NCBI GenBank assembly: GCA_010279815.1
Contig: QEOQ01000204.1
Location: forward strand, 1,236 to 65,235
Direction of reading: 5' to 3'
Length of the DNA stretch: 64,000 bases
DNA from: Brachionus plicatilis
Lineage: Eukaryota > Rotifera > Eurotatoria > Ploima > Brachionidae
Below are positions 1 through 64,000 of this stretch, in pieces (the stretch's first letter is position 1; each line of letters opens with the position of its first letter). The notes under the pieces were generated by a model, which was not told the DNA's origin, ran no database searches, and was given only the letters and a program-made list of their open reading frames with translations. Both the position numbers and the translations under genes were made by a program.

Positions 1-1350
1 GCGGCGCCGCGACCGCTTTCTCGCTTTTGACGGCGGCCGGCGGCGTCTCTTCGCCGCGCTGAAAATGCACCGGCGGGTTCACGTTCAGCTGGGCCCGGCC
101 GCCCATCCGCTGCATCGCCCACACTCTGAGGCACTCGCGGGGCGCCTGAGCGCTCATCTTGTGCCTCAGCATCAGCTCCTGCATCGGCTCGAGCACACTG
201 CAAATTTTCAAGTACTTGACGGCGCTGGGCACGAGGCCCGCTTTGGCTATGTTGGCGGACAGCTTGTCCAGCTGGTTGTTGTCGCGCAGGCCGCAGAACG
301 CCGACCGAGGTATCAGCTCTTGGTGACGTTTGATGGCGAATGTGAAATTTTTTATTTTGATGGTGTCGAGGATGAGCGAGCCGGCCGCCTGCGGCATGCT
401 CGCCTCCAGCACACACTCCAGCATTAGCGTTCCTTCGACGCACAGCTTGGCGTACATGGGCCGGCCCATTTTGCAGTTCATCACACACGAGTCCGACTCG
501 TACACAATCGTTTGCTGATGGGCGGCCGTGTTCGCTATGCTCAGTATGTGGCCGCGCAGTATCTGAAAGCTCAGCTCCATGCACTCGTCTTCGGAGAACG
601 AGCGGAAGAAGCGCGGTATGAGCGCGCGCGACAACGAGTAATTTTTGGTCACGTTCTCCTCTTGAACGTTGCGGATGTTGAGTCGGGCGTTGTCGTCAAA
701 AAATTCGTTCACAAACGAGTCGTACCACATGTGACACTGGTTGGGCTCGTGGTGGGGATGGCGCGACGGCACCAGCAGATTGTCGGAGCGGCTCGCCAGT
801 CGTCTGTTCATTTCGTACACGCGAAACTCGGGCTGCAGTTGAATCGGCAGGTTGATGACCTGTGGCGGTGGCGGCGGAGGAGGCGGCGGCGGCGGCAGTG
901 GATGCGGCCCGTGGGCCTGGTACTGGTGGTGAGCTGCCGAAGCCGGAATTTGATTGAACTGCGAATGCATGAATTGAGGAGGATGGCCAGGATGGTGGCC
1001 AAAGTTGGCCGTTCTCGGCACCATGCCTACTTGCGGATTCATTGGGGCCACGATCGGCGACTGCGGCTGCCCCGGCGGCGGCATTTGTTGGTGCGGGGCG
1101 GCCGGGCTGGAGTTGGTCTGGTTAATAGGGCCGCCGCCGCCGCCGCCTCGCTGGTTACCGAATTGCTGGTACTGTGTCTGCTGTTGACCGCCCATGGCCG
1201 CCCATTGTTGTTGCTGCTGAGCGAAGTTTGCCTGGTGGTTTACTAAGGGCGACTGTGGTGGCATTGTTGGTTGCTGCTCAGGCATTGTGTTCTGATTTGC
1301 CTGGTTTGGGTTGGTTGCAGGCGGCCCCTGAGCAGGGTCCCCTTTATTTT
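1..1350 (-). CDS. LDB1: LIM domain-binding protein (LDB1/Chip), 3' part, partial
   Basis: Nuclear adaptor that dimerises and bridges LIM-homeodomain and LMO factors. Read on the minus strand from 1350 down past the window edge, one open frame runs without a stop. It starts with a Q/P/G-rich tail (long polyPro near 855-895, polyGly near 1130-1145), then enters the conserved LDB dimerisation domain: 'MWYDSFVNEFFDD', 'LIPRFFRSF', 'MGRPMYAKLCVEG', 'IKRHQELIPRSA' and 'KYLKICSVLEPMQELM' all match vertebrate LDB1/2. The LIM-interaction domain lies beyond base 1. A polypyrimidine-AG acceptor (CT at 1351-1352 on plus) places an intron upstream, so the start codon is not seen. Oddity: this exon is far more GC-rich than any other gene here, with GC-ending codons. 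Family identity is sure; the exact paralogue is not. Confidence 0.93.
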
Positions 1351-1795
1351 CTTTAAAAAAGACAATTAATTTTGCTCCAGGACAATTTTTTTTTTTATTT
1401 ACTTTTTTTCCCTATTTTTAAGCGGTTTGTAAAAATTTAAATAGAAATTTGTTTAAAATTTTATTTTCTAATTGTGTGTGACGTTTGTTGTTTGTCTGAT
1501 CGATTGATGACTATTGAACACTATTATACCATTTAAATGATATTGATTGCCTTTTTTTTTTTTTTTCGCTTTTTCTTGTTTAGTCTAATTTGGTTGTAGC
1601 TGTTGGTTTTTGGTTGGTTTTACTTTTTTTCGTGATTAGTCGTACTCTTAAATTTTTATACATTGCTTTACAATTGAAGATTAATGTCGACTTATTCACA
1701 AGCCAAGACTTTATCGCCAATTCTACATATAATTCAACGCTATATTATCTAAATCTAAATGTTGAAGCTTTAAAATAAATAGAAAACAAAAATTT

Positions 1796-2312
1796 GCGTA
1801 GTATTGTAGGCTACATGTAGCTCTACATTTATTGAAAAAAATTAACTAACAATTGATTAAATTAACTATTTAAACATTTTATTGAGATTTAAATTTCGGA
1901 GATTTTTTTTTTTCTCTGCCGATGTACCATTCATCAAAAAAATGGAACTTGGCATTAGAACAGCGATTATCTTCCTATGGGAACGCGTCAGGACTCGTGA
2001 GTCAAAGGGACTGTAAACAATGGCGTCCAATGACGCAAGTAGCGAGTATAAAAAAAAACTCTATTTTTAACCAGCAATGCTTCTGCAAGCTGACCAAATA
2101 AAACTTGTGTTGTTCTACAAGAGATTAGACTTGTCGCAGAAAAACTATAATACTAAAGAAAAATGTAGCCTACACTACAATTCTACAATGTAGAAAAAAA
2201 ATTTAACGAAAATTTAAATTTACCAATTAAACATAATATTGAGATTTAAATGTTGGTCTTTTTTTTTCTTGGTCCAATGTAGAAATATAGCCTACACTAC
2301 AATTCTACAATG
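1796..2312. repeat. Diverged repeats built on TAGCCTACACTACAATTCTA
   Basis: The 20-mer TAGCCTACACTACAATTCTA occurs in direct orientation near 2166 and 2288. A related inverted version (GTATTGTAGGCTACATGTAG) lies near 1801-1820. The roughly 100 bp after the first and second units also align loosely, sharing an ATTGAGATTTAAAT core followed by a long T run (about 1885 and 2240). This looks like a small diverged repeat array or nested fold-back element upstream of LDB. Confidence 0.55.
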
Positions 2313-3953
2313 ATGAAAACAAGTAATCATTCAACTAGGCCACAAAAAAACAAATACATATAGACTGAATTAATAAAGGACCCATAGCCTGACTTGACAA
2401 TTCTAGGCAACTAAAGTGAAGACAAAAAGAAACAAAAGCATGATGGTAGTGGGGATTGCGTGATGGCGTATGCACAGTCTGTAAAAATAGGTCGTTTTTA
2501 ACATTCCAAGCCATCACTAAGTAGGTCGTGTGTTGGATAAAGTTAATTAAAGTTGACAAAGGGCGCGCCAGGGGCTAATCACAACAATTCCTAGAGAGAC
2601 TTGCACAGCCAACTGTTCTTAAATAGAATAGCATTAATAGCATGGCTCATACTCACGACTACAAAAATGATAATAAAATTATAAACAAGTAGGGAAAAAA
2701 AAAGGAGAGAAAATTGAAAAAAAATAATAATAAATTAAAATTAATGTGTTTATGCTTAAGAGAGTCCTCCGTGTCTCATTGAGCTGAGGCAAAGTAGCTA
2801 TCGTGTCTCCAAGCATGTATTGTAAAGCGTTCGAACTTGCTAAGACCTACATGATGAAGAATACGTACAGCACGACAACTTGAAAATAAAGATGGAGAAT
2901 GGAGCTAATGAAGCGAGACCGATATTTGCTAAAAAAAAAAAAAGAAAAAAAACTAAGACAACATAAAATATTCGCCATAATATATCGATTTTGAAAAAAA
3001 TATGTGCAAGAGACCCGTCCGAACGGACCGTCTTTGTTCTAATTTAAAAAAATATCGTCAACCAATATGAATCTACTCTAATCGCGTTTAGTTTTAAGTT
3101 TGGCTCAAGAAAAAAAAATTTTTTTTTCTTTAACAAATCCTCTAGATTATGATGGCATCTATTATTATAATTTAGGAATAAATTATTAATATTCCAAGTT
3201 TGAACTAATTTTTTTGTGAAGAGAAAGTACAACTTCTATGCAAATAGTTGGTAGAAGAAAAATAAAATATTTCTTTCTCCGCCATGCTTATTTTTGCTTA
3301 GTATTTAAATGGCTGTATGCGTGAATCAATTGAATCAAATCCAAATATAGATTTGAAGGCATATATTATGTTGATTAGCTTATCGTCTGGCTAATTAATC
3401 ATTTTCTGTTTTCAGTTTTTGTTGTTTTGTCTCGGCATGTTTTGGTTGTCAATGGTAATCCGCGCCGAGTGCGATGGACGCAAAAAAAATTATGCGCGCT
3501 TCACTTGCTCCTCTTTAAAATCAAACAAATTTATTTTACAAATTTTCTAATTAGTTTCTCCTTAATTCTTCAACTCTATTCACTAATGAGATTTTAAACT
3601 CTCGAAAATGCTCTCTCTTTTTATCTAAAATAGAAATTGATTACTTTATTTTTTAAATTTGATTACTTTAAATTCCAAATATTTCCTTGAAACAAAATTT
3701 AAAAATTAAATCACTGAAAAACAGCTTCTAGCAAATAAGATAATATAGCTTTAAAAAACTCTACAACTTTTGCTGCTGCTATTGCACTCATTAACTCTGA
3801 ATATTTAGAAAAAAAATTATTTTTATTTTTGCAAGTGCCAATCGAGCTGATGATCTTTGACATGAAAAACAAATTTCTTACCTTCCGATCTTTTAAATCT
3901 TGTCGAAAAATAAATAAAAGTTTATTTTAATAAAATTGAAATAGGGACTTAAG

Positions 3954-4030
3954 TAATGGAAGCCATGTGGACACGATTGGCATGGTCCAGTTTGATCCAA
4001 ATAGAAGCTGTCATATGAAACAAATAAATG
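3954..4030 (+). other. Possible exon relic resembling glycosylasparaginase
   Basis: Between an AG (3952-3953) and a GT (4031) one frame reads NGSHVDTIGMVQFDPN, then a short tail. 'DTIGMV' is the self-cleavage and nucleophile-threonine signature of N4-(beta-N-acetylglucosaminyl)-L-asparaginases. The residues that should follow are not recognisable and no neighbouring exons were found. It could be a pseudogene scrap, a lone exon or chance. Confidence 0.22.
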
Positions 4031-5306
4031 GTAATCAAAAAATGTTTAAAATACTAGAAAAGTGATTAAAAAGTGTGGAAAAAGGTATTCAAAAACACGA
4101 TTTATTAATTATATAACTTTAAAACTATTAATTACTGTAATGAGAAATAGTTAAAAATAGATTACAGGATATACAGAAAATAAATTGAATATTCACTCAA
4201 ATATTTTAGAATTTAATTCAAGATTATTTAAAACTGATTATGAACAAACAAGAATTAAATATTTTTCTAATAAATTTGTGCCCAAAATTCAATTAATCAA
4301 GCATTTCATCATCGAATTTTTTAAATTATTCTAATTAAAACTTCAAATTAATTAATTAATTAGTCTAAAAGCTGATTCATAATTTTATATTAATTACTAG
4401 AATATTTATGCTTTAGGAACAGTTTAAAATTTATTTCTTATTTGTTCAGCGTTCGATGGAACAGTAATTTTTCTAGTTGATAATTAATTGTTAAAAAATA
4501 ATTAAAACACTTAATTTTTGTAAATTGTCAGTTTTTTCTATTTCTTTTGAGTGCAAAAAGTCTTTACCCACTATTTTTATGCTTCGAACACAATTTTGTT
4601 AGAGTAAACTTTCAATTTATGTCTTTGAAAAATATATTATAGATCCAGATCAGCATTGATAAGAATAATTTCAATTAGGAATCAATCAAAGTTGTTTCAA
4701 GTGCTTGAGTGATAAAAATAAAAGCAAAACCGAGATAAACTGTTTGAATTTTTTTCAAGTGACAGTTATAAAAAAAAATTCAAAATTTTGTTTTTTTTTT
4801 ATTTCAAAATAAAAAATCAAATCCATAAAATGATCAATTTAAAATTAAAAAATCACAAATTAAATTTAGTTTGATCTGATCCAGACTAAGCGAACTCAAA
4901 ATTGTCTCAATTAGACGATCTTCTTTCACTAGCTGTTCAAATAAATTATTTACCAAATTCCTTTTTACGCTTAATCTACAGAAAAGAATGTAGAAAAAAT
5001 TCACTAGCAAATATTCCAAAAATTTAAACTTACAATTTCAATATAAATAAACACACAATCGGCCATTCGCTCGTACTAAATATTATGTTCTCACTGGTCA
5101 ATCTATTTAATAAAAAAAAAAATTAATTTATTCGCTAGTTTTTCTAATACTATTTACTTAAGTGAATAAACAAAATTTTTCACATGATTTTTAAGTGAAT
5201 TCGATATAACAGTATAATTAAATTCGCTAAATTTTAAAATTTGCTCCAAGCTAAAATTAAAATAATAAATTATTAAACAAAAAACATATTTTTCTACTAA
5301 TCTGTA

Positions 5307-7404
5307 CTATTTGACCAGCTTGTCGTAGAATATTTTTCTTCTTATTTGAGTTTGAGACTTTGAGTCAACAGTCGGTAAAACTCGAACAATCTCCTCATCT
5401 GTTTCTTTAATTTTAAAAATTAAATTTTGATTGTATTCACTGTTAGTGTCATTTTCATCAACGACTGACGCTTTTTCCAGCTTTTTGGTTGTTGACTTGG
5501 CCCCAAAAAATTCTCTGATACGAAGTTGCTGTTTAACAGCTTCCTCTTTAAGCTTGGCATAATCAGGCAATGGTTTTTTAGCTTCTGAGCCTAACCCATC
5601 TGGGACTGGTTCTGCCTGCTTCAAAATTTCCTTTGTATTTTCAGCATCTTTTGAATTATCTTTAATTATGTCCTCGAAGCCTCGTAGTTTTTCCAGCATC
5701 TCTTCTTCACCATTGTCATTTTGATCAGAATTTGTTTTGTTGAAGCCTGACGCTTGACTTGTGTAGTCAATGTCACTAAAAAAAGCAGTTTTTGCAGCAA
5801 CTAGTTTATCACATGCTTCTAAATGTTCTTCTCTTTCTCTTTCCTGATTAACACTCGGTCTATCGGATGGCTCTGTTTGTTTCAAATAGGATTTGGTTCG
5901 ATTAGTAATTAATTCCTTAATTCGCTGAATAATAAACTCAATAAAATAAAGTTGGGTTAAATTTTTTTCAGATATTTGAAAAACTTGTGCACCTTCACCC
6001 AACTCTATACATTCATCAACTTTTTTTATTTTAAATAAAAAAATTTTCTTCAAGTTGGTAAAATCGGTTGGTTTTTTGTGAATATCAATTGATTCAATAA
6101 ATTTTTTTTTAAGTTGTTCAGATCGTTCTTTAAGGTCTGAATCAATTTGAGTTTCATTTAGAGCATTACATTTTTCTACTTCTAATGCTTTAGATTCGTA
6201 CTGTGACTCTGTGGAGGGTTCTTGAATTTTAAATTTTTCAGTCCAATCTTTTTCCATTTGCTTCAATTCACTCTCAATCTCAACAACTAAATTTTTATCG
6301 ATTTGCTCCGATGCTACATGATTTGTTGTCTTCTGAAGCGGCTTAGGCTCGAGTTTTTTAGGTTTTGGAACTTTGGTTGAAGGCCAAAATTTAATTTCAT
6401 TTGCCCCGTCACCTTTCAAAAAGTCCGCAGTCTGTCGAAGCCATACTGGAACATTTGAAATCTGAGCTTCCAAATATTTAGATGATTTGTAACATTCATT
6501 TGAGCAATATCTCTAAATTTAGGTATTTTAGAATTTGAAATTTTGTTTTTTATCAATTGAATAATTACTTTTCTATCAGTTAAATCATAAACTTTATTCA
6601 ATTTGGTTGAAATTTGGTATTTTTTTGTAGGAATCTTAAAAATTTGGCTTTAGTAATAGATAAAATAATAAATTAAAAAAGTTGTCTTGTTATGTACCGT
6701 AGTTTCTTGAAAAAAAAAAGTATGTCCTAAAATATGAAAATAGCAAATTCGTGAAATTCAGTATCTTTTAATTTTCTATTAGAATAAAACAATATAACAA
6801 ACTTGGTTTTATTATGTAACTCTTAAAATAAAATAAAAATTATACAATAATTTACTGCATTATTTATTTTCACTTTTTTGTACTCAACTTCAAAAAGTTA
6901 AATTATTGGGCTTAAGAAACACAAAAATCTGGTCGTTTTAGACCAAAATCTAAAATAAAGTTTAACTCAGCCGTAAATAAAGAAATTATTCAAATTTAAT
7001 TTTTCACTTTTTGTTTTCTTAATGCCATAACCTGGATATAAAATTAAAGATTTTGTCAAAAAACTTATTATAAATACTTTCCAAAAACTCTAAATTTAAA
7101 TTCGGTGTTCTTTTATGCTACATTTATAAAAATTTCAATAAATACATTTATTAATTCATGAGAGCAGCATAGATATCCGCACAATTTTGAGACAAATCGT
7201 TCTTCCACAATTTCTTCATAATGATAAGGTTCAATTTGTTTTAGCTTGATTAATTAAGTTTTAAAATATGAATAAATGAAAACGTTGGAAAGTATTTACG
7301 AAAGGAACAATCTCCTTTTCAGGCAAAGTTTCTTGCGATAGCTTGATCACTGTTTTGTCAGCCGCATCCAAAAATTTTTTTTTTTCTTGAATCTTTTTAT
7401 CCAT
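5307..7404 (-). CDS. RPAP2: RPAP2 / Rtr1-type RNA polymerase II CTD phosphatase
   Basis: Removes Ser5 phosphate from the RNA polymerase II C-terminal domain and helps polymerase import. Exons on the minus strand: 7404-7300, 7244-7146, 6634-6569 and 6512-5307, all phase 0, giving about 491 aa. Exon 2 carries 'HYEEIVEERFVSKLCGY' with the first Cys pair; exons 3-4 join to 'NKVYDLTDRK' plus 'RYCSNECYKSSKYLEAQI', giving the second pair of the Rtr1 zinc site (C-x4-C...C-x3-C) and then 'VPVWLRQ', as in human RPAP2. The C-terminus repeats the human tail pattern ('KPLPDYAKLKEE', 'LRIREFF', 'QTQIRRKIFYDKL'). The middle is low-complexity and charged. Intron 2 is about 510 bp, the others about 55 bp. The gene begins 260 bp after the PSMB7 stop on the same strand, and a pyrimidine-rich AG lies 3 bases before the ATG, which could be a trans-splice site. 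Confidence 0.93.
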
Positions 7405-7664
7405 TATCTTGAAAGTTAAAAAATAAATAAATTGAAGTTTGCCATTTCTTCCGAAACAAAGAAGCCTAAATCTTTGTTTCATGCTTTATTTTGAAAATAA
7501 AATTAATAAAAAGTTATTCCTCTAATTTATTATATTCGTCGCTATAAAATTAAATTTTCCAAATACAATTTATTTTAAAGTTGAATGTTTGGAACAACTC
7601 TTTAAGAAAAAAGTTATAAATATAAATATAAATCATATAATAGACAAAGTTTTGAGGAATGTTT

Positions 7665-8772
7665 CTAAGCGATTTCCATTGTTTCTGCTGCTGGCCGAAT
7701 TTCTTTTACGTTCGTGCTCATCACTTCATAATGAACTTTTTTTTCAAATTTTTTCAAAACTTGAGTGGTTTCGCGCTTGTACAAATAATTTCCTTGCCTT
7801 AAAAATAACAATAATTTTCACATTTTAAAATGAAATTAAATAAAAAAATTAAAATTAATATTAAAAATAAAAAACTTAAAAATATTAATAATGACTAATA
7901 CTTGACTCCTCTTTCGTTGGCTACATGATATGGACGAATCATTTCTGCTCTATCTTTGGTGATAACACACAAATCTACATTGCTACCTGAACCCAAATCA
8001 TTGAAAATGCCCGCTCTGATTCCATCAGCGACCAATTCCTTAGCTTCTTCTTCACTCATATCTGGTTTGTAACGATCTTCAAAAACAGCCATAGCAGCCA
8101 AAGAGCCCGAACCCATTGTCACATACGGCAATCTATCACTTGAACCATGTGGATGAATTGAACCCAAATATGGTCCATTTATGTCAACACCTCCTAAAAC
8201 TAATGCAGCGCTTACATGGCCTTGGTACCTAAATAAATACTGGCGCAATAGTCGATTGGCAGAAACAACTCTAACTTGTCTGCCAGAATTTAAACGATGT
8301 AATTCCAGTTGTGAGGCAACCATACGAGTAGTATACTCAGTATCTGCAGCTGTACCAGCACCACAACAGCTTAAAAATAAATTAAGGTTAAAATCAAAAA
8401 AGTTTGAATTTTTTAATTACTAAATATTGGGAGCTATGTAATGAATTTTATGGCAATTTTTTTCAGCTACAATGTTTCCATCAGTAGCTCGAGTATCAGC
8501 TCCTAAAACAACACCGTCCTTTAAAAATTTCTAATAAAAAGATCTTTAAAAACGAAAGAAAATGCTTACTTTGAAAATTACACCAGCAATTGTTGTGCCG
8601 GTCTTGATTGCTTTTGGTACCGTAAAACCTCCTTTTGTCATTAGATATTCATTTCTGTTTTGATTCAAATTTTAAAAAAAATGATTCAAAATTACTTCAT
8701 TCGAAAATATTACCTTTTGCAGTTTTCGAATGAGAAACCGCCGACTTCTGGCTCCTTTATTAAACCTGACAT
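7665..8772 (-). CDS. PSMB7: 20S proteasome subunit beta type-7 (beta-2, trypsin-like)
   Basis: Catalytic beta-2 subunit of the 20S proteasome, cleaving after basic residues. Five minus-strand exons: 8772-8714, 8654-8570, 8530-8421, 8369-7902 and 7797-7665, about 284 aa (human 277). The propeptide opens with '[12 protein letters not shown]'. Processing falls at Gly39-Thr40 in 'KTGTTIAG', making Thr40 the mature nucleophile. Further marks are '[12 protein letters not shown]', '[12 protein letters not shown]', '[16 protein letters not shown]' and '[14 protein letters not shown]'. The last exon supplies the family's C-terminal arm ('[13 protein letters not shown]' and beyond), which wraps the neighbouring beta subunit; without splicing at 7901/7798 the protein would stop early. 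Introns are about 50-100 bp. Subtype beta-2 rather than beta-5 follows from the long C-terminal arm and these motifs. Confidence 0.97.
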
Positions 8773-9948
8773 TTTTTGGTTATCTTTTAGTTTTTTTTTA
8801 AATTAAAATCTTCTAAATGAATTAAGAATTGTGAATTTTTTTTTTTGAAATAGCTCAAGACTAGTAAAAACGTTTAAATTGATTTGCTTAACATTAATAG
8901 TTACATAGTCAATTTTGAAATAGTCTTTTAAATTTTTTTTGTTTTTCAAAACTGTTCACATCATTGATGCAAATACATTTGAACATTTTTCTAATTTTTA
9001 AAATTTAGTAATTATCTTAACATTTAGTTAAATAAAAACTAAATCAATGATTTCTTTTAATTTCTGTCTTAATATTAAAAAATAGTCGATTTTTTAATCA
9101 GACTTTGCAAGAAATTGTTGTTCTTTTAAGATTTTATTTCAATATCGATTTAATAACAGGTTTTAGGTTAATGTAACAGACAAATTTTGATTTTTCACTA
9201 AAAATAGTTTAAAAAATAATATTAAAAATTGTAAATATTTTAAAATAGTCATCAGATATTGAGTATTTTGAATTCGACGAATTCTAAAAAATTCGTCGAA
9301 AATTAAAGCAATTGAGACGCATAATTTTGTAAAATTGATTTCTTTTTAAAAATCAAGCTAGAGATTAATTTAATATTTTAAATAGGCTAATAATCTGTTG
9401 TCCAAGATTGAATATAAACATTTTTAATTTGGAAAAACTTAATTTAATTTAAAATAATAAATAGATAACTAATATTTGAAAAATTACAGTTTTTTACAAA
9501 TTATTTAACAATCATGCATTTTCAAACGAAAAAATTGCTTCTCTTATTGAAAAATATATTTCTATTATCTTTTTAATCAAAAGATTTTTATATATTCTAA
9601 TTCATTTAATTTGGGTTTTCTAGCATGTGATTCCAAAATATTTTTCTGAAAATTTTGAGATTCAAAAATTAAATTTGCTTCCTTAATAGCTAAATATTTT
9701 GAAAGTTTAAATCATTTTTAGGATTTTAGGAAAAATAATAAAGTGTTATATTTCTAACTTTTAGAATATTTTATTTATTTAAAAAATGGCAATTCATTTT
9801 GTTGTTTCTAATTTTAAAAAATGGACAAAGACTATTTTTTATGCTTTGTGATCAAGTTTTACATTTTATCTCCTTGGTTACTATTATCGAAACGATAAAA
9901 AAAAATTTATTCAAAAAAAAAAAAAAATTTAAGAAGTTAAATTAAAAA
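8773..9948. other. Divergent intergenic region (PSMB7 / moonraker)
   Basis: About 1.2 kb between head-to-head genes, so it should hold both promoters. It is very AT-rich. The only clear structure is a perfect 11-bp inverted repeat (TTCGACGAATT at 9273-9283, AATTCGTCGAA at 9290-9300). A polypyrimidine-free stretch ending in AAG lies shortly before the moonraker ATG. Confidence 0.5.
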
Positions 9949-12835
9949 ATGAGCAGTCAAATTAGATCAAATCAATTAAAACTTAATCTAAACGCAGTCG
10001 TAGATAACCTGAATTTAGTTAATGTTGTACATAAACCAAGTCCAATTTTTATCGAAAAAATATCTTCAAATGGATCCAACTCTCGCTTTCCGTCAACAAA
10101 TTTGCTTCATTCTAACTCCCAATTTGAATATATTGATGAAAATAAGCTTTCAATGTATTCTTATCTAGTTCAAAGAGACCTAAAAACTAAAGAATGGCTG
10201 AGCAGATATGAATCAAATAATTTTGAACAGCTAGTTTCCAAACCAAAAGAAACTTCAGATTCAGTCTTAAAATCCAAACAGAGGGATTTGAAACGCTTGG
10301 ATGGACAATCGGTGGCAACATTTGTTAAACCTACGCCTAAAACAATTACTCCTAAAACAGTGAAGCCTACTGCTTCAAACGACTTGGGCTTATGTTGCCA
10401 AGACCTAACAAAAAATCTAGAAAATTTAGCCAATATTTTAACTGAATGTTAGTTCTTTTTTAATTTATTTTTAATTTTTTAATTTTTTTTTAGTTAAAGA
10501 TGAAAGACTTAAAATCATGTTTAATGATCCAGTCGAAGAGGAAAAACAAAACCGCATTCATATCGAGCAAATAAAATACCTGTCTCGTTCGATTTATAAC
10601 TACCAAAATCAAATAAGCACTTTACGCACTCAAATTAAAAAAGACAAAGGCTTATCTTCCACTTACCAACGATTGATCCATACCATGCGTCAAATAGTTA
10701 AATTAATTATTTCATTTGAAGAAATATATCCTTATAGACAAGACAAGAATGCCATTAGTGAAAAATTGTGTGCTCAATTTTACAAACACTTGAACATGTC
10801 CATTAAAAATTTTGCCGATTGTCTGACCAATTGTGAGCATAATTATGTTATTCAGCTAAAAAACTTGATTGAGAATTGTGATCAATTTTTTACTAAAAAT
10901 GAGGAAAAAAGCCAACCAGAACTGGTTGAAAACAATGTTGCTAAAGAGAACAAACAGTCTAAGAATAAAAATGCTAATCAAGTCTACAATGTGGTCAGGG
11001 TTTCACGAAGTTCTCAAGCGAAAAATAACACCGAGTTGGCAAAAGTTAGTTCGAAACGAATTTTCGACAAAAAAAAACCAAAGAACCAATTTTCAAATGT
11101 AAGATTTGAAATAATTCCACCTAGAAGTCGACCAAAACAATTATTTCAAAATGTAAATTAAATTAATTTTATTATTTTTTTTATATTTTTAAATAAATTA
11201 AAATTTTTGTTTTTTAGAAAAAAATTAAAACAGCTAAGCTGTTTCCTAGCAATCGGGTTCTATCTCAATCGAAATCCCAACTCGATTTGGATTTAATTCC
11301 CATCAAAGAAACCAAAAATACCAAAGTAGAGACAAAAATTGAGCACAAACCAAATGAAGATCTAAGCTCAAGTGTGAACGAATTGGAAATTTTGAGTAAA
11401 TCTAATGACCAAATTTTCAAACCTGCATTTGTTCACTCATCATCACCTAAATTGGCAAAAATAAAACCAATACTAAGTCGGTCCGTGTCTAGATCAAGAT
11501 CTAGAAGTGCAGAAAAATTAAACAATAAACTTTATCGGACAGTTTCAAATGAAACAGTTCTTTCTGATAATACCGAGTATGAAATGGCTAGTCCTGGGTT
11601 AATAAGACCAATTCTAAAATCGAGGAAATGCCTAAACCCGACAATGTTATATGAGAAATTGGACTATATCAGACAAGAAAATGATTCAATTCGAAGAAAA
11701 TATCAAAATTTATCTTACTATAGCCCAGGAATGGAATCTTTTGGTAATTATGATGAAATTAATAAAGCTCGCAGACCATACCAGGAATGTTATTTAGATG
11801 AAAATTCTAAGCCAAAAATGAAGTATGTCAAGTTGTTTGAATTTTTTTAAATTGGATTTTAATGTTTAACAAGAGATCTAGAGTGTCCGGTTACTTTTAA
11901 TAAAGTTTATAAGCCATTAAATGGTCCTAACTTAGATCAGTTAAAAAGAGTGGTTAAATATGCCGAAGATTTTGAAGACTATAACAGAAAAACGAGTATA
12001 ACTAGAATTGGAGATTCGGAATTCGATGATTTTGAATTATTTGAAATGTAAGCCCATTTTAAGGTATCTTGGAGTTGATGATCACTTCAAAATATTATTT
12101 CAATTCAAAGAGTTTATCTTTAGATATTAAAATTTATCTTTGATTTATTTTAATGCTACATGCTTTAAATGTTATGTAGTTTTAAAAAATAGAATAGTTA
12201 AATTTTTTTTATTATTTTATTTTTTAAATCTACAAAATATATGAAGCATGTAACATTAAAATTTTTAAAATTAATTCAAAGATTTATTTCAATATTTAGA
12301 GAATTGAATTGAAGTGATATTTTGAATTGTTAATCAATTTCAAGATGCCGTTTTAAAATTTTTATTTTCCAAATTTAAAAATTTCAATTGATTTATCAAA
12401 AGACTTTCAAATGATCTCTTTGAGGAAATTTTCGAGTCCATTTATGGAGAAATCGAAAATGTAAATGGAGAAGTAGCGCAAGATTTGCTAAACAATGAGT
12501 TTGAATCTGAGACACAAGATGAAAATAGCAAAAAATATAACAATTTATCTTTAAATGATCAGAGCTTCGAGCAAACTCTGGATTCATCAAAGCATTTACC
12601 ATCAGTAAGTTCGCCACAAAGAAAGAGCACCAAAACTGTTTCGTTGCGTAAGACATCTTCAAAAACATCAACTTCATCCAATAATGCATTGAGTCAACAA
12701 AATGATTTTGTTATCAAAAATTTGGATGAACAATCAGACGACAATGTTGTGGAAGATATTCCTGATCAAGTTAATACACATTTTTCGTCGATTCATTCTA
12801 ATATTGACGAATCAGTTAGTTCAATATCAAATTAG
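9949..12835 (+). CDS. KIAA0753: Moonraker (KIAA0753/OFIP)-like centriolar satellite protein
   Basis: In vertebrates moonraker is a centriolar-satellite protein that works with OFD1 and FOPNL in centriole duplication and ciliogenesis. Exons: 9949-10447, 10494-11152, 11218-11822, 11874-12047 and 12403-12835; frames close to about 789 aa. Matches to the human protein are scattered but collinear: 'LSMYSYLVQRDLKTKEWL' near residue 70; 'KDERLKIMFNDPVEEEKQNR' followed by a helical IRRQEQ-like segment; near the C-terminus 'RQENDSIRRKYQNLSY' and a 'KPLNG' motif. The rest is charged, Ser/Lys-rich and likely disordered with coiled coil. I chose the first ATG, which follows an A/T-rich leader ending in AAG. 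Intron 4 (355 bp) is mostly a fold-back element. Family call rests on several short conserved blocks, so it is good but not certain. Confidence 0.8.
12061..12350. repeat. About 290-bp imperfect palindrome in moonraker intron 4
   Basis: The left arm beginning GGTATCTTGGAGTTGATGAT and the right arm, read as reverse complement GGCATCTTGAAATTGATTAA, align for roughly 130 bp. Shared blocks include TTCAAAATAT, TTTCAATTC, GCTACATGC/GTTACATGC and TTTAAAAAATA. By eye identity is about 75 percent. It fills nearly the whole intron and would form a long hairpin in the pre-mRNA. This is probably a decayed fold-back or MITE element. Confidence 0.7.
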
Positions 12836-14588
12836 TTTAGCAAAAAAAATAAAATCAGATTTTTAATTTAATTTTTTACTTTTAATCAAACTAATGTGAA
12901 AATAATTTTTGAACAATTTAAAAAAAATTAACTGCAAATAACATAAAATAAAATACTATGATTCTGGTAATTCCTTAATTTACTATCATTAAAAGTTTCA
13001 TTTGAATTTTTGTTTGAATCCAAATTAAATCATTGAAAAACGCCACAAGCCTACAAAGCAATATTTGTAATATTTAAATTAATTTTTTTAGAGTTATTTC
13101 AGAGACTAAATTTGAGGGAAAAAAACTTGTATCAACTGATTCATTTTTCATTATAAGCTATAAACATAACAAATAAAAGCACTTTTAATTATAAATTTTG
13201 GTTTTTGGGCATTGTGAAATTCAGTGCAAATATTACAAAAATATTTCTTTTTTTTTATTAGTGTTGAAACCAAAATTGGGATATTCAAATAAATTTATAA
13301 GTTAAGTTTAAGTTATATAAAATTTAACCTTTAAATTCTACTTAACTTGATTAAAATCAAAAATATGATTCCGGTACATTTTAATTGATCAGTATTTTAG
13401 TATTTCGATTTCGTTCAAAACTGTATTGTCTTTAAAATAAAGTTCTAAACATATCATTAGAAATTTTTTAGTATGGTTAAAATTTATTAGTTCAAAACTA
13501 AAAAGGTAAAAAAAAAGATCAATTTAAAAATACTCAATAAAAAGTGTATATTCTTACATCAAAATGAATCAAATAAATCTAAATTTACAAATTAATTTTA
13601 AATTAAACCTGAATATCATACTTAAATTCATTAGATCCAAAAATTTTAGATTTTTTAATTAAATTTTTTTAGTTCGAATATACATTTCAGTAGGAACATC
13701 TCTTAATTGATCTTTTAACTAACCATTTTAGTATTTAGACAATAAATTTTTACCACACTTAACAATTTCTGATAATAGCAAAAATAATTTATCAAATTGC
13801 TCAAAATCTGTGTATATTTCTATCTAAAATTAATTTATTTTTAATTAATTTAAATTAAATTCAAATATTTTTAAATCATTCATAAGTGAATTCTATGTCA
13901 ACACTTAATTGAAGATAAAAAATTTTAAAAAATTTCAAGATTTATTTAGAAATATAAATTTTCTTTCTTATTTGAAATTCTTCTAGTATAATTTTTTACT
14001 TATTTTTTATTTAAAGATTTTTTACAGAATCTATGAGATTCAACATAAAAAATGTTGTAGCTTATTTTAGAAGAAGTTTGTAACTTCTGAATAATTGATT
14101 TCTACATTTTTGTGAAACTCAATTTTATTATATAGTATTTTGAATTAAAAATATATTTAGTGGAAAAAACGATTGATTTTCATAATAATTTTATTTTAAA
14201 TAATAAATTCTTTATAAAATTTAACAAAATTTCAAAAAATTGATTTTTTACAATCTATTTAAGTGGAAAATTACTCAAAAATTCTTTACCGTTGAATGTG
14301 CTTCGGAAACGATAAGCTTTATATTTTAGATCATAATAAAAAAAAGATAATTTTGTTTTAGCCACTAAAGTAAAACTAAAAGATGAGGCGAAAAAATACG
14401 TCTTAATATTTGATATTCATAAGCATTTACTAATTTGAAATTTAAGCTATGATTTCAAATAAGAATTTTAAAATATGATTAAGTAAAAAATTATGTTCAT
14501 TTTCGTCTAGGTGGTAAGATAGTTTCGAGTTCTAATTTTACCTATCCAACACCATAAAACGTAGCTTCCGAGCATCTTAATTAAAAAA
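12836..14588. other. Intergenic, no gene seen
   Basis: About 1.75 kb of AT-rich DNA between two plus-strand genes. AATAAAA-type signals for the moonraker 3' end lie just downstream of its stop (12847 and 12945). I see no further open frame, RNA gene or repeat I can support. Confidence 0.5.
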
Positions 14589-17500
14589 ATGGAATCGACA
14601 GATACTTTGAGAAAACTTAAAGAGCAAGCTGAGACCAATGCTTTAAAGCGTCTACAGTCCGAATTCAGTACACCTGATCAGCTTGAACAAATTGAACAGC
14701 ATATCCTACGAAATGAAAAGACTAAAGTAACAATTTGAGTCATTCATCACTAATCACTATCAATTTATTTTCTAGAACATGATTGAAAGTCAACTAAAAT
14801 CGGCCATTCAGTCTCATTTTATCAGTGTAAATTCTTGCATGGACCAGCTAAAAGAAATAAATCAAAATATAAACGAAGTTAAGAATACGATTTATAGCAT
14901 TCAAGAGGAGTACAAAACTATATCACATCTTGAAAACACACTTGGTGAACTGCGAAAGGAAGCCACCAAACATAAACAGCTTAAGTCTGCCAAAGAAAAT
15001 GTCCAAAATATTTTAAATGTAAAAGATCTTGCCAAAAAAGCCGAACAATACATCGAAGATAATAATCTGCTTCTAGCTCATAAATGCTTGTTTGATATGG
15101 AAAAGTGTAAAAATGATATTTTGGAAGAATTAGGAAACCCTAGTGAAAATAATCACAATATTGATGATATCAAAGTATTTTTCTAAATTTAGTAGAATTT
15201 TTTTTTTTTTAAAAACTAATTATCAAACCAAGCTTGTTGAAGAATTTTTCAAAAAAGTTAAACAACTGCAAGAAATTTTGCATAGTAATATATTTTTGGT
15301 GATAAAACGAATGCTTGAAGTGTCCAAATCTTATCCAAACCAGTTGGTAACGGCACTAAGGGTTATTTCGAGAGAAGAAGCGTAATTTCGAGTTAATTAA
15401 AAGAATATTTTTAATTTTTTTTATTCATTAAGTTTGGATGAGTTTTGGATGAAAAAAAAGGAAGAGACCGGTTTCGCTCCATCAGATCGACCTAAAAGAT
15501 GGAAAGAAGAATGTAAAGAGACAATCAAACGAACAATTGAAACCAAGTAGGGAAAAATTGAAAAATTTTTTAGGACTTTTATTTTAAAAATAACTAGAAT
15601 CCAAGGATGTTGGATAGATGACAGAGAGACAAATGAAAAGTGGTTTAGCAATAATTTGGCCCGAATAAATAGCCGATTTTTGGAAGACCTTGAAATTGTC
15701 AAAGTATTTATTCTAAATTAATTTTAAAGAATTATTTCTATCCATTTTAAAAAATTCAGAAACTGTGTGAACCATGCTTTCCACCTTCGTACAAAATTTT
15801 TGATTTTTATGTCGAAAACATTATCATTTCGATTTCGAATCACTTTCATTTGCTACTAGACTCTAATCAGTTAAAAGATAGAGAATTCTATATACTTTTA
15901 TCATGGTCTGAAGCGTACAAATCAGAGGACTTTTTAGGAAGTCCTCAGTTTGACATTGACTTAAATAAGTTACCAAATATTTTGGACGATGATCACTACA
16001 AGTTTTCTCTTGATCGCTATTTGGAATATACCAATTCAAATATTAAAATGTGGTTTCAAAATACTTTGAGCAAAAACTACAACGAATGGCTCACAAACAA
16101 AGAGCCTTTGTTAATTGATGGTTGCTATGAGAGCAATATACCAAATGATTTGTATTCAATGTTATTTCAGCAAGTATGAATTTCGATCATTTAGTTTATA
16201 ATAAAATCTTGAAATTTTTTTTCTAAGCTAACTTTTACAGATCTGGTTAAAGATGACAGATTTTTTAAAGAGTTTGTTAAATACATTCTTAGCAACTTGA
16301 ATATTTTCCACGAATCTTTGAGAGGTAAGCTTTAAAAAAAAATTTAAATTTCAAAAAAAATGTTTCTTTTCTAGGGAAGCTTTTCGACTTTAAGACTTGT
16401 AATTCCAAACCAAACGAACCTAGCAATGAAATAATCACCCGAATGGTATAACATTAGCAGATGTTTATTTTTGATTAAATTTGAATTATTAGATTGCCAG
16501 TTCTAATGATTGTCTTCGTCTCAAATCGTCCATTTTGGAGCTAAGAGATCGGTTTGATACTTTCATGGATAAAGATGAAATCGGCGGTCCAAATGATAAA
16601 TATGAATTGCTCGGCTCAAAAATGACTAGTTTATCTGAATTATGGTAATTTAATTATTAATTTGACTATTAATTTTTTAATTTGAATTTAGTTTGGACTT
16701 TATTGTCGAAGAAATTATTAAATGTCTTGATGAACAATATTTTAGAGTGCTACTGAGCAGAGAATGGTTAGATATTAAATCAAAATTTTACAATTTTTGA
16801 TATTTTTATTAATAAGGCTCACTAATAATCAAATAATTGATACTATTATAAATACATCAACAGATTTTATGCAAGATTTGAGATATTTGCGGCCTATGAG
16901 TCAGTTGAAATTTTTAGTCAAGTGGCATAATCGAATAAAAGTTGAATTTATGAAGGGTTTTTTTCAAAAGTAAAATTTAAAAATTTGACAAAAAGAACTT
17001 TTTTTATTTTTTATTTAATTAGTCTTTCAATAACAAAAATGCTGCGTAAATGTCAATTCACCGATCTACAAGAAAGAAGGCTCTTTACTTCGAAAGTCGA
17101 AAAAGAAGTGGCTTATTTAGAAGATTGGTTCAAAAGGATGGCTTCCACTTTACCAGATAATGTAAATAAACTAAAACTTAATCAAATTAGTTATAAGTAT
17201 CAACTTTATTTAAGATTCATAGACAATTATATTTGATATTATTTAGGTTCCGGAAAATTTTCAAGAATTATTTTTAAGAATACTCAAAAAATAGTCTAAG
17301 AATCCGAACGAAAATTTTATTATTTAACAGAGTTCTACTCCAATAAAGAAAAATTAATTATTCTTTTTTTGAATTTGAAAAAATTAAAATGTTATAAATT
17401 TCTTTAGTTTAAATTAAATATTGGTTAGAATAAGTATTTTTTAGAACTCGATTTTGAAGAAATTAAGAGATTATTAAATTAATCAGTTAAAAAAATAGAA

Positions 17501-17873
17501 TTATTTTATTAATTACTTTTATTTTTAAGAAAAATGTTTTTGATTTTGAGAGCTTGAAGCTGATGAATAAAATTGTAAGTTCGGATGATCTTGATTTCTT
17601 GTATGTTGAAATTGCGAGCTTGGTTAAAAAATGTCCTAGTCTAACTAGTGAAATGTTATTTGCTTTACTTTCTTTACGGGGTGACGTGTCAAGATCCGAA
17701 TACAAAGAGGTAAAAAAACCTAATTAATTTAAAATATCTATCAATTATTTTTTAAGAAATTCGAGGATTGCATCAAACCAGAAGCTCCAGCAACACCGAG
17801 CAAAACAGGCATGAAAGAGATCAAAGTTGATGAAGCATTATTTATACTGAAAAAAGAACTGAAAATTCAATAG
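14589..17873 (+). CDS. EXOC3: Exocyst complex component 3 (Sec6)
   Basis: Subunit of the exocyst, which tethers secretory vesicles to the plasma membrane. Fourteen plus-strand exons: 14589-14726, 14776-15174, 15233-15381, 15433-15546, 15598-15703, 15760-16173, 16228-16324, 16375-16445, 16493-16644, 16692-16766, 16817-16969, 17023-17161, 17530-17709 and 17757-17873. Frames close throughout to about 767 aa (human about 745). The N-terminus is helical ('TPDQLEQIEQHI', 'QLKSAIQSHF'). 'TGFAPSDRPKRWKEE' is the most diagnostic Sec6 block, followed by 'CFPPSYKIFDFYV'. Near the C-terminus come 'LDFLYVEIASLVKKCP' and 'LLSLRGDVSRSEYKE', matching human 'LLYLEVSTLVSKYP' and 'LLAVRGDASRDMK'. Most introns are 46-60 bp; the one before exon 13 is 368 bp. 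The intron-3 acceptor (CAAACCAAG) is the weakest junction. Confidence 0.95.
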
Positions 17874-19148
17874 TTGATAAATCAAGATGATTATTAGATT
17901 CGAGAACATTCTAATCATTAAGTTTAAATTTTTATAAAATTTTTAAGTTTTATTGTTTTTAAATCGTTTATCAAGCTTTATAAATGATTAATTAAAAAAT
18001 TATATCGTTCTTATTTGACTCATTTATTTTAAAAATTAAAATACAAAGTTTCATTTCGTATTATTAAACTTTTAAGTTTTTTTAAAGGAAAATTAATACT
18101 TAATTTAAAAATTAGGTTTTGGTTAAGATTAATATTATTATGCCGCAGAGGAAAAAATTATCAAATCTCGATAAGTACTTTTTATGATTTTTAATTGATT
18201 TTTAAAAATCAAATAGGAAAATATTTCAACGCCTTGTTTCGAATTCAAAGGCTTATTATGTCGCATCAATTTACATAAATTTGGACTCAAGTTGAAAAAA
18301 ATATTAAAGAATAATCTTTAATCATATAATCAAAAAAAAAAAAATTATACTAAGAAAATATTTTTTAAATTAATTAAAATTTTTAGTAGGGTTTTTTATT
18401 TTTTAAAAAATATAAATTTGCCTTGCTAATGGAGATTCCCTGAAGTTTTATTATAGACTTGTGCTCAATTTTATTGTTTGGATAATTATATCTATGTTCA
18501 TACCATTTCCTTGCATTATTTTATAAAATCTAGATTTAAATAAATTTTCACATTTTAAAAAATAAAGATAAAAAATTTTGAATATAAACATTGTAAAAGT
18601 TTAATCTTGATTTAGAGTGCATGAATTCCGAAAAACTTTTCTAAACTGATAAAAGTTTCAAAAAGATCTCACCTAAATGAAAATTTATCTTCTCAATCAA
18701 AGAAAATCACTTTCTTTAACAAAGATAATGTTTTTTTTCTAAAATTAATATTTATAAAAAAATTTATTTAAAAATAAATGAATCATTTTTACACTAATGG
18801 TCTAAATTAAGAATAATGGCTCGAAGCCTAAGTTAAAAATCAAAACAAATATAACTTTTGGGGCACGCCCTATTTGCGTTTGTTCTCAAATATTATTTAT
18901 TACACGTATTATGATAAATAAAAAAAATTATTTCTTATTTATTTTTATCTAAGATATCTTAAAAATCTTATTTTTTTAAAATTTAAAAAAAAAATTGACT
19001 TCAGCTCCTTAGAATTTTTGTTCAAGACAAGCCACAATTTTGAGTGATCGAGCATCATTTTTCTTTCAAATGTAAACTGGCTAAACTCGGTTAACAAAAG
19101 TTAGCTTTAAATCCAAAAATATTGTCTAAAAAATATATAAATTATAGA
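17874..19148. other. Intergenic, no gene seen
   Basis: About 1.27 kb, very AT-rich. A short GC-richer patch (GGGGCACGCCCTATTTGCG, about 18860-18878) has no coding or RNA signature that I recognise. The promoter of the ATPSCKMT-sulfite oxidase pair should lie here. Confidence 0.5.
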
Positions 19149-19844
19149 ATGTCAGAACAATCAGGCAAGCAAGGTTCAAAATTAGGCCTGTACTTAGCTA
19201 TGGGTGTGGGTGCCACTGCCATCGGCTTTTCAATAGCCGCTATTCCATTCTTAACACCAGCCCTACGTACCCATGCCCTGCCGTACGTACCCGCTACAAC
19301 CAAACAGATAGAAAATGTATTTAAAGCTGTCAAGGGATACAGTCTGGAAAAAAGTTTGACCAAAAAAGCGCCTTCAAAAACCAACGTTGTTAGGCTAATC
19401 GATTTAGGTAGTGGCGATGGACGAATAGTATTCGATGCTGCTGAACGAGGCTATCATGCAACCGGCGTCGAATTGAACACAATGTTATATCTTTATTCAA
19501 AATGTAAAACATTCACAACTTGGAAAAACAAATCTGGTCTTTTTAGGCCCGTATTTAAGCGAGCTGACTTTTGGAAAGTAAACATGACCCAATATGATTT
19601 GATTGTGGTCTTTGGTGTTCAAGGTATGATGAAAGATTTAGCCAGTAAATTGAAAGAAGAAATGAAGCCCGATTGCTTAATTGTGTCCTGTCGATTTCCG
19701 ATTTCGTCTTATAAAAGCGTTTTTAGGCTAGAGGATGAGCTAGACGGAGTTTGGATATATGACAAAGAGAGTTTAGATAATTTGGTAGAAGAGGAAAAAA
19801 AGTCCGAGAGTAAACCCATTGATGAAGACGATGATGATGATTAG
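19149..19844 (+). CDS. ATPSCKMT: ATP synthase c-subunit lysine N-methyltransferase (FAM173B)
   Basis: Mitochondrial methyltransferase that trimethylates the lysine of the ATP synthase c-ring subunit. Single exon, 231 aa, starting at the first in-frame ATG. An N-terminal hydrophobic segment (about residues 12-34, 'LYLAMGVGATAIGFSIAAIP') is followed by the family signature 'LPYVPATTKQIENV', then the SAM-binding motif 'LIDLGSGDGRIVFDAAERG' and 'GVELN'. Later blocks 'FWKVNMTQYDLIVVFGVQ' and 'CRFPI' match human FAM173B. The C-terminus is acidic and ends in a run of Asp. The paralogue FAM173A is the alternative, but the pre-methyltransferase PATTKQIENV block favours B. Sulfite oxidase starts only 86 bp downstream on the same strand. 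Confidence 0.93.
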   Translation: MSEQSGKQGSKLGLYLAMGVGATAIGFSIAAIPFLTPALRTHALPYVPATTKQIENVFKAVKGYSLEKSLTKKAPSKTNVVRLIDLGSGDGRIVFDAAERGYHATGVELNTMLYLYSKCKTFTTWKNKSGLFRPVFKRADFWKVNMTQYDLIVVFGVQGMMKDLASKLKEEMKPDCLIVSCRFPISSYKSVFRLEDELDGVWIYDKESLDNLVEEEKKSESKPIDEDDDDD

Positions 19845-19930
19845 ACTCAAAAAATTTCAGATTTTATCAAATTAATAAAAATTCTGTCTTAATTTCTTTT
19901 TATTTTGTTTTAAAAATATTTAGAATCATC
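19845..19930 (+). promoter_or_regulatory. 86-bp intercistronic spacer with poly(A) and acceptor-like signals
   Basis: Contains an AATAAA signal (19870-19877 region), then a T-rich tract and AAAATATTTAG ending 8 bases before the sulfite oxidase ATG. This layout (poly(A) signal, pyrimidine tract, AG, next start codon) is what polycistronic transcripts resolved by spliced-leader trans-splicing look like. Inference only; it may instead be a compact promoter. Confidence 0.45.
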
Positions 19931-22246
19931 ATGATTAGAGTGACAAATTTTTGTCTAAAAACTGTGTGTAGAATTAATATACAAAAAAGTGTTTCAAGAA
20001 ATCTACGAATTAGCGGATGTGTTCAGAGTTTGCCCGAAAATTTCAAGAAATTCGAGCAAAACAACGCTTATCAAAAGAGAAATGAATTTTCAAAAATTTT
20101 AATCGGAGCTTTTTCCGTCTTGGGTAATTAAAGTTTTTTTTCATGCATTTCTTAATTAATATTACTAATAATTAATATTTTGTCAATTTTAATAGTTTTT
20201 AATTAATTAAGAAATAAACGAACATGACCTATGGTAAGATATATAGCCTGGTTACATTTTTATTTAATTTCTTTTATTAAATTCATAGAATTTAAATTTA
20301 GAAAAAGAAGTGAAATTTTGTAAAATTCAAACAAAATTTCTAACTTTTATTTGCTTTGTAGACAAAAAATCATTTCTATTAAAAAATTTATTTCTATTTA
20401 AATTAATTAAAAAGTTAATGAAATTTTGTTCTATTTTTTGGCAATTTTCATTCATTATCTTGCCTTAAAAAATTGTTAAAATACTTTTACTAGCTTCATT
20501 CTTAAAAGCGAACAGCACATATACAATTAAAGCAGCTTATGATGCTCATTTAAATTTTTCATCTTAAAAAAAAATACAATCAAATGATTAAAAATAGTCA
20601 AGAAAAAAATTATTTTATTTTTATCAAATATTTTTTTTTGAAGGACTTGGGTATTACAGCTATAAAAACTCGGCTGTTTGCGAAGAAAAGGCGCATAGTG
20701 ATGAAAAATCATCTGAATGGGGAAAGATAATAGACAATCTTCCCTTTTACACTGAAGATGACGTAAAAGAACATAAAACAAAAGATAAAGGAATTTGGGT
20801 TAGCTACAGGAACGGTGTTTATGACATAACTGAATTTGTCGATGGCCATCCAGGCAAGAATTATTTAAAAATTTCTTTCAATTCTTTCAATAGCATATTT
20901 AAGGAGGAAACAAAATTATGTGGGGTGCAGGACACAGTCTTGAACCATTCTGGGAAAAGTTTCCAATTCATTACAAACACGAGGTGTTTGAATTGCTTGA
21001 AGAGTACCGCATTGGAAATTTGAAAATAGACAAAACCAAAAAAAAACCAGTGGAAGAGAAAGTTGATTTTTATAGAGAAGAACCCAAACGAAGCTCTCGA
21101 TTGAAAGTTTTAAGTCAAAAGCCATTCAACGCCGAAAGTCCTAAAGAGTTAAGTGCCGAGAACCTAATAACACCTAGCGAGCTTCATTTTATCAGAAATC
21201 ATATGCCAGTGCCTAAAATAGATCCCAAATCATTTAAATTATCAATCATGAATGACAATAATGGAAAAAATATTGAATTAAGCCTCGAAGACTTGGAAAC
21301 AAAGTTCGAGTCAATTACCATTCCAGTTACAATTCAATGTTCAGGCAACAAACGAAAATATATGAATGAACAAAATCCAGTCCAGGGCTTACAATGGGAC
21401 GCCAACGCCATATCAACTGCTTTGTGGACCGGGGTTCGCCTGAGAGATGTTCTAATCCATTGCGGATTCGATTTGAACGACCCAAGGATCAGACACGTTA
21501 TTTTTGAGGGCTTGGATAAAGATCCGTCAGGCTCAGTGTACGCTGCATCAATTCCTATAGAAAAAGTAAAGGCTGATAATGGTGAGGTCTTGCTTGCCTA
21601 CAAAATGAATAACCAGCCTATTCCATTAGATAATGGATATCCTCTTAGAGCTTTGGTTCCTGGTATTATCGGAGCCCGTTCTGTCAAGTGGCTTGGCAAA
21701 ATAATTCTAAGCGAAGAAGAAAGTCAAAGCTTTTGGCAATTGAATGATTATAAAGTATTGCCGCCAAGTGTAAAAAATTTGAAAGAGGCTGACTTTAAGA
21801 AACTTCGCGCAATACAAGAATCACCGATTACATCGGCAATTTGCCAACCAGCTGAAGGAAATGTGGTCAAAAGAGAGAATGGAAAATTCACGGCCAAGGG
21901 TTATGCTTTTAGTGGAGGCGGCAATGATGTCCTAAATGTGCTGGTCTCAATTGACAATGGAAAAAACTGGAAACAAGCAACTTTGCATAAATTTGAAAGT
22001 CCATTATACAAGTAATTTAAATTGCCAATTTTTTAAACCAATTTTTTAATTAATTTTTTAAGATCATGGGCATGGGTTCTGTGGGAATGCGAACTAGATA
22101 TTCCACAGGATCAAGATCAGATTGAAGTTGTTTGCACAGCAACAGACTCAAATCAAAATACACAACCCGAAAGCATTTCGTCTATTTGGAATGCTCGTGG
22201 ATTATTAAATAACGCATGGCACAAAGTAAAAGTCAAGATTGAATAA
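19931..22246 (+). CDS. SUOX: Sulfite oxidase, mitochondrial
   Basis: Oxidises sulfite to sulfate in the mitochondrial intermembrane space, last step of cysteine catabolism. Exons 19931-20123, 20644-20853, 20904-22011 and 22063-22246 give about 564 aa. Exon 1 is Arg/Lys/Ser-rich like a mitochondrial presequence. Residues about 85-170 are a cytochrome b5 domain ('FYTEDDVKEH', 'GVYDITEFVDGHPGG' with the heme His). The molybdopterin domain follows: 'KPFNAESP', 'FIRNHMPVP', and 'TIQCSGNKR' with the molybdenum-ligand Cys at about 280. Then come 'FEGLDKDP' and 'PGIIGARSVKWLG'. The C-terminal dimerisation domain has 'AKGYAFSGGG', 'VSIDNGKNW' and ends 'WNARGLLNNAWHKV'. Intron 2 (20854-20903) uses a GC donor (CAG|GCAAGA); no GT alternative keeps the HPGG motif. 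Intron 1 is about 520 bp. Confidence 0.97.
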
Positions 22247-24196
22247 AATTTCTCAATCTTGCATTCCATAATAATGGTTCTCTATATTTTTTTTTTAGTT
22301 TTTTGTTAATAAAAAATATAGTTATTTTTTATTTTATTTTGTTTAAAAATAAAGTTAAACAATAATTTTTTTTTTCTGAACCAGCATGTGTTTGTAAGTG
22401 AGCTCTTCCCTACCACTTCAGATTTTATCTTGTACAGAAATTGTAGTTTCTGTATGTGTGAGCACATGTTCCGACGTTGCTTTAGAATTTGTATGATAAA
22501 ATAATGATTGCCTTTGGACTTTTTGTCGAGAGGCATGATAAAATTTCGAATGAATAGAAATTTGTGATAAAAAAAATGTGATAAAAGTTTCGAAAAAGTA
22601 TTTAAGATTTGAAAAAAAATTAACAAATTTAATGTCAAGATTTGGGTTTGGCAAACTTTAATTTTCGTTTTCTTTTTCAAATTAGTGAAACAATTTTAGA
22701 TATAATAAATTTTATTAGGACTTTTTTTTGCCCTGCCTCAAATATATACCCTAAAGAAAGATTTGATATTTTAATTCACAAGTTTTCATTCAAATATAAA
22801 ATTATCTATAAATTTTTGTTGTTATCTATGAATTATCAAATAAATATTTTTAAAATCTTTACCGTAATCTTTTATTTTTATTTTAAAGTCAAGAAATGGT
22901 AAAAAAAATTTAACGATAAAAAACTCAATAAAGTCTTATTATGTTATTTTAGAAGCTAAATTTTAGTATCATATGATAAGAAATAAAAAATTTTTGCAAA
23001 AAACTAATGGGCAAAAATTAGGCATTCGACCGTTCTTTCTATTAGTAATTTAATTTTTTCAAATTTTTAAGATAGAACACTTTTACCAAAAACTCAACTC
23101 AAAAAATAGCCTGTGAATTTTCTTGAACCTAAATTTTGGAATTTTAATTTAATTCATGGGAATAACTTTAAAAAACATTTAAAGATTTATGAGTTAGCAA
23201 AATATATGAGTCATCAATAATTTAAGATAGTATGTTTAGTTCATGATTTTTTTTTCTTATTTGGAAAAGATAAGTAAATGAAAAATGTAAAAAAAATATT
23301 AGAAGATTTCAAGTTATTTTTTTAATTTCTGATCAAGCAATTTTTAAAGAAAAGAAAGATGTTTTTTGTTGTAATTTTTGGAAAAGATTTTTAGTTTTGA
23401 AAATCTGACTTTCTCTAGTGATAATTGGTATTTGATTCTTAGAAAATCATACATTTTACTAATTTTGGGTTCATAATGTTTCAAAAATTTTCATTTTAAA
23501 ATGTATAGTTATTGCAAATCAAGCCATGAAAACAAAAAATTTACTATGCCACCATTTGCTTTAATTATTTTATTTTTTTAAATAAAATTTATGGCTATTA
23601 CAGAAGTTATCATTATTATTTATTTAATTTCTATTTTTAAAGTTTATTAGAGGATTATTCAAAAAAAAATTAAATTTAAACTAAATCTAAATAAAAATCA
23701 AGAGAAAAACGAGATCGGCTTAAAACACAAGGTAATTTTTAGAAAAATTTTCAAGCCTAATTTTTTCAAAACCTGTCAAATTTAGATTAAGAATTTAATA
23801 GTTTTTTAAATTTAAATTTTTATTCATGACATTTAGTTGTGCATTTTAGGTTTAAATTATTAAGCACATTTCATTGCCATAAAAATTATTAATTTATGGA
23901 CATTTTTCCTCATTTATCGCTCAATAAATCCAGATTTTGAAGGTTGAAAATTTGATCGGATTGCACTCAGAAACAGCTTCAAATAAAACCTTCATAAATC
24001 ACATGCCAAAAAAGCATGCAATTTAATATTCAATAATTTTATAAGATTTTACATAATTTGGAATATTAAAGCGTTCTCTTCCCAATTTAATTGAATATAA
24101 AATTTCCATTTTATGGGCGTGTTTGTCTGGCTTTTTTGCTTAAAAATTAGAATTTTTAATTGAAATTTTAGACTAAAAATCTTTCGAATCTGAAAA
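22247..24196. other. Intergenic, no gene seen
   Basis: About 1.95 kb of AT-rich DNA between sulfite oxidase and ornithine aminotransferase. AATAAAAAATA follows the sulfite oxidase stop (about 22307). Open frames here are low-complexity Phe/Lys/Asn shadows. A pyrimidine-poor AATTTTAG at about 24164-24171 lies 25 bases before the next ATG and could be a splice or trans-splice acceptor. Confidence 0.5.
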
Positions 24197-25747
24197 ATGC
24201 TTTCCAAGAAATTTGTAAAAGCCGCGTCCAATGCATTTAGATCATCCCAGCTACGAAATGCTTCTTCTACCAAACTTACATCAGCTGCATCATCAGCAAA
24301 AGCCAAAGAGCAATCTAAAATTGGCGCCAAATCTCAAGCTGTTTTCGACCGCGAAGACAAATACGGCGCTCACAATTATCACCCATTACCAGTAGCTATT
24401 GAGAGCGCCAAGGGTGTTTTTATGTGGGATGTGGAAGGAAACAGATACTTTGACTTTCTGAGTGCATACAGCGCCGTCAATCAAGGCCATTGTCACCCAA
24501 AAATAATCAACACTTTGAAAGAACAAGCGGATAAAGTAACTCTTACTTCAAGAGCATTCTACAACACTACACTTGGAGAATTCGAGGAATACTTATGCAG
24601 ATTATTAGGCTTTGACAAAGTATTGCCCATGAATACGGGTAGATTTTTTAAAAAATTATAAATAAAATAAAATTTGATCAAAAAATTAAAAAGGTGTCGA
24701 GGCTGGAGAAACTAGCATCAAATTGGCCAGAAAATGGGCTTATAATGTCAAGGGTGTCCCTAATGACCAAGCTGTGGTTTTATTCGCAGCTGAAAATTTT
24801 TGGGGAAGAACTCTCTCTGCTGTGTCTAGTTCGACAGATCCATCATGCTATGAAGGATTCGGACCATATATGCCCAACTTTAAAATAGTTCCTTACAATG
24901 ATCTAAACGCTTTGGAAGTATTTGAGATTTTGAAAAAAAAATTTTTTTTTATTAATTAAAATTATTTAAAGGAAGCTTGCAAAGACTTCAATGTTTGCGC
25001 ATTTATGGTTGAGCCGATTCAAGGCGAAGCTGGCGTGATTGTTCCATCAGATGGTTACTATAAAGGAATTAGAGAAATATGTACCAAAAATAATGTACTT
25101 TGGATAGCTGATGAAATTCAAACTGGATTAGCAAGGACTGGAAAGTAATTATATTTTTTTTCTTTTTATTAGTTTTTAAATCAAAAAAAAAATTTAGACG
25201 ATTATGCGTGGATTACGAAGATGTTAAACCAGATATTCTTGTGCTTGGAAAAGCACTTTCAGGTGGCGTTTTTCCGGTCAGTGCTGTTTTGTCAAACGAT
25301 GAGGTCATGCTATGCATAAAACCTGGAGAGCACGGATCGACTTATGGCGGTAATCCGTTAGGCTGCAAGGTTGCCATCACTGCCCTTGAAGTATTAGAAG
25401 AGGAAAAAATGGCTGAAAATGCCTTCAATATGGGAAATTTATTCAGAAACGAATTAAAAAAGAGACTACCCAAAGAAATGGTCAAAGATATTCGAGGTCG
25501 TGGTCTGCTTAATGCTATTGAAATATCAAAAGGTAAAATATTATTCATAATTTAAATTTTGCTAAAGAATTTATTTGATTTATTAGATTATGATGCATGG
25601 GAGTTTTGCATGAGATTGAGAGATAATGGTTTATTGGCAAAGCCAACTCACGGAGATAAAATAAGATTTGCTCCACCATTAGTGATTAACAAAGATCAAA
25701 TGTTAGAAGCAGTTGAAATTATTGAAAAAACAGCTCATACTTTCTAA
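24197..25747 (+). CDS. OAT: Ornithine aminotransferase, mitochondrial
   Basis: PLP enzyme converting ornithine and 2-oxoglutarate to glutamate semialdehyde and glutamate in the mitochondrial matrix. Exons 24197-24638, 24694-24917, 24972-25144, 25198-25532 and 25587-25747 give about 444 aa (human 439). The N-terminus (Lys/Arg/Ser/Ala, no acid for about 40 residues) is a mitochondrial presequence. Class-III aminotransferase marks: '[14 protein letters not shown]', '[17 protein letters not shown]', '[17 protein letters not shown]' across the first splice junction, '[12 protein letters not shown]', '[17 protein letters not shown]', '[15 protein letters not shown]', and the PLP lysine in '[16 protein letters not shown]' (about Lys298). 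The end '[16 protein letters not shown]' is also typical. All four introns are about 50 bp. Confidence 0.98.
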
Positions 25748-26444
25748 ATAAAATACCAGTAAAATAAAATATTATGTCATTTTAAAAATATTTATGTGTT
25801 AAAAACCAAGTTATTTAAATTGTAAGCATTTTTATCTTTTGCCAAAGTTTTATCATTTTAGTTATCATTTTACTCAAAATATTTTTAAAATAAACTCAAA
25901 TTTTATTTATTTTTTTGATTTCTAAACTAACATAAATGGAAGTCCGACTGACAAAAACTAATTACTAAATTTTTTCCATGCAATATTTGAAAATCTTTAA
26001 TTTTAAATTAAAGATTTTCAGAAATTAATGATTTTAAATTTTAAAATCTTAAATTTTTTCAACCAAATAATAAAAAGCACCTAAAAATTTTAATCAATTT
26101 AAGATAAAAAAAATATTCTAATAAATGATTTGTATAGGAAGTCATGAATTTTTGCTTCATTTAAATTAGACAATGCTGCAGTCTCTTACATTTTTTTACC
26201 GATTTTAAATTTTGTACCATTTAAAAATCATTCATTGGACATGATAATTTAGAACAATTAGATCTTTTTTAAACAAGACATGTTAAAGCATTTGTGAAGT
26301 TTTATGAAAGTACGATTAATAAAGCTAAAGTTAAATGATAAAAAAAAATATAATATAAATTTTAATTGCTCAGATATAGTTTAAGAAATCCAACTCAATT
26401 TAATCATTAATTTCAAAATCAATAATTAAAATTATTTCCTAAAA

Positions 26445-26590
26445 ATAATTAATAATAATAATAATATAAGTTACAACAAACTAGCAAGCTAAACTTGCTA
26501 AGATGGCAAACAGTAGGATCCCATCTATGGTAACTGTGGTATGTACACTGTGTTTAGAGCACAGTCACTTCCCCAGCTCTGCCTTCATTA
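26445..26590 (-). mobile_element. Non-LTR retrotransposon 3'-tail fragment
   Basis: Read on the minus strand this reads TTACCATAGATGGGATCCTA, then CTGTTTGCCATC, a stem AGCAAG/CTTGCT region, GTAAC and finally a (TTA)n-like microsatellite at 26453-26468. The same order (TACCATAG, CTACTGT, (ATT)n) is found at 40137-40210 and at the 3' end of the truncated element 40608-41026. Three short hairpins are visible: 26482-26488/26494-26500, 26501-26506/26521-26526 and 26547-26552/26560-26565. No coding part remains. Confidence 0.65.
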
Positions 26591-27025
26591 ATTTATATTA
26601 ATTAATCGATTGGAATGTTAAGAAAAATTTGTTCCAAATGAGACTTGTAATGTGATCAGCGAATTCAGGTTTTTCAATTCAAACCATTACACATAACTCT
26701 TTCTTTTAAATTTCTAACAAAATATGAAATAAATATTTTTGAAAAATAGACGAGGATTAGTGTTGCAAAAAAGAATAATCTTTAATTTACGAAATACGAG
26801 ATTAGATTCACTGATTTAAACTTTACTTTATTTTTTAAAAATCAATAAACAAAACCGAACAAAAAAATCAAAACATATCGAACCTTATTTGGTGAAAATT
26901 CAAGAAAATCTAATCGATTATTTTTCTTGGAATTTTTTTGGAACTTCGAAAAAATAAAAAAGCGCATTAAAGATATTTCATCTTTTAAAAAAAGATAACT
27001 GGAAAAACTATCAAATGATTCAACA

Positions 27026-27365
27026 TAATTATCCGAATTTATTGGCATGTCTTGAAAATAGAATATCTATTTTATTCAAAATTGAGCACTGTTTTTAAAA
27101 AAGTAAATTTCATTATTAATGACATCTAATTAGATTTGAATAATCATTAAAAATCATTAAAAATAGTTTCATCTGTTATGAAATTCTATTAAAAATGGAA
27201 ATTTATTTATGTTTTAAATCCGAATTTAATTAAAACCGGATGTATTTTTATAAAAAACAAAAGTTAACCTTTTCCTTTTTTAAGACATGTCGCATAAATT
27301 GAACATTGCTCTTTTTAAAATCAGTATTCATTTTTTACTGACATGTCACTAAATTCGGGTAATTA
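27026..27365. mobile_element. Inverted-repeat (MITE-like) element, 340 bp
   Basis: The ends are 26-bp inverted repeats: 27026-27051 begins TAATTATCCGAATTTATTGG and 27340-27365, reversed, begins TAATTACCCGAATTTAGTGA; 23 of 26 bases agree. The interior is non-coding and AT-rich. No clear target duplication was found, so the exact ends are uncertain. Confidence 0.55.
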
Positions 27366-27814
27366 CGTTTATTTTATAAAAAGAGATATTTTGAATTTTA
27401 TCCTGTTTGTTTTTTTAAAAAAAAAAATCAGTTTTTTGGCTTTTCTTATTTGAGGTTTTGTTAAAAAATTTTAAAAAGAAAAAAAATCTTTATAACATTG
27501 GTCAAATACATTGATAATAAAAATAAAGATATTTACTTACTTCAAAAACATAATGATAATCGAAACATATTTAAATATAGAATGTGTATTATGATTGCTG
27601 AGCTTGGTATAATATTTCGAAATAAAAATAATAGAAATATTAAAACTTATTATCAAAAATATTTACCGCTGTTATTTCATGATAATCAAATATTTTAATC
27701 TAGAAGATAAAAATGAGAACAAAAGAATCAAAAATTAGGTACATTTTGTCAATTTTTTATTAAAAATCCATTTTGGCAATTGTTTTCTTTTATTATTTAT
27801 TAATTTTATTGTTT

Positions 27815-27834
27815 AACTGTGCCGAGCTAAAACG
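27815..27834 (-). repeat. Dispersed short repeat with CCGRGCTAAA core, copy 1
   Basis: GTGCCGAGCTAAAACG preceded by a T/A-rich tract. Related copies lie at 35206-35222 and, inverted, at 42018-42035. Read on the other strand each ends in an A-rich tail (AATAAA repeats), as expected for a retroelement 3' end. Confidence 0.45.
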
Positions 27835-27990
27835 TATTCAGATAAATATGGATTTATATTTATAGTCAATTCTTTTGATCTTTATAAATTTTTTTTAAAA
27901 CGACTTAATTATTTATTATTCCTTAAAATAGAAAATTTGTAAAAAAAAAAAAGCTAAAGCGTCAGAACATAAATCGAAAAAAAACAACAT

Positions 27991-28636
27991 TTAATTGTTT
28001 ACTGTAACATTCTCTTCAACAGGTAAAGTACCGCTGTCTTCGATGACTACATCTTTAACAGGAGCATCTCTTCCATTAGTTTTTGTATTCTCTATTTTTC
28101 TAACAATATCCATTCCCTCTATTACTTTACCAAAAACAACATGTCTGCCGTCTAACCATTCAGTTTTTACAGTAGTGATAAAAAATTGAGAGCCATTGGT
28201 GTCTTTTCCAGCATTGGCCATCGACAACCAACCTTCGCCTGTGTGTTTTAAATCAAAATTCTCGTCGGCAAATCGCTCACCGTAAATTGATCTGCCTCCA
28301 GTGCCATCACCTCTGGTAAAGTCTCCTCCTTGAATCATGAAATTGGAAATTACTCTATGGAATTTGGATCCTTTGTAGCCTTGTCCTACTGGTTTTTCAG
28401 CTAATTGAGCAAAATTTTCAACTGTTTTTGGCACGACATCGCCAAAAAGAGCAATTACAATTCTGCCAGCTTTTTCATCGCCAATTTTAATATCAAAAAA
28501 TACTTTTTTTGTTACTTTAACTTTCTTAAATAGAATTGGGTTTTATTCAGATCGAAGCAAATAGCCTGAAAAAAATTACCTTGCATTCAAAAGCACAAAG
28601 ACAGGCTAGCACTAGTATGATAGGAAAAGCTTTCAT
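27991..28636 (-). CDS. PPIB: Secretory-pathway cyclophilin (peptidyl-prolyl isomerase B type)
   Basis: Prolyl cis-trans isomerase of the ER. Exons 28636-28580 and 28524-27991 on the minus strand, 196 aa. Exon 1 is exactly a signal peptide ([19 protein letters not shown]), joined in phase to '[20 protein letters not shown]', the beta-1 strand of PPIB. Active-site and fold marks: '[20 protein letters not shown]', '[12 protein letters not shown]', '[19 protein letters not shown]', '[16 protein letters not shown]'. The catalytic Arg, Phe, Gln and the cyclosporin-site Trp are all present. The protein ends 'ENVTVNN' with no KDEL/HDEL, as in other animal PPIB, and that tail has an N-glycosylation sequon. 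Cyclophilin C is the other possible name. Confidence 0.95.
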
Positions 28637-29619
28637 TTTGATTATTTTAAAGCTAAAATAAAATTCAAAAATTGGGTCCTATTTAAATCAAATTTTATTT
28701 GACGATCTTTAAATTTCAAACATTAAATCAAATTATAACACGTAAATTTTAAAAGACCTCTTTAAAAAAGATTCATATTTCCAGATTTTCAAGGCAAAAT
28801 AAATTTACCATTTGGTTAAAGCAAAAATTTTAAATATTATTGATTGTGATTAAATAAAAAGCTAAAAGCAATTAAATAGAAAGCATTTGTGTTATTGTTT
28901 TTAGAGAATAAAATTGAGATTAAATGAAAGAAAAAATATGTTACATAAATGTAAATGTTTTTTCTAGACTAATCTGTTCAAAAAAAAAACATTTTATTCA
29001 TTTAGCCAAATATTTTGAATGCATAAGAGAATTGAATTAAATTGAATTTGATTTTTTCTCATTTTTTAGAAAAATAAATGAAATGCTTATTTTAATTAAA
29101 TGACATTTAATACTTCCTTTTATTACCCAATTTTGTCTCTTGATAAATTTTGAATAGAAAAATTACTTGTTAACGTCATTCAGTTCCTAAGTCAAGTAAT
29201 CATCCTAATGCTTTTTTCAAGCATATTTTAATTTTTATTCTCAAACGATGATTGAGTTTAATAAATATTTTTTTAGATACTAAAATAAGATTATTCATAT
29301 GTTTTTTTTCTGACAGTTCACCAAGTAAAACTTTTAAAATAAAAAACAACTGTCTAGATTCCAGAATTTCAAATTTTGCCAGGATTGCTAATCAATAAAC
29401 TTCTAAAATTTGATTCTCGAAACCTGAAAAAAAACTCTAATCTAATCTTTAAACAGAATAAAAATAAAACTAAAAAGTTTTCAATAACAAAATGGTAATC
29501 AAATGACAATCATGAAATTCCATCAAATCAAAAATCAAAATCGAATACTGATATTTATTAAATTTAAAAAAAAATACAATAATATAAAAGCTAATTTGTT
29601 AAAAAAAAATTGAGATTCT
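28637..29619. other. Intergenic, no gene seen
   Basis: About 1 kb between two minus-strand genes (GPCR 3' end and cyclophilin promoter). AT-rich, with no open frame, RNA or repeat that I can support. Confidence 0.5.
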
Positions 29620-30927
29620 TTATATAAGCTGGTCTAAAGTGCCATTTTCTTCTTCTTCGTTTAATTTCTCTTTAGACTTAGATGCCTTGAACATTTGTTT
29701 ATTCAAATTTAAACTTATATCATATTTAGACGTATGTTTCTTGTTAGTGCTATCCTTGTGTCCATTTTGAGAAGTCATTTCAATTTGTTCAATGCCAACT
29801 TGATTGACCAGATATTTGGAAAATTCAATATTAGATTCCTCTTCATTTATGGCATCCACATTATCTGATTTATTACACCATTTGATAGCTCTAAAAATCC
29901 ATGGCAAAATTAAGCGAAACTCTTTGCGAAAATTGTCATTTAGCCATGCGTACAAAAAAGGGTTGTAGATGGTGCTGGACATGGCGATTACGTGAGCAAT
30001 GAAAAATACATTACTAAAATACGACTGCTTGGTAAAATTTATGTTGAATTCCATGATTAAGTGCACACAATTAAGTGGCATCCAGCATCCGGCAAAAATT
30101 ATTACCATCGCAATAAGCATTCGATTAGTTCGTTTTTTTCGTTTTAACTCAAGCTGTTCTTTCTCTTTGGTCTTGCCTGGTCGGGTTCGATTTGACAAAA
30201 TTAGCCAAATTTTTGTGTAGGAATATGTTATCACTGTAAATGGAATTAAGTATTGCAGAACCATTGAAGCTAGATTAAAGAATCGCTTTGACATGGGTAT
30301 AGGCCAACTTTCCTGAAATAAAATAAAAAAAATAAAAATCTCCCAACAAAAAATTTCCTTTTTTTCTATTTAACTCACCCTACACTTGGACTTAATCTCT
30401 CCATTCACATTTTCTGGTATAAGCTCAATATAGACAGCTAATGGTAGTGAAATAGAAATGGAAATAATCCACACTACGGCAATTAACAAACAACATACAC
30501 CTAGTTTCATGCGAGGCTTGAACGGATGAACAATAACAAAGTATCGGTCAATGGCAATGGCAAGAGATGTCAACGTGCTTACATAGACGCTGACTCCCAG
30601 TGAGAACGAAACCAAATGGCACAGAAACTTTCCCAATATCCAATATTCTTGAAAAAAAGATATGGGCGTAAATGGTACAGCCAGCAAACACATGAGTATG
30701 TCGGACAAAGCTAGATTCATGATGAACAAATTTGTTACTGATTGCATTGACTTTTTAACACATACAACATAAACTACCAAGCTATTACCGGTTACACCAA
30801 TGAAAAATATTAAAGAGTACAAAGTGCCAAGGATTATGATGGTAAGTCTGGAGTGCTCTTCTCCAATCTCTTCATAAGTTCCATTTGCTGGATTTTGAAC
30901 AAGATTTTGAATTGTACTGGATGTCAT
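29620..30927 (-). CDS. Neuropeptide F/Y-like G-protein-coupled receptor
   Basis: Class-A peptide receptor in the plasma membrane. Two minus-strand exons, 30927-30379 and 30312-29620, join in phase (CR|ESWP) to give 413 aa. An N-glycosylation site (NGT) lies in the short extracellular N-terminus. Seven hydrophobic segments follow: TM1 with 'GNSLVVYVV', TM2 'NLFIMNLALSDILMCLLAVP', TM3 ending 'AIDRYFVIVHPF' (DRY motif), and TM5 'LQYLIPFTVITYSYTKIW'. Then come a Lys/Arg loop before TM6 ('KRTNRMLIAMVIIFAGCWMP') and TM7 'NPFLYAWLNDNFRKEF'. The conserved Cys pair is in 'GKFLCHLV' and 'KSKCRESWP'. 'LQYLIPFTVITYxYxxIW' and 'KRxTNRMLIAMV' point to the NPY/NPF-receptor group. Prolactin-releasing-peptide or RYamide receptors are alternatives. 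The C-tail is Ser/Lys/Glu-rich. Confidence 0.88.
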
Positions 30928-33733
30928 TTTGACGATGTTTGACTTTGACTTTAAATTTTGAGCCAGGTATCAAATTTAAATTTTTTAGATGTGAACATCT
31001 TGGAGAAAAAAATGAATTAAATTTTATAATAACATTGCTAGTCTTAAAGATTGATTGATAGGATTTTTTTTTCATAATTCAAGAAAATAAGGAAATACGT
31101 CTACGATTAAAAATGATTGATACTTGGTCTTTTTTTCAAAAAATTTTGATTAATTAAATTTTTAAATTTTAGAAAAATATAAAAATGCAGCCAATGCTAT
31201 AAAAACCTTATGTTAAAGTTTTCACTATTGATTGACTGTATTTTTAAAAATTAGTTTGATATTATTGTTTAAATTAAATATTTAAATTTAAGCTTTAAAT
31301 TAGCGTAAACGCAACTGTCGATTCCTTTTAAACAAATCTATTTAATTTAAAATTAATACAAATTATTCTTTATGGTGTTTTTTGATTTAATCATGCTATT
31401 CATATTCTAGCAAACAATTTCTTATCGTGCTTCAAACGTGGCCAAAAATTAATAAAATAATAGATCGCATGAATTGATTAAAGATTAATTGAATTCCTAT
31501 GATAAATAACTGTTATATTATCTAAATTATAAAACTTTGCATTCCAAATTTAAAAACTGTTATCTGCCAAATAATTGAATATAATCATGTCTTAAAAATG
31601 AAAAGTATTTCCTGTTTTACGTGATTAACATCATTTGGATTGAAAGTAAATTTTTCAAGAGTTCAAATGCAAATTCAATTAATTAAATTCGAAAAATTAT
31701 TGAAGATAACTTTGTTTCAGAAAATAAAACAATGTTAAATAGTTAAATATTTTAAGGTTTTTCAAATTCAGGTTATAATGACATCTTCAATGACTAGTTG
31801 CTAAAATTATGAAAATTTTATAAAATTTTTTCATATTTACTGGCTTTACTAGTAAATTAATTTTGTTTACCACAAAAAGTGGCTTATTATTTGTTATGTA
31901 AAAAGACCTATTTTCATTTGCATCATTGTTTTCGACGTATTCGATTTCTATTTTTAAAAAATATGATTATTTTTTGTATTACACATCTAGTGAAAAATAA
32001 AAATAGATTTTTGTTTATTCCGTTTTACAGATGCTAAAATAATAATTATTAAGTAATCAGGAAGAAAAAAGCAAAAATTAAATTTGATATTCTCTTTTCT
32101 AGAGGAAGTAAAATATTATTGATTAAAACGCGCTCAAATCTGTTAGCAAAAATGTAGTTCTAAGCTTAGAAAATGAATTTTTTTTGATTTATCTGATTAT
32201 ATTAGGAATGCTTGTCTGTATAGATAAAATTTTAAATAAATTAATAATTAAAATTTATAAATATCAAAAATAAAAATACAAAATATGTAAATTGAGCCCT
32301 CTTTTTATAAAATTCTACCTCATGGATTAAGAAAATAATTATCTAATATGTTTAAATCAGAAATTTAAAAAAAAATGAATTTGATCTAAACTAAACTTTA
32401 GGATAAAATTTCGTGTAAATTAATCAAATAAAACAAAATCATCAAAAAAATTTGCATTTGTAGAATTTTTCTGTTAATAAGTATCTAAATTAGGTACTTA
32501 ACATTTTATTAGCTAAACTAAATATTTTGTTCTATCTTTATATTTTAATAATATTTGCTATTAATTTAGGGAGATAAAAAATTTCAGTTATCTTCAATTA
32601 CATCAAATCTTAATAAATAATTATTTCTAGTAGTAAGATATTGTTGCTTATTTTAAATCGATTATCGTCATTTAAGAAATGCTTGAAAAGAATTGTATTC
32701 GAATGAAAAATATATTTTTATTTAAAATAGGATATGAAATTGGATCTTTTTAAGGAAATTCCATTTTAAAAAAAGATATTTATTGTCCCTGAATAAAATA
32801 AAACCAGAAAGCAAATATATTTTTGTTATATTGAGTAGAGCATTAGACTTTTGTGTTAATCCTTGTTGCTTGAAATCATTTAGGAAATTTAGTTGCACAC
32901 TTAACCAGATAATATTGAATCTAGTTTTTATTGAACGACATCACCTACATAAAATAATAACTAAATTATCAACCGTTAAAATCTTTACTTTGTATTTCAT
33001 TTTGAAATTTGACTTTTTTTTTAACAAAAAATCAATAATTTAATTTGTTCGGTTAAATTAAACTAGAGGAGTTGGATTAAATTAATTATGAAATTAGGCA
33101 ATTTCAAACTAATGTTAAATAAACGCTTTTTTAATTAGCATTTAATCTAAAAAATTTAATTTTCTAGTTGGAAAATTAATAAAGAATAAATTAAAAGTTT
33201 GAAATTAGAAATATTTTTAAAGTGAGATGAAGCAAGCTAATGTTATTTTACAAATAACATAAATGTTAATTGAATTCAGTTCTAGATTTTCGTGGAACTC
33301 TTATGTTTTGGGAAAAATAAAAGATTCTGAATTAAAAATAAGTTTTGATTATGAAATTTACTTCCTTATTATATGTAAATTTATTTTAGCAACAAATTTT
33401 GATCATTGCCGGATTTCAATGATTGAAAATTTTATCAAATCAAGAAATAAATTAAATTATTTTTTTTGATAAATTTGTTAAAATCAAATTTTATTAACAA
33501 ATTATCAATTATCATTCAGCTTTATATGTTAAAAAATGTAAATTTTTCTAAGTCGCTCTTCCACGAACAAATTGAATTATTTCAACACTAATTTCTTTTT
33601 AGAAAAAGCTAGACTATGATAAAATCTGAAAAATATATTTAAATTAAAAAATTCAAATTCAAATTAAAAATCAATAATTAAAGATTGGCTTTAAATAATT
33701 TTTACTTATTTTTAATTTAATATAACTGAAATT

Positions 33734-34249
33734 GGGCATGTTGAAGTTTATGATCAAATGATCAAATGCTCAATTAAAAAGTAAGCATAATAATTTCTTA
33801 AATTAACGAAATGATTTTTTTTTTATTGGTAATGATTTAACATATTATGCTACAGTCTCAAAAAATTATTTTAAGTTGATTGTAAAATAAATGGATTGAT
33901 AATCGATTTTTAGAATTAAAAAGAGTACAAAATCCGAAAGACAAAAAACTTAACTTCGCAAAGATAATAAGATTAAAAAACTAAATAATATTTTATGTTC
34001 AGAAAAAAATTTATTTATTTGCATTATTAACTTTACTAAAAAATCAAAAATAATCGATCATTTTAGTTAATTTTGAACAAACTATTAATTTAAAATTTTT
34101 TTTTTTTGAAATTTTAATGTAACAAACTATGTTAATCAATGTTACATCAAGAATTTTATAAAATTCTACCTAATTCTTCAGGAAATTTATTATTAAATAT
34201 AAAATGAGCAATTTGATATAAAGTTTTGATCATAAACTTCAACATGCCC
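33734..34249. mobile_element. MITE with GGCATGTTGAAGTTTATGAT inverted ends and TSD
   Basis: The left end GGCATGTTGAAGTTTATGAT (from 33735) recurs as reverse complement ending at about 34248. Both sides are flanked by CTGAAATTG (33726-33734 and 34249-34257), an 8-9 bp target-site duplication. The inside is non-coding. A related element with an 8-bp duplication is at 59693-60067. Length of duplication and GG-start resemble hAT- or Merlin-type non-autonomous elements; the superfamily is not certain. Confidence 0.75.
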
Positions 34250-35205
34250 TGAAATTGAACATTAAAACGATACAATTTTTTTAAATAAGTAGATTTTTAA
34301 AATAACAGCGAGAATTTCTCGAATTCTTTCTAATATTAGAATTTGAAATGCTAATTTCCAATTGAGTCCACCACCAAAAAATTAGTAATCACATCATTAA
34401 CTTTTAATAAAATCATTCCTATTTGAACCGCAGAATGTAAATTTTTTTCTAGAAAAAAAAAAAGAACATAAAAAAGTTATATGTCAACTACTTGCTTGCC
34501 ATTAAAATTAAATTGAATTTTAAAAATGCTCATTTAGAAATTTAAATAAACTAACACAAAAACTTAGAAATAAATAATTATAATTATAAATAAAAAATAA
34601 CTTATTACAAATTTTATTCATTTTATCTAATTTACTTATTTAAGAGTAATTTTTTGGAAATAAAAAAGTTTAAAGCTATTGTTTTTTTCTCAGAGTCAGA
34701 CATAAAGATTAAAATTAATTATTTGGGCAAATTATGTTCTTACATTATAAGCGGCTTTGATTAAATGATAAACATCCTTTTTAAAACACAAACTAATTAA
34801 AAAATTAATTAAACGCTCAATAATTGTCGTTTTCATCAGCATCTTTAGCCTGAAAAGCTAAGCTTAAATTGATCGCTTTCATCTATAGCAATTTTAAATT
34901 CAATTTTTAAAGTCAAAATCTTCAAAAGACCTTTAAACAATAATTCAATATAATTTAGTTCTTTAATAATCAAATTGGAATTATGAGCTTGCTTAAAATT
35001 TGTCATATCTTAATAAAAAATATTTCCCAAATGTGCAAAAAGAATAAAATAAAAGAATTAAAAAAAAATTGACAGAATTTTAAATAACATTTATCTTATT
35101 TATGTTATTTGACATCTAGATTTTTAAACATTATCTTAATTGGACTATTGCATCAAAAAAATAGATTCTATTATTATAATTATTGATTGTTTATTTTTTT
35201 TATCT

Positions 35206-35222
35206 ATACCGAGCTAAAGCTC
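35206..35222 (-). repeat. Dispersed short repeat with CCGRGCTAAA core, copy 2
   Basis: TACCGAGCTAAAGCTCC, preceded on plus by a T-rich tract (A-rich tail if read on minus). Related to copies at 27815-27834 and 42018-42035. Confidence 0.4.
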
Positions 35223-36541
35223 CTCTGATTATTCCAATATTAAAATACTCTATTAATTGATGTGTGCATTAAATCCTCAAATTTCACTATTGAGACCGCC
35301 TCATTGATTTATTCATTGATCAAGATCGTTAATATTTTTTAATTAATACTTACTTCCAAAAACAAAAATTTCATTGATTATTTCTAATAAGAATACTTTC
35401 TTTAATTTTTTTGAAATTTCAAACAAAACAAATAATAATTAGAAAATTAAATTGGATTTTAAACTTTGATTTATCAATCGAGATGCTAAATTAACTGCCC
35501 AAATCAAAGCAAGTTGAATTTAAAAAATCTAGAAAACAAGAATTTTATATTAAAATATATAAGAATGATTGAGGAAACTGCTTCTGTATTAAAAAAAATC
35601 GATTCAATGCTTAACATTTATAAAATATTTTAATAAATTTTATAAATAAAAATCTAAAATCAATTCTAGTTTCCTTGAGAGTTTAAAAACATCTAAGTGT
35701 CAATATCTGGAAAATTTTAAAATCTAATAAAATCAATGCACATTTATAAAAATTAATTTACTTTTGTTTAGCTGACGACAGTCCAAAAAATTTCTCAAGT
35801 ATATATTGATGCAAACAATTTTCCTAGAAGACACTCAATATAAAGTAAATTTAAAGCTAACTAAGCCTCAAGATATGAACTAAAATTGATAAAGCAATTT
35901 CCTAATAATCTTCAATTGAACAATAAATTGACGTAACCTTTGAGATTAAAACCTGAAATCATGAATTTTTCAGAGTCATACCTGGAAATTTTACTCATTA
36001 AAATTTTGATTCTCATTGAATTAGAATAATAAAGATTTAAAAAACTTTTTGCAAACATTATAAAATTCCAAAATAAAACGCATTAAATTAGAAAATGATT
36101 AAATTTTTTTATATCAAGTTCTTCATTTTAATATAAATTTTTTATTAAGAAATCAATCTCTTGAGAATAAAGAAACTCTTAAAAGCAATCATAAATAAAA
36201 ACTTAAGTTTTTTTTTCTTCCGGCAACAAAAAGCAAAGGAAAGTTTTACGGCATATTTAACTTAATTATTTTCAAAGCTTTCTTCAATTTTGTAAGCTTG
36301 CATTCAAAAATCAATCACCAGTTATAGTTTATTTTTTTTGACTTTAAATTGAATCATTAAATTGAATTCATCCTAAATTAATTAAATTCAATTAAATATA
36401 ATAGTTAATTGATTTACCTCTAAGCGATGATTAAACACTTAATATTATTTTTAATTGATTTAATATTAAATACTAAATTTCAGTATTTTATTCAATGGTA
36501 AAAAATTAAACAAAGATTCAATTTAACAAGAATTAAATATT

Positions 36542-39500
36542 CTAAATATTTTCAATTAATAGCTGGAGGTAGTATCTCGAGTGCATTTCGATGTCACAGC
36601 TCAAATCATCTAGATTTGTATAACGGGTTCGATTTGGATCAAACAAGCATTTCATATACTCAACGATCATTTCCTTAAAAAAATTAAAATTATTAAAACA
36701 TTCTCTGAATAAAATGTTTTATTTATATTTTAAAAAATCTTTTTATTCCAATGCTCACTTTAATTTCAAATTTAGACCTGTATTTATTATTAATAAGACA
36801 TATAGCCAACTCTCTATTATTCTGAAAATTCAGTATTCGGAGATATCCTCATGGTTGTGATCCCTATTTAAATGCTACAATCCAAAAAATCGCGTTTTTT
36901 CATTAAACAATAAATTTTATTTTGTACACTTACAAAATATTTAAAAAAAATTTTAAACAAATAATAATAAGCTTAAATCTAATAATTTTTTGCATCAAAA
37001 ATCGCTTCAATTGCTCAATTCTGAGTGCAGGGCATAAATTTGATGAGATTAAAAAATCAGCATTGAAATTAAATAAATAGTGCAGAAAAATTTTCACTAA
37101 TGTTAAAATATGGCAAAAATTTTACTTTTAAATTTGTACAAGAACGATTTAGTTCTTCCTCTGAACCTAAAAACCCCCATGCCAAAACAGGCACCAAATA
37201 TTCGTTGATAGAATAAAACCGTGAAATGAATCCATCAGGATATTTCAACAGTCTTCTTTTAGCCTTCAAAACTGACCAGACTGCAGTAGCTAATGTAGTT
37301 TTTTTAAAAGATTGAGACAGCCAACGATTCTGAATAACCGATGTAATAGCTGATGGCGGACTTTCAAGGTCTTCAAAGGCATCCAGAAGAATGAAATCCA
37401 AGGCTATGTCATAAAAATTCATTATTTTCACATCTCGAGTTGCCAATTCATCTTTTATANNNNNNNNNNNNNNNNNNNNNNNNNNNNNNNNNNNNNNNNN
37501 NNNNNNNNNNNNNNNNNNNNNNNNNNNNNNNNNNNNNNNNNNNNNNNNNNNNNNNNNNNNNNNNNNNNNNNNNNNNNNNNNNNNNNNNNNNNNNNNNNNN
37601 NNNNNNNNNNNNNNNNNNNNNNNNNNNNNNNNNNNNNNNNNNNNNNNNNNNNNNNNNNNNNNNNNNNNNNNNNNNNNNNNNNNNNNNNNNNNNNNNNNNN
37701 NNNNNNNNNNNNNNNNNNNNNNNNNNNNNNNNNNNNNNNNNNNNNNNNNNNNNNNNNNNNNNNNNNNNNNNNNNNNNNNNNNNNNNNNNNNNNNNNNNNN
37801 NNNNNNNNNNNNNNNNNNNNNNNNNNNNNNNNNNNNNNNNNNNNNNNNNNNNNNNNNNNNNNNNNNNNNNNNNNNNNNNNNNNNNNNNNNNNNNNNNNNN
37901 NNNNNNNNNNNNNNNNNNNNNNNNNNNNNNNNNNNNNNNNNNNNNNNNNNNNNNNNNNNNNNNNNNNNNNNNNNNNNNNNNNNNNNNNNNNNNNNNNNNN
38001 NNNNNNNNNNNNNNNNNNNNNNNNNNNNNNNNNNNNNNNNNNNNNNNNNNNNNNNNNNNNNNNNNNNNNNNNNNNNNNNNNNNNNNNNNNNNNNNNNNNN
38101 NNNNNNNNNNNNNNNNNNNNNNNNNNNNNNNNNNNNNNNNNNNNNNNNNNNNNNNNNNNNNNNNNNNNNNNNNNNNNNNNNNNNNNNNNNNNNNNNNNNN
38201 NNNNNNNNNNNNNNNNNNNNNNNNNNNNNNNNNNNNNNNNNNNNNNNNNNNNNNNNNNNNNNNNNNNNNNNNNNNNNNNNNNNNNNNNNNNNNNNNNNNN
38301 NNNNNNNNNNNNNNNNNNNNNNNNNNNNNNNNNNNNNNNNNNNNNNNNNNNNNNNNNNNNNNNNNNNNNNNNNNNNNNNNNNNNNNNNNNNNNNNNNNNN
38401 NNNNNNNNNNNNNNNNNNNNNNTTAAAAAATTTTAAATAAATAATAATAAGCTAAAATCTAATATATTTTTGCATCAAAAATCGCTTCAATTGCTCAATT
38501 CTGAGTGCAGGGCATAAATTTGATGAGATTAAAAAATCAGCATTGAAATTAAATAAATGGTGCAGAAAAATTTTCACTAATGTAAAAATATGGTCAAAAT
38601 TTTACTTTTAAATTTGTACAAGAACGATTTAGTTCTTCCTCTGAACCTAAAAACCCCCATGCCAAAACAGGCACCAAATATTCGTTGATAGAATAAAACC
38701 GTGAAATGAATCCATCAGGATATTTCAACAGTCTTCTTTTAGCCTTCAAAACTGACCAGACTGCAGTAGCTAATGTAGTTTTTTTAAAAGATTGAGACAG
38801 CCAACGATTCTGAATGACCGATGTTATAGCTGATGGCGGACTTTCAAGGTCTTCAAAGGCATCCAGAAGAATGAAATCCAAGGCTATGTCATAAAAATTC
38901 ATTATTTTCACATCTCGAGTTGCCAATTCGTCTTTTATATTTCTCCAATTGCTTTCAATTGAGACAAAGTTTATCATTTCATCATAAGCTTCGAATAACT
39001 TAGTGCTATCTCTATCGGCTTTTTGGAATAAAACACCAAGCATCAATTTACCCTGTTCAGTGAACCACTGCTTCTTACTTCGTTCTTGCAAAAGCCTTTC
39101 AAAACCGAGACGGATTACATGTAATTTAGCCGCAAAATCATCTTCTGATCTACAGTTCAGAAGCTCAGTTCTTGAAACCCGGTACTTAACCTTCCCTAAA
39201 ACAACACTGCTCATTGCCATTTCATACAGCACATTTTTTTCGTCTTTATTTTCAATATTTTCCAGCATTTCGGCAGTCAGCCATTCCACATCCTTAAAAT
39301 TAAATAGATTTTTTTGGTGCCGTGAATTCAAGAACAAAAAAGTCTAAAATTGGTTCTGTCAATTGTAGAAGATGTCACTGTCAATTTATAAATTGTGTCA
39401 TTTTGTAAAATGACTTGGCAAATGATAAAATTCCAGAGAAAATAAATTGTATATTCACAAAATTTTTTTTTTTTTCAACTTGCCTATGAGGCTTAAATTT

Positions 39501-42500
39501 TTTAAATAAATAAATAAGGCAGTCCACATACTTTCTTTTGGGCTAAGTTAAGAATTTATAAAATGCCCTCTTGCTATGAGACGGTCTTTTCGAAAAGCTG
39601 AGTTCAAGTTTGGCTTAAAATGGAAAATTTTTCAATAAAAAATTTTGATAAATTAAATTATTGATTAATTATCTGTTTAATTTTTGTAGAATTTAAATTT
39701 TACAAATATTTTTATAAATGAAAATAAATTTTTGCAATTAACTTTTGGTAAAAACATTAAAAATTAGTTATTTTTGTATTTTTGAATTTTCAAAATGCCT
39801 AGTCAGCGAAAATTTTATTATTTGCCTAGTCATTTTACAAAATGACACATTTTACAAATTGATAGTGACATTGATAATTCATTTAATTTTAAATCAATGC
39901 AATTTTGAGTAAAAATGAACACGGTTATGCGATTTGGAACGAAAATTCAATGAATTGACAAGCTTTGTGCAGTATCATATTGGTTTTTTTGTACTTGAAC
40001 CTTTTATTCAATCTTTTTATCGGGAGGCCGATAGCCAACTTCGGTTTAGCGTTTTGGGATTTTTATCAAGAATCAATTAAAAAAATTCATTGAAAAAAAA
40101 AAGAATTAATATTAGAATTTTAAAATCGGACAGCTACCATAGCAAGGCTACATATAGAATTGATCTGCAATTAGTCTACTGTAGCTTATTTTATTTTTAT
40201 TATTATTATTAATTAAAAAGTAAAAAAAAAGACTGAGAAATTCAGTTAATTTGAAAATTTAAATTACAACATCAGTTTTAATTTTGCGCTTGAAATTTTT
40301 TTGGATATTCTAAATTATCAACTGGAGCTATTTTATCTAGTACCAGTCCTAAAAATAATAAGAAATAACGAAAAATTTAGTTATTAGTTAATAAATAAGA
40401 AAAAATTGAAATTGATTTATTTAATTTTTTTCAAAGAGATTTTACTTCGATATTTATTTATTTCTTAGCTGTTGAAAGGTCAAATGTTTCTATTAATATG
40501 GGACTTAAGTTTTTAAATAAATGAATTTTCAATCACCATTCTCAAAGCTAAAAATAATTTTAAAAATAACTTGTTTCTCAATTTAAAATTCTGAAATTCT
40601 CATTTGAGGAGAGACTAAGAAAATTAAGGCTGCAAAAACTGTCTGAAAGGAGAGAAAGAGGAGATATGATACAGATGTTCAAATTCGTCAGGGGCTACAA
40701 TAAAGTAAACTGGTTTCATCCAAACATGCCTGCTAACTCACTCTCGCAGACTGGACCGGCTGGGTCCATTAGAGGGGGTCCACATCGTTTAAGACAGCAA
40801 CGAACAAATTGTAGAAAAAGAGAAAACTTTTTCACAAATAGAGTGGTGAAAGGATGGAACAAACTGCCAACACAAATATGTGAATCCAGAACAGTTAATG
40901 GTTTTAAAAACAAGTTTGACAAAGCGCAAACAATATAAGCTACCATAGCTTGGAGTCTACTGTCTCTAAGCTTCGTAACTGACCAAACGTGGGTCATTTA
41001 CTGTAGTTACTCTTTATTATTATTATTATTTATTTATTTCTTAGCTGTTGAAAGGTCAAATGTTTCTATTAATATGGGACTTAAGTTTTTAAATAAATGA
41101 ATTTTCAATCACCATTCTCAAAGCTAAAAATAATTTTAAAAATAACTTGTTTCTCAATTTAAAATTCTGAAATTCTCATTTGAAAAATATTTATAGAAAA
41201 TTTAAAATCGAATTTTTCATAATTCAAATAATTGACATGACCAATTTTAAGCTTATAAATGTAAATAATTTTTATTCATTTTTGTTAATTTAAAAATTTT
41301 TTTTTTCATAAAAATATAAATTAACTTACAGAATCAGCTGAAACAAAACTTTCATTATCATCATCACTAAGATAACCGTACCGTCTTGAATAACTTCCGG
41401 CAGGTGAGTTAACAAAATCCGAATTTTCTCTTTTTATTTGACGATCACTGTAACTTCTGGCCGGGTCTGTTTTCAGCAATGCTTCTGAATATAATTGCTG
41501 TTTGATTGCTAATCTAGACTGAATAATTTGAAGTGTTTGACTTGGTTTGACCAATTTTTTACCACAATCAACTGTGAGATTATTTGCACTTTCCAGCAAA
41601 TTTCTCAGTTTATAGACTAAATCAGCGTGTTCATCATTCTAAAATAAGATTTTATTATTTTTAAGGCAATGTAAATTTTAGAAAAAAAAACTCAACAACT
41701 TTTTAGGGTTCTTTTTTCCAAGTGAAAATTTTTTTGGCCTAGATCTTTTACCTAGTTAAAAATACGAGCATCGTTTTATAAGATTAACTCTATTCTTTTT
41801 TATAAATTAATTAAAAAATTTTGAAAAATAAAAAGAGTGATTACAAATTTTACTGAATGAACAACTGAATAAAATTTACCGTCATTTAGCAAAAAAAAGT
41901 GTACACTAGTAGTCTCTTTTAATTCTCTCATTATATTTAAGTCTATCTACATTATTCGTTTTGTCAGTTAGAATGTTAATACAAAAATTTCATATATTTA
42001 TTGTTTCTTAAATCTCAGGGAGCTTTAGCCCGGCACAAATAAAACAAATAAATATATAAATTTTTTCAAAAGACTAAAATTGGTTCTGCAAATTGTTTTA
42101 GCTTATTCATTCAACGTATCATTTAATTTCAGCCATAACAAAATTTTAAATAAAATAACTCATACTGACGGATGAAAATTATGGATAAAAATTTTTGCAG
42201 AAGTTAGATTTAGCTGATACATTTTACAGAACCATTTTTGAGTATTTTGGCAAAAAAAATTATTGAGTTTTTTCATTTTTCTTCTGCTTTTTTGTTCAAA
42301 AATTCACAGTGCCATTTTAAACATACTGGTAGAGCGAGTGTATTTGATTTCATGTATTCAGCGGACTCTATATGATCAAGTGCTGTTTCCCAAGACTTGA
42401 TCGCTTGATCCAAATAATTTAGTCCTAGTAAATTTTAAAATTATAATTTTTTATGGGAAGAAAAATAGAAAAACCTAATTCCAGCAGTTCCTGGGCCTGC

Positions 42501-42727
42501 AACGGTGTGTTTTTAGCATTTTGGTCATTTCGGGAAGTTTCTGACAATCGTGTTGATCTTCTAAAATTGTCGACTAATTTACCAGAGCTCGAGCGATTTA
42601 TTTTTTCTTTTATTTTTCTGTTTGCTACACGATAGTAGAGCTTTAGAGCGGCAAAAAAAGAACCAACTAGACAAATTCCTATAGAAGTTATTAGAATAGT
42701 TTTCTTTGGGCTAAGTACAATTATCAT
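36542..42727 (-). CDS. MIGA: Mitoguardin (MIGA/FAM73), interrupted by an assembly gap
   Basis: Mitochondrial outer-membrane protein that promotes mitochondrial fusion and ER-mitochondria lipid transfer. Exons on the minus strand: 42727-42475, 42424-42327, 41638-41330, 39343-38606 and 36673-36542, phases closing to about 509 aa. Exon 1 starts with an N-terminal transmembrane segment (about residues 10-31) and a basic stretch. Exon 3 carries 'YLSDDDNESFVSAD', like the FFAT-type region of MIGA2. Exon 4 has the conserved domain: 'MNFYDIALDFILLDAFEDLE', 'NRWLSQSFKKTTLATAVWSV', 'LKAKRRLLKYPDGFISRFYS'. The last exon continues 'EYMKCLFDPNRTRYTNLDD', as in human MIGA. A second copy of most of exon 4 (37126-37459) abuts the N gap and is almost surely the same exon from an unmerged contig end. 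Intron 3 (39344-41329) is packed with transposons. Confidence 0.92.
36941..37459. repeat. Left copy of about 518-bp contig-end duplication
   Basis: Near-identical to 38423-38939, with roughly ten differences, mostly single bases and short indels. It includes most of mitoguardin exon 4 and part of the following intron. It ends exactly at the first N. Together with the right copy starting exactly at the last N, this is an unmerged overlap of two contigs. Confidence 0.9.
37460..38422. other. Assembly gap (963 N)
   Basis: Run of N. Its flanks are the two copies of the same 518-bp sequence, so the true gap is probably negative (an overlap) and no DNA is missing. Any open frame drawn through the N is meaningless. 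Confidence 0.95.
38423..38939. repeat. Right copy of about 518-bp contig-end duplication
   Basis: Partner of 36941-37459, starting at the first base after the gap. The coding differences I checked in exon 4 are silent, as expected for alleles of one exon rather than a diverging paralogue. Confidence 0.9.
39371..39872. mobile_element. MITE with about 63-bp inverted ends, in mitoguardin intron 3
   Basis: The left end GATGTCACTGTCAATTTATA (39371) matches the reverse complement of the right end (AATGTCACTATCAATTTGTA, up to 39872). The match runs on through the palindromic core TGTCATTTTGTAAAATGAC and GGCAAAT. About 63 bp align with only a few mismatches. The interior is non-coding. I could not define a target duplication. 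It lies just upstream of the exon-4 acceptor. Confidence 0.75.
40137..40210 (+). mobile_element. Non-LTR retrotransposon 3'-tail fragment
   Basis: CAGCTACCATAGCAAGG, then GTCTACTGTAGCTT and a (TTATT)n tract: the same order as the tail of the element at 40608-41026 and of 26445-26590. There is no coding part; a very short 5'-truncated insertion in mitoguardin intron 3, antisense to the gene. Confidence 0.65.
40451..40607. repeat. 157-bp target-site duplication, left copy
   Basis: Base-for-base identical, as far as I can compare, to 41027-41183. The repeat begins TATTTATTTATTTCTTAGCT and ends AATTCTCATTTGA. The retroelement 40608-41026 sits exactly between the two copies. Confidence 0.88.
40608..41026 (+). 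mobile_element. 5'-truncated non-LTR (CR1/jockey-like) retrotransposon
   Basis: 419 bp holding the last about 110 codons of a LINE ORF2 (40609-40938). 'RLRKLRLQKLSERRERGDMI' is followed by 'FFTNRVVKGWNKLP' and 'NGFKNKFDKAQ', the usual C-terminal tail of CR1/jockey-type polyproteins, ending in TAA. The 3' UTR folds: AAGCTA-CCA-TAGCTT and nested GTAACT...AGTTAC around GACC...GGGTC. It ends in (ATT)n. There is no reverse transcriptase domain left, so it cannot move by itself. The frame is intact and the flanking duplication perfect, so the insertion is recent. Confidence 0.9.
41027..41183. repeat. 157-bp target-site duplication, right copy
   Basis: Right-hand partner of 40451-40607, beginning within the (ATT)n end of the retroelement. 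A few bases of the boundary are ambiguous because the microsatellite and the target both read TATTTATT. Confidence 0.88.
42018..42035 (+). repeat. Dispersed short repeat with CCGRGCTAAA core, copy 3
   Basis: GGGAGCTTTAGCCCGGCA followed by AAATAAAACAAATAAATA, an A-rich tail. It is the inverse of the copies at 27815-27834 and 35206-35222, and lies in mitoguardin intron 2. Confidence 0.45.
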
Positions 42728-43583
42728 TTTGTGTGTTATCAATTCATTGCCTCGATACCATTTATATTTAACCAAGCTTTCCAAAAAGCATCAAATTTCT
42801 GTGTTTCAAGCAAATTAATGCAGTATTTTTATTCATGAAAAATAACAAAACAAATTCATGCATCATTTTATTAAATTTTTAAAAAGCATTTTTAAGTTAA
42901 TCAAAGAAGCAGGACAAATTTTCAGTCCTCGAGCAAGGGCCTTTCGAACCATCTACATTTTTGCTTAAACTTCAAACCCTTAAAGCTTAAAATGGAAGCT
43001 TTGACGAAATGATTTGGCGAATTTAAATTCTAGTCCAATAAGATTTAGCATCGACAATTGAGTGTAACCATGCTTTATGCCAAGAAACTATTTCGACGCT
43101 TTGCACAATCGAAGCGCTTGATAATAGTTGAAAAATATTAATTTTTCATTTCTTATTGTTTAAGCCATCATAATATAGATTACACGAAGCTTTTAAATGC
43201 TTTTACTTAGAAAAAAATATCTTATGTATAGATGAACATGATTCAAATGTGAAACTGTATAATCTTGTTTACAATTTGGCAAAAATTTAAAGATTTGCAT
43301 GATCTAAAAAAAAGCCATTCAAAACTTAATTTAAATTTTGAAGCAATACGATTTTTTGAAAATTTTTTCTCCAAACCCCATTACGTTTGAAAAGCTTAAT
43401 AAAATTTTCAATAAACAAAAAACCTATTCAGCAAAATAAAGCGAATTTTATTTGGACTTGTGTTTGCACCTAGGATAAAATGTTTTCGTAATTTATTAAT
43501 TCACCCTACTTTAATTTCATTAATAATCAGCAAGTTTCATTAGAAAATACAACCCTTGCCAGTCATCGTATCAATTGGGAAAC
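42728..43583. other. Divergent intergenic region (mitoguardin / bHLH)
   Basis: About 850 bp between head-to-head genes. A short upstream ATG frame lies in the mitoguardin leader (ATG GTA TCG AGG CAA TGA on minus, about 42745-42762). No repeat or RNA gene is seen. Confidence 0.45.
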
Positions 43584-44873
43584 ATGGTGGGTCAGGCCAG
43601 CGATGTGAACAACAATTTCGCAGCGCCAAAGAATGACTTTGGTTCTAATGCGCAGGGGTCTGTGTGTGCACCGAATCGGAAAATGGAAGATGAAGAAGAT
43701 GATGTAGATAGTTTGAACATAAATTTTGATGATGTAAATGAGCAAAGTGATTTGGAAGAGTACTACAACAGCAGTCCTGAGCAAGTGATTAATACAAATA
43801 GTAATATCCGCGAAATTGGCGGAACAAATTCTAAAACAGAGACCTGTTTGTACGAAAGTCCACAGCACTTTGCATTAAACCCAAAAGGTGTCGGGCACCA
43901 AATAGCTCCATGCAAACCGAATGCAGCTGCCCGAATCAACACGAATTTATTCATGAACACGCCGATTTCCAGTCCACCTGACACTTTACTCGATAGTGTT
44001 CTCGCTTCTGAGTTCAATCATGGCGAGACTGTGTACGGAACGCCCGCAAACACAAAACCCAGCAACAAAAATATCCACTGTATCAAAGAAAAAATAAGAC
44101 GGTAAAAGGAACATTTTTTTTGTTTAAGGATTTTTACTTTATTTTTTATTTCAGAGATAGAATTAAAATGAGTTGTAACCAACTTAGAAAATTGATACCA
44201 AATGTAGGAGGTTTCAAAACTGACACAGCTTCTCTACTAGGTATAAAAAAAAATTTTAATTTAAAAAATTTAAAATTTAAAAAATTTAAAATTTAAAATT
44301 TATTTAGAAACAACTGTCTATTGGACTGAACTTATAAATACATTTGTTCCTGAGCAATATTTGAGCATTGTTAGTAATATTGATTGATTTGTGAATAAAC
44401 ATTTTTTTTAAAACTAGGATTTATATCTGTTTTAGATAAAAGCAAAATTGGCCTCCTTGGCTGCGATGAAAATGAGCAGTCAAAGCAAAAATGTGCCAAG
44501 TCAATCTCCTAATGCGAGCTTTATGGGCCACAAATACAAACAAAATTTTGAATACTTGATTAGCAAAAATCAGCAAGAAGCTCTGCAGTTTTCTCACGAT
44601 TTGCACATGCCAACTAATTCACCGCATGCCAGCCTAAATGCTCCGTACGAGCAGTTTCCAATGGACTTAAATCATTCTTTTAGCTCGTTGCCTGCTTCCC
44701 TAAATCTAAAACCAAATTCTTGGTTGCCATATTCCTTCCAGCTAAATCACGAAACCAACAACTGTTTGAACATCGCTAAGAAAAACGCAAATCATCATCA
44801 CCAAATGATGGCTTACAATGAGTTATACGACAAAATGATCAAGAAGTCTCCAGCAAACAATATTTTTAATTAG
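43584..44873 (+). CDS. bHLH transcription factor, SOHLH/TCFL5-like
   Basis: Nuclear DNA-binding protein. Exons 43584-44101, 44155-44240, 44308-44369 and 44436-44873 join in phase to about 367 aa. The N-terminal 165 residues are acidic and Ser/Asn-rich ('MEDEEDDVDS'). Across the first two junctions runs a bHLH domain: basic region and helix 1 'KEKIRRDRIKMSCNQLRKLI', a short loop 'PNVGGFKTD', helix 2 'TASLLETTVYWTELI'. The 'RRxRIxxSCxxLRxLIP...DTASLLE' pattern is closest to SOHLH1/2 (germ-cell factors) and TCFL5, not to MyoD or Hes groups. The C-terminal part is Asn/His/Ser/Met-rich with no known domain. The third donor (GTTAGT) is slightly unusual. A role in germ-cell development would be inference from the family only. 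Confidence 0.78.
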
Positions 44874-47800
44874 GAAAAAAAGAATTAGAGAACAAATTTT
44901 TTTGTACTTTCATTTTTTAGACCTTTTTTTTTTTATTTTAGCTTTATCTTTTATACTTTTTAGTCTTACCCGTTTTTAAACATTATCTATGGAAGAATTT
45001 AATGAAACTTAAATTTTAGTATGGCCTTATTTTAGTTGGAAAAAAATTCAAAAAAAAAGAATTAAAAATTGTTAAATTTTATTATTTTTTTATTTATCTA
45101 AAGTTTTGAAAAAAAGTTAAAAATCTAAATTAACAAAAAAATTTAATAAAATATTTTAATTACTTTTAATTAAAAATACTTGTTTTGATTTTGTTTAACA
45201 GTTGCATCGCTTTAGAAAATATGTATATTCTACAGCAATAATAATTGGCATTGCCGATTTTTAGCTATTATCAATTGCTGTTGAATACACGGATTTATTT
45301 AGAGCACTTTTAATTGATCACCGAGTCTAAAAAAAATATTTTTTAAGTTAAAAAAATTTAATTCAAATAAATCAGAAAACTGAATGAGATTCGGTCTAAT
45401 TTATAGAGCTCTGTTTGTTCAGCATGCTGTCATCCATATTTGCTTATTCAAATATGTTGCTGATATAGAAATTAAGGAAAGAAACTTAGTATTTAAGAAC
45501 AGATAAATGAAAGAGACAAATCTAGTTATATTTAGTTGAATGATATTTCTCATAAAGATTCAAATTTATGGTAATTTTGGCGTAATTTGCGAGGATTCCA
45601 AGCGAAAATTTACAGATTAAGATAATGGAAATCGATAAGTTTGCCATCGTGTCGAACCAAACAAGCATGAAGAAAAATTTGAAATTCAAAATATGAAATT
45701 TTAAACCAATTTTGATTCATTAAGGCTTTTAGCTAGAATAATTTGATATTACGAGCTGCAAACTATTTGATTTAAGAAACTAGTACAACAAGTTGTTCTA
45801 ATTCAAGTCATTACAATTAAAAACAAGAAAAAAAAATAAACTCAAAATCACAATTGAAAAAATAAATAGAAACTAATTAATTTTGGTTTTGGGAAGTAGC
45901 TTTAGTTAGTTAGTTGGTAATTATCGTGAAGAAGAACTCTAAAATTAAAGTCTTCAAAAATGTCTCTACACAAATCTTATTTTTACTAAACTTCGTTGTG
46001 GCTTTATTTATAAGGCAAAAGCTGGCAAGTTTAATTATTCTTTGAAAATTTGAATGCCGTTTTCTTTGTCTGATGTTGATCGAGCTTTTCAATTGATTAG
46101 AATTAATTCATGCCAGAATAATAGCTAGTTAACCAAATAGTGAAATTACAATCTGTCGTTTCTTGCTTGTATTCGCATGGTTCTTTATCTAAATTTCAAT
46201 TTTTAAAATAAACAAAGTAATTAGAAAATAAATATTTGAAAAGGAAACAAATATTTATTGCTTTTGAAATATTCATTAATGTTCTCTTCATCATGCTCCA
46301 AATTTGCATTTTGATAATTCCAACTGATTTCAGTCTTTTAGAAGTTTTTTTTTTTTCATTTAATATTTAATTATTATCATTTTGGCGCTGGGATTTAGGA
46401 ATACAAACTCCAACATAGATTTTTTTGAGTGATGGAATTTCTGTTTTTCCCTTAACTAAGCATTTTATTGTAACAAAGAAGAAAAATCTTGTGTTTCCGA
46501 CAGAACATGATTTCTAATTAAAAAAGTTGCTTTGGTAAAAATCAAAAAATTAAATAGAAAGAGTCGGCGATGATTTAAAATTAAAATAATCATTGGAAAA
46601 ATATATAATATGAACAAAAAAAAATTTGAATATTAATTAAACAAGAAGCATGGAACAAATACTAAAACACTATGATAAAAAAAAGCTATACTAACAGTCA
46701 TTAATTTCCTAATTAATTAAACAACAATTATAAATCAAAATCTAGTTTTAGATCACTAGAGCTTTTGAGAGTCAAATATTTTGAATTAGATGGAGAATTG
46801 GGGCCCTAAAGTCAAATCTCTAGTTAAATTATTCAGTTTGCTTAGAATTGATTATCAATCTTTCACCAGACTCATTTATAAAATCAAATAAATAAATCTT
46901 GCTAAATTTTTTAAGATTTTCCTAAGATCCTAACCTAGCAAAACAATTTAATAAGTATCATTAAAATGTTTTATGCACGATAAATGCTGCTGTTGATGTT
47001 GATTCTTTAGACTTTTTCATAATTTAAAAGATAATTAATAATTAAAACTCAAGAGATTTGTTTGTGTCAAATTTTTTGCAAAAACTAATTCGACTCTTTT
47101 TATTTATTATCCTTCTAAAAATGGTAAAATTAATGGAACATTGAAATCTTTCAAGGCCTCAAATTGAAGCTAGCCTAAATTCCACTATCTTTTATAATAT
47201 TTTTCTACTCATTTTCTTACAATTTAATTTGAAAATCTTAGATTTAATTAAGGTTAGTATGATGCCATTTAAAAACAAAAAAAACTTGAATTGGATGAAT
47301 TGTAATTCCAAAAAACTCTCATTTAAATTTCAAAATTTTTGATAGAATCTTTCAATTTTTAACGAAAACATCGGCAATGCTTAAAATTAGAACAAGTCTC
47401 GATGAATTAATGTCAAAATGGTTTAATATCTTGTAAGCGTTTTTGAACAGATTTCCTTAAAAAAAATTTAAAAAATAAAAAATTGCTTACAAGCATTCAT
47501 TGACGTTCAGACTAGATTATTTTCATACTTTTTCTATGAAAAAAAAATTCAACAAAATTTATTATAATTAAGTAAACTGGATTTTTTATTTTTTTGACTA
47601 AGAAAATATTTAGATTACGAAAATTATTTATTTAATTAGAATTCTATATTTAAAAATTGAAATGTTCTACCCAAAGTTGTTGGTGTAAACAAAGCTTTGA
47701 GATAATTGTTTTTTTTGAATATTTTTTTCCTAAATGAAAATGTTAAAATTACTTTTAAAGAAAGATTGTTTCATTTTGTTGGAAAGAAAAGAGATAAATT

Positions 47801-48139
47801 CTTGTATTATTTCTCCTGTACCCAATTTCTTATCACTCCATGAAATAGGATCTTGAACTATTTTAGAAATTTTACATAGATAAAATGATTGTTTATTAAA
47901 TTATATAGAATAATCTATCAAGCAAATTTGATAATCAATCGATCATAAATTCTTTTAAGCTTTGCTTAGAACTGAAACCAACTGAGGTTTAATTTTTAGC
48001 AATCAGAAACCCTAACATAAAAATGACAAATTTTCTCTAATCCTTCAAATTTTAAGTGATAAATTAATATTTTCTAATCAAATAAATATTTTGATTAGAA
48101 TCATTTGATTTTTGTGATATTCCTTTATTGAATTGAATC
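44874..48139. other. 3.3-kb intergenic region, no protein gene seen
   Basis: AT-rich. AATAAAAA-type sequences after 45140 may serve the bHLH gene. I found no open frame with protein-like composition, no repeats with clear ends, and no RNA gene before the tRNA at 48145. Confidence 0.5.
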
Positions 48140-48144
48140 AAAAA
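48140..48144 (-). terminator. Pol III T-run terminator
   Basis: Five consecutive T on the minus strand directly after the tRNA 3' end, the usual RNA polymerase III stop. Confidence 0.85.
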
Positions 48145-48215
48145 TGCACTGGCCGGGAATCGAACCCGGGCCGCCCGCGTGGCAGGCGAGCATTCTACCA
48201 CTGAACCACCAGTGC
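48145..48215 (-). tRNA. tRNA-Gly-GCC: tRNA-Gly (anticodon GCC)
   Basis: 71 nt without an intron. The 7-bp acceptor stem GCACTGG/CCAGTGC is perfect. The D arm contains the A box (TGGTTCAGTGGTAGAA region). The anticodon loop TGCCACG sits on a GC-rich stem and the B box GGTTCGATTCC is in the T arm. The discriminator is A. It is nearly identical to animal cytosolic tRNA-Gly(GCC) and stands out as the only GC-rich block in this intergenic region. Confidence 0.98.
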
Positions 48216-48588
48216 TTATACTAATTGAAAAGTATTAAGTTTTTTTTATATTTTCATAAATTTTATTTCTGGAAAAATAATTTCTAAAAGAGAGATTTGT
48301 TCTATCATGAATGATTCTGACAGCTCTAATTCCAGGAAATAAAAAAACTAGCAGCATGTGTAAAATAAATTATAAATTGTATGGAAAAAGAATTTTGGTT
48401 TATTATAAGTCTATTGAGCAATAAATAAAAGGATAAAATTCTTTGATACAAATTTTATTATCAATCAAATTGATCAATTAATTTTAAATCAATAAAATTT
48501 TTAAGTTTTACTCAAAGATTAAAGAAAAAATAAATGGGAATATTTATTACGAAATTTATGTGAATTGTAGATTTTAGTTCATAGACCC
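48216..48588. other. Short intergenic stretch, nothing seen
   Basis: About 370 bp of AT-rich DNA between the tRNA 5' side and the WDR18 stop codon. AATAAAA-like signals on the minus strand may end the WDR18 mRNA. Confidence 0.5.
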
Positions 48589-50142
48589 TTAGGATGAGTT
48601 AAGTATTTTATCAATTGCGTAGTTATAAATTTTTTCGTTTATTTTTCTTGTACAATCGTATTTGCTTTTTAGTTCAAAGTATTCTTCGTGGCAAATGTCT
48701 TGAGAAGACGAATTTCCTAAAAATTCTTCCAAGCACAACCGGTTTATTTGTCGCTTAGACAACACTGAGATTGAGGAATCAACATTTTTATCAATCATAT
48801 AACGCTAATAGATAAAATTTTTTTAATTTTTTCATTTTTAAAACTTTATCTTATATTTCTTACGCTGAACAGCAATGGACTGTTAGATTTTTCCTCATTA
48901 AAAAAAAACGTTCTAGGCTTAAATTCAAGATTTGTCACTGGTCCATTGTGTTTGAGAATCTTGACACATTGTCTGCTCAACGTGTCCCAAATTCTGACAG
49001 TTGCATCTTCAGATCCTGAAGCTAGTGTCAAATCATCCAGCGAAATAGCTAAACAATTTATTTTTTGTCTACAAAAAAGAAATGGATTATTTAATTTTAA
49101 AAAAATACTGTTTTACTTATGTCCTATGTAAGACATGTCTTCGGCGTTTTCATTAATCATTTTGTTCGATTCGTTCAAAATGGACTTGATTGGAATACGG
49201 AATATTAAACCATCAGTTAAACCTACATATAAATTTGACTCCAAATTGTCTAAAATACATCTGTTTGGAACTGATTTTAGAAGTATGGTGTGTACCGAAA
49301 ATGTTTTATCGCTGTCCAAATTCCAAAACTTAAAAATAAATTGTTAAAAAATAAAACTTAAAATGAAAAAAAAAAGAATTACTTTACAAGTTTGATCAGA
49401 AGATGCAGAAATTACTCTATTACTAGTTGGAGAAACGAACAAATCGTTTATTCTCATTGAATGATTATTCCATGTGTAAACCGGATTTAAATATTCATTT
49501 TCCACTGTTAAAAGACTTAAAAAAATTAAAACAAATTTTATTTTGAATTTTTTTTTTTTAGAATTACTCAGCAAAGTCCCACACAAGTATGGTGGTATCT
49601 TCGGAAGCGGTAATCAAGAACGAATCATTGCTGCTGAATTTGATACACGTCAAATTCTGTAGATGTCTTGTGATAATAGATACCAATTTTCCTGAGTGTG
49701 ACTAATTGATGTTTAACTTCATGATAATTAAATATTGAAAATTTTACTTGGTAAATAAAGCATTTCTCTTCTACTCCGAAAGCAATATAGTTTCCACAAT
49801 TGGTAACTGCAAGACAGTTAATAAATCCTGGAGTGTTTATTTTTGCTTGTTGAGACTTTAGATTAGAGAATGAATAATTTACTTAAAGAAAAATTTTATT
49901 TTATAATTTACTTTTCCCTTCAAATTCCAATAAAGAATATACGGTTTATTATGAATGGCACAAAGCATGTAGTCATCTCTTAGAAAAGACAATCCATGAC
50001 TGATTGTGCTTGTGTTTTTGAATGTTTGTAGATTTGTTCCAGTATTGTGATCCCAAATGCAAATATTCCAAAATTGACCAAATATGTCAGTAGACAAAAG
50101 AACTTCTTTAGTAAGCTGACTAAGATCTAGTCCAGTTTCCAT
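48589..50142 (-). CDS. WDR18: WD repeat protein WDR18 (Ipi3 homologue)
   Basis: Nucleolar WD40 protein of the rixosome/5FMC complex (PELP1-TEX10-WDR18), needed for 60S rRNA processing. Seven minus-strand exons: 50142-49912, 49855-49748, 49701-49568, 49515-49383, 49328-49117, 49068-48864 and 48804-48589, about 412 aa (human 432). WD blades are visible: 'NICIWDHNTGTNLQTF'; 'FINCLAVTNCGNYIAFGVEE'; 'LTCIKFSSNDSFLITASEDT' then 'TILVWDF'; 'RINDLFVSPTSNRVISASSD'; 'LTLASGSEDATVRIWDTLSR' then 'QCVKIL'. The phrase 'KHNGPVTNLEF' matches human 'LKGPVTNAAI', and the charged helical C-terminus resembles WDR18. All introns are short GT-AG. WD proteins resemble each other, but blade order and length fit WDR18. 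Confidence 0.88.
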
Positions 50143-50804
50143 TGCTTATTTAAATTAGAAAAATTAAATTTTTTTTTTAAATTTAAATTTTAAAAATATT
50201 CACCAAGCATTAGACACGTGTATCTTCAAATTTAAAAATGCAAAACAAACTTAAATTGTCATCACATTTTTTGACACTAACAATATCATTTGATTATTGG
50301 TATTTTTAATTTTTTAAAAATTCAGTTTTCATAAAATGTAAATAGAAATTTATCTAATTTAAAAGAAAAATTCAATATCACCATTATTTTAATAATTTTA
50401 ATTAATTTTGATTAGTAACTTTTTTAAGTTTATTAAAGGCCTCGTGATTTAAAATATTGAAAGGATTTCATCTCATAATTTTAGAAAAGATAGAACTGCT
50501 GAAATTTGAATTATTTGTATTATTTTCTGGGAATGAGTTAAAACATGGTAAAGAATATTCTATAGTAGATTCAACAAAACAACAAAATTTTTTTAAAAAG
50601 AAAATAAAATTTAGATTTAATTATCAATTAATTTATTTTTAATTGTTAAAAAGTCCAAATTTTTCAATTTATTTTATTGTGAAAAAGTTAAAATCTGTCT
50701 GTATTTGTCTGGATGTTTTCAAATGGTAAAAAAATTCATTGGTTTCCTTAGTTGGGCGAAGATTATTAAAAAAGAAATTTGATTGGAATTATGCGGTTCG
50801 AAAA
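50143..50804. other. Region upstream of WDR18, nothing firm
   Basis: AT-rich. A possible 5'-UTR intron for WDR18 (donor GTGAAT near 50205, acceptor AAG just before the ATG) is suggested but unproven. The last 9 bases are the left target duplication of the MULE-like element. Confidence 0.4.
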
Positions 50805-51868
50805 GGTTATCCCTAAAACACGGATCCGGATTGCCGGACCCGGATCGCCGGATTAGGTACCTAAAACACGTATTTTTTTTCCGGATTTTTAATGCCTAAA
50901 ATACGGATCCGGATTTAAAAATGTTAAGTTTCAAAATGAAAATTCATTAAATTACACAATTTTTATAATAAATGGTACGAAAAAATTTTAAAAAATTAAA
51001 TTTTGTAAATTTGAGTACGTTTTGAGTCTAACAAATTTTCTCTTAGTGACAATGTAACATTTAAATTTTCAAAACATTCTTCTTCAAATATTTTTTTATA
51101 TTTTACAAAATCAACATTTAAAGCGCCATATGGAACTTCAGGCATTGTAAGCAGCATATCTTCTTTTATTTTACAGCTGAAATCAAACTCTTTGTTGATC
51201 AATACAAGTAACAAAACACGCTTGTCTTTTTTTTTTAATTCACTTAATTGCAATTGACTTTGACTCGAACTCAAACCATTCTGTAGTCCTAGGGTATCGA
51301 CTGATACTGAAGGACCAATAGTTACAATTTCGTCTAAATTGTCCCGATCTTCCTGATTTAGTATTCTTTTTTCCCTGCAACTTTGACAAAATAAATTTCT
51401 TTTTTTTGGTTTCGATAAGTCATAAACACCAAGGCTTATTTGTGCAGCAACAATATATACACAATCAATTTTTTCTTCACACGTACAAGTCGTTATAGGA
51501 TTCATTCTAGCCATAAATACATTGTTATTTTCATCTTTAATATTTAAAGTACCAGTCTAAAAACAAAAGTGAATAAGTCCATGCGAGCTAAACCACTTAG
51601 CTCGCATCAATTTTGAGCCAACTCGGATTGAATTAGATTCTGGCGTTGTTTCTGATGTTGTATTTTTTTTGTGGTTATTTGCTCATCAGATTCCACACAC
51701 GATAAATTTGAGGAGTTAGAGCCCGTCAATTCAAACTTGTTTAAAAAGCTTTCCAAATCTCTCTGTTTTATTTCTTCAACAATAGACTTTATTATTAATT
51801 TTTTTCAATCCGGATCCGTGTTTTAGGTACCTAATCCGGCGATCCGGATCCGTGTTTTTTGGATAACC
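50805..51868. mobile_element. MULE-like DNA transposon remnant with palindromic ends
   Basis: 1064 bp. Both ends begin GGTTATCC (50805; reversed at 51868), then AAAACACGGATCCGGAT, GATCGCCGGATTAGGTACC and a second CACGGATCCGGATT-like block. The subterminal repeats are themselves palindromic (TCCGGA, GGATCC, GGTACC). The flanks are GTTCGAAAA (50796-50804) and GTCCGAAAA (51869-51877), a 9-bp duplication with one mismatch, as Mutator-like elements make. The interior has decayed coding sequence on the minus strand with a SWIM-like zinc motif. The element is too short for a full transposase. Confidence 0.8.
50996..51790 (-). pseudogene. Decayed SWIM-zinc-finger protein fragment in the transposon
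   Basis: Two minus-strand open parts: about 51790-51597 ('IVEEIKQRDLESFLNKFEL' and a Lys/Gln-rich stretch, then a stop) and 51556-50996. The second reads 'NPITTCTCEEKIDCVYIVAA', the CxCx6CxH SWIM pattern with the last His replaced by Tyr, then 'ISLGVYD' and a second pair 'CQSC'. Such SWIM motifs with 'CVHIIAAK.S.G' are common in MULE-associated proteins. Between the parts is a perfect 11-bp hairpin (ATGCGAGCTAA/TTAGCTCGCAT, 51582-51608). The substituted ligand and missing catalytic core make this a relic or a small passenger protein. Confidence 0.6.
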
Positions 51869-52973
51869 GTCCGAAAATCAAGATTATGAAAAGCTGAAAA
51901 AAATCTAAAAAAAATTTTTGCTTGAATCTGATATCATGAAGTTGGCTCAAATGTAGATATATAATGTATGTAATGAAATGATATACAACAAAAACGAATT
52001 CGGGTAAAAAAAAACTGTAAATATAAGCTATCATGACTTTGAAATTTTTTCTCTAGATTTGACTCGCGCAGATAATGAAATTAGAATAGATATTTTACTA
52101 GCTTCCATCAATGAATATACCAAGAAAAGATAAACCATTCTCATGCCATCAAGACGATTATGCGTGCCATCAAGCTATACTAGTGAAAGAATAATTCCAA
52201 GTGCTAAATACTGAAGTGTTATTGTGCCTTATTGAAAGCCGAGAGCTAAATTGGATTGAAAATTTATGAAGTTGGCCCAAAAAAGAATTCTAAGCAGTTA
52301 TCAAGATCACTTTTGAGAAAATAAGAAAAATAAAGGGGCTTCTACTTGCTATTAATCAACTCGATTCTTAACTATTTCAAAATATTTTTTAAATAAATTT
52401 TAAAATGTTTTTTTTGAATTTGTTTTACTAGTGATTAAATTTTTATTCAACATTTTGTGATTTATTTTTTGATCCTAATTCCTCCCATTTTTTATCGTAT
52501 GATATCGTTTGTTATATCTTTTTTTGTTAGTTTTTTAGTTTTTTCATCTGATTTTTTCTGGTATTTTTGTTCTTAGTATGTAGACACTCGTCTGCTATAG
52601 CGTCACCAAGATATTATCTCACAATGGACAAATATTTAATTTTTGTCTAACTTGATTTAAATTTCAAATAATATTTGATCTTTTTTTTAATTTTAAATTT
52701 ACACCTTATACAATATTCTATTTATAGCATCTGTTTTAAAAAAACTAAGTGAAAATTAAATTCCAGTCTTAAATTAACCTAAATTATCTAATTCTAACTA
52801 GATTTTTTTTCGTTTTAAAATAATTTTAAATAAAGTTATTTTGAAATACTATTTATTGGGGTTTAGAAATATTAATTTCTAAATTTTAAACATTTTTATA
52901 TCAACAAACTGGTCATAACTATATAGAAAAAAAAATTTAACACAAATCTATTTATATGAATTTGAAAAAAAAA
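51869..52973. other. Intergenic, no gene seen
   Basis: About 1.1 kb between the transposon and histone H4. A CCCCAATAAATAG stretch on the minus strand (about 52848-52862) is a poly(A) signal candidate for H4 mRNA. No stem-loop of the replication-histone type is found. Nothing else is supported. Confidence 0.5.
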
Positions 52974-53309
<336 letters not shown>

Positions 53310-53344
53310 TTAATTTTTTTTAATTGTTCATGCCCGGACGTGTT

Positions 53345-53357
53345 TTAAGTTTATATA
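53345..53357 (-). promoter_or_regulatory. TATA element of histone H4
   Basis: TATATAAACTTAA on the minus strand, 60 bp before the H4 ATG. The same 13-mer precedes H2A at the same spacing, so it is likely a shared histone core-promoter element. Confidence 0.7.
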
Positions 53358-53927
53358 CAAAATTTTTTCATCTATCCCTAAGTTGCACATAATTTTAAAA
53401 TTTAAATATAGCCTTGACTCCTTTTGTCATAATTTGCTCTTTTAAAAAATCTTTAAAATTTTAAATGTACTTGCAAATAAATTAACATCATATTGTTATA
53501 GCACTCGAGTGGTTTCAAACGCAAATTAACAAAAAGAAATCGTGTATATATTCTGTAAAAGTTTAAAAAATTTTTTAAAATAATACAATAAATTGTTTTG
53601 TAAAGAAACTTAATTTAACAAAAATTTTTAAAATTTTATTTTTTCAGAATTTTCAATGATTAATTGAATTAAAGTTTAAAATCATTTATTTAATTTTTTT
53701 TCATCAAAAAATTTCAAATTGTTTAGAATAAAGCTAAACAGCAGGCAGATATTTATTAAAAATCATTGAAACTAAGGTTTTTAAAAAAATTTATAAATTT
53801 TTTTTAGACCTCTTCATGAATAAATGGATATTTTATTTTTAGAAAAATTAAGAGAATTAAAATTTGAAACAACTTTATTAACAATCATTAACAAATACTA
53901 AAAAAACCATTAACTACAAAAAAATTT
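53358..53927. other. Spacer between H4 and H2A
   Basis: 570 bp, AT-rich. It should contain the H4 upstream promoter and the H2A 3' end; AATAAAG lies on the minus strand at about 53875-53881, about 50 bp after the H2A stop. No H3 gene is here. Confidence 0.55.
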
Positions 53928-54317
53928 TCACTCTTGAGATTCTTTTCCAGCAGATTCAGTTTTTTTCGGTAACAATATAGCTTGAATGTTTGGTAAAACA
54001 CCACCTTGAGCAATAGTGACATTAGCTAACAATTTATTGAGTTCTTCATCGTTTCGAACTGCTAATTGAATATGACGTGGGATTATTCTACTCTTTTTGT
54101 TGTCTCTAGCAGCATTTCCCGCTAATTCTAATATTTCAGCGCTCAAGTATTCCAGGACAGCCGATAAATAGACAGGTGCACCTGCTCCAATACGTTCCGC
54201 ATAGTGTCCTTTTCTGAGCAATCGATGTACTCTTCCAACAGGAAATTGTAAACCAGCTCTTGATGATCGACTCTTCGCCTTGTTTCTTGCTTTGCCTCCT
54301 TTACCTCTGCCTGACAT
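53928..54317 (-). CDS. H2A: Histone H2A with C-terminal SQE
   Basis: Core histone, 129 aa, intronless. It starts [20 protein letters not shown], then '[20 protein letters not shown]', the acidic-patch region '[19 protein letters not shown]', and '[20 protein letters not shown]'. The tail ends ...KESQE-stop. SQ-E is the start of the H2A.X phosphorylation motif SQ(E/D)-hydrophobic, but the final hydrophobic residue is absent. It may be the organism's H2A.X-like form or a canonical H2A with a chance SQE. The gene is divergent from H2B with a 349-bp shared promoter. Confidence 0.98.
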
Positions 54318-54370
54318 ATTTTCTATGGCTAATTTTTTTTTAAATGCAAATAAAATTTAAAAATTTGGTA

Positions 54371-54383
54371 TTAAGTTTATATA
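54371..54383 (-). promoter_or_regulatory. TATA element of histone H2A
   Basis: TATATAAACTTAA on the minus strand, about 54 bp before the H2A ATG and identical to the H4 element at 53345-53357. Confidence 0.7.
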
Positions 54384-54534
54384 AAATTAAAAGAATGGCT
54401 AATTATGCTAAAATTTTCACAAATTTCTATTAGTTGTTTGTTGTCGAATTGCAATCGAATTCTAAAATTATTAGTTGAAATATTTAAATTAAATTTGAAT
54501 AAAAAATTTGAAATTTCAACAATCTATAATGGCG

Positions 54535-54541
54535 TATAAAA
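54535..54541 (+). promoter_or_regulatory. TATA element of histone H2B
   Basis: TATAAAA on plus, about 125 bp before the H2B ATG. A TTTTAGTTTTAG tract just before the ATG could be a splice or trans-splice acceptor, which would explain the longer distance. Confidence 0.5.
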
Positions 54542-54666
54542 ACAAATAATTTGTGTAGCTGAATTCTCATTTTTATTATTTTTTAAATTTTAAGCTTTTG
54601 TTCTTAAATAAGCCAGAAAAAGCGCTTTCAATTTTTGCTTAATTTTCTTTTAGTTTTAGAAAAAAA

Positions 54667-55038
54667 ATGGGTCCAAAACCAGCCGCATCAAAAGGAGCCA
54701 AAAAGGCTGTCAAACCTACCAAAGGCGCCAAAGGCGAAGGCAAACGCCGAAAGAAGAGGAAGGAGACCTACTCTGTCTACATTTACAAAGTATTGAAGCA
54801 AGTTCATCCTGACACTGGTGTTTCAAGTAAAGCCATGAGCATCATGAACTCTTTTGTGAATGACATATTCGAGAGAATAGCCAGTGAAGCATCAAAATTG
54901 TCCACACACAATGGAAGATCGACTATTTCGAGTCGTGAAATTCAGACTGCCGTACGTCTTTTGCTTCCGGGTGAACTAGCCAAACACGCTGTTAGTGAAG
55001 GCACTAAAGCAGTAACTAAATACACAAGTTCAAAATAG
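54667..55038 (+). CDS. H2B: Histone H2B
   Basis: Core histone, 123 aa, intronless. Lys/Pro/Ala-rich tail, then '[20 protein letters not shown]', '[20 protein letters not shown]', '[20 protein letters not shown]' and the end '[18 protein letters not shown]', which includes the ubiquitylated lysine. Divergently arranged with H2A, the common animal pair. The 3' flank lacks a histone stem-loop; AATAAA is present at about 55218. Confidence 0.99.
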
Positions 55039-56598
55039 AGGCAAATGGCCCCATAGTTTAAATTTTTTTAAATATCAACTAGCTTTTAATTTTAAGTTTC
55101 ATTAAACATGAATTTAAACTTAATACTTTTAAAATTTTAAGCACTCAAATTCAAATGTTGTTAGACTACTTGGTTTATTATTTTGTGAGATATTAACTGT
55201 GATTAAATTTGTACTAAATAAATTGTCTAATTTCAAAAATTAATAATCATTTCTTTCTGAATGTAAATCAAAAAACATCAATATTGTTAATATCGATTTT
55301 TGTTTTTCTTTTTTTGTTAATAAACTTCTAAATGAATCAATAAATATTAAAATAATAACAATTTTTTAATGTTCCTACTTTTTTATTCACTTCTCAAATT
55401 GTTCTCAAATTTTCAAACTTGTTTTTTATAAGACAAATTTTTTAAGGGTAGTTAAGAAGCACACTTTTTATATTTTATCCAAAACAACGTGTCTATTTAG
55501 CATCAGTTTTGGATTTGGGTGGCGAGATTTTTTCGCACGAGGAGTTGTCTAGTATTGTGTTGTATGTAAATTTAAAAAATTCAAATTTTGATCTTAGAAT
55601 TAGCTTTTAGCTTCGAATTTCATTTTCTAAATATAGCTTTTTAAAGATTTTTATTTTAAAAAGCTACAATAAGCTTTGAAAATTCTAGTAAAAAAGAAAA
55701 AAATAATCGAAAAATTAAACATATAAAATAAAGTAGGCATTTGTTTTTAATTGATTATAAATAATAAACAAAAAAAATAATAAGAAAAATTAATTGAATG
55801 TTTATAATGATTATTTCAACTTCTAATGGATCACTTCATTAAACCTTCAGTAAAATCAAGTTTTTTAGCCCTCACTCTAAGAGAATAAAAATAAAATAGA
55901 AAAAAATAACTTTCAAAAATCAATAAAATGGAAATAAAGAAGAAAAAGAGTTTTTTTTTTCTAACAATAATCATTACGACTTATATTTTTATTTTAGTTT
56001 TTATAGAATTGAGTTGAGTTAGTCAATATTAAATAAATATCCAGATATAATCTTAAAATTTTAAAAATGAAAATATCTTATTTAAAAAGTTAATTAAGTC
56101 TGAAATTGCATCTTTTAAAATAAAGTAAAAGCGGCATAAGATTTTTTAGAAAACTTTTTGGGTCTAATATTTTTGGTGAAATTGCGTCAAATTGTTGAAT
56201 TGTCAAAAGAAAAAAAAGATATAGTGTTACTAAGATTATTGGTTTTTAATATATAACATTTATAATAATTTACGTAAAATAAAATATTTTTTACTTTTTT
56301 TATTATTTTTATGCAAACAAATTTTGTCTTTTTGTCCTTGTTTATGCACTTAAAATGGCGATTTTTAAATAAAAAAATTAAAAAACTTTTCTTAAAATAT
56401 TTGCTTGATTGTATTCTTTCTAAAGTTTCAATGTTGTTCATAGTTAAAGAGCTCCTTATTATACAAATGCTAAATTTTTATCGGCGTCATATTTGAACTT
56501 CCTAGGAGATAAATACTATATTAAATTATTTTTAGTATGTAATATTTGTGAAAGATAATTTTTAATTTTTATTGAAAAACCGTTCGATAATAAAAAAG
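55039..56598. other. Intergenic; one possible orphan exon
   Basis: About 1.56 kb, AT-rich. At 55455-55562, between a GGGTAG acceptor-like AG and a TAT|GTAAAT donor-like site, one plus frame reads RVYLASVLDLGGEIFSHEEL and then SSIVLY. The composition is protein-like but I recognise no family and no partner exons. The rest shows nothing. Confidence 0.4.
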
Positions 56599-57447
56599 TC
56601 AATTATTTTTAATAGGTAAAAATTCCGCAGCTTTCTTTAGATCAGCTAAATTTCCATTATTTAACAAAACTTCTATAAAAGGTTCGATTTCTTTGGGAGT
56701 TGCATCATGTTGAAATCGCATGACCACTTTACCATGTTTATTGATCAAAAATTTTTCAAAATTCCATCTAACATCACTTGATTTATATGGCGTGTATATT
56801 AAGTCATTTAAAGAGAAATATGTTTCTACCGGAGAGGGACAGCTCGATTTTAAAAATTTGAATAAATCAATTTCATTTTCGCCATTTACGTCACATTTTT
56901 CAAAAAGCTGAAAATTTGGCTTAAAATCGTTACCAGGCCGGACATATCTCAAACTATTAAATATTTCTTTTCCTGATTCCCCTGGCTCTTGCTAATTTTA
57001 ATATTTTAATTTGAACAAAAAAATAAACTCAAAATTTACATGGCCAAATTGATTACATGGAAATGCAAGCACATGAAATCCATAATTACTAAATTTTGAT
57101 TGCAGTTCATTTAAACCGTGATACTGAAGAGTATAAGTACAAAAAGATGCCACATTAACCACCAATAAAACCTCATTTCTATATCTGTCAAAGTTTATAT
57201 GAGTCTTTTTGAATATATCAAAAGCTTTATAATTAAAAATATTGTCGCTGCTTTCAAAAAAATATTTTTTTTTCGGAAATTTCCATCGTGGATACTGGTT
57301 AGTTCTGATATTTGGCTTTTCGTCTTTGACAGCTTTATCAAAAAAAAATTAATTGTGGTTTATTAATGGTGAATAAATTAATGGTGTAATAAAATCAATA
57401 AAATTACTTTTAGATTCACAATTTGTTTGAGAAACTTCTTGGCTCAT
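56599..57447 (-). CDS. GPX: Glutathione peroxidase, cysteine type
   Basis: Reduces hydroperoxides using glutathione or thioredoxin. Minus-strand exons 57447-57408, 57332-57040 and 56991-56599, 241 aa. Residues about 70-85 read 'NVASFCTYTLQYHGLNEL'. The peroxidatic residue is Cys78, encoded by TGT, where vertebrate GPX1-4 use selenocysteine (TGA). Then 'VLAFPCNQFGH' joins in phase to 'QEPGESGKEI', and the C-terminal part has 'NFQLFEKCDVNGENEIDLFK' and 'DVRWNFEKFLI' with the catalytic Trp/Asn region, as in the longer tetrameric GPX3/5/6-type enzymes. There is a 50-residue polar N-terminal extension and no obvious signal peptide. Confidence 0.94.
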
Positions 57448-58248
57448 TTTTCAAAAATTTATAACTTGAAATTTTTTAATTTAAGAACGTTAATTTATTT
57501 TGAGTTTAATTAAAAAATATTTGTATCTAGGATTCATTTAGTTATGGTTATTTTTTTTAGAAAAAATAATCTTAATTTTAATCTCAATTAATTCAAAAGT
57601 CAAACTAAATTGATTATTAGTTCAGATATTTTTTTAATTTATTTATTTTTTTTAAATATAATTAGGGGTGATCCCCAGATTCGTCCGAATGGCTTACGCC
57701 TTCGTTTAAACCCAATTATTGCAAAAAAAAATGGTAAAAATTAAATAGAGTTTTTAGTTCTTTAAAAATTGAAAGTAACTGAAATTGAAAAAAAAATAAA
57801 TAAATAAATAGTAAAAATAATTCAAAATATACATAGTTCAGAGAGTATAAAAGATGAAAATGTTTGAAATTGGCTTTCTTAATTTATATTTTGTCAATAA
57901 ATTAATTTTAAATTTGAATTTCAATTAAAGAATAGAATATTAATACCTTTTAAAAAAAAAATATTTGTAGATATTTTAGAGATTTTTAAAAAGTCATTTG
58001 AAAATCTATAAAATTTAGTTGACTGGGTTTATTTCTTATTTTAAACTTGATTCCAAAAAAATTTTATAATTATTCTTTTTTTTAAATAATTGAAAAAATA
58101 GAAACGGTGAATGGAATTTAAATTTGCAATCTAAAAATGAATGCCAAAAATTAAATATTATATCTAATAAAATAGAAATCATAATCAAGTAAAAAAAAAA
58201 ATTTGTTCGTATTTTTGAAAAAAATTGATAATAATAAAATTACAGTGA
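57448..58248. other. Divergent intergenic region (GPX / EXD3)
   Basis: About 800 bp. It contains a small palindrome GGGGTGATCCCC (57665-57676) and a GC-richer patch after it (CGTCCGAATGGCTTACGCC). Both promoters should lie here. No gene is seen. Confidence 0.45.
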
Positions 58249-61200
58249 ATGGATAGATATAATTTTTCAGAAAACGAATACAGTGACGAAGATGAAGAAT
58301 TTTACTTTTTCGACTCGATCAAACCCCAAGAGCAGAAAGATGGTGAAGAAAAAAAACAAAAAGAAAGTAAGGATTTTCATTAAAAAAAAAACAAAAAACA
58401 TAGTTTATAAATATCGCTTAGTCGAAGCTCGAATGGTGAGCAGCATCACAACCAGATTAACCGATTTGAAGTAAGTTAGATTCAAAAATACTCAAGTTCT
58501 CAAATAGGCAGCATTTTTTCTACCTAAATTCTAGACCTATTTGAAAACAAAAGTTTTTGAGAAATTTTAGTTTTAAATTTGAGTCCAAATATCCAAGGGT
58601 TTAAATAGAATCTTTTTATCAATAGGTCTGAAAATTGAGACCAATTTATTTAAGAATTTATAAAATGTCTAAATTGAAAAGTAAATGATAAATAACTGAT
58701 AAATATCTTTAATATAAACAATTTATGTAAAAAAATAAAAATTAATTAAAACTGGCATCAAATTTTGATAAGAAAATAGTTTATATAAAAAGAATTTTTA
58801 AGTGACTTTAACATGATAAAAGTGGATCAGTGTGAACTAAATAAACAATATTTAAAAGAATATTTACAGAGTTTGTTTGATTTAACGTTAAAACTGAGGA
58901 AAAACCGAAACAACGGAGATTCGCTCGATTCTGCTAATGCTCTCAAAGAAGATGGATCAGCTCTAGACAAAATTAATAAGGAAAAAGCCGAAAATCGTCA
59001 TTTTAAAAAATTACAAGAGGCAATTTTCAAAAAAATAGAATCAAGTCTATTTAAAGAATACTCAAAAAGTTCAAATCCTTTTTATCTAAATTTATTCTTT
59101 ATTGAAAATTCAAATGATTTTAAATCGAATAAATTTACATCAGTGGCTTGTTTGATCGCCAAAACTTTTGATAAATGGGTTTCCCAAGAAGAAAATTATG
59201 ATTTTGTAAAAAAATTTCATGTCACGCCGGACATCAAAATAGATGCATTCTCTGTGGCAACTAGACATAATCTTCTATTACTCGATTGGATAGCCAAAGC
59301 TTATCAATTAAACCATAATAATGAATTTATTATACCGTATTTAAAATATAAAACAAAAGATTTTGACTTCAAGGACAAAGCTATTATTATAAGTACTTTG
59401 CACTTGCATGATCATTTTAGTTGTGAAGAAGTAAGTTTTCTAATTTAAATTCAAATTCAAAAATGTTGTTATATATTTTTTTAGATTGTATTACCATTGC
59501 TGTTTCAAGACAAACTCAATATTATTGATAAATATTTAAACAAATCTTCTAAGCAGCAGCAATTATTTGTAAAAATTTTGGATCAAATGTGTGACAAAAA
59601 TTCATCAATATCATCTTTTTTATAGTAAATTTTATTTTTATAATTTTCTTTGTCAAAAAATCTTTTAAATACACTCAAGAATTGTTCAAACTGGCAAATT
59701 GAAGTTTAAGATCAAATTTTGATGCTCAAAATGATCAAATCAAACTAAAACTATTAAATAAATTTTAATTTTTTATAGAATTAGTGCAGAGGTGAATTTT
59801 CGGTTTGAAATACTTTGTTAAATCTAAAGGTAAAATCTGCAAAAGTCTACAAAAAATTATTTACTTAAAATAGCATCAGTTCAATGGTATGCATTCTGCA
59901 ATTTGTATTTTGATATTGCAGAGTTTATCTTTTTATTTAACATTGTATGTTAAATCCAAAAATGTATCTGTGCATTATTTATATTAAGAAATAACAATTC
60001 ATTTAATAGTTCTAGTTTGTTTTGATCATTTCGAGCATCGAAAATTGATCATAAACTTCAAGTTGCCTTCAAACTCAGCTTTTTCAGCTTATTTGTTTTT
60101 AAATAATTTAGGAAATGAACTTTTGGGCAGTTACATTGCTTTCTTTTTGTCCCTCTTGTTTATAAATTTTCTATTAAATTAACTAACAGTAAAAAAGCTT
60201 TAAAGAGCTTAAAAGTCTATCAAATCTGATTATTAAGTTGAATTAAAAAGCAGTGCTTAAATTTGTTGGGTATAATGGGTATAAGCATTCAAAAATTTGG
60301 GTAACCTTATCTAAACCTAAACCTGAATACCCACAATTTTTGAGATTTTTTGAATATTTTTATTTCACACAAAATTTGATTGATCTCTCAATCAATCTAT
60401 CAATATACAGTTACCATAATTTATACAAAAGTTCCACGAAAAATTATAAAAAAAAATAACAAAATATAAAATTATTGTTTATATATATTATTTTGTTAAA
60501 AATATTCGGCTAATTCATTGATGAATTATTTTTGAGATAAGATCACAAGATACTTATTTTGAACGGATTTTCGAATGAGCGTCGATTAAATTTATTCGAA
60601 TATTGGTCACTAGAAAAATTACATCTAATCCAGCTCCTATAAGACACTAATAAATATAAACAATCCTTTTTTTTAAACTTTTTGTAGTATTATTATAAAA
60701 ATAGTTGAATATTTTTGAATTTTTTTTTATTGGCTTTAAATAAATATAATATGAACAAAAGAATGACTATCATTAAGCTTTTATTAAAAATTTTAAGTAA
60801 GGGTTAATTTGATAAAATTTTAAAGAAGCCACATTAAAAGCAGTCCTTACTGTAATTATCAGTTTAAAAAGAAAAGCATAAAATTTTTTTAAATAATGTT
60901 TTTAATAAAATTTGTTTAAATTTTATTCTATTTTTCTACTTTATTTTTTTTGAAGTAAGTGCCCCATTAAGGACGTAAAAATAGACAAATTAAATCGTAA
61001 AAATTTATCAAAACTAGCGATTCGAATGATAAAAATGTATTCAATTGATCCAGCTTTCTGTCCAAATATTACCAATCAGAAATTTTTCAAGAACTTGAGA
61101 TATCTAATGTATAGACGCTATATAGAGAAATCGATTTCTTATGCTCCTTGGCAAGATCTTATATCGGAATGCTTGGAACAGGCCGACTATTTAATCGAAG

Positions 61201-63511
61201 GATTTTTGGGTATGCTCTACGATCACATGGACTTTAAAGAAATGAACTTTTGGATTAAAAAACTAAATTTAGATCCGGAAATATTACCAGACTATGTACT
61301 TTTCATTTTTATTTTTCAAAATCAAATTTTCTTACGAGTTTTTTTCTAGATTCAGTCATCAGTAAAAGATTATAAAAAAAAAGAGCATAAAGAGGATTCT
61401 TGTATTGATGACAATACAGTTTCAAATCAATTTTATCAATTGAAAGTAGATGAGTCTAAAATCAAGCTAATAGACACAATAAAAGATTTTCATGATTTTT
61501 TGATTGAAATCGAATTACTGAGCCAAGAAAAAGAGTTTTTGTTTGTAGGAGTTGATACTGAGTGGAAGCCAACATGTGTAATGGGCATAAATATCGAAGA
61601 GTCTAAAAAAGTAGCCTTGTTCCAAATAGCCACTAACGAGCATATTTATTTGATTGACTTATGTGCTCTGTCAGATACTTTTGATGAAATTGACTCACAT
61701 TTAATGGCACATAAGTTTTTAAATAATAAAAAAATTATCAAACTGGGCTACGGGTTTACTAATGACATAAAAATGCTCTCTCATTCATTTATAAACATGC
61801 ACGATTTAGAAAATTTCCGTTCCACTGTCATTGATTTGGCTTTCGTTGCCGATCAAGTAAAAATAATATTTTAATTTACGAAAAAAATTTAAATTTTATT
61901 TTTTTTCAACTAAGCTGAAAAAAATGAATTTAGCACTTTTTTCTAAAGTAGTAATACAGGAAACTGATGAAAAAGTTACGAATGAAAAGGGTTTAAGCGA
62001 ATTGGTCAGAGTTTGTCTTGGAAAGCCTCTGAATAAAGAAGAACAAATTTCAAATTGGGAAAAAAGACCGCTAAGGAAATCACAAATACAATACGCAGGT
62101 ATACTAAGATCGTTTTAAAATTTATTCAAAACAACATTTTTTTCTTATTTAAAGCTCTTGATGCATTTTGTTTAATTGAGATATTTGACTTTCTCAAGGA
62201 GAGAACAAGAGAAATGAATATTGAGTTTGATTTTTTTAAATGTATAGGTAAAAAGTATAAACACGGAGGTTCTTCAACAAAAATAGAAAAAGCTGAAAAA
62301 AAAACTCAGGCGCCTCAACAATCTAAAATTGTAATTTTGTCAAAGCTGATCAAAAATTTAAAATTAAAACTAAATTATTTAAAGGAACCATCAAATTATG
62401 TAATCAATGAACATAAAATCAGAGTCAACGATATTAAATTTATATGTGACAACATGTTGGGAGGTCTTGGAAGAGAATTGAGACGACTTGGAATAGACAC
62501 AGTAATTTTAAAAAATGAATCGGATCATTCAGATGTAGCAAAAGTAAAAAAAGCTTTGATTTTATTTCAAAAATTTTAATTCTTTTTTTTAAATAGATTG
62601 CTAGGCGAGAAAGCCGCTATGCTATTAGTTCTGGTCTTCCGTTTAATATTGTAATAAGCCTTTAAAAAACTTTTTTTCTTAATTTAGTCTTTAAAATTTT
62701 ATAGATCCGAAATCAATTACCAGAAGGTAAATGTATTCATGCAATTAACAAAAGTGCCAAAGAACAAGCGGCGCATATTCTTAATATATTCAACATAGAA
62801 GTCAAAGTGAAAGATTTTTTCAGTCGATGTTTCGTAAACAAATCTTTGAATTCTTATTCCATTCTTAGCAGAATTTTTATCTAACAAGGTTTTTAAATTG
62901 TGCCAATCTAAAACTTTTTAAAATTTTGTTTTCGTATTTTAATTTTAATTTTAAAATAGTTTTGATTAGAAAGCAGTGAAAAAAATGACAAATTATAATT
63001 AGACCTATTGAGTAAATTAATTTGATGCCATTTTTTAAGTTAAAAACTCAAGGCACAAGGGTTCAAATATTTAAAAGGGTGGAAATTATTTTTTCTTAAA
63101 AACCGTTTTTTATTTTTTATATTTTAGCGTTGTAATGCAGGCTCTTTTACAATATTGAACAAGGAGCAAATTAAGTCATTATGGTTTATGGAAAAGTCAA
63201 AACAGAATTCCGAAAAGACTTTTGATAACCAATACGATTATCTTAATGACAAAGATTTAATGAGTAAAGTAGACATTGAAAATTTTTGTCTTCAAACTCC
63301 AGCTAGACCAATTATTGATTTGAATCAGCTGTTTGAGAGTACAATTAAAGTTATGGACACATATTTTATATGTGATGGATGTGGTCAGATATACTGGGTA
63401 GAAAATATATATTTTTTTAAATTTTCAAATTAAATTTTTTATTTGAAGGAAGGACCACATTGGCAAAATATAAAATCAAGATTTGCATATGCTATTAGTT
63501 CCAATAATTAA
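58249..63511 (+). CDS. EXD3: Exonuclease mut-7 homologue (EXD3), DEDDy plus Mut7-C
   Basis: 3'-5' exonuclease of the mut-7/Nibbler type, which trims small RNAs or silences transposons in worms and flies. Exons: 58249-58366, 58404-58470, 58803-59430, 59485-59624, 60956-61295, 61350-61856, 61915-62098, 62155-62543, 62597-62650, 62705-62833, 63128-63397 and 63449-63511; about 962 aa. DEDDy exonuclease: 'FVGVDTEWKP' (Asp500/Glu502), 'KLGYGFTNDIKML', 'RKSQIQYAALDAFCLIEI'. The Mut7-C domain follows: 'KFICDNMLGGLGRELRRLG', 'FFSRCFRCN', and the zinc pair 'CDGCGQIYWEGPHW'. The N-terminal part is helical ('VLPLLFQDKLNII'). The first two exons (acidic N-terminus, 37-bp intron) are in frame but less certain; the start may be the Met at 58813. 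Intron 4 (1331 bp) hosts a MITE. Confidence 0.9.
59693..60067. mobile_element. MITE with GGCAAATTGAAGTTTA ends and 8-bp TSD, in EXD3 intron 4
   Basis: 375 bp. The left end GGCAAATTGAAGTTTAAGAT and the right end, reversed (GGCAACTTGAAGTTTATGAT), are inverted repeats; similarity continues through ATCAAATTTTGATGCTC/ATCAATTTTCGATGCTC and ATGATCAAA. The flanks are TTCAAACT (59685-59692) and TTCAAACT (60068-60075). It belongs with 33734-34249, which shares GGCA-TTGAAGTTTATGATC. Confidence 0.82.
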
Positions 63512-64000
63512 TTTTTTTATACTAATTTGTTTTAAGTTCATTAATAAAATTTTATGCCAGTCAATGTTGTAGTTATTTTTATTAAGCAAAGGAATATTAT
63601 TGATTAATGTGATTTATTTGTACAAAGAAATATATTAGTTCTTAAATATTTGGGATTAATTTTTAAACAATTTATATGCTGATAAGCAAAAAAAAATAAT
63701 GAAGCCACATTATGAATACAAAAATTTTACAAAATATAAAAAAAATAGATCATGTTTAGTTTCAGAAATTAAAAACGAAAAAGAAATTAAAAACAAATAT
63801 TCGGTTTGAAATATTTTCATATCCAGCAAACCATAGTCGCTCTCATACGAACCAACGAACTAAAAAATGCATACCAATTTTATGGCTGTGGAAATTGTAA
63901 AAAATTTGAAAATTCTAAAAAAAAAATAAATTTATGTGTATGAGTTGTGATATCCAGTTTCTTTTTAAATTTTTCATATTTACAAATCAGCGCTTTAATA
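63512..64000. other. Sequence downstream of EXD3
   Basis: AT-rich end of the window. AATAAAATTTTATG at about 63543 is a plausible poly(A) signal for EXD3. Nothing else is seen. Confidence 0.5.

Follow-up and report, generated by a model that had tools for sequence, protein, structure and literature searches.

The window, that is, the whole 64,000-nt stretch of Brachionus plicatilis DNA analyzed here, contains a real and unusual structure in an intron of the mitoguardin (Miga) gene: a 5'-truncated copy of a non-LTR retrotransposon (LINE) placed between two identical 157-bp sequences, which are best read as a target-site duplication (TSD). The structure most likely represents a single aberrant LINE insertion, of a kind already published for human L1. 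An earlier note on this DNA had proposed a LINE outside rDNA for which a widely staggered cleavage would be characteristic; this claim was not supported by our results.

Structure of the insertion in the mitoguardin intron

The features of the locus are listed in Table 1. The two copies of the direct repeat agreed at 157 of 157 bases with a spacing of 576 and abutted the 419-bp LINE fragment exactly at both ends. The outermost neighboring bases differed on both the left and the right, and the repeat stopped outside both copies. A genome-wide search of the assembly (102,883,380 bases in 173 contigs) returned two matches to the 157-mer, both at 40451-41183. Thus, the 157-mer is target DNA and not an LTR, a part of the element or a member of a repeat family. 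With the 157-mer confined to this place, the element has no terminal repeats of its own, as is the case for LINEs. The LINE fragment is antisense to mitoguardin and lies in an intron whose donor was placed by eye at ~41330. One mitoguardin exon was identified by Pfam, whereas two further presumed exons of this gene gave no Pfam match. The first description of the locus, with identical flanks, the element exactly between them and a unique host sequence in an ordinary intron, was therefore accurate.

Table 1 Features of the mitoguardin intron locus (positions in the window)
Feature	Position	Strand	Remarks
Mitoguardin (Miga) coding exon, within open stretch across intron	38597..39343	-	Pfam PF10265, E 5.5e-98
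5' TSD copy	40451..40607	+	Final 3 bases (TGA) common to element, hence 154-157 bp
LINE (non-LTR retrotransposon) 3' end, 5'-truncated, 419 bp	40608..41026	+	Antisense in mitoguardin intron
LINE ORF C-terminal part, open, 109 aa (P0001), stop included	40609..40938	+	
3' UTR and (ATT)n tail	40939..41026	+	
3' TSD copy	41027..41183	+	Starts TATTTATTTATTTC, tail-like

At the 5' junction, the 157-bp duplication finishes with ATTTGA. The same TGA precedes GGAGAGAC in three sister copies (L005, L007 and L012, read on the reverse strand), which have TATGAGGAGAGAC at the place matching the 5' junction of the window copy. Since TGA is common to the element and the duplication, a true length of 154-157 bp is obtained for the latter. 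At the 3' junction, the (ATT)n tail runs into the first bases of the second copy, which are a good match for tail priming; the tail here meets the TATTTATT stretch, which in the first copy is at 40451. Microhomology at the 5' junction and a tail-matching 3' junction are usual in LINE insertion. The G+C content of the window is 27%.

Full flanking copies could also have been obtained if the LINE had inserted, without any duplication, into a pre-existing perfect 157-bp tandem dimer. Such an insertion would have to fall on the exact junction of the dimer (roughly 1 in 150 positions), and its left edge would need to match the position of the TATTTATT priming stretch as well; moreover, the repeat sequence stops outside both 157-bp copies. 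This origin seems extremely unlikely, even though the family does meet tandem repeats elsewhere (L018, with a spacing of 118-120 bp, and L023/L027, with a 45-bp array).

A different concern is the assembly itself. A heterozygous insertion without duplication might have been mis-joined, the element of the filled allele then being preceded by 157 bp taken from the empty one. Runs of N do occur in the sequences examined: the window has 963 N and L040 has 1,848 N, and others reach locus ends; some of these runs need not be gaps. On either side of the run in the window (37460-38422) lies a copy of the mitoguardin C-terminal exon (36945-37459 and 38425-38939; 515 bp, 97.9% identity). The edges of this duplication coincide with those of the run, and it probably represents contig ends that were left unmerged at a gap in the assembly. 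The lack of clean duplications at sister copies would also fit an artefact. However, both junctions of the insertion are free of N, and the two 157-bp copies show zero differences, whereas those beside the N run differ by 2%. Both joints are exact, and a 3-bp microhomology such as that on the 5' side is typically seen where LINEs are joined; extensive overlap would be required by an assembler. The absence of Ns and the exact joints make an assembly fault at 40451-41183 less likely, and on balance we consider it improbable.

The LINE family

When the first 403 bp of the element were used as a query, at least 41 matches were found genome-wide (with 40 of 46 candidates scored), and a 91-bp stretch (40930-41020) had 28 matches in the assembly. 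Sister copies were spread over many contigs. They shared a 3' end with a simple-repeat tail and varied in their 5' truncation, as LINE copies do: 19 element start positions were observed among the 20 copies compared, L008 and L014 having the same one. The normal tail was missing in L016 and L019. The window copy keeps only the C-terminal part of the ORF, and Pfam gave no match for this 109-aa fragment itself; in a longer sister copy (L009), a reverse transcriptase was identified in a 232-aa fragment (RVT_1, E 1.2e-25). We take the family to be probably CR1/L2-like, a placement based on motifs in the RT and C-terminal fragments and not on a tree. These data support the assignment of the window element to the 5'-truncated non-LTR retrotransposons (LINEs), in a low-copy family.

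A sister copy on contig C148 was 100% identical to the window element over all 403 bases. Together with the 157/157 identity of the flanks, this suggests that the insertion in the window is apparently recent. Both the truncated element, recognized earlier from its 419 bp and seen here as a LINE 3' end with an open frame, a 3' UTR, an (ATT)n tail and other family members, and the recent mobility proposed for it were thus supported.

In the same intron and orientation, ~235 bp upstream of the window element, a diverged and very short 3' end, seemingly related to the same LINE, was noticed by eye at 40133-40216, with shared CTACCATAG and TACTGTAG motifs and an ATT-rich tail. It was absent from the matches to the 403-bp and 91-bp queries.

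Target-site duplications at sister copies

If the element habitually made a wide second-strand stagger like that of R9, as the earlier note had suggested, long duplications would be expected at most copies. Short duplications at the other copies had been named there as the observation that would count against this idea. We therefore examined the flanks of the family members. After the 11 weakest of the 41 matches had been left out, 30 loci were oriented and 21 copies were usable, that is, both ends could be read. The nine excluded loci comprised L009, L017, L024, L025, L026, L028 and L032 (5' end unreached, rearranged, or one element cut twice) and the tandemly arranged L023 and L027. The 5' junctions were placed by comparison with longer copies; several of them are approximate (slack of 12 bases), and that of L010 is based on one comparison. 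The score for each copy was the best ungapped duplication from the tail to the 5' junction, using flanks of 485-1500 bp upstream and 1459-1500 bp downstream.

The window copy had a score of 157, whereas the other 20 of the 21 copies had scores of 0-11 (highest in L011 and L021). In a null set of 420 mismatched flank pairs, the scores averaged 5.3 and reached 13 at most. None of these 20 measurable copies, including L018, had an ungapped duplication above background. A TSD exceeding 100 bp was thus a rare event in this family, found in the ungapped test at one of 21 copies, the 5'-truncated 419-bp copy of the window, with L018 being ambiguous when gaps were allowed. The best alignments, which covered 17 bp in L011 (two mismatches) and 13 bp in L021 (one mismatch), could be true short duplications but were within the range of the null. 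It should be noted that short duplications may have been lost from older copies.

Gapped BLAST of all 30 loci revealed further strong repeats abutting both ends at L018 and L023/L027 only, and no long repeat was observed when L009, L024 and L025 were tried with uncertain junctions. In addition, the 5' flanks of 15 of the 20 copies (L010, L016, L018, L021 and L031 being omitted) were used in a concatenated genome-wide search, in which 40 of 792 candidates were scored; none of these was a second perfect copy.

At L018, flanks of 130 bp with 86% identity abut the element at both ends in the gapped alignment. This locus contains diverged local repeats at 888-1052 and 1926-2115, which include TTAGATAAGATAATTTT with a spacing of 118-120 bp and also occur beyond the flanks. 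The flank pair is 86% alike compared with 84-95% for other unit pairs. Since the flanks are no closer to each other than other nearby units, we read them as a local repeat and set L018 aside as a long target duplication, although they may represent an old duplication and the case is ambiguous. Tandem Repeats Finder reported no array at L018.

At L023/L027 (contig C3), a repeat of 52 bp with 96% identity is found in the arrangement (repeat + element) twice, beside a 45-bp array. It was regarded as a tandem duplication of repeat and element and was not counted as a target duplication. Within L023 (1331-2619; C3:897747-901086), a 45-bp repeat unit and a truncated LINE copy are duplicated in tandem, and the second LINE copy is interrupted by ~360 bp that resemble a small DNA transposon, the ends of this insert being inverted as judged by eye. 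On contig C36 (L012/L051; C36:440379-446600), a segmental duplication with 95-97% identity and a period of ~2.1-2.2 kb extends over the initial 243 bp of a LINE copy. A 93% identical upstream copy of the L012 5' flank belongs to this segmental duplication, which contains part of the element, and was rejected as a TSD.

The C36 and C3 cases indicate that segmental duplications involving copies of this family exist, and the second 157-mer of the window might likewise have been made after insertion, by template switching or segmental tandem duplication. However, in both cases parts of the element were copied, whereas the window element is single and the repeat edges lie at its ends. Two events would be required in place of the one needed for target-primed reverse transcription (TPRT), and such an origin is very unlikely.

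Empty sites were obtained for two sister copies, L030 and L022, from other copies of the dispersed repeats that host them, with junctions determined by eye. Comparison of L030 with L052 and L053 (empty site ATCAC/TAATG) showed that 0-1 bp was duplicated and that all target bases were kept. At L022 (compared with L054-L056), ~5 bp (TTAAT) were duplicated and 15 bp of filler were present at the 5' junction. Thus, the duplications left by one LINE family at three sites measure ~0, ~5 and 154-157 bp, and the window copy is an outlier by ~30-fold relative to L030 and L022.

The two empty sites largely contradict a habitual wide stagger of the element. The ungapped survey, the gapped BLAST and the flank search all point in the same direction, the window copy and possibly L018 being the cases that would fit, and we find such a habit barely credible. 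The short duplications at other copies that had been named against it are mostly what was observed, again with L018 as the ambiguous locus.

Proposed mechanism

We consider it quite likely that the insertion arose in a single TPRT event, in which the second strand was attached at an end 154-157 bp away from the first nick via the 3-bp microhomology. The bottom strand would have been opened at the TATTTATT stretch (40451), either by the element endonuclease or at an existing nick. The (ATT)n tail would have paired there and primed a 419-nt cDNA. A 3' end of the top strand, located 154-157 nt downstream, may then have been joined to this cDNA, with TGA serving as a 3-base microhomology, and the target would have been duplicated when the long 3' overhang was filled in. 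In such a nick-stagger model, the size of the duplication reflects how far from the first nick the second strand is attached, and the wide stagger may reflect a distant or pre-existing second nick used during the 5'-truncation repair. Considering that the two sister empty sites have duplications of only ~0-5 bp, the wide stagger appears to belong to the event in the window and not to the cleavage chemistry of the element.

The stagger of 154-157 bp might also have been set by chromatin, with the top-strand attachment located in the linker beyond one nucleosome. This is a very doubtful reading; if true, long LINE duplications, here and in other animals, would be expected to cluster near nucleosome-repeat lengths.

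Comparison with known systems

A long duplication is a regular feature of R9, which is reportedly specific to rDNA, judging from the title of the original R9 paper. Long direct repeats are also known for RTE-1 of Caenorhabditis elegans. The window insertion resembles R9 in that a non-LTR element is accompanied by a duplication of about the same length. On the other hand, its target is a mitoguardin intron and not a fixed rDNA site, and no other copy of the window family has a clean long duplication. According to PMC6895275, the R9 duplication in bdelloid rotifers is 126 bp, the usual duplication of APE LINEs is 10-20 bp, and second-strand cleavage during LINE integration is poorly understood.

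Human L1 offers a closer parallel. PMC5223499 reports that L1 TSDs of >100 bp occur in HeLa cells but never in over 10% of events, and that they were found in 4 of 7, 21 of 23 and 22 of 28 insertions in XPA-, XPC- and XPD-deficient cells, respectively; large L1 TSDs are also attributed there to Gilbert 2002/2005 and Symer 2002. In PMC2912911, 5'-truncated L1 insertions in HeLa cells are described as often coupled with radical target changes, extremely long TSDs among them. For L1 insertions in vivo, the same source reports that 5' truncation is associated with short TSDs, its collection being restricted to TSDs of 5-30 bp, and to that extent it speaks against the single-event reading proposed here. 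The window insertion shares with human L1 a LINE duplication of >100 bp, seen in a minority of events in repair-proficient cells. The human data come from cell culture, whereas the window copy belongs to another LINE family and was inserted naturally, in a genome that is small and AT-rich. With regard to the repair genes, a profile search with XPA_C gave no match in the assembly, but none in any control genome either, and the Rad4/XPC domain was found at two places in the assembly.

ZfL2-2 is a CR1/L2-type LINE. The window family resembles LINEs of this type in the RVT_1 domain of the longer sister copy, the 5' truncation and the microhomology at the 5' junction, its putative placement among them being based on motifs and not on a tree. 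Pathways of 5' joining have been addressed for zebrafish ZfL2-2 in PMC4760211.

The window insertion would provide a natural case, outside mammalian cell culture, of a LINE duplication ~10 times the usual length. The difference between 0-5 bp and 154-157 bp within one low-copy family argues that the element does not fix second-strand cleavage, which may fall to host nicks and repair.

Other LINEs and direct repeats

A different LINE was observed on the minus strand of L035 (4678-8808; contig C69), whose two open frames encode 291 and 1012 aa. It belongs to a small family, with 38 matches to its 3' region. A duplication of 15-17 bp was found at L057, one of the three copies read; the other two (L058 and L059) had no shared 14-mer between their flanks (~400 bp upstream vs 540-580 bp downstream).

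We also scanned 296,630 bases in 37 sequences for direct repeats (BLAST with low-complexity filter; at least 97% identity, at least 90 bp, less than 9 kb apart). Only two other such repeats were found, the flanks of the N run in the window and a tRNA-Glu pair. Repeats of 75 bp in L042 and 121 bp in L036 look like pieces of another repeat family and were set aside. The direct repeats of L043 were rejected as a TSD, being two tRNA-Glu genes; six tRNA genes, including three for tRNA-Glu, are clustered at this locus (4395-7467; contig C12). A minus-strand tRNA gene is also present in the window at 48145-48215 (Rfam).
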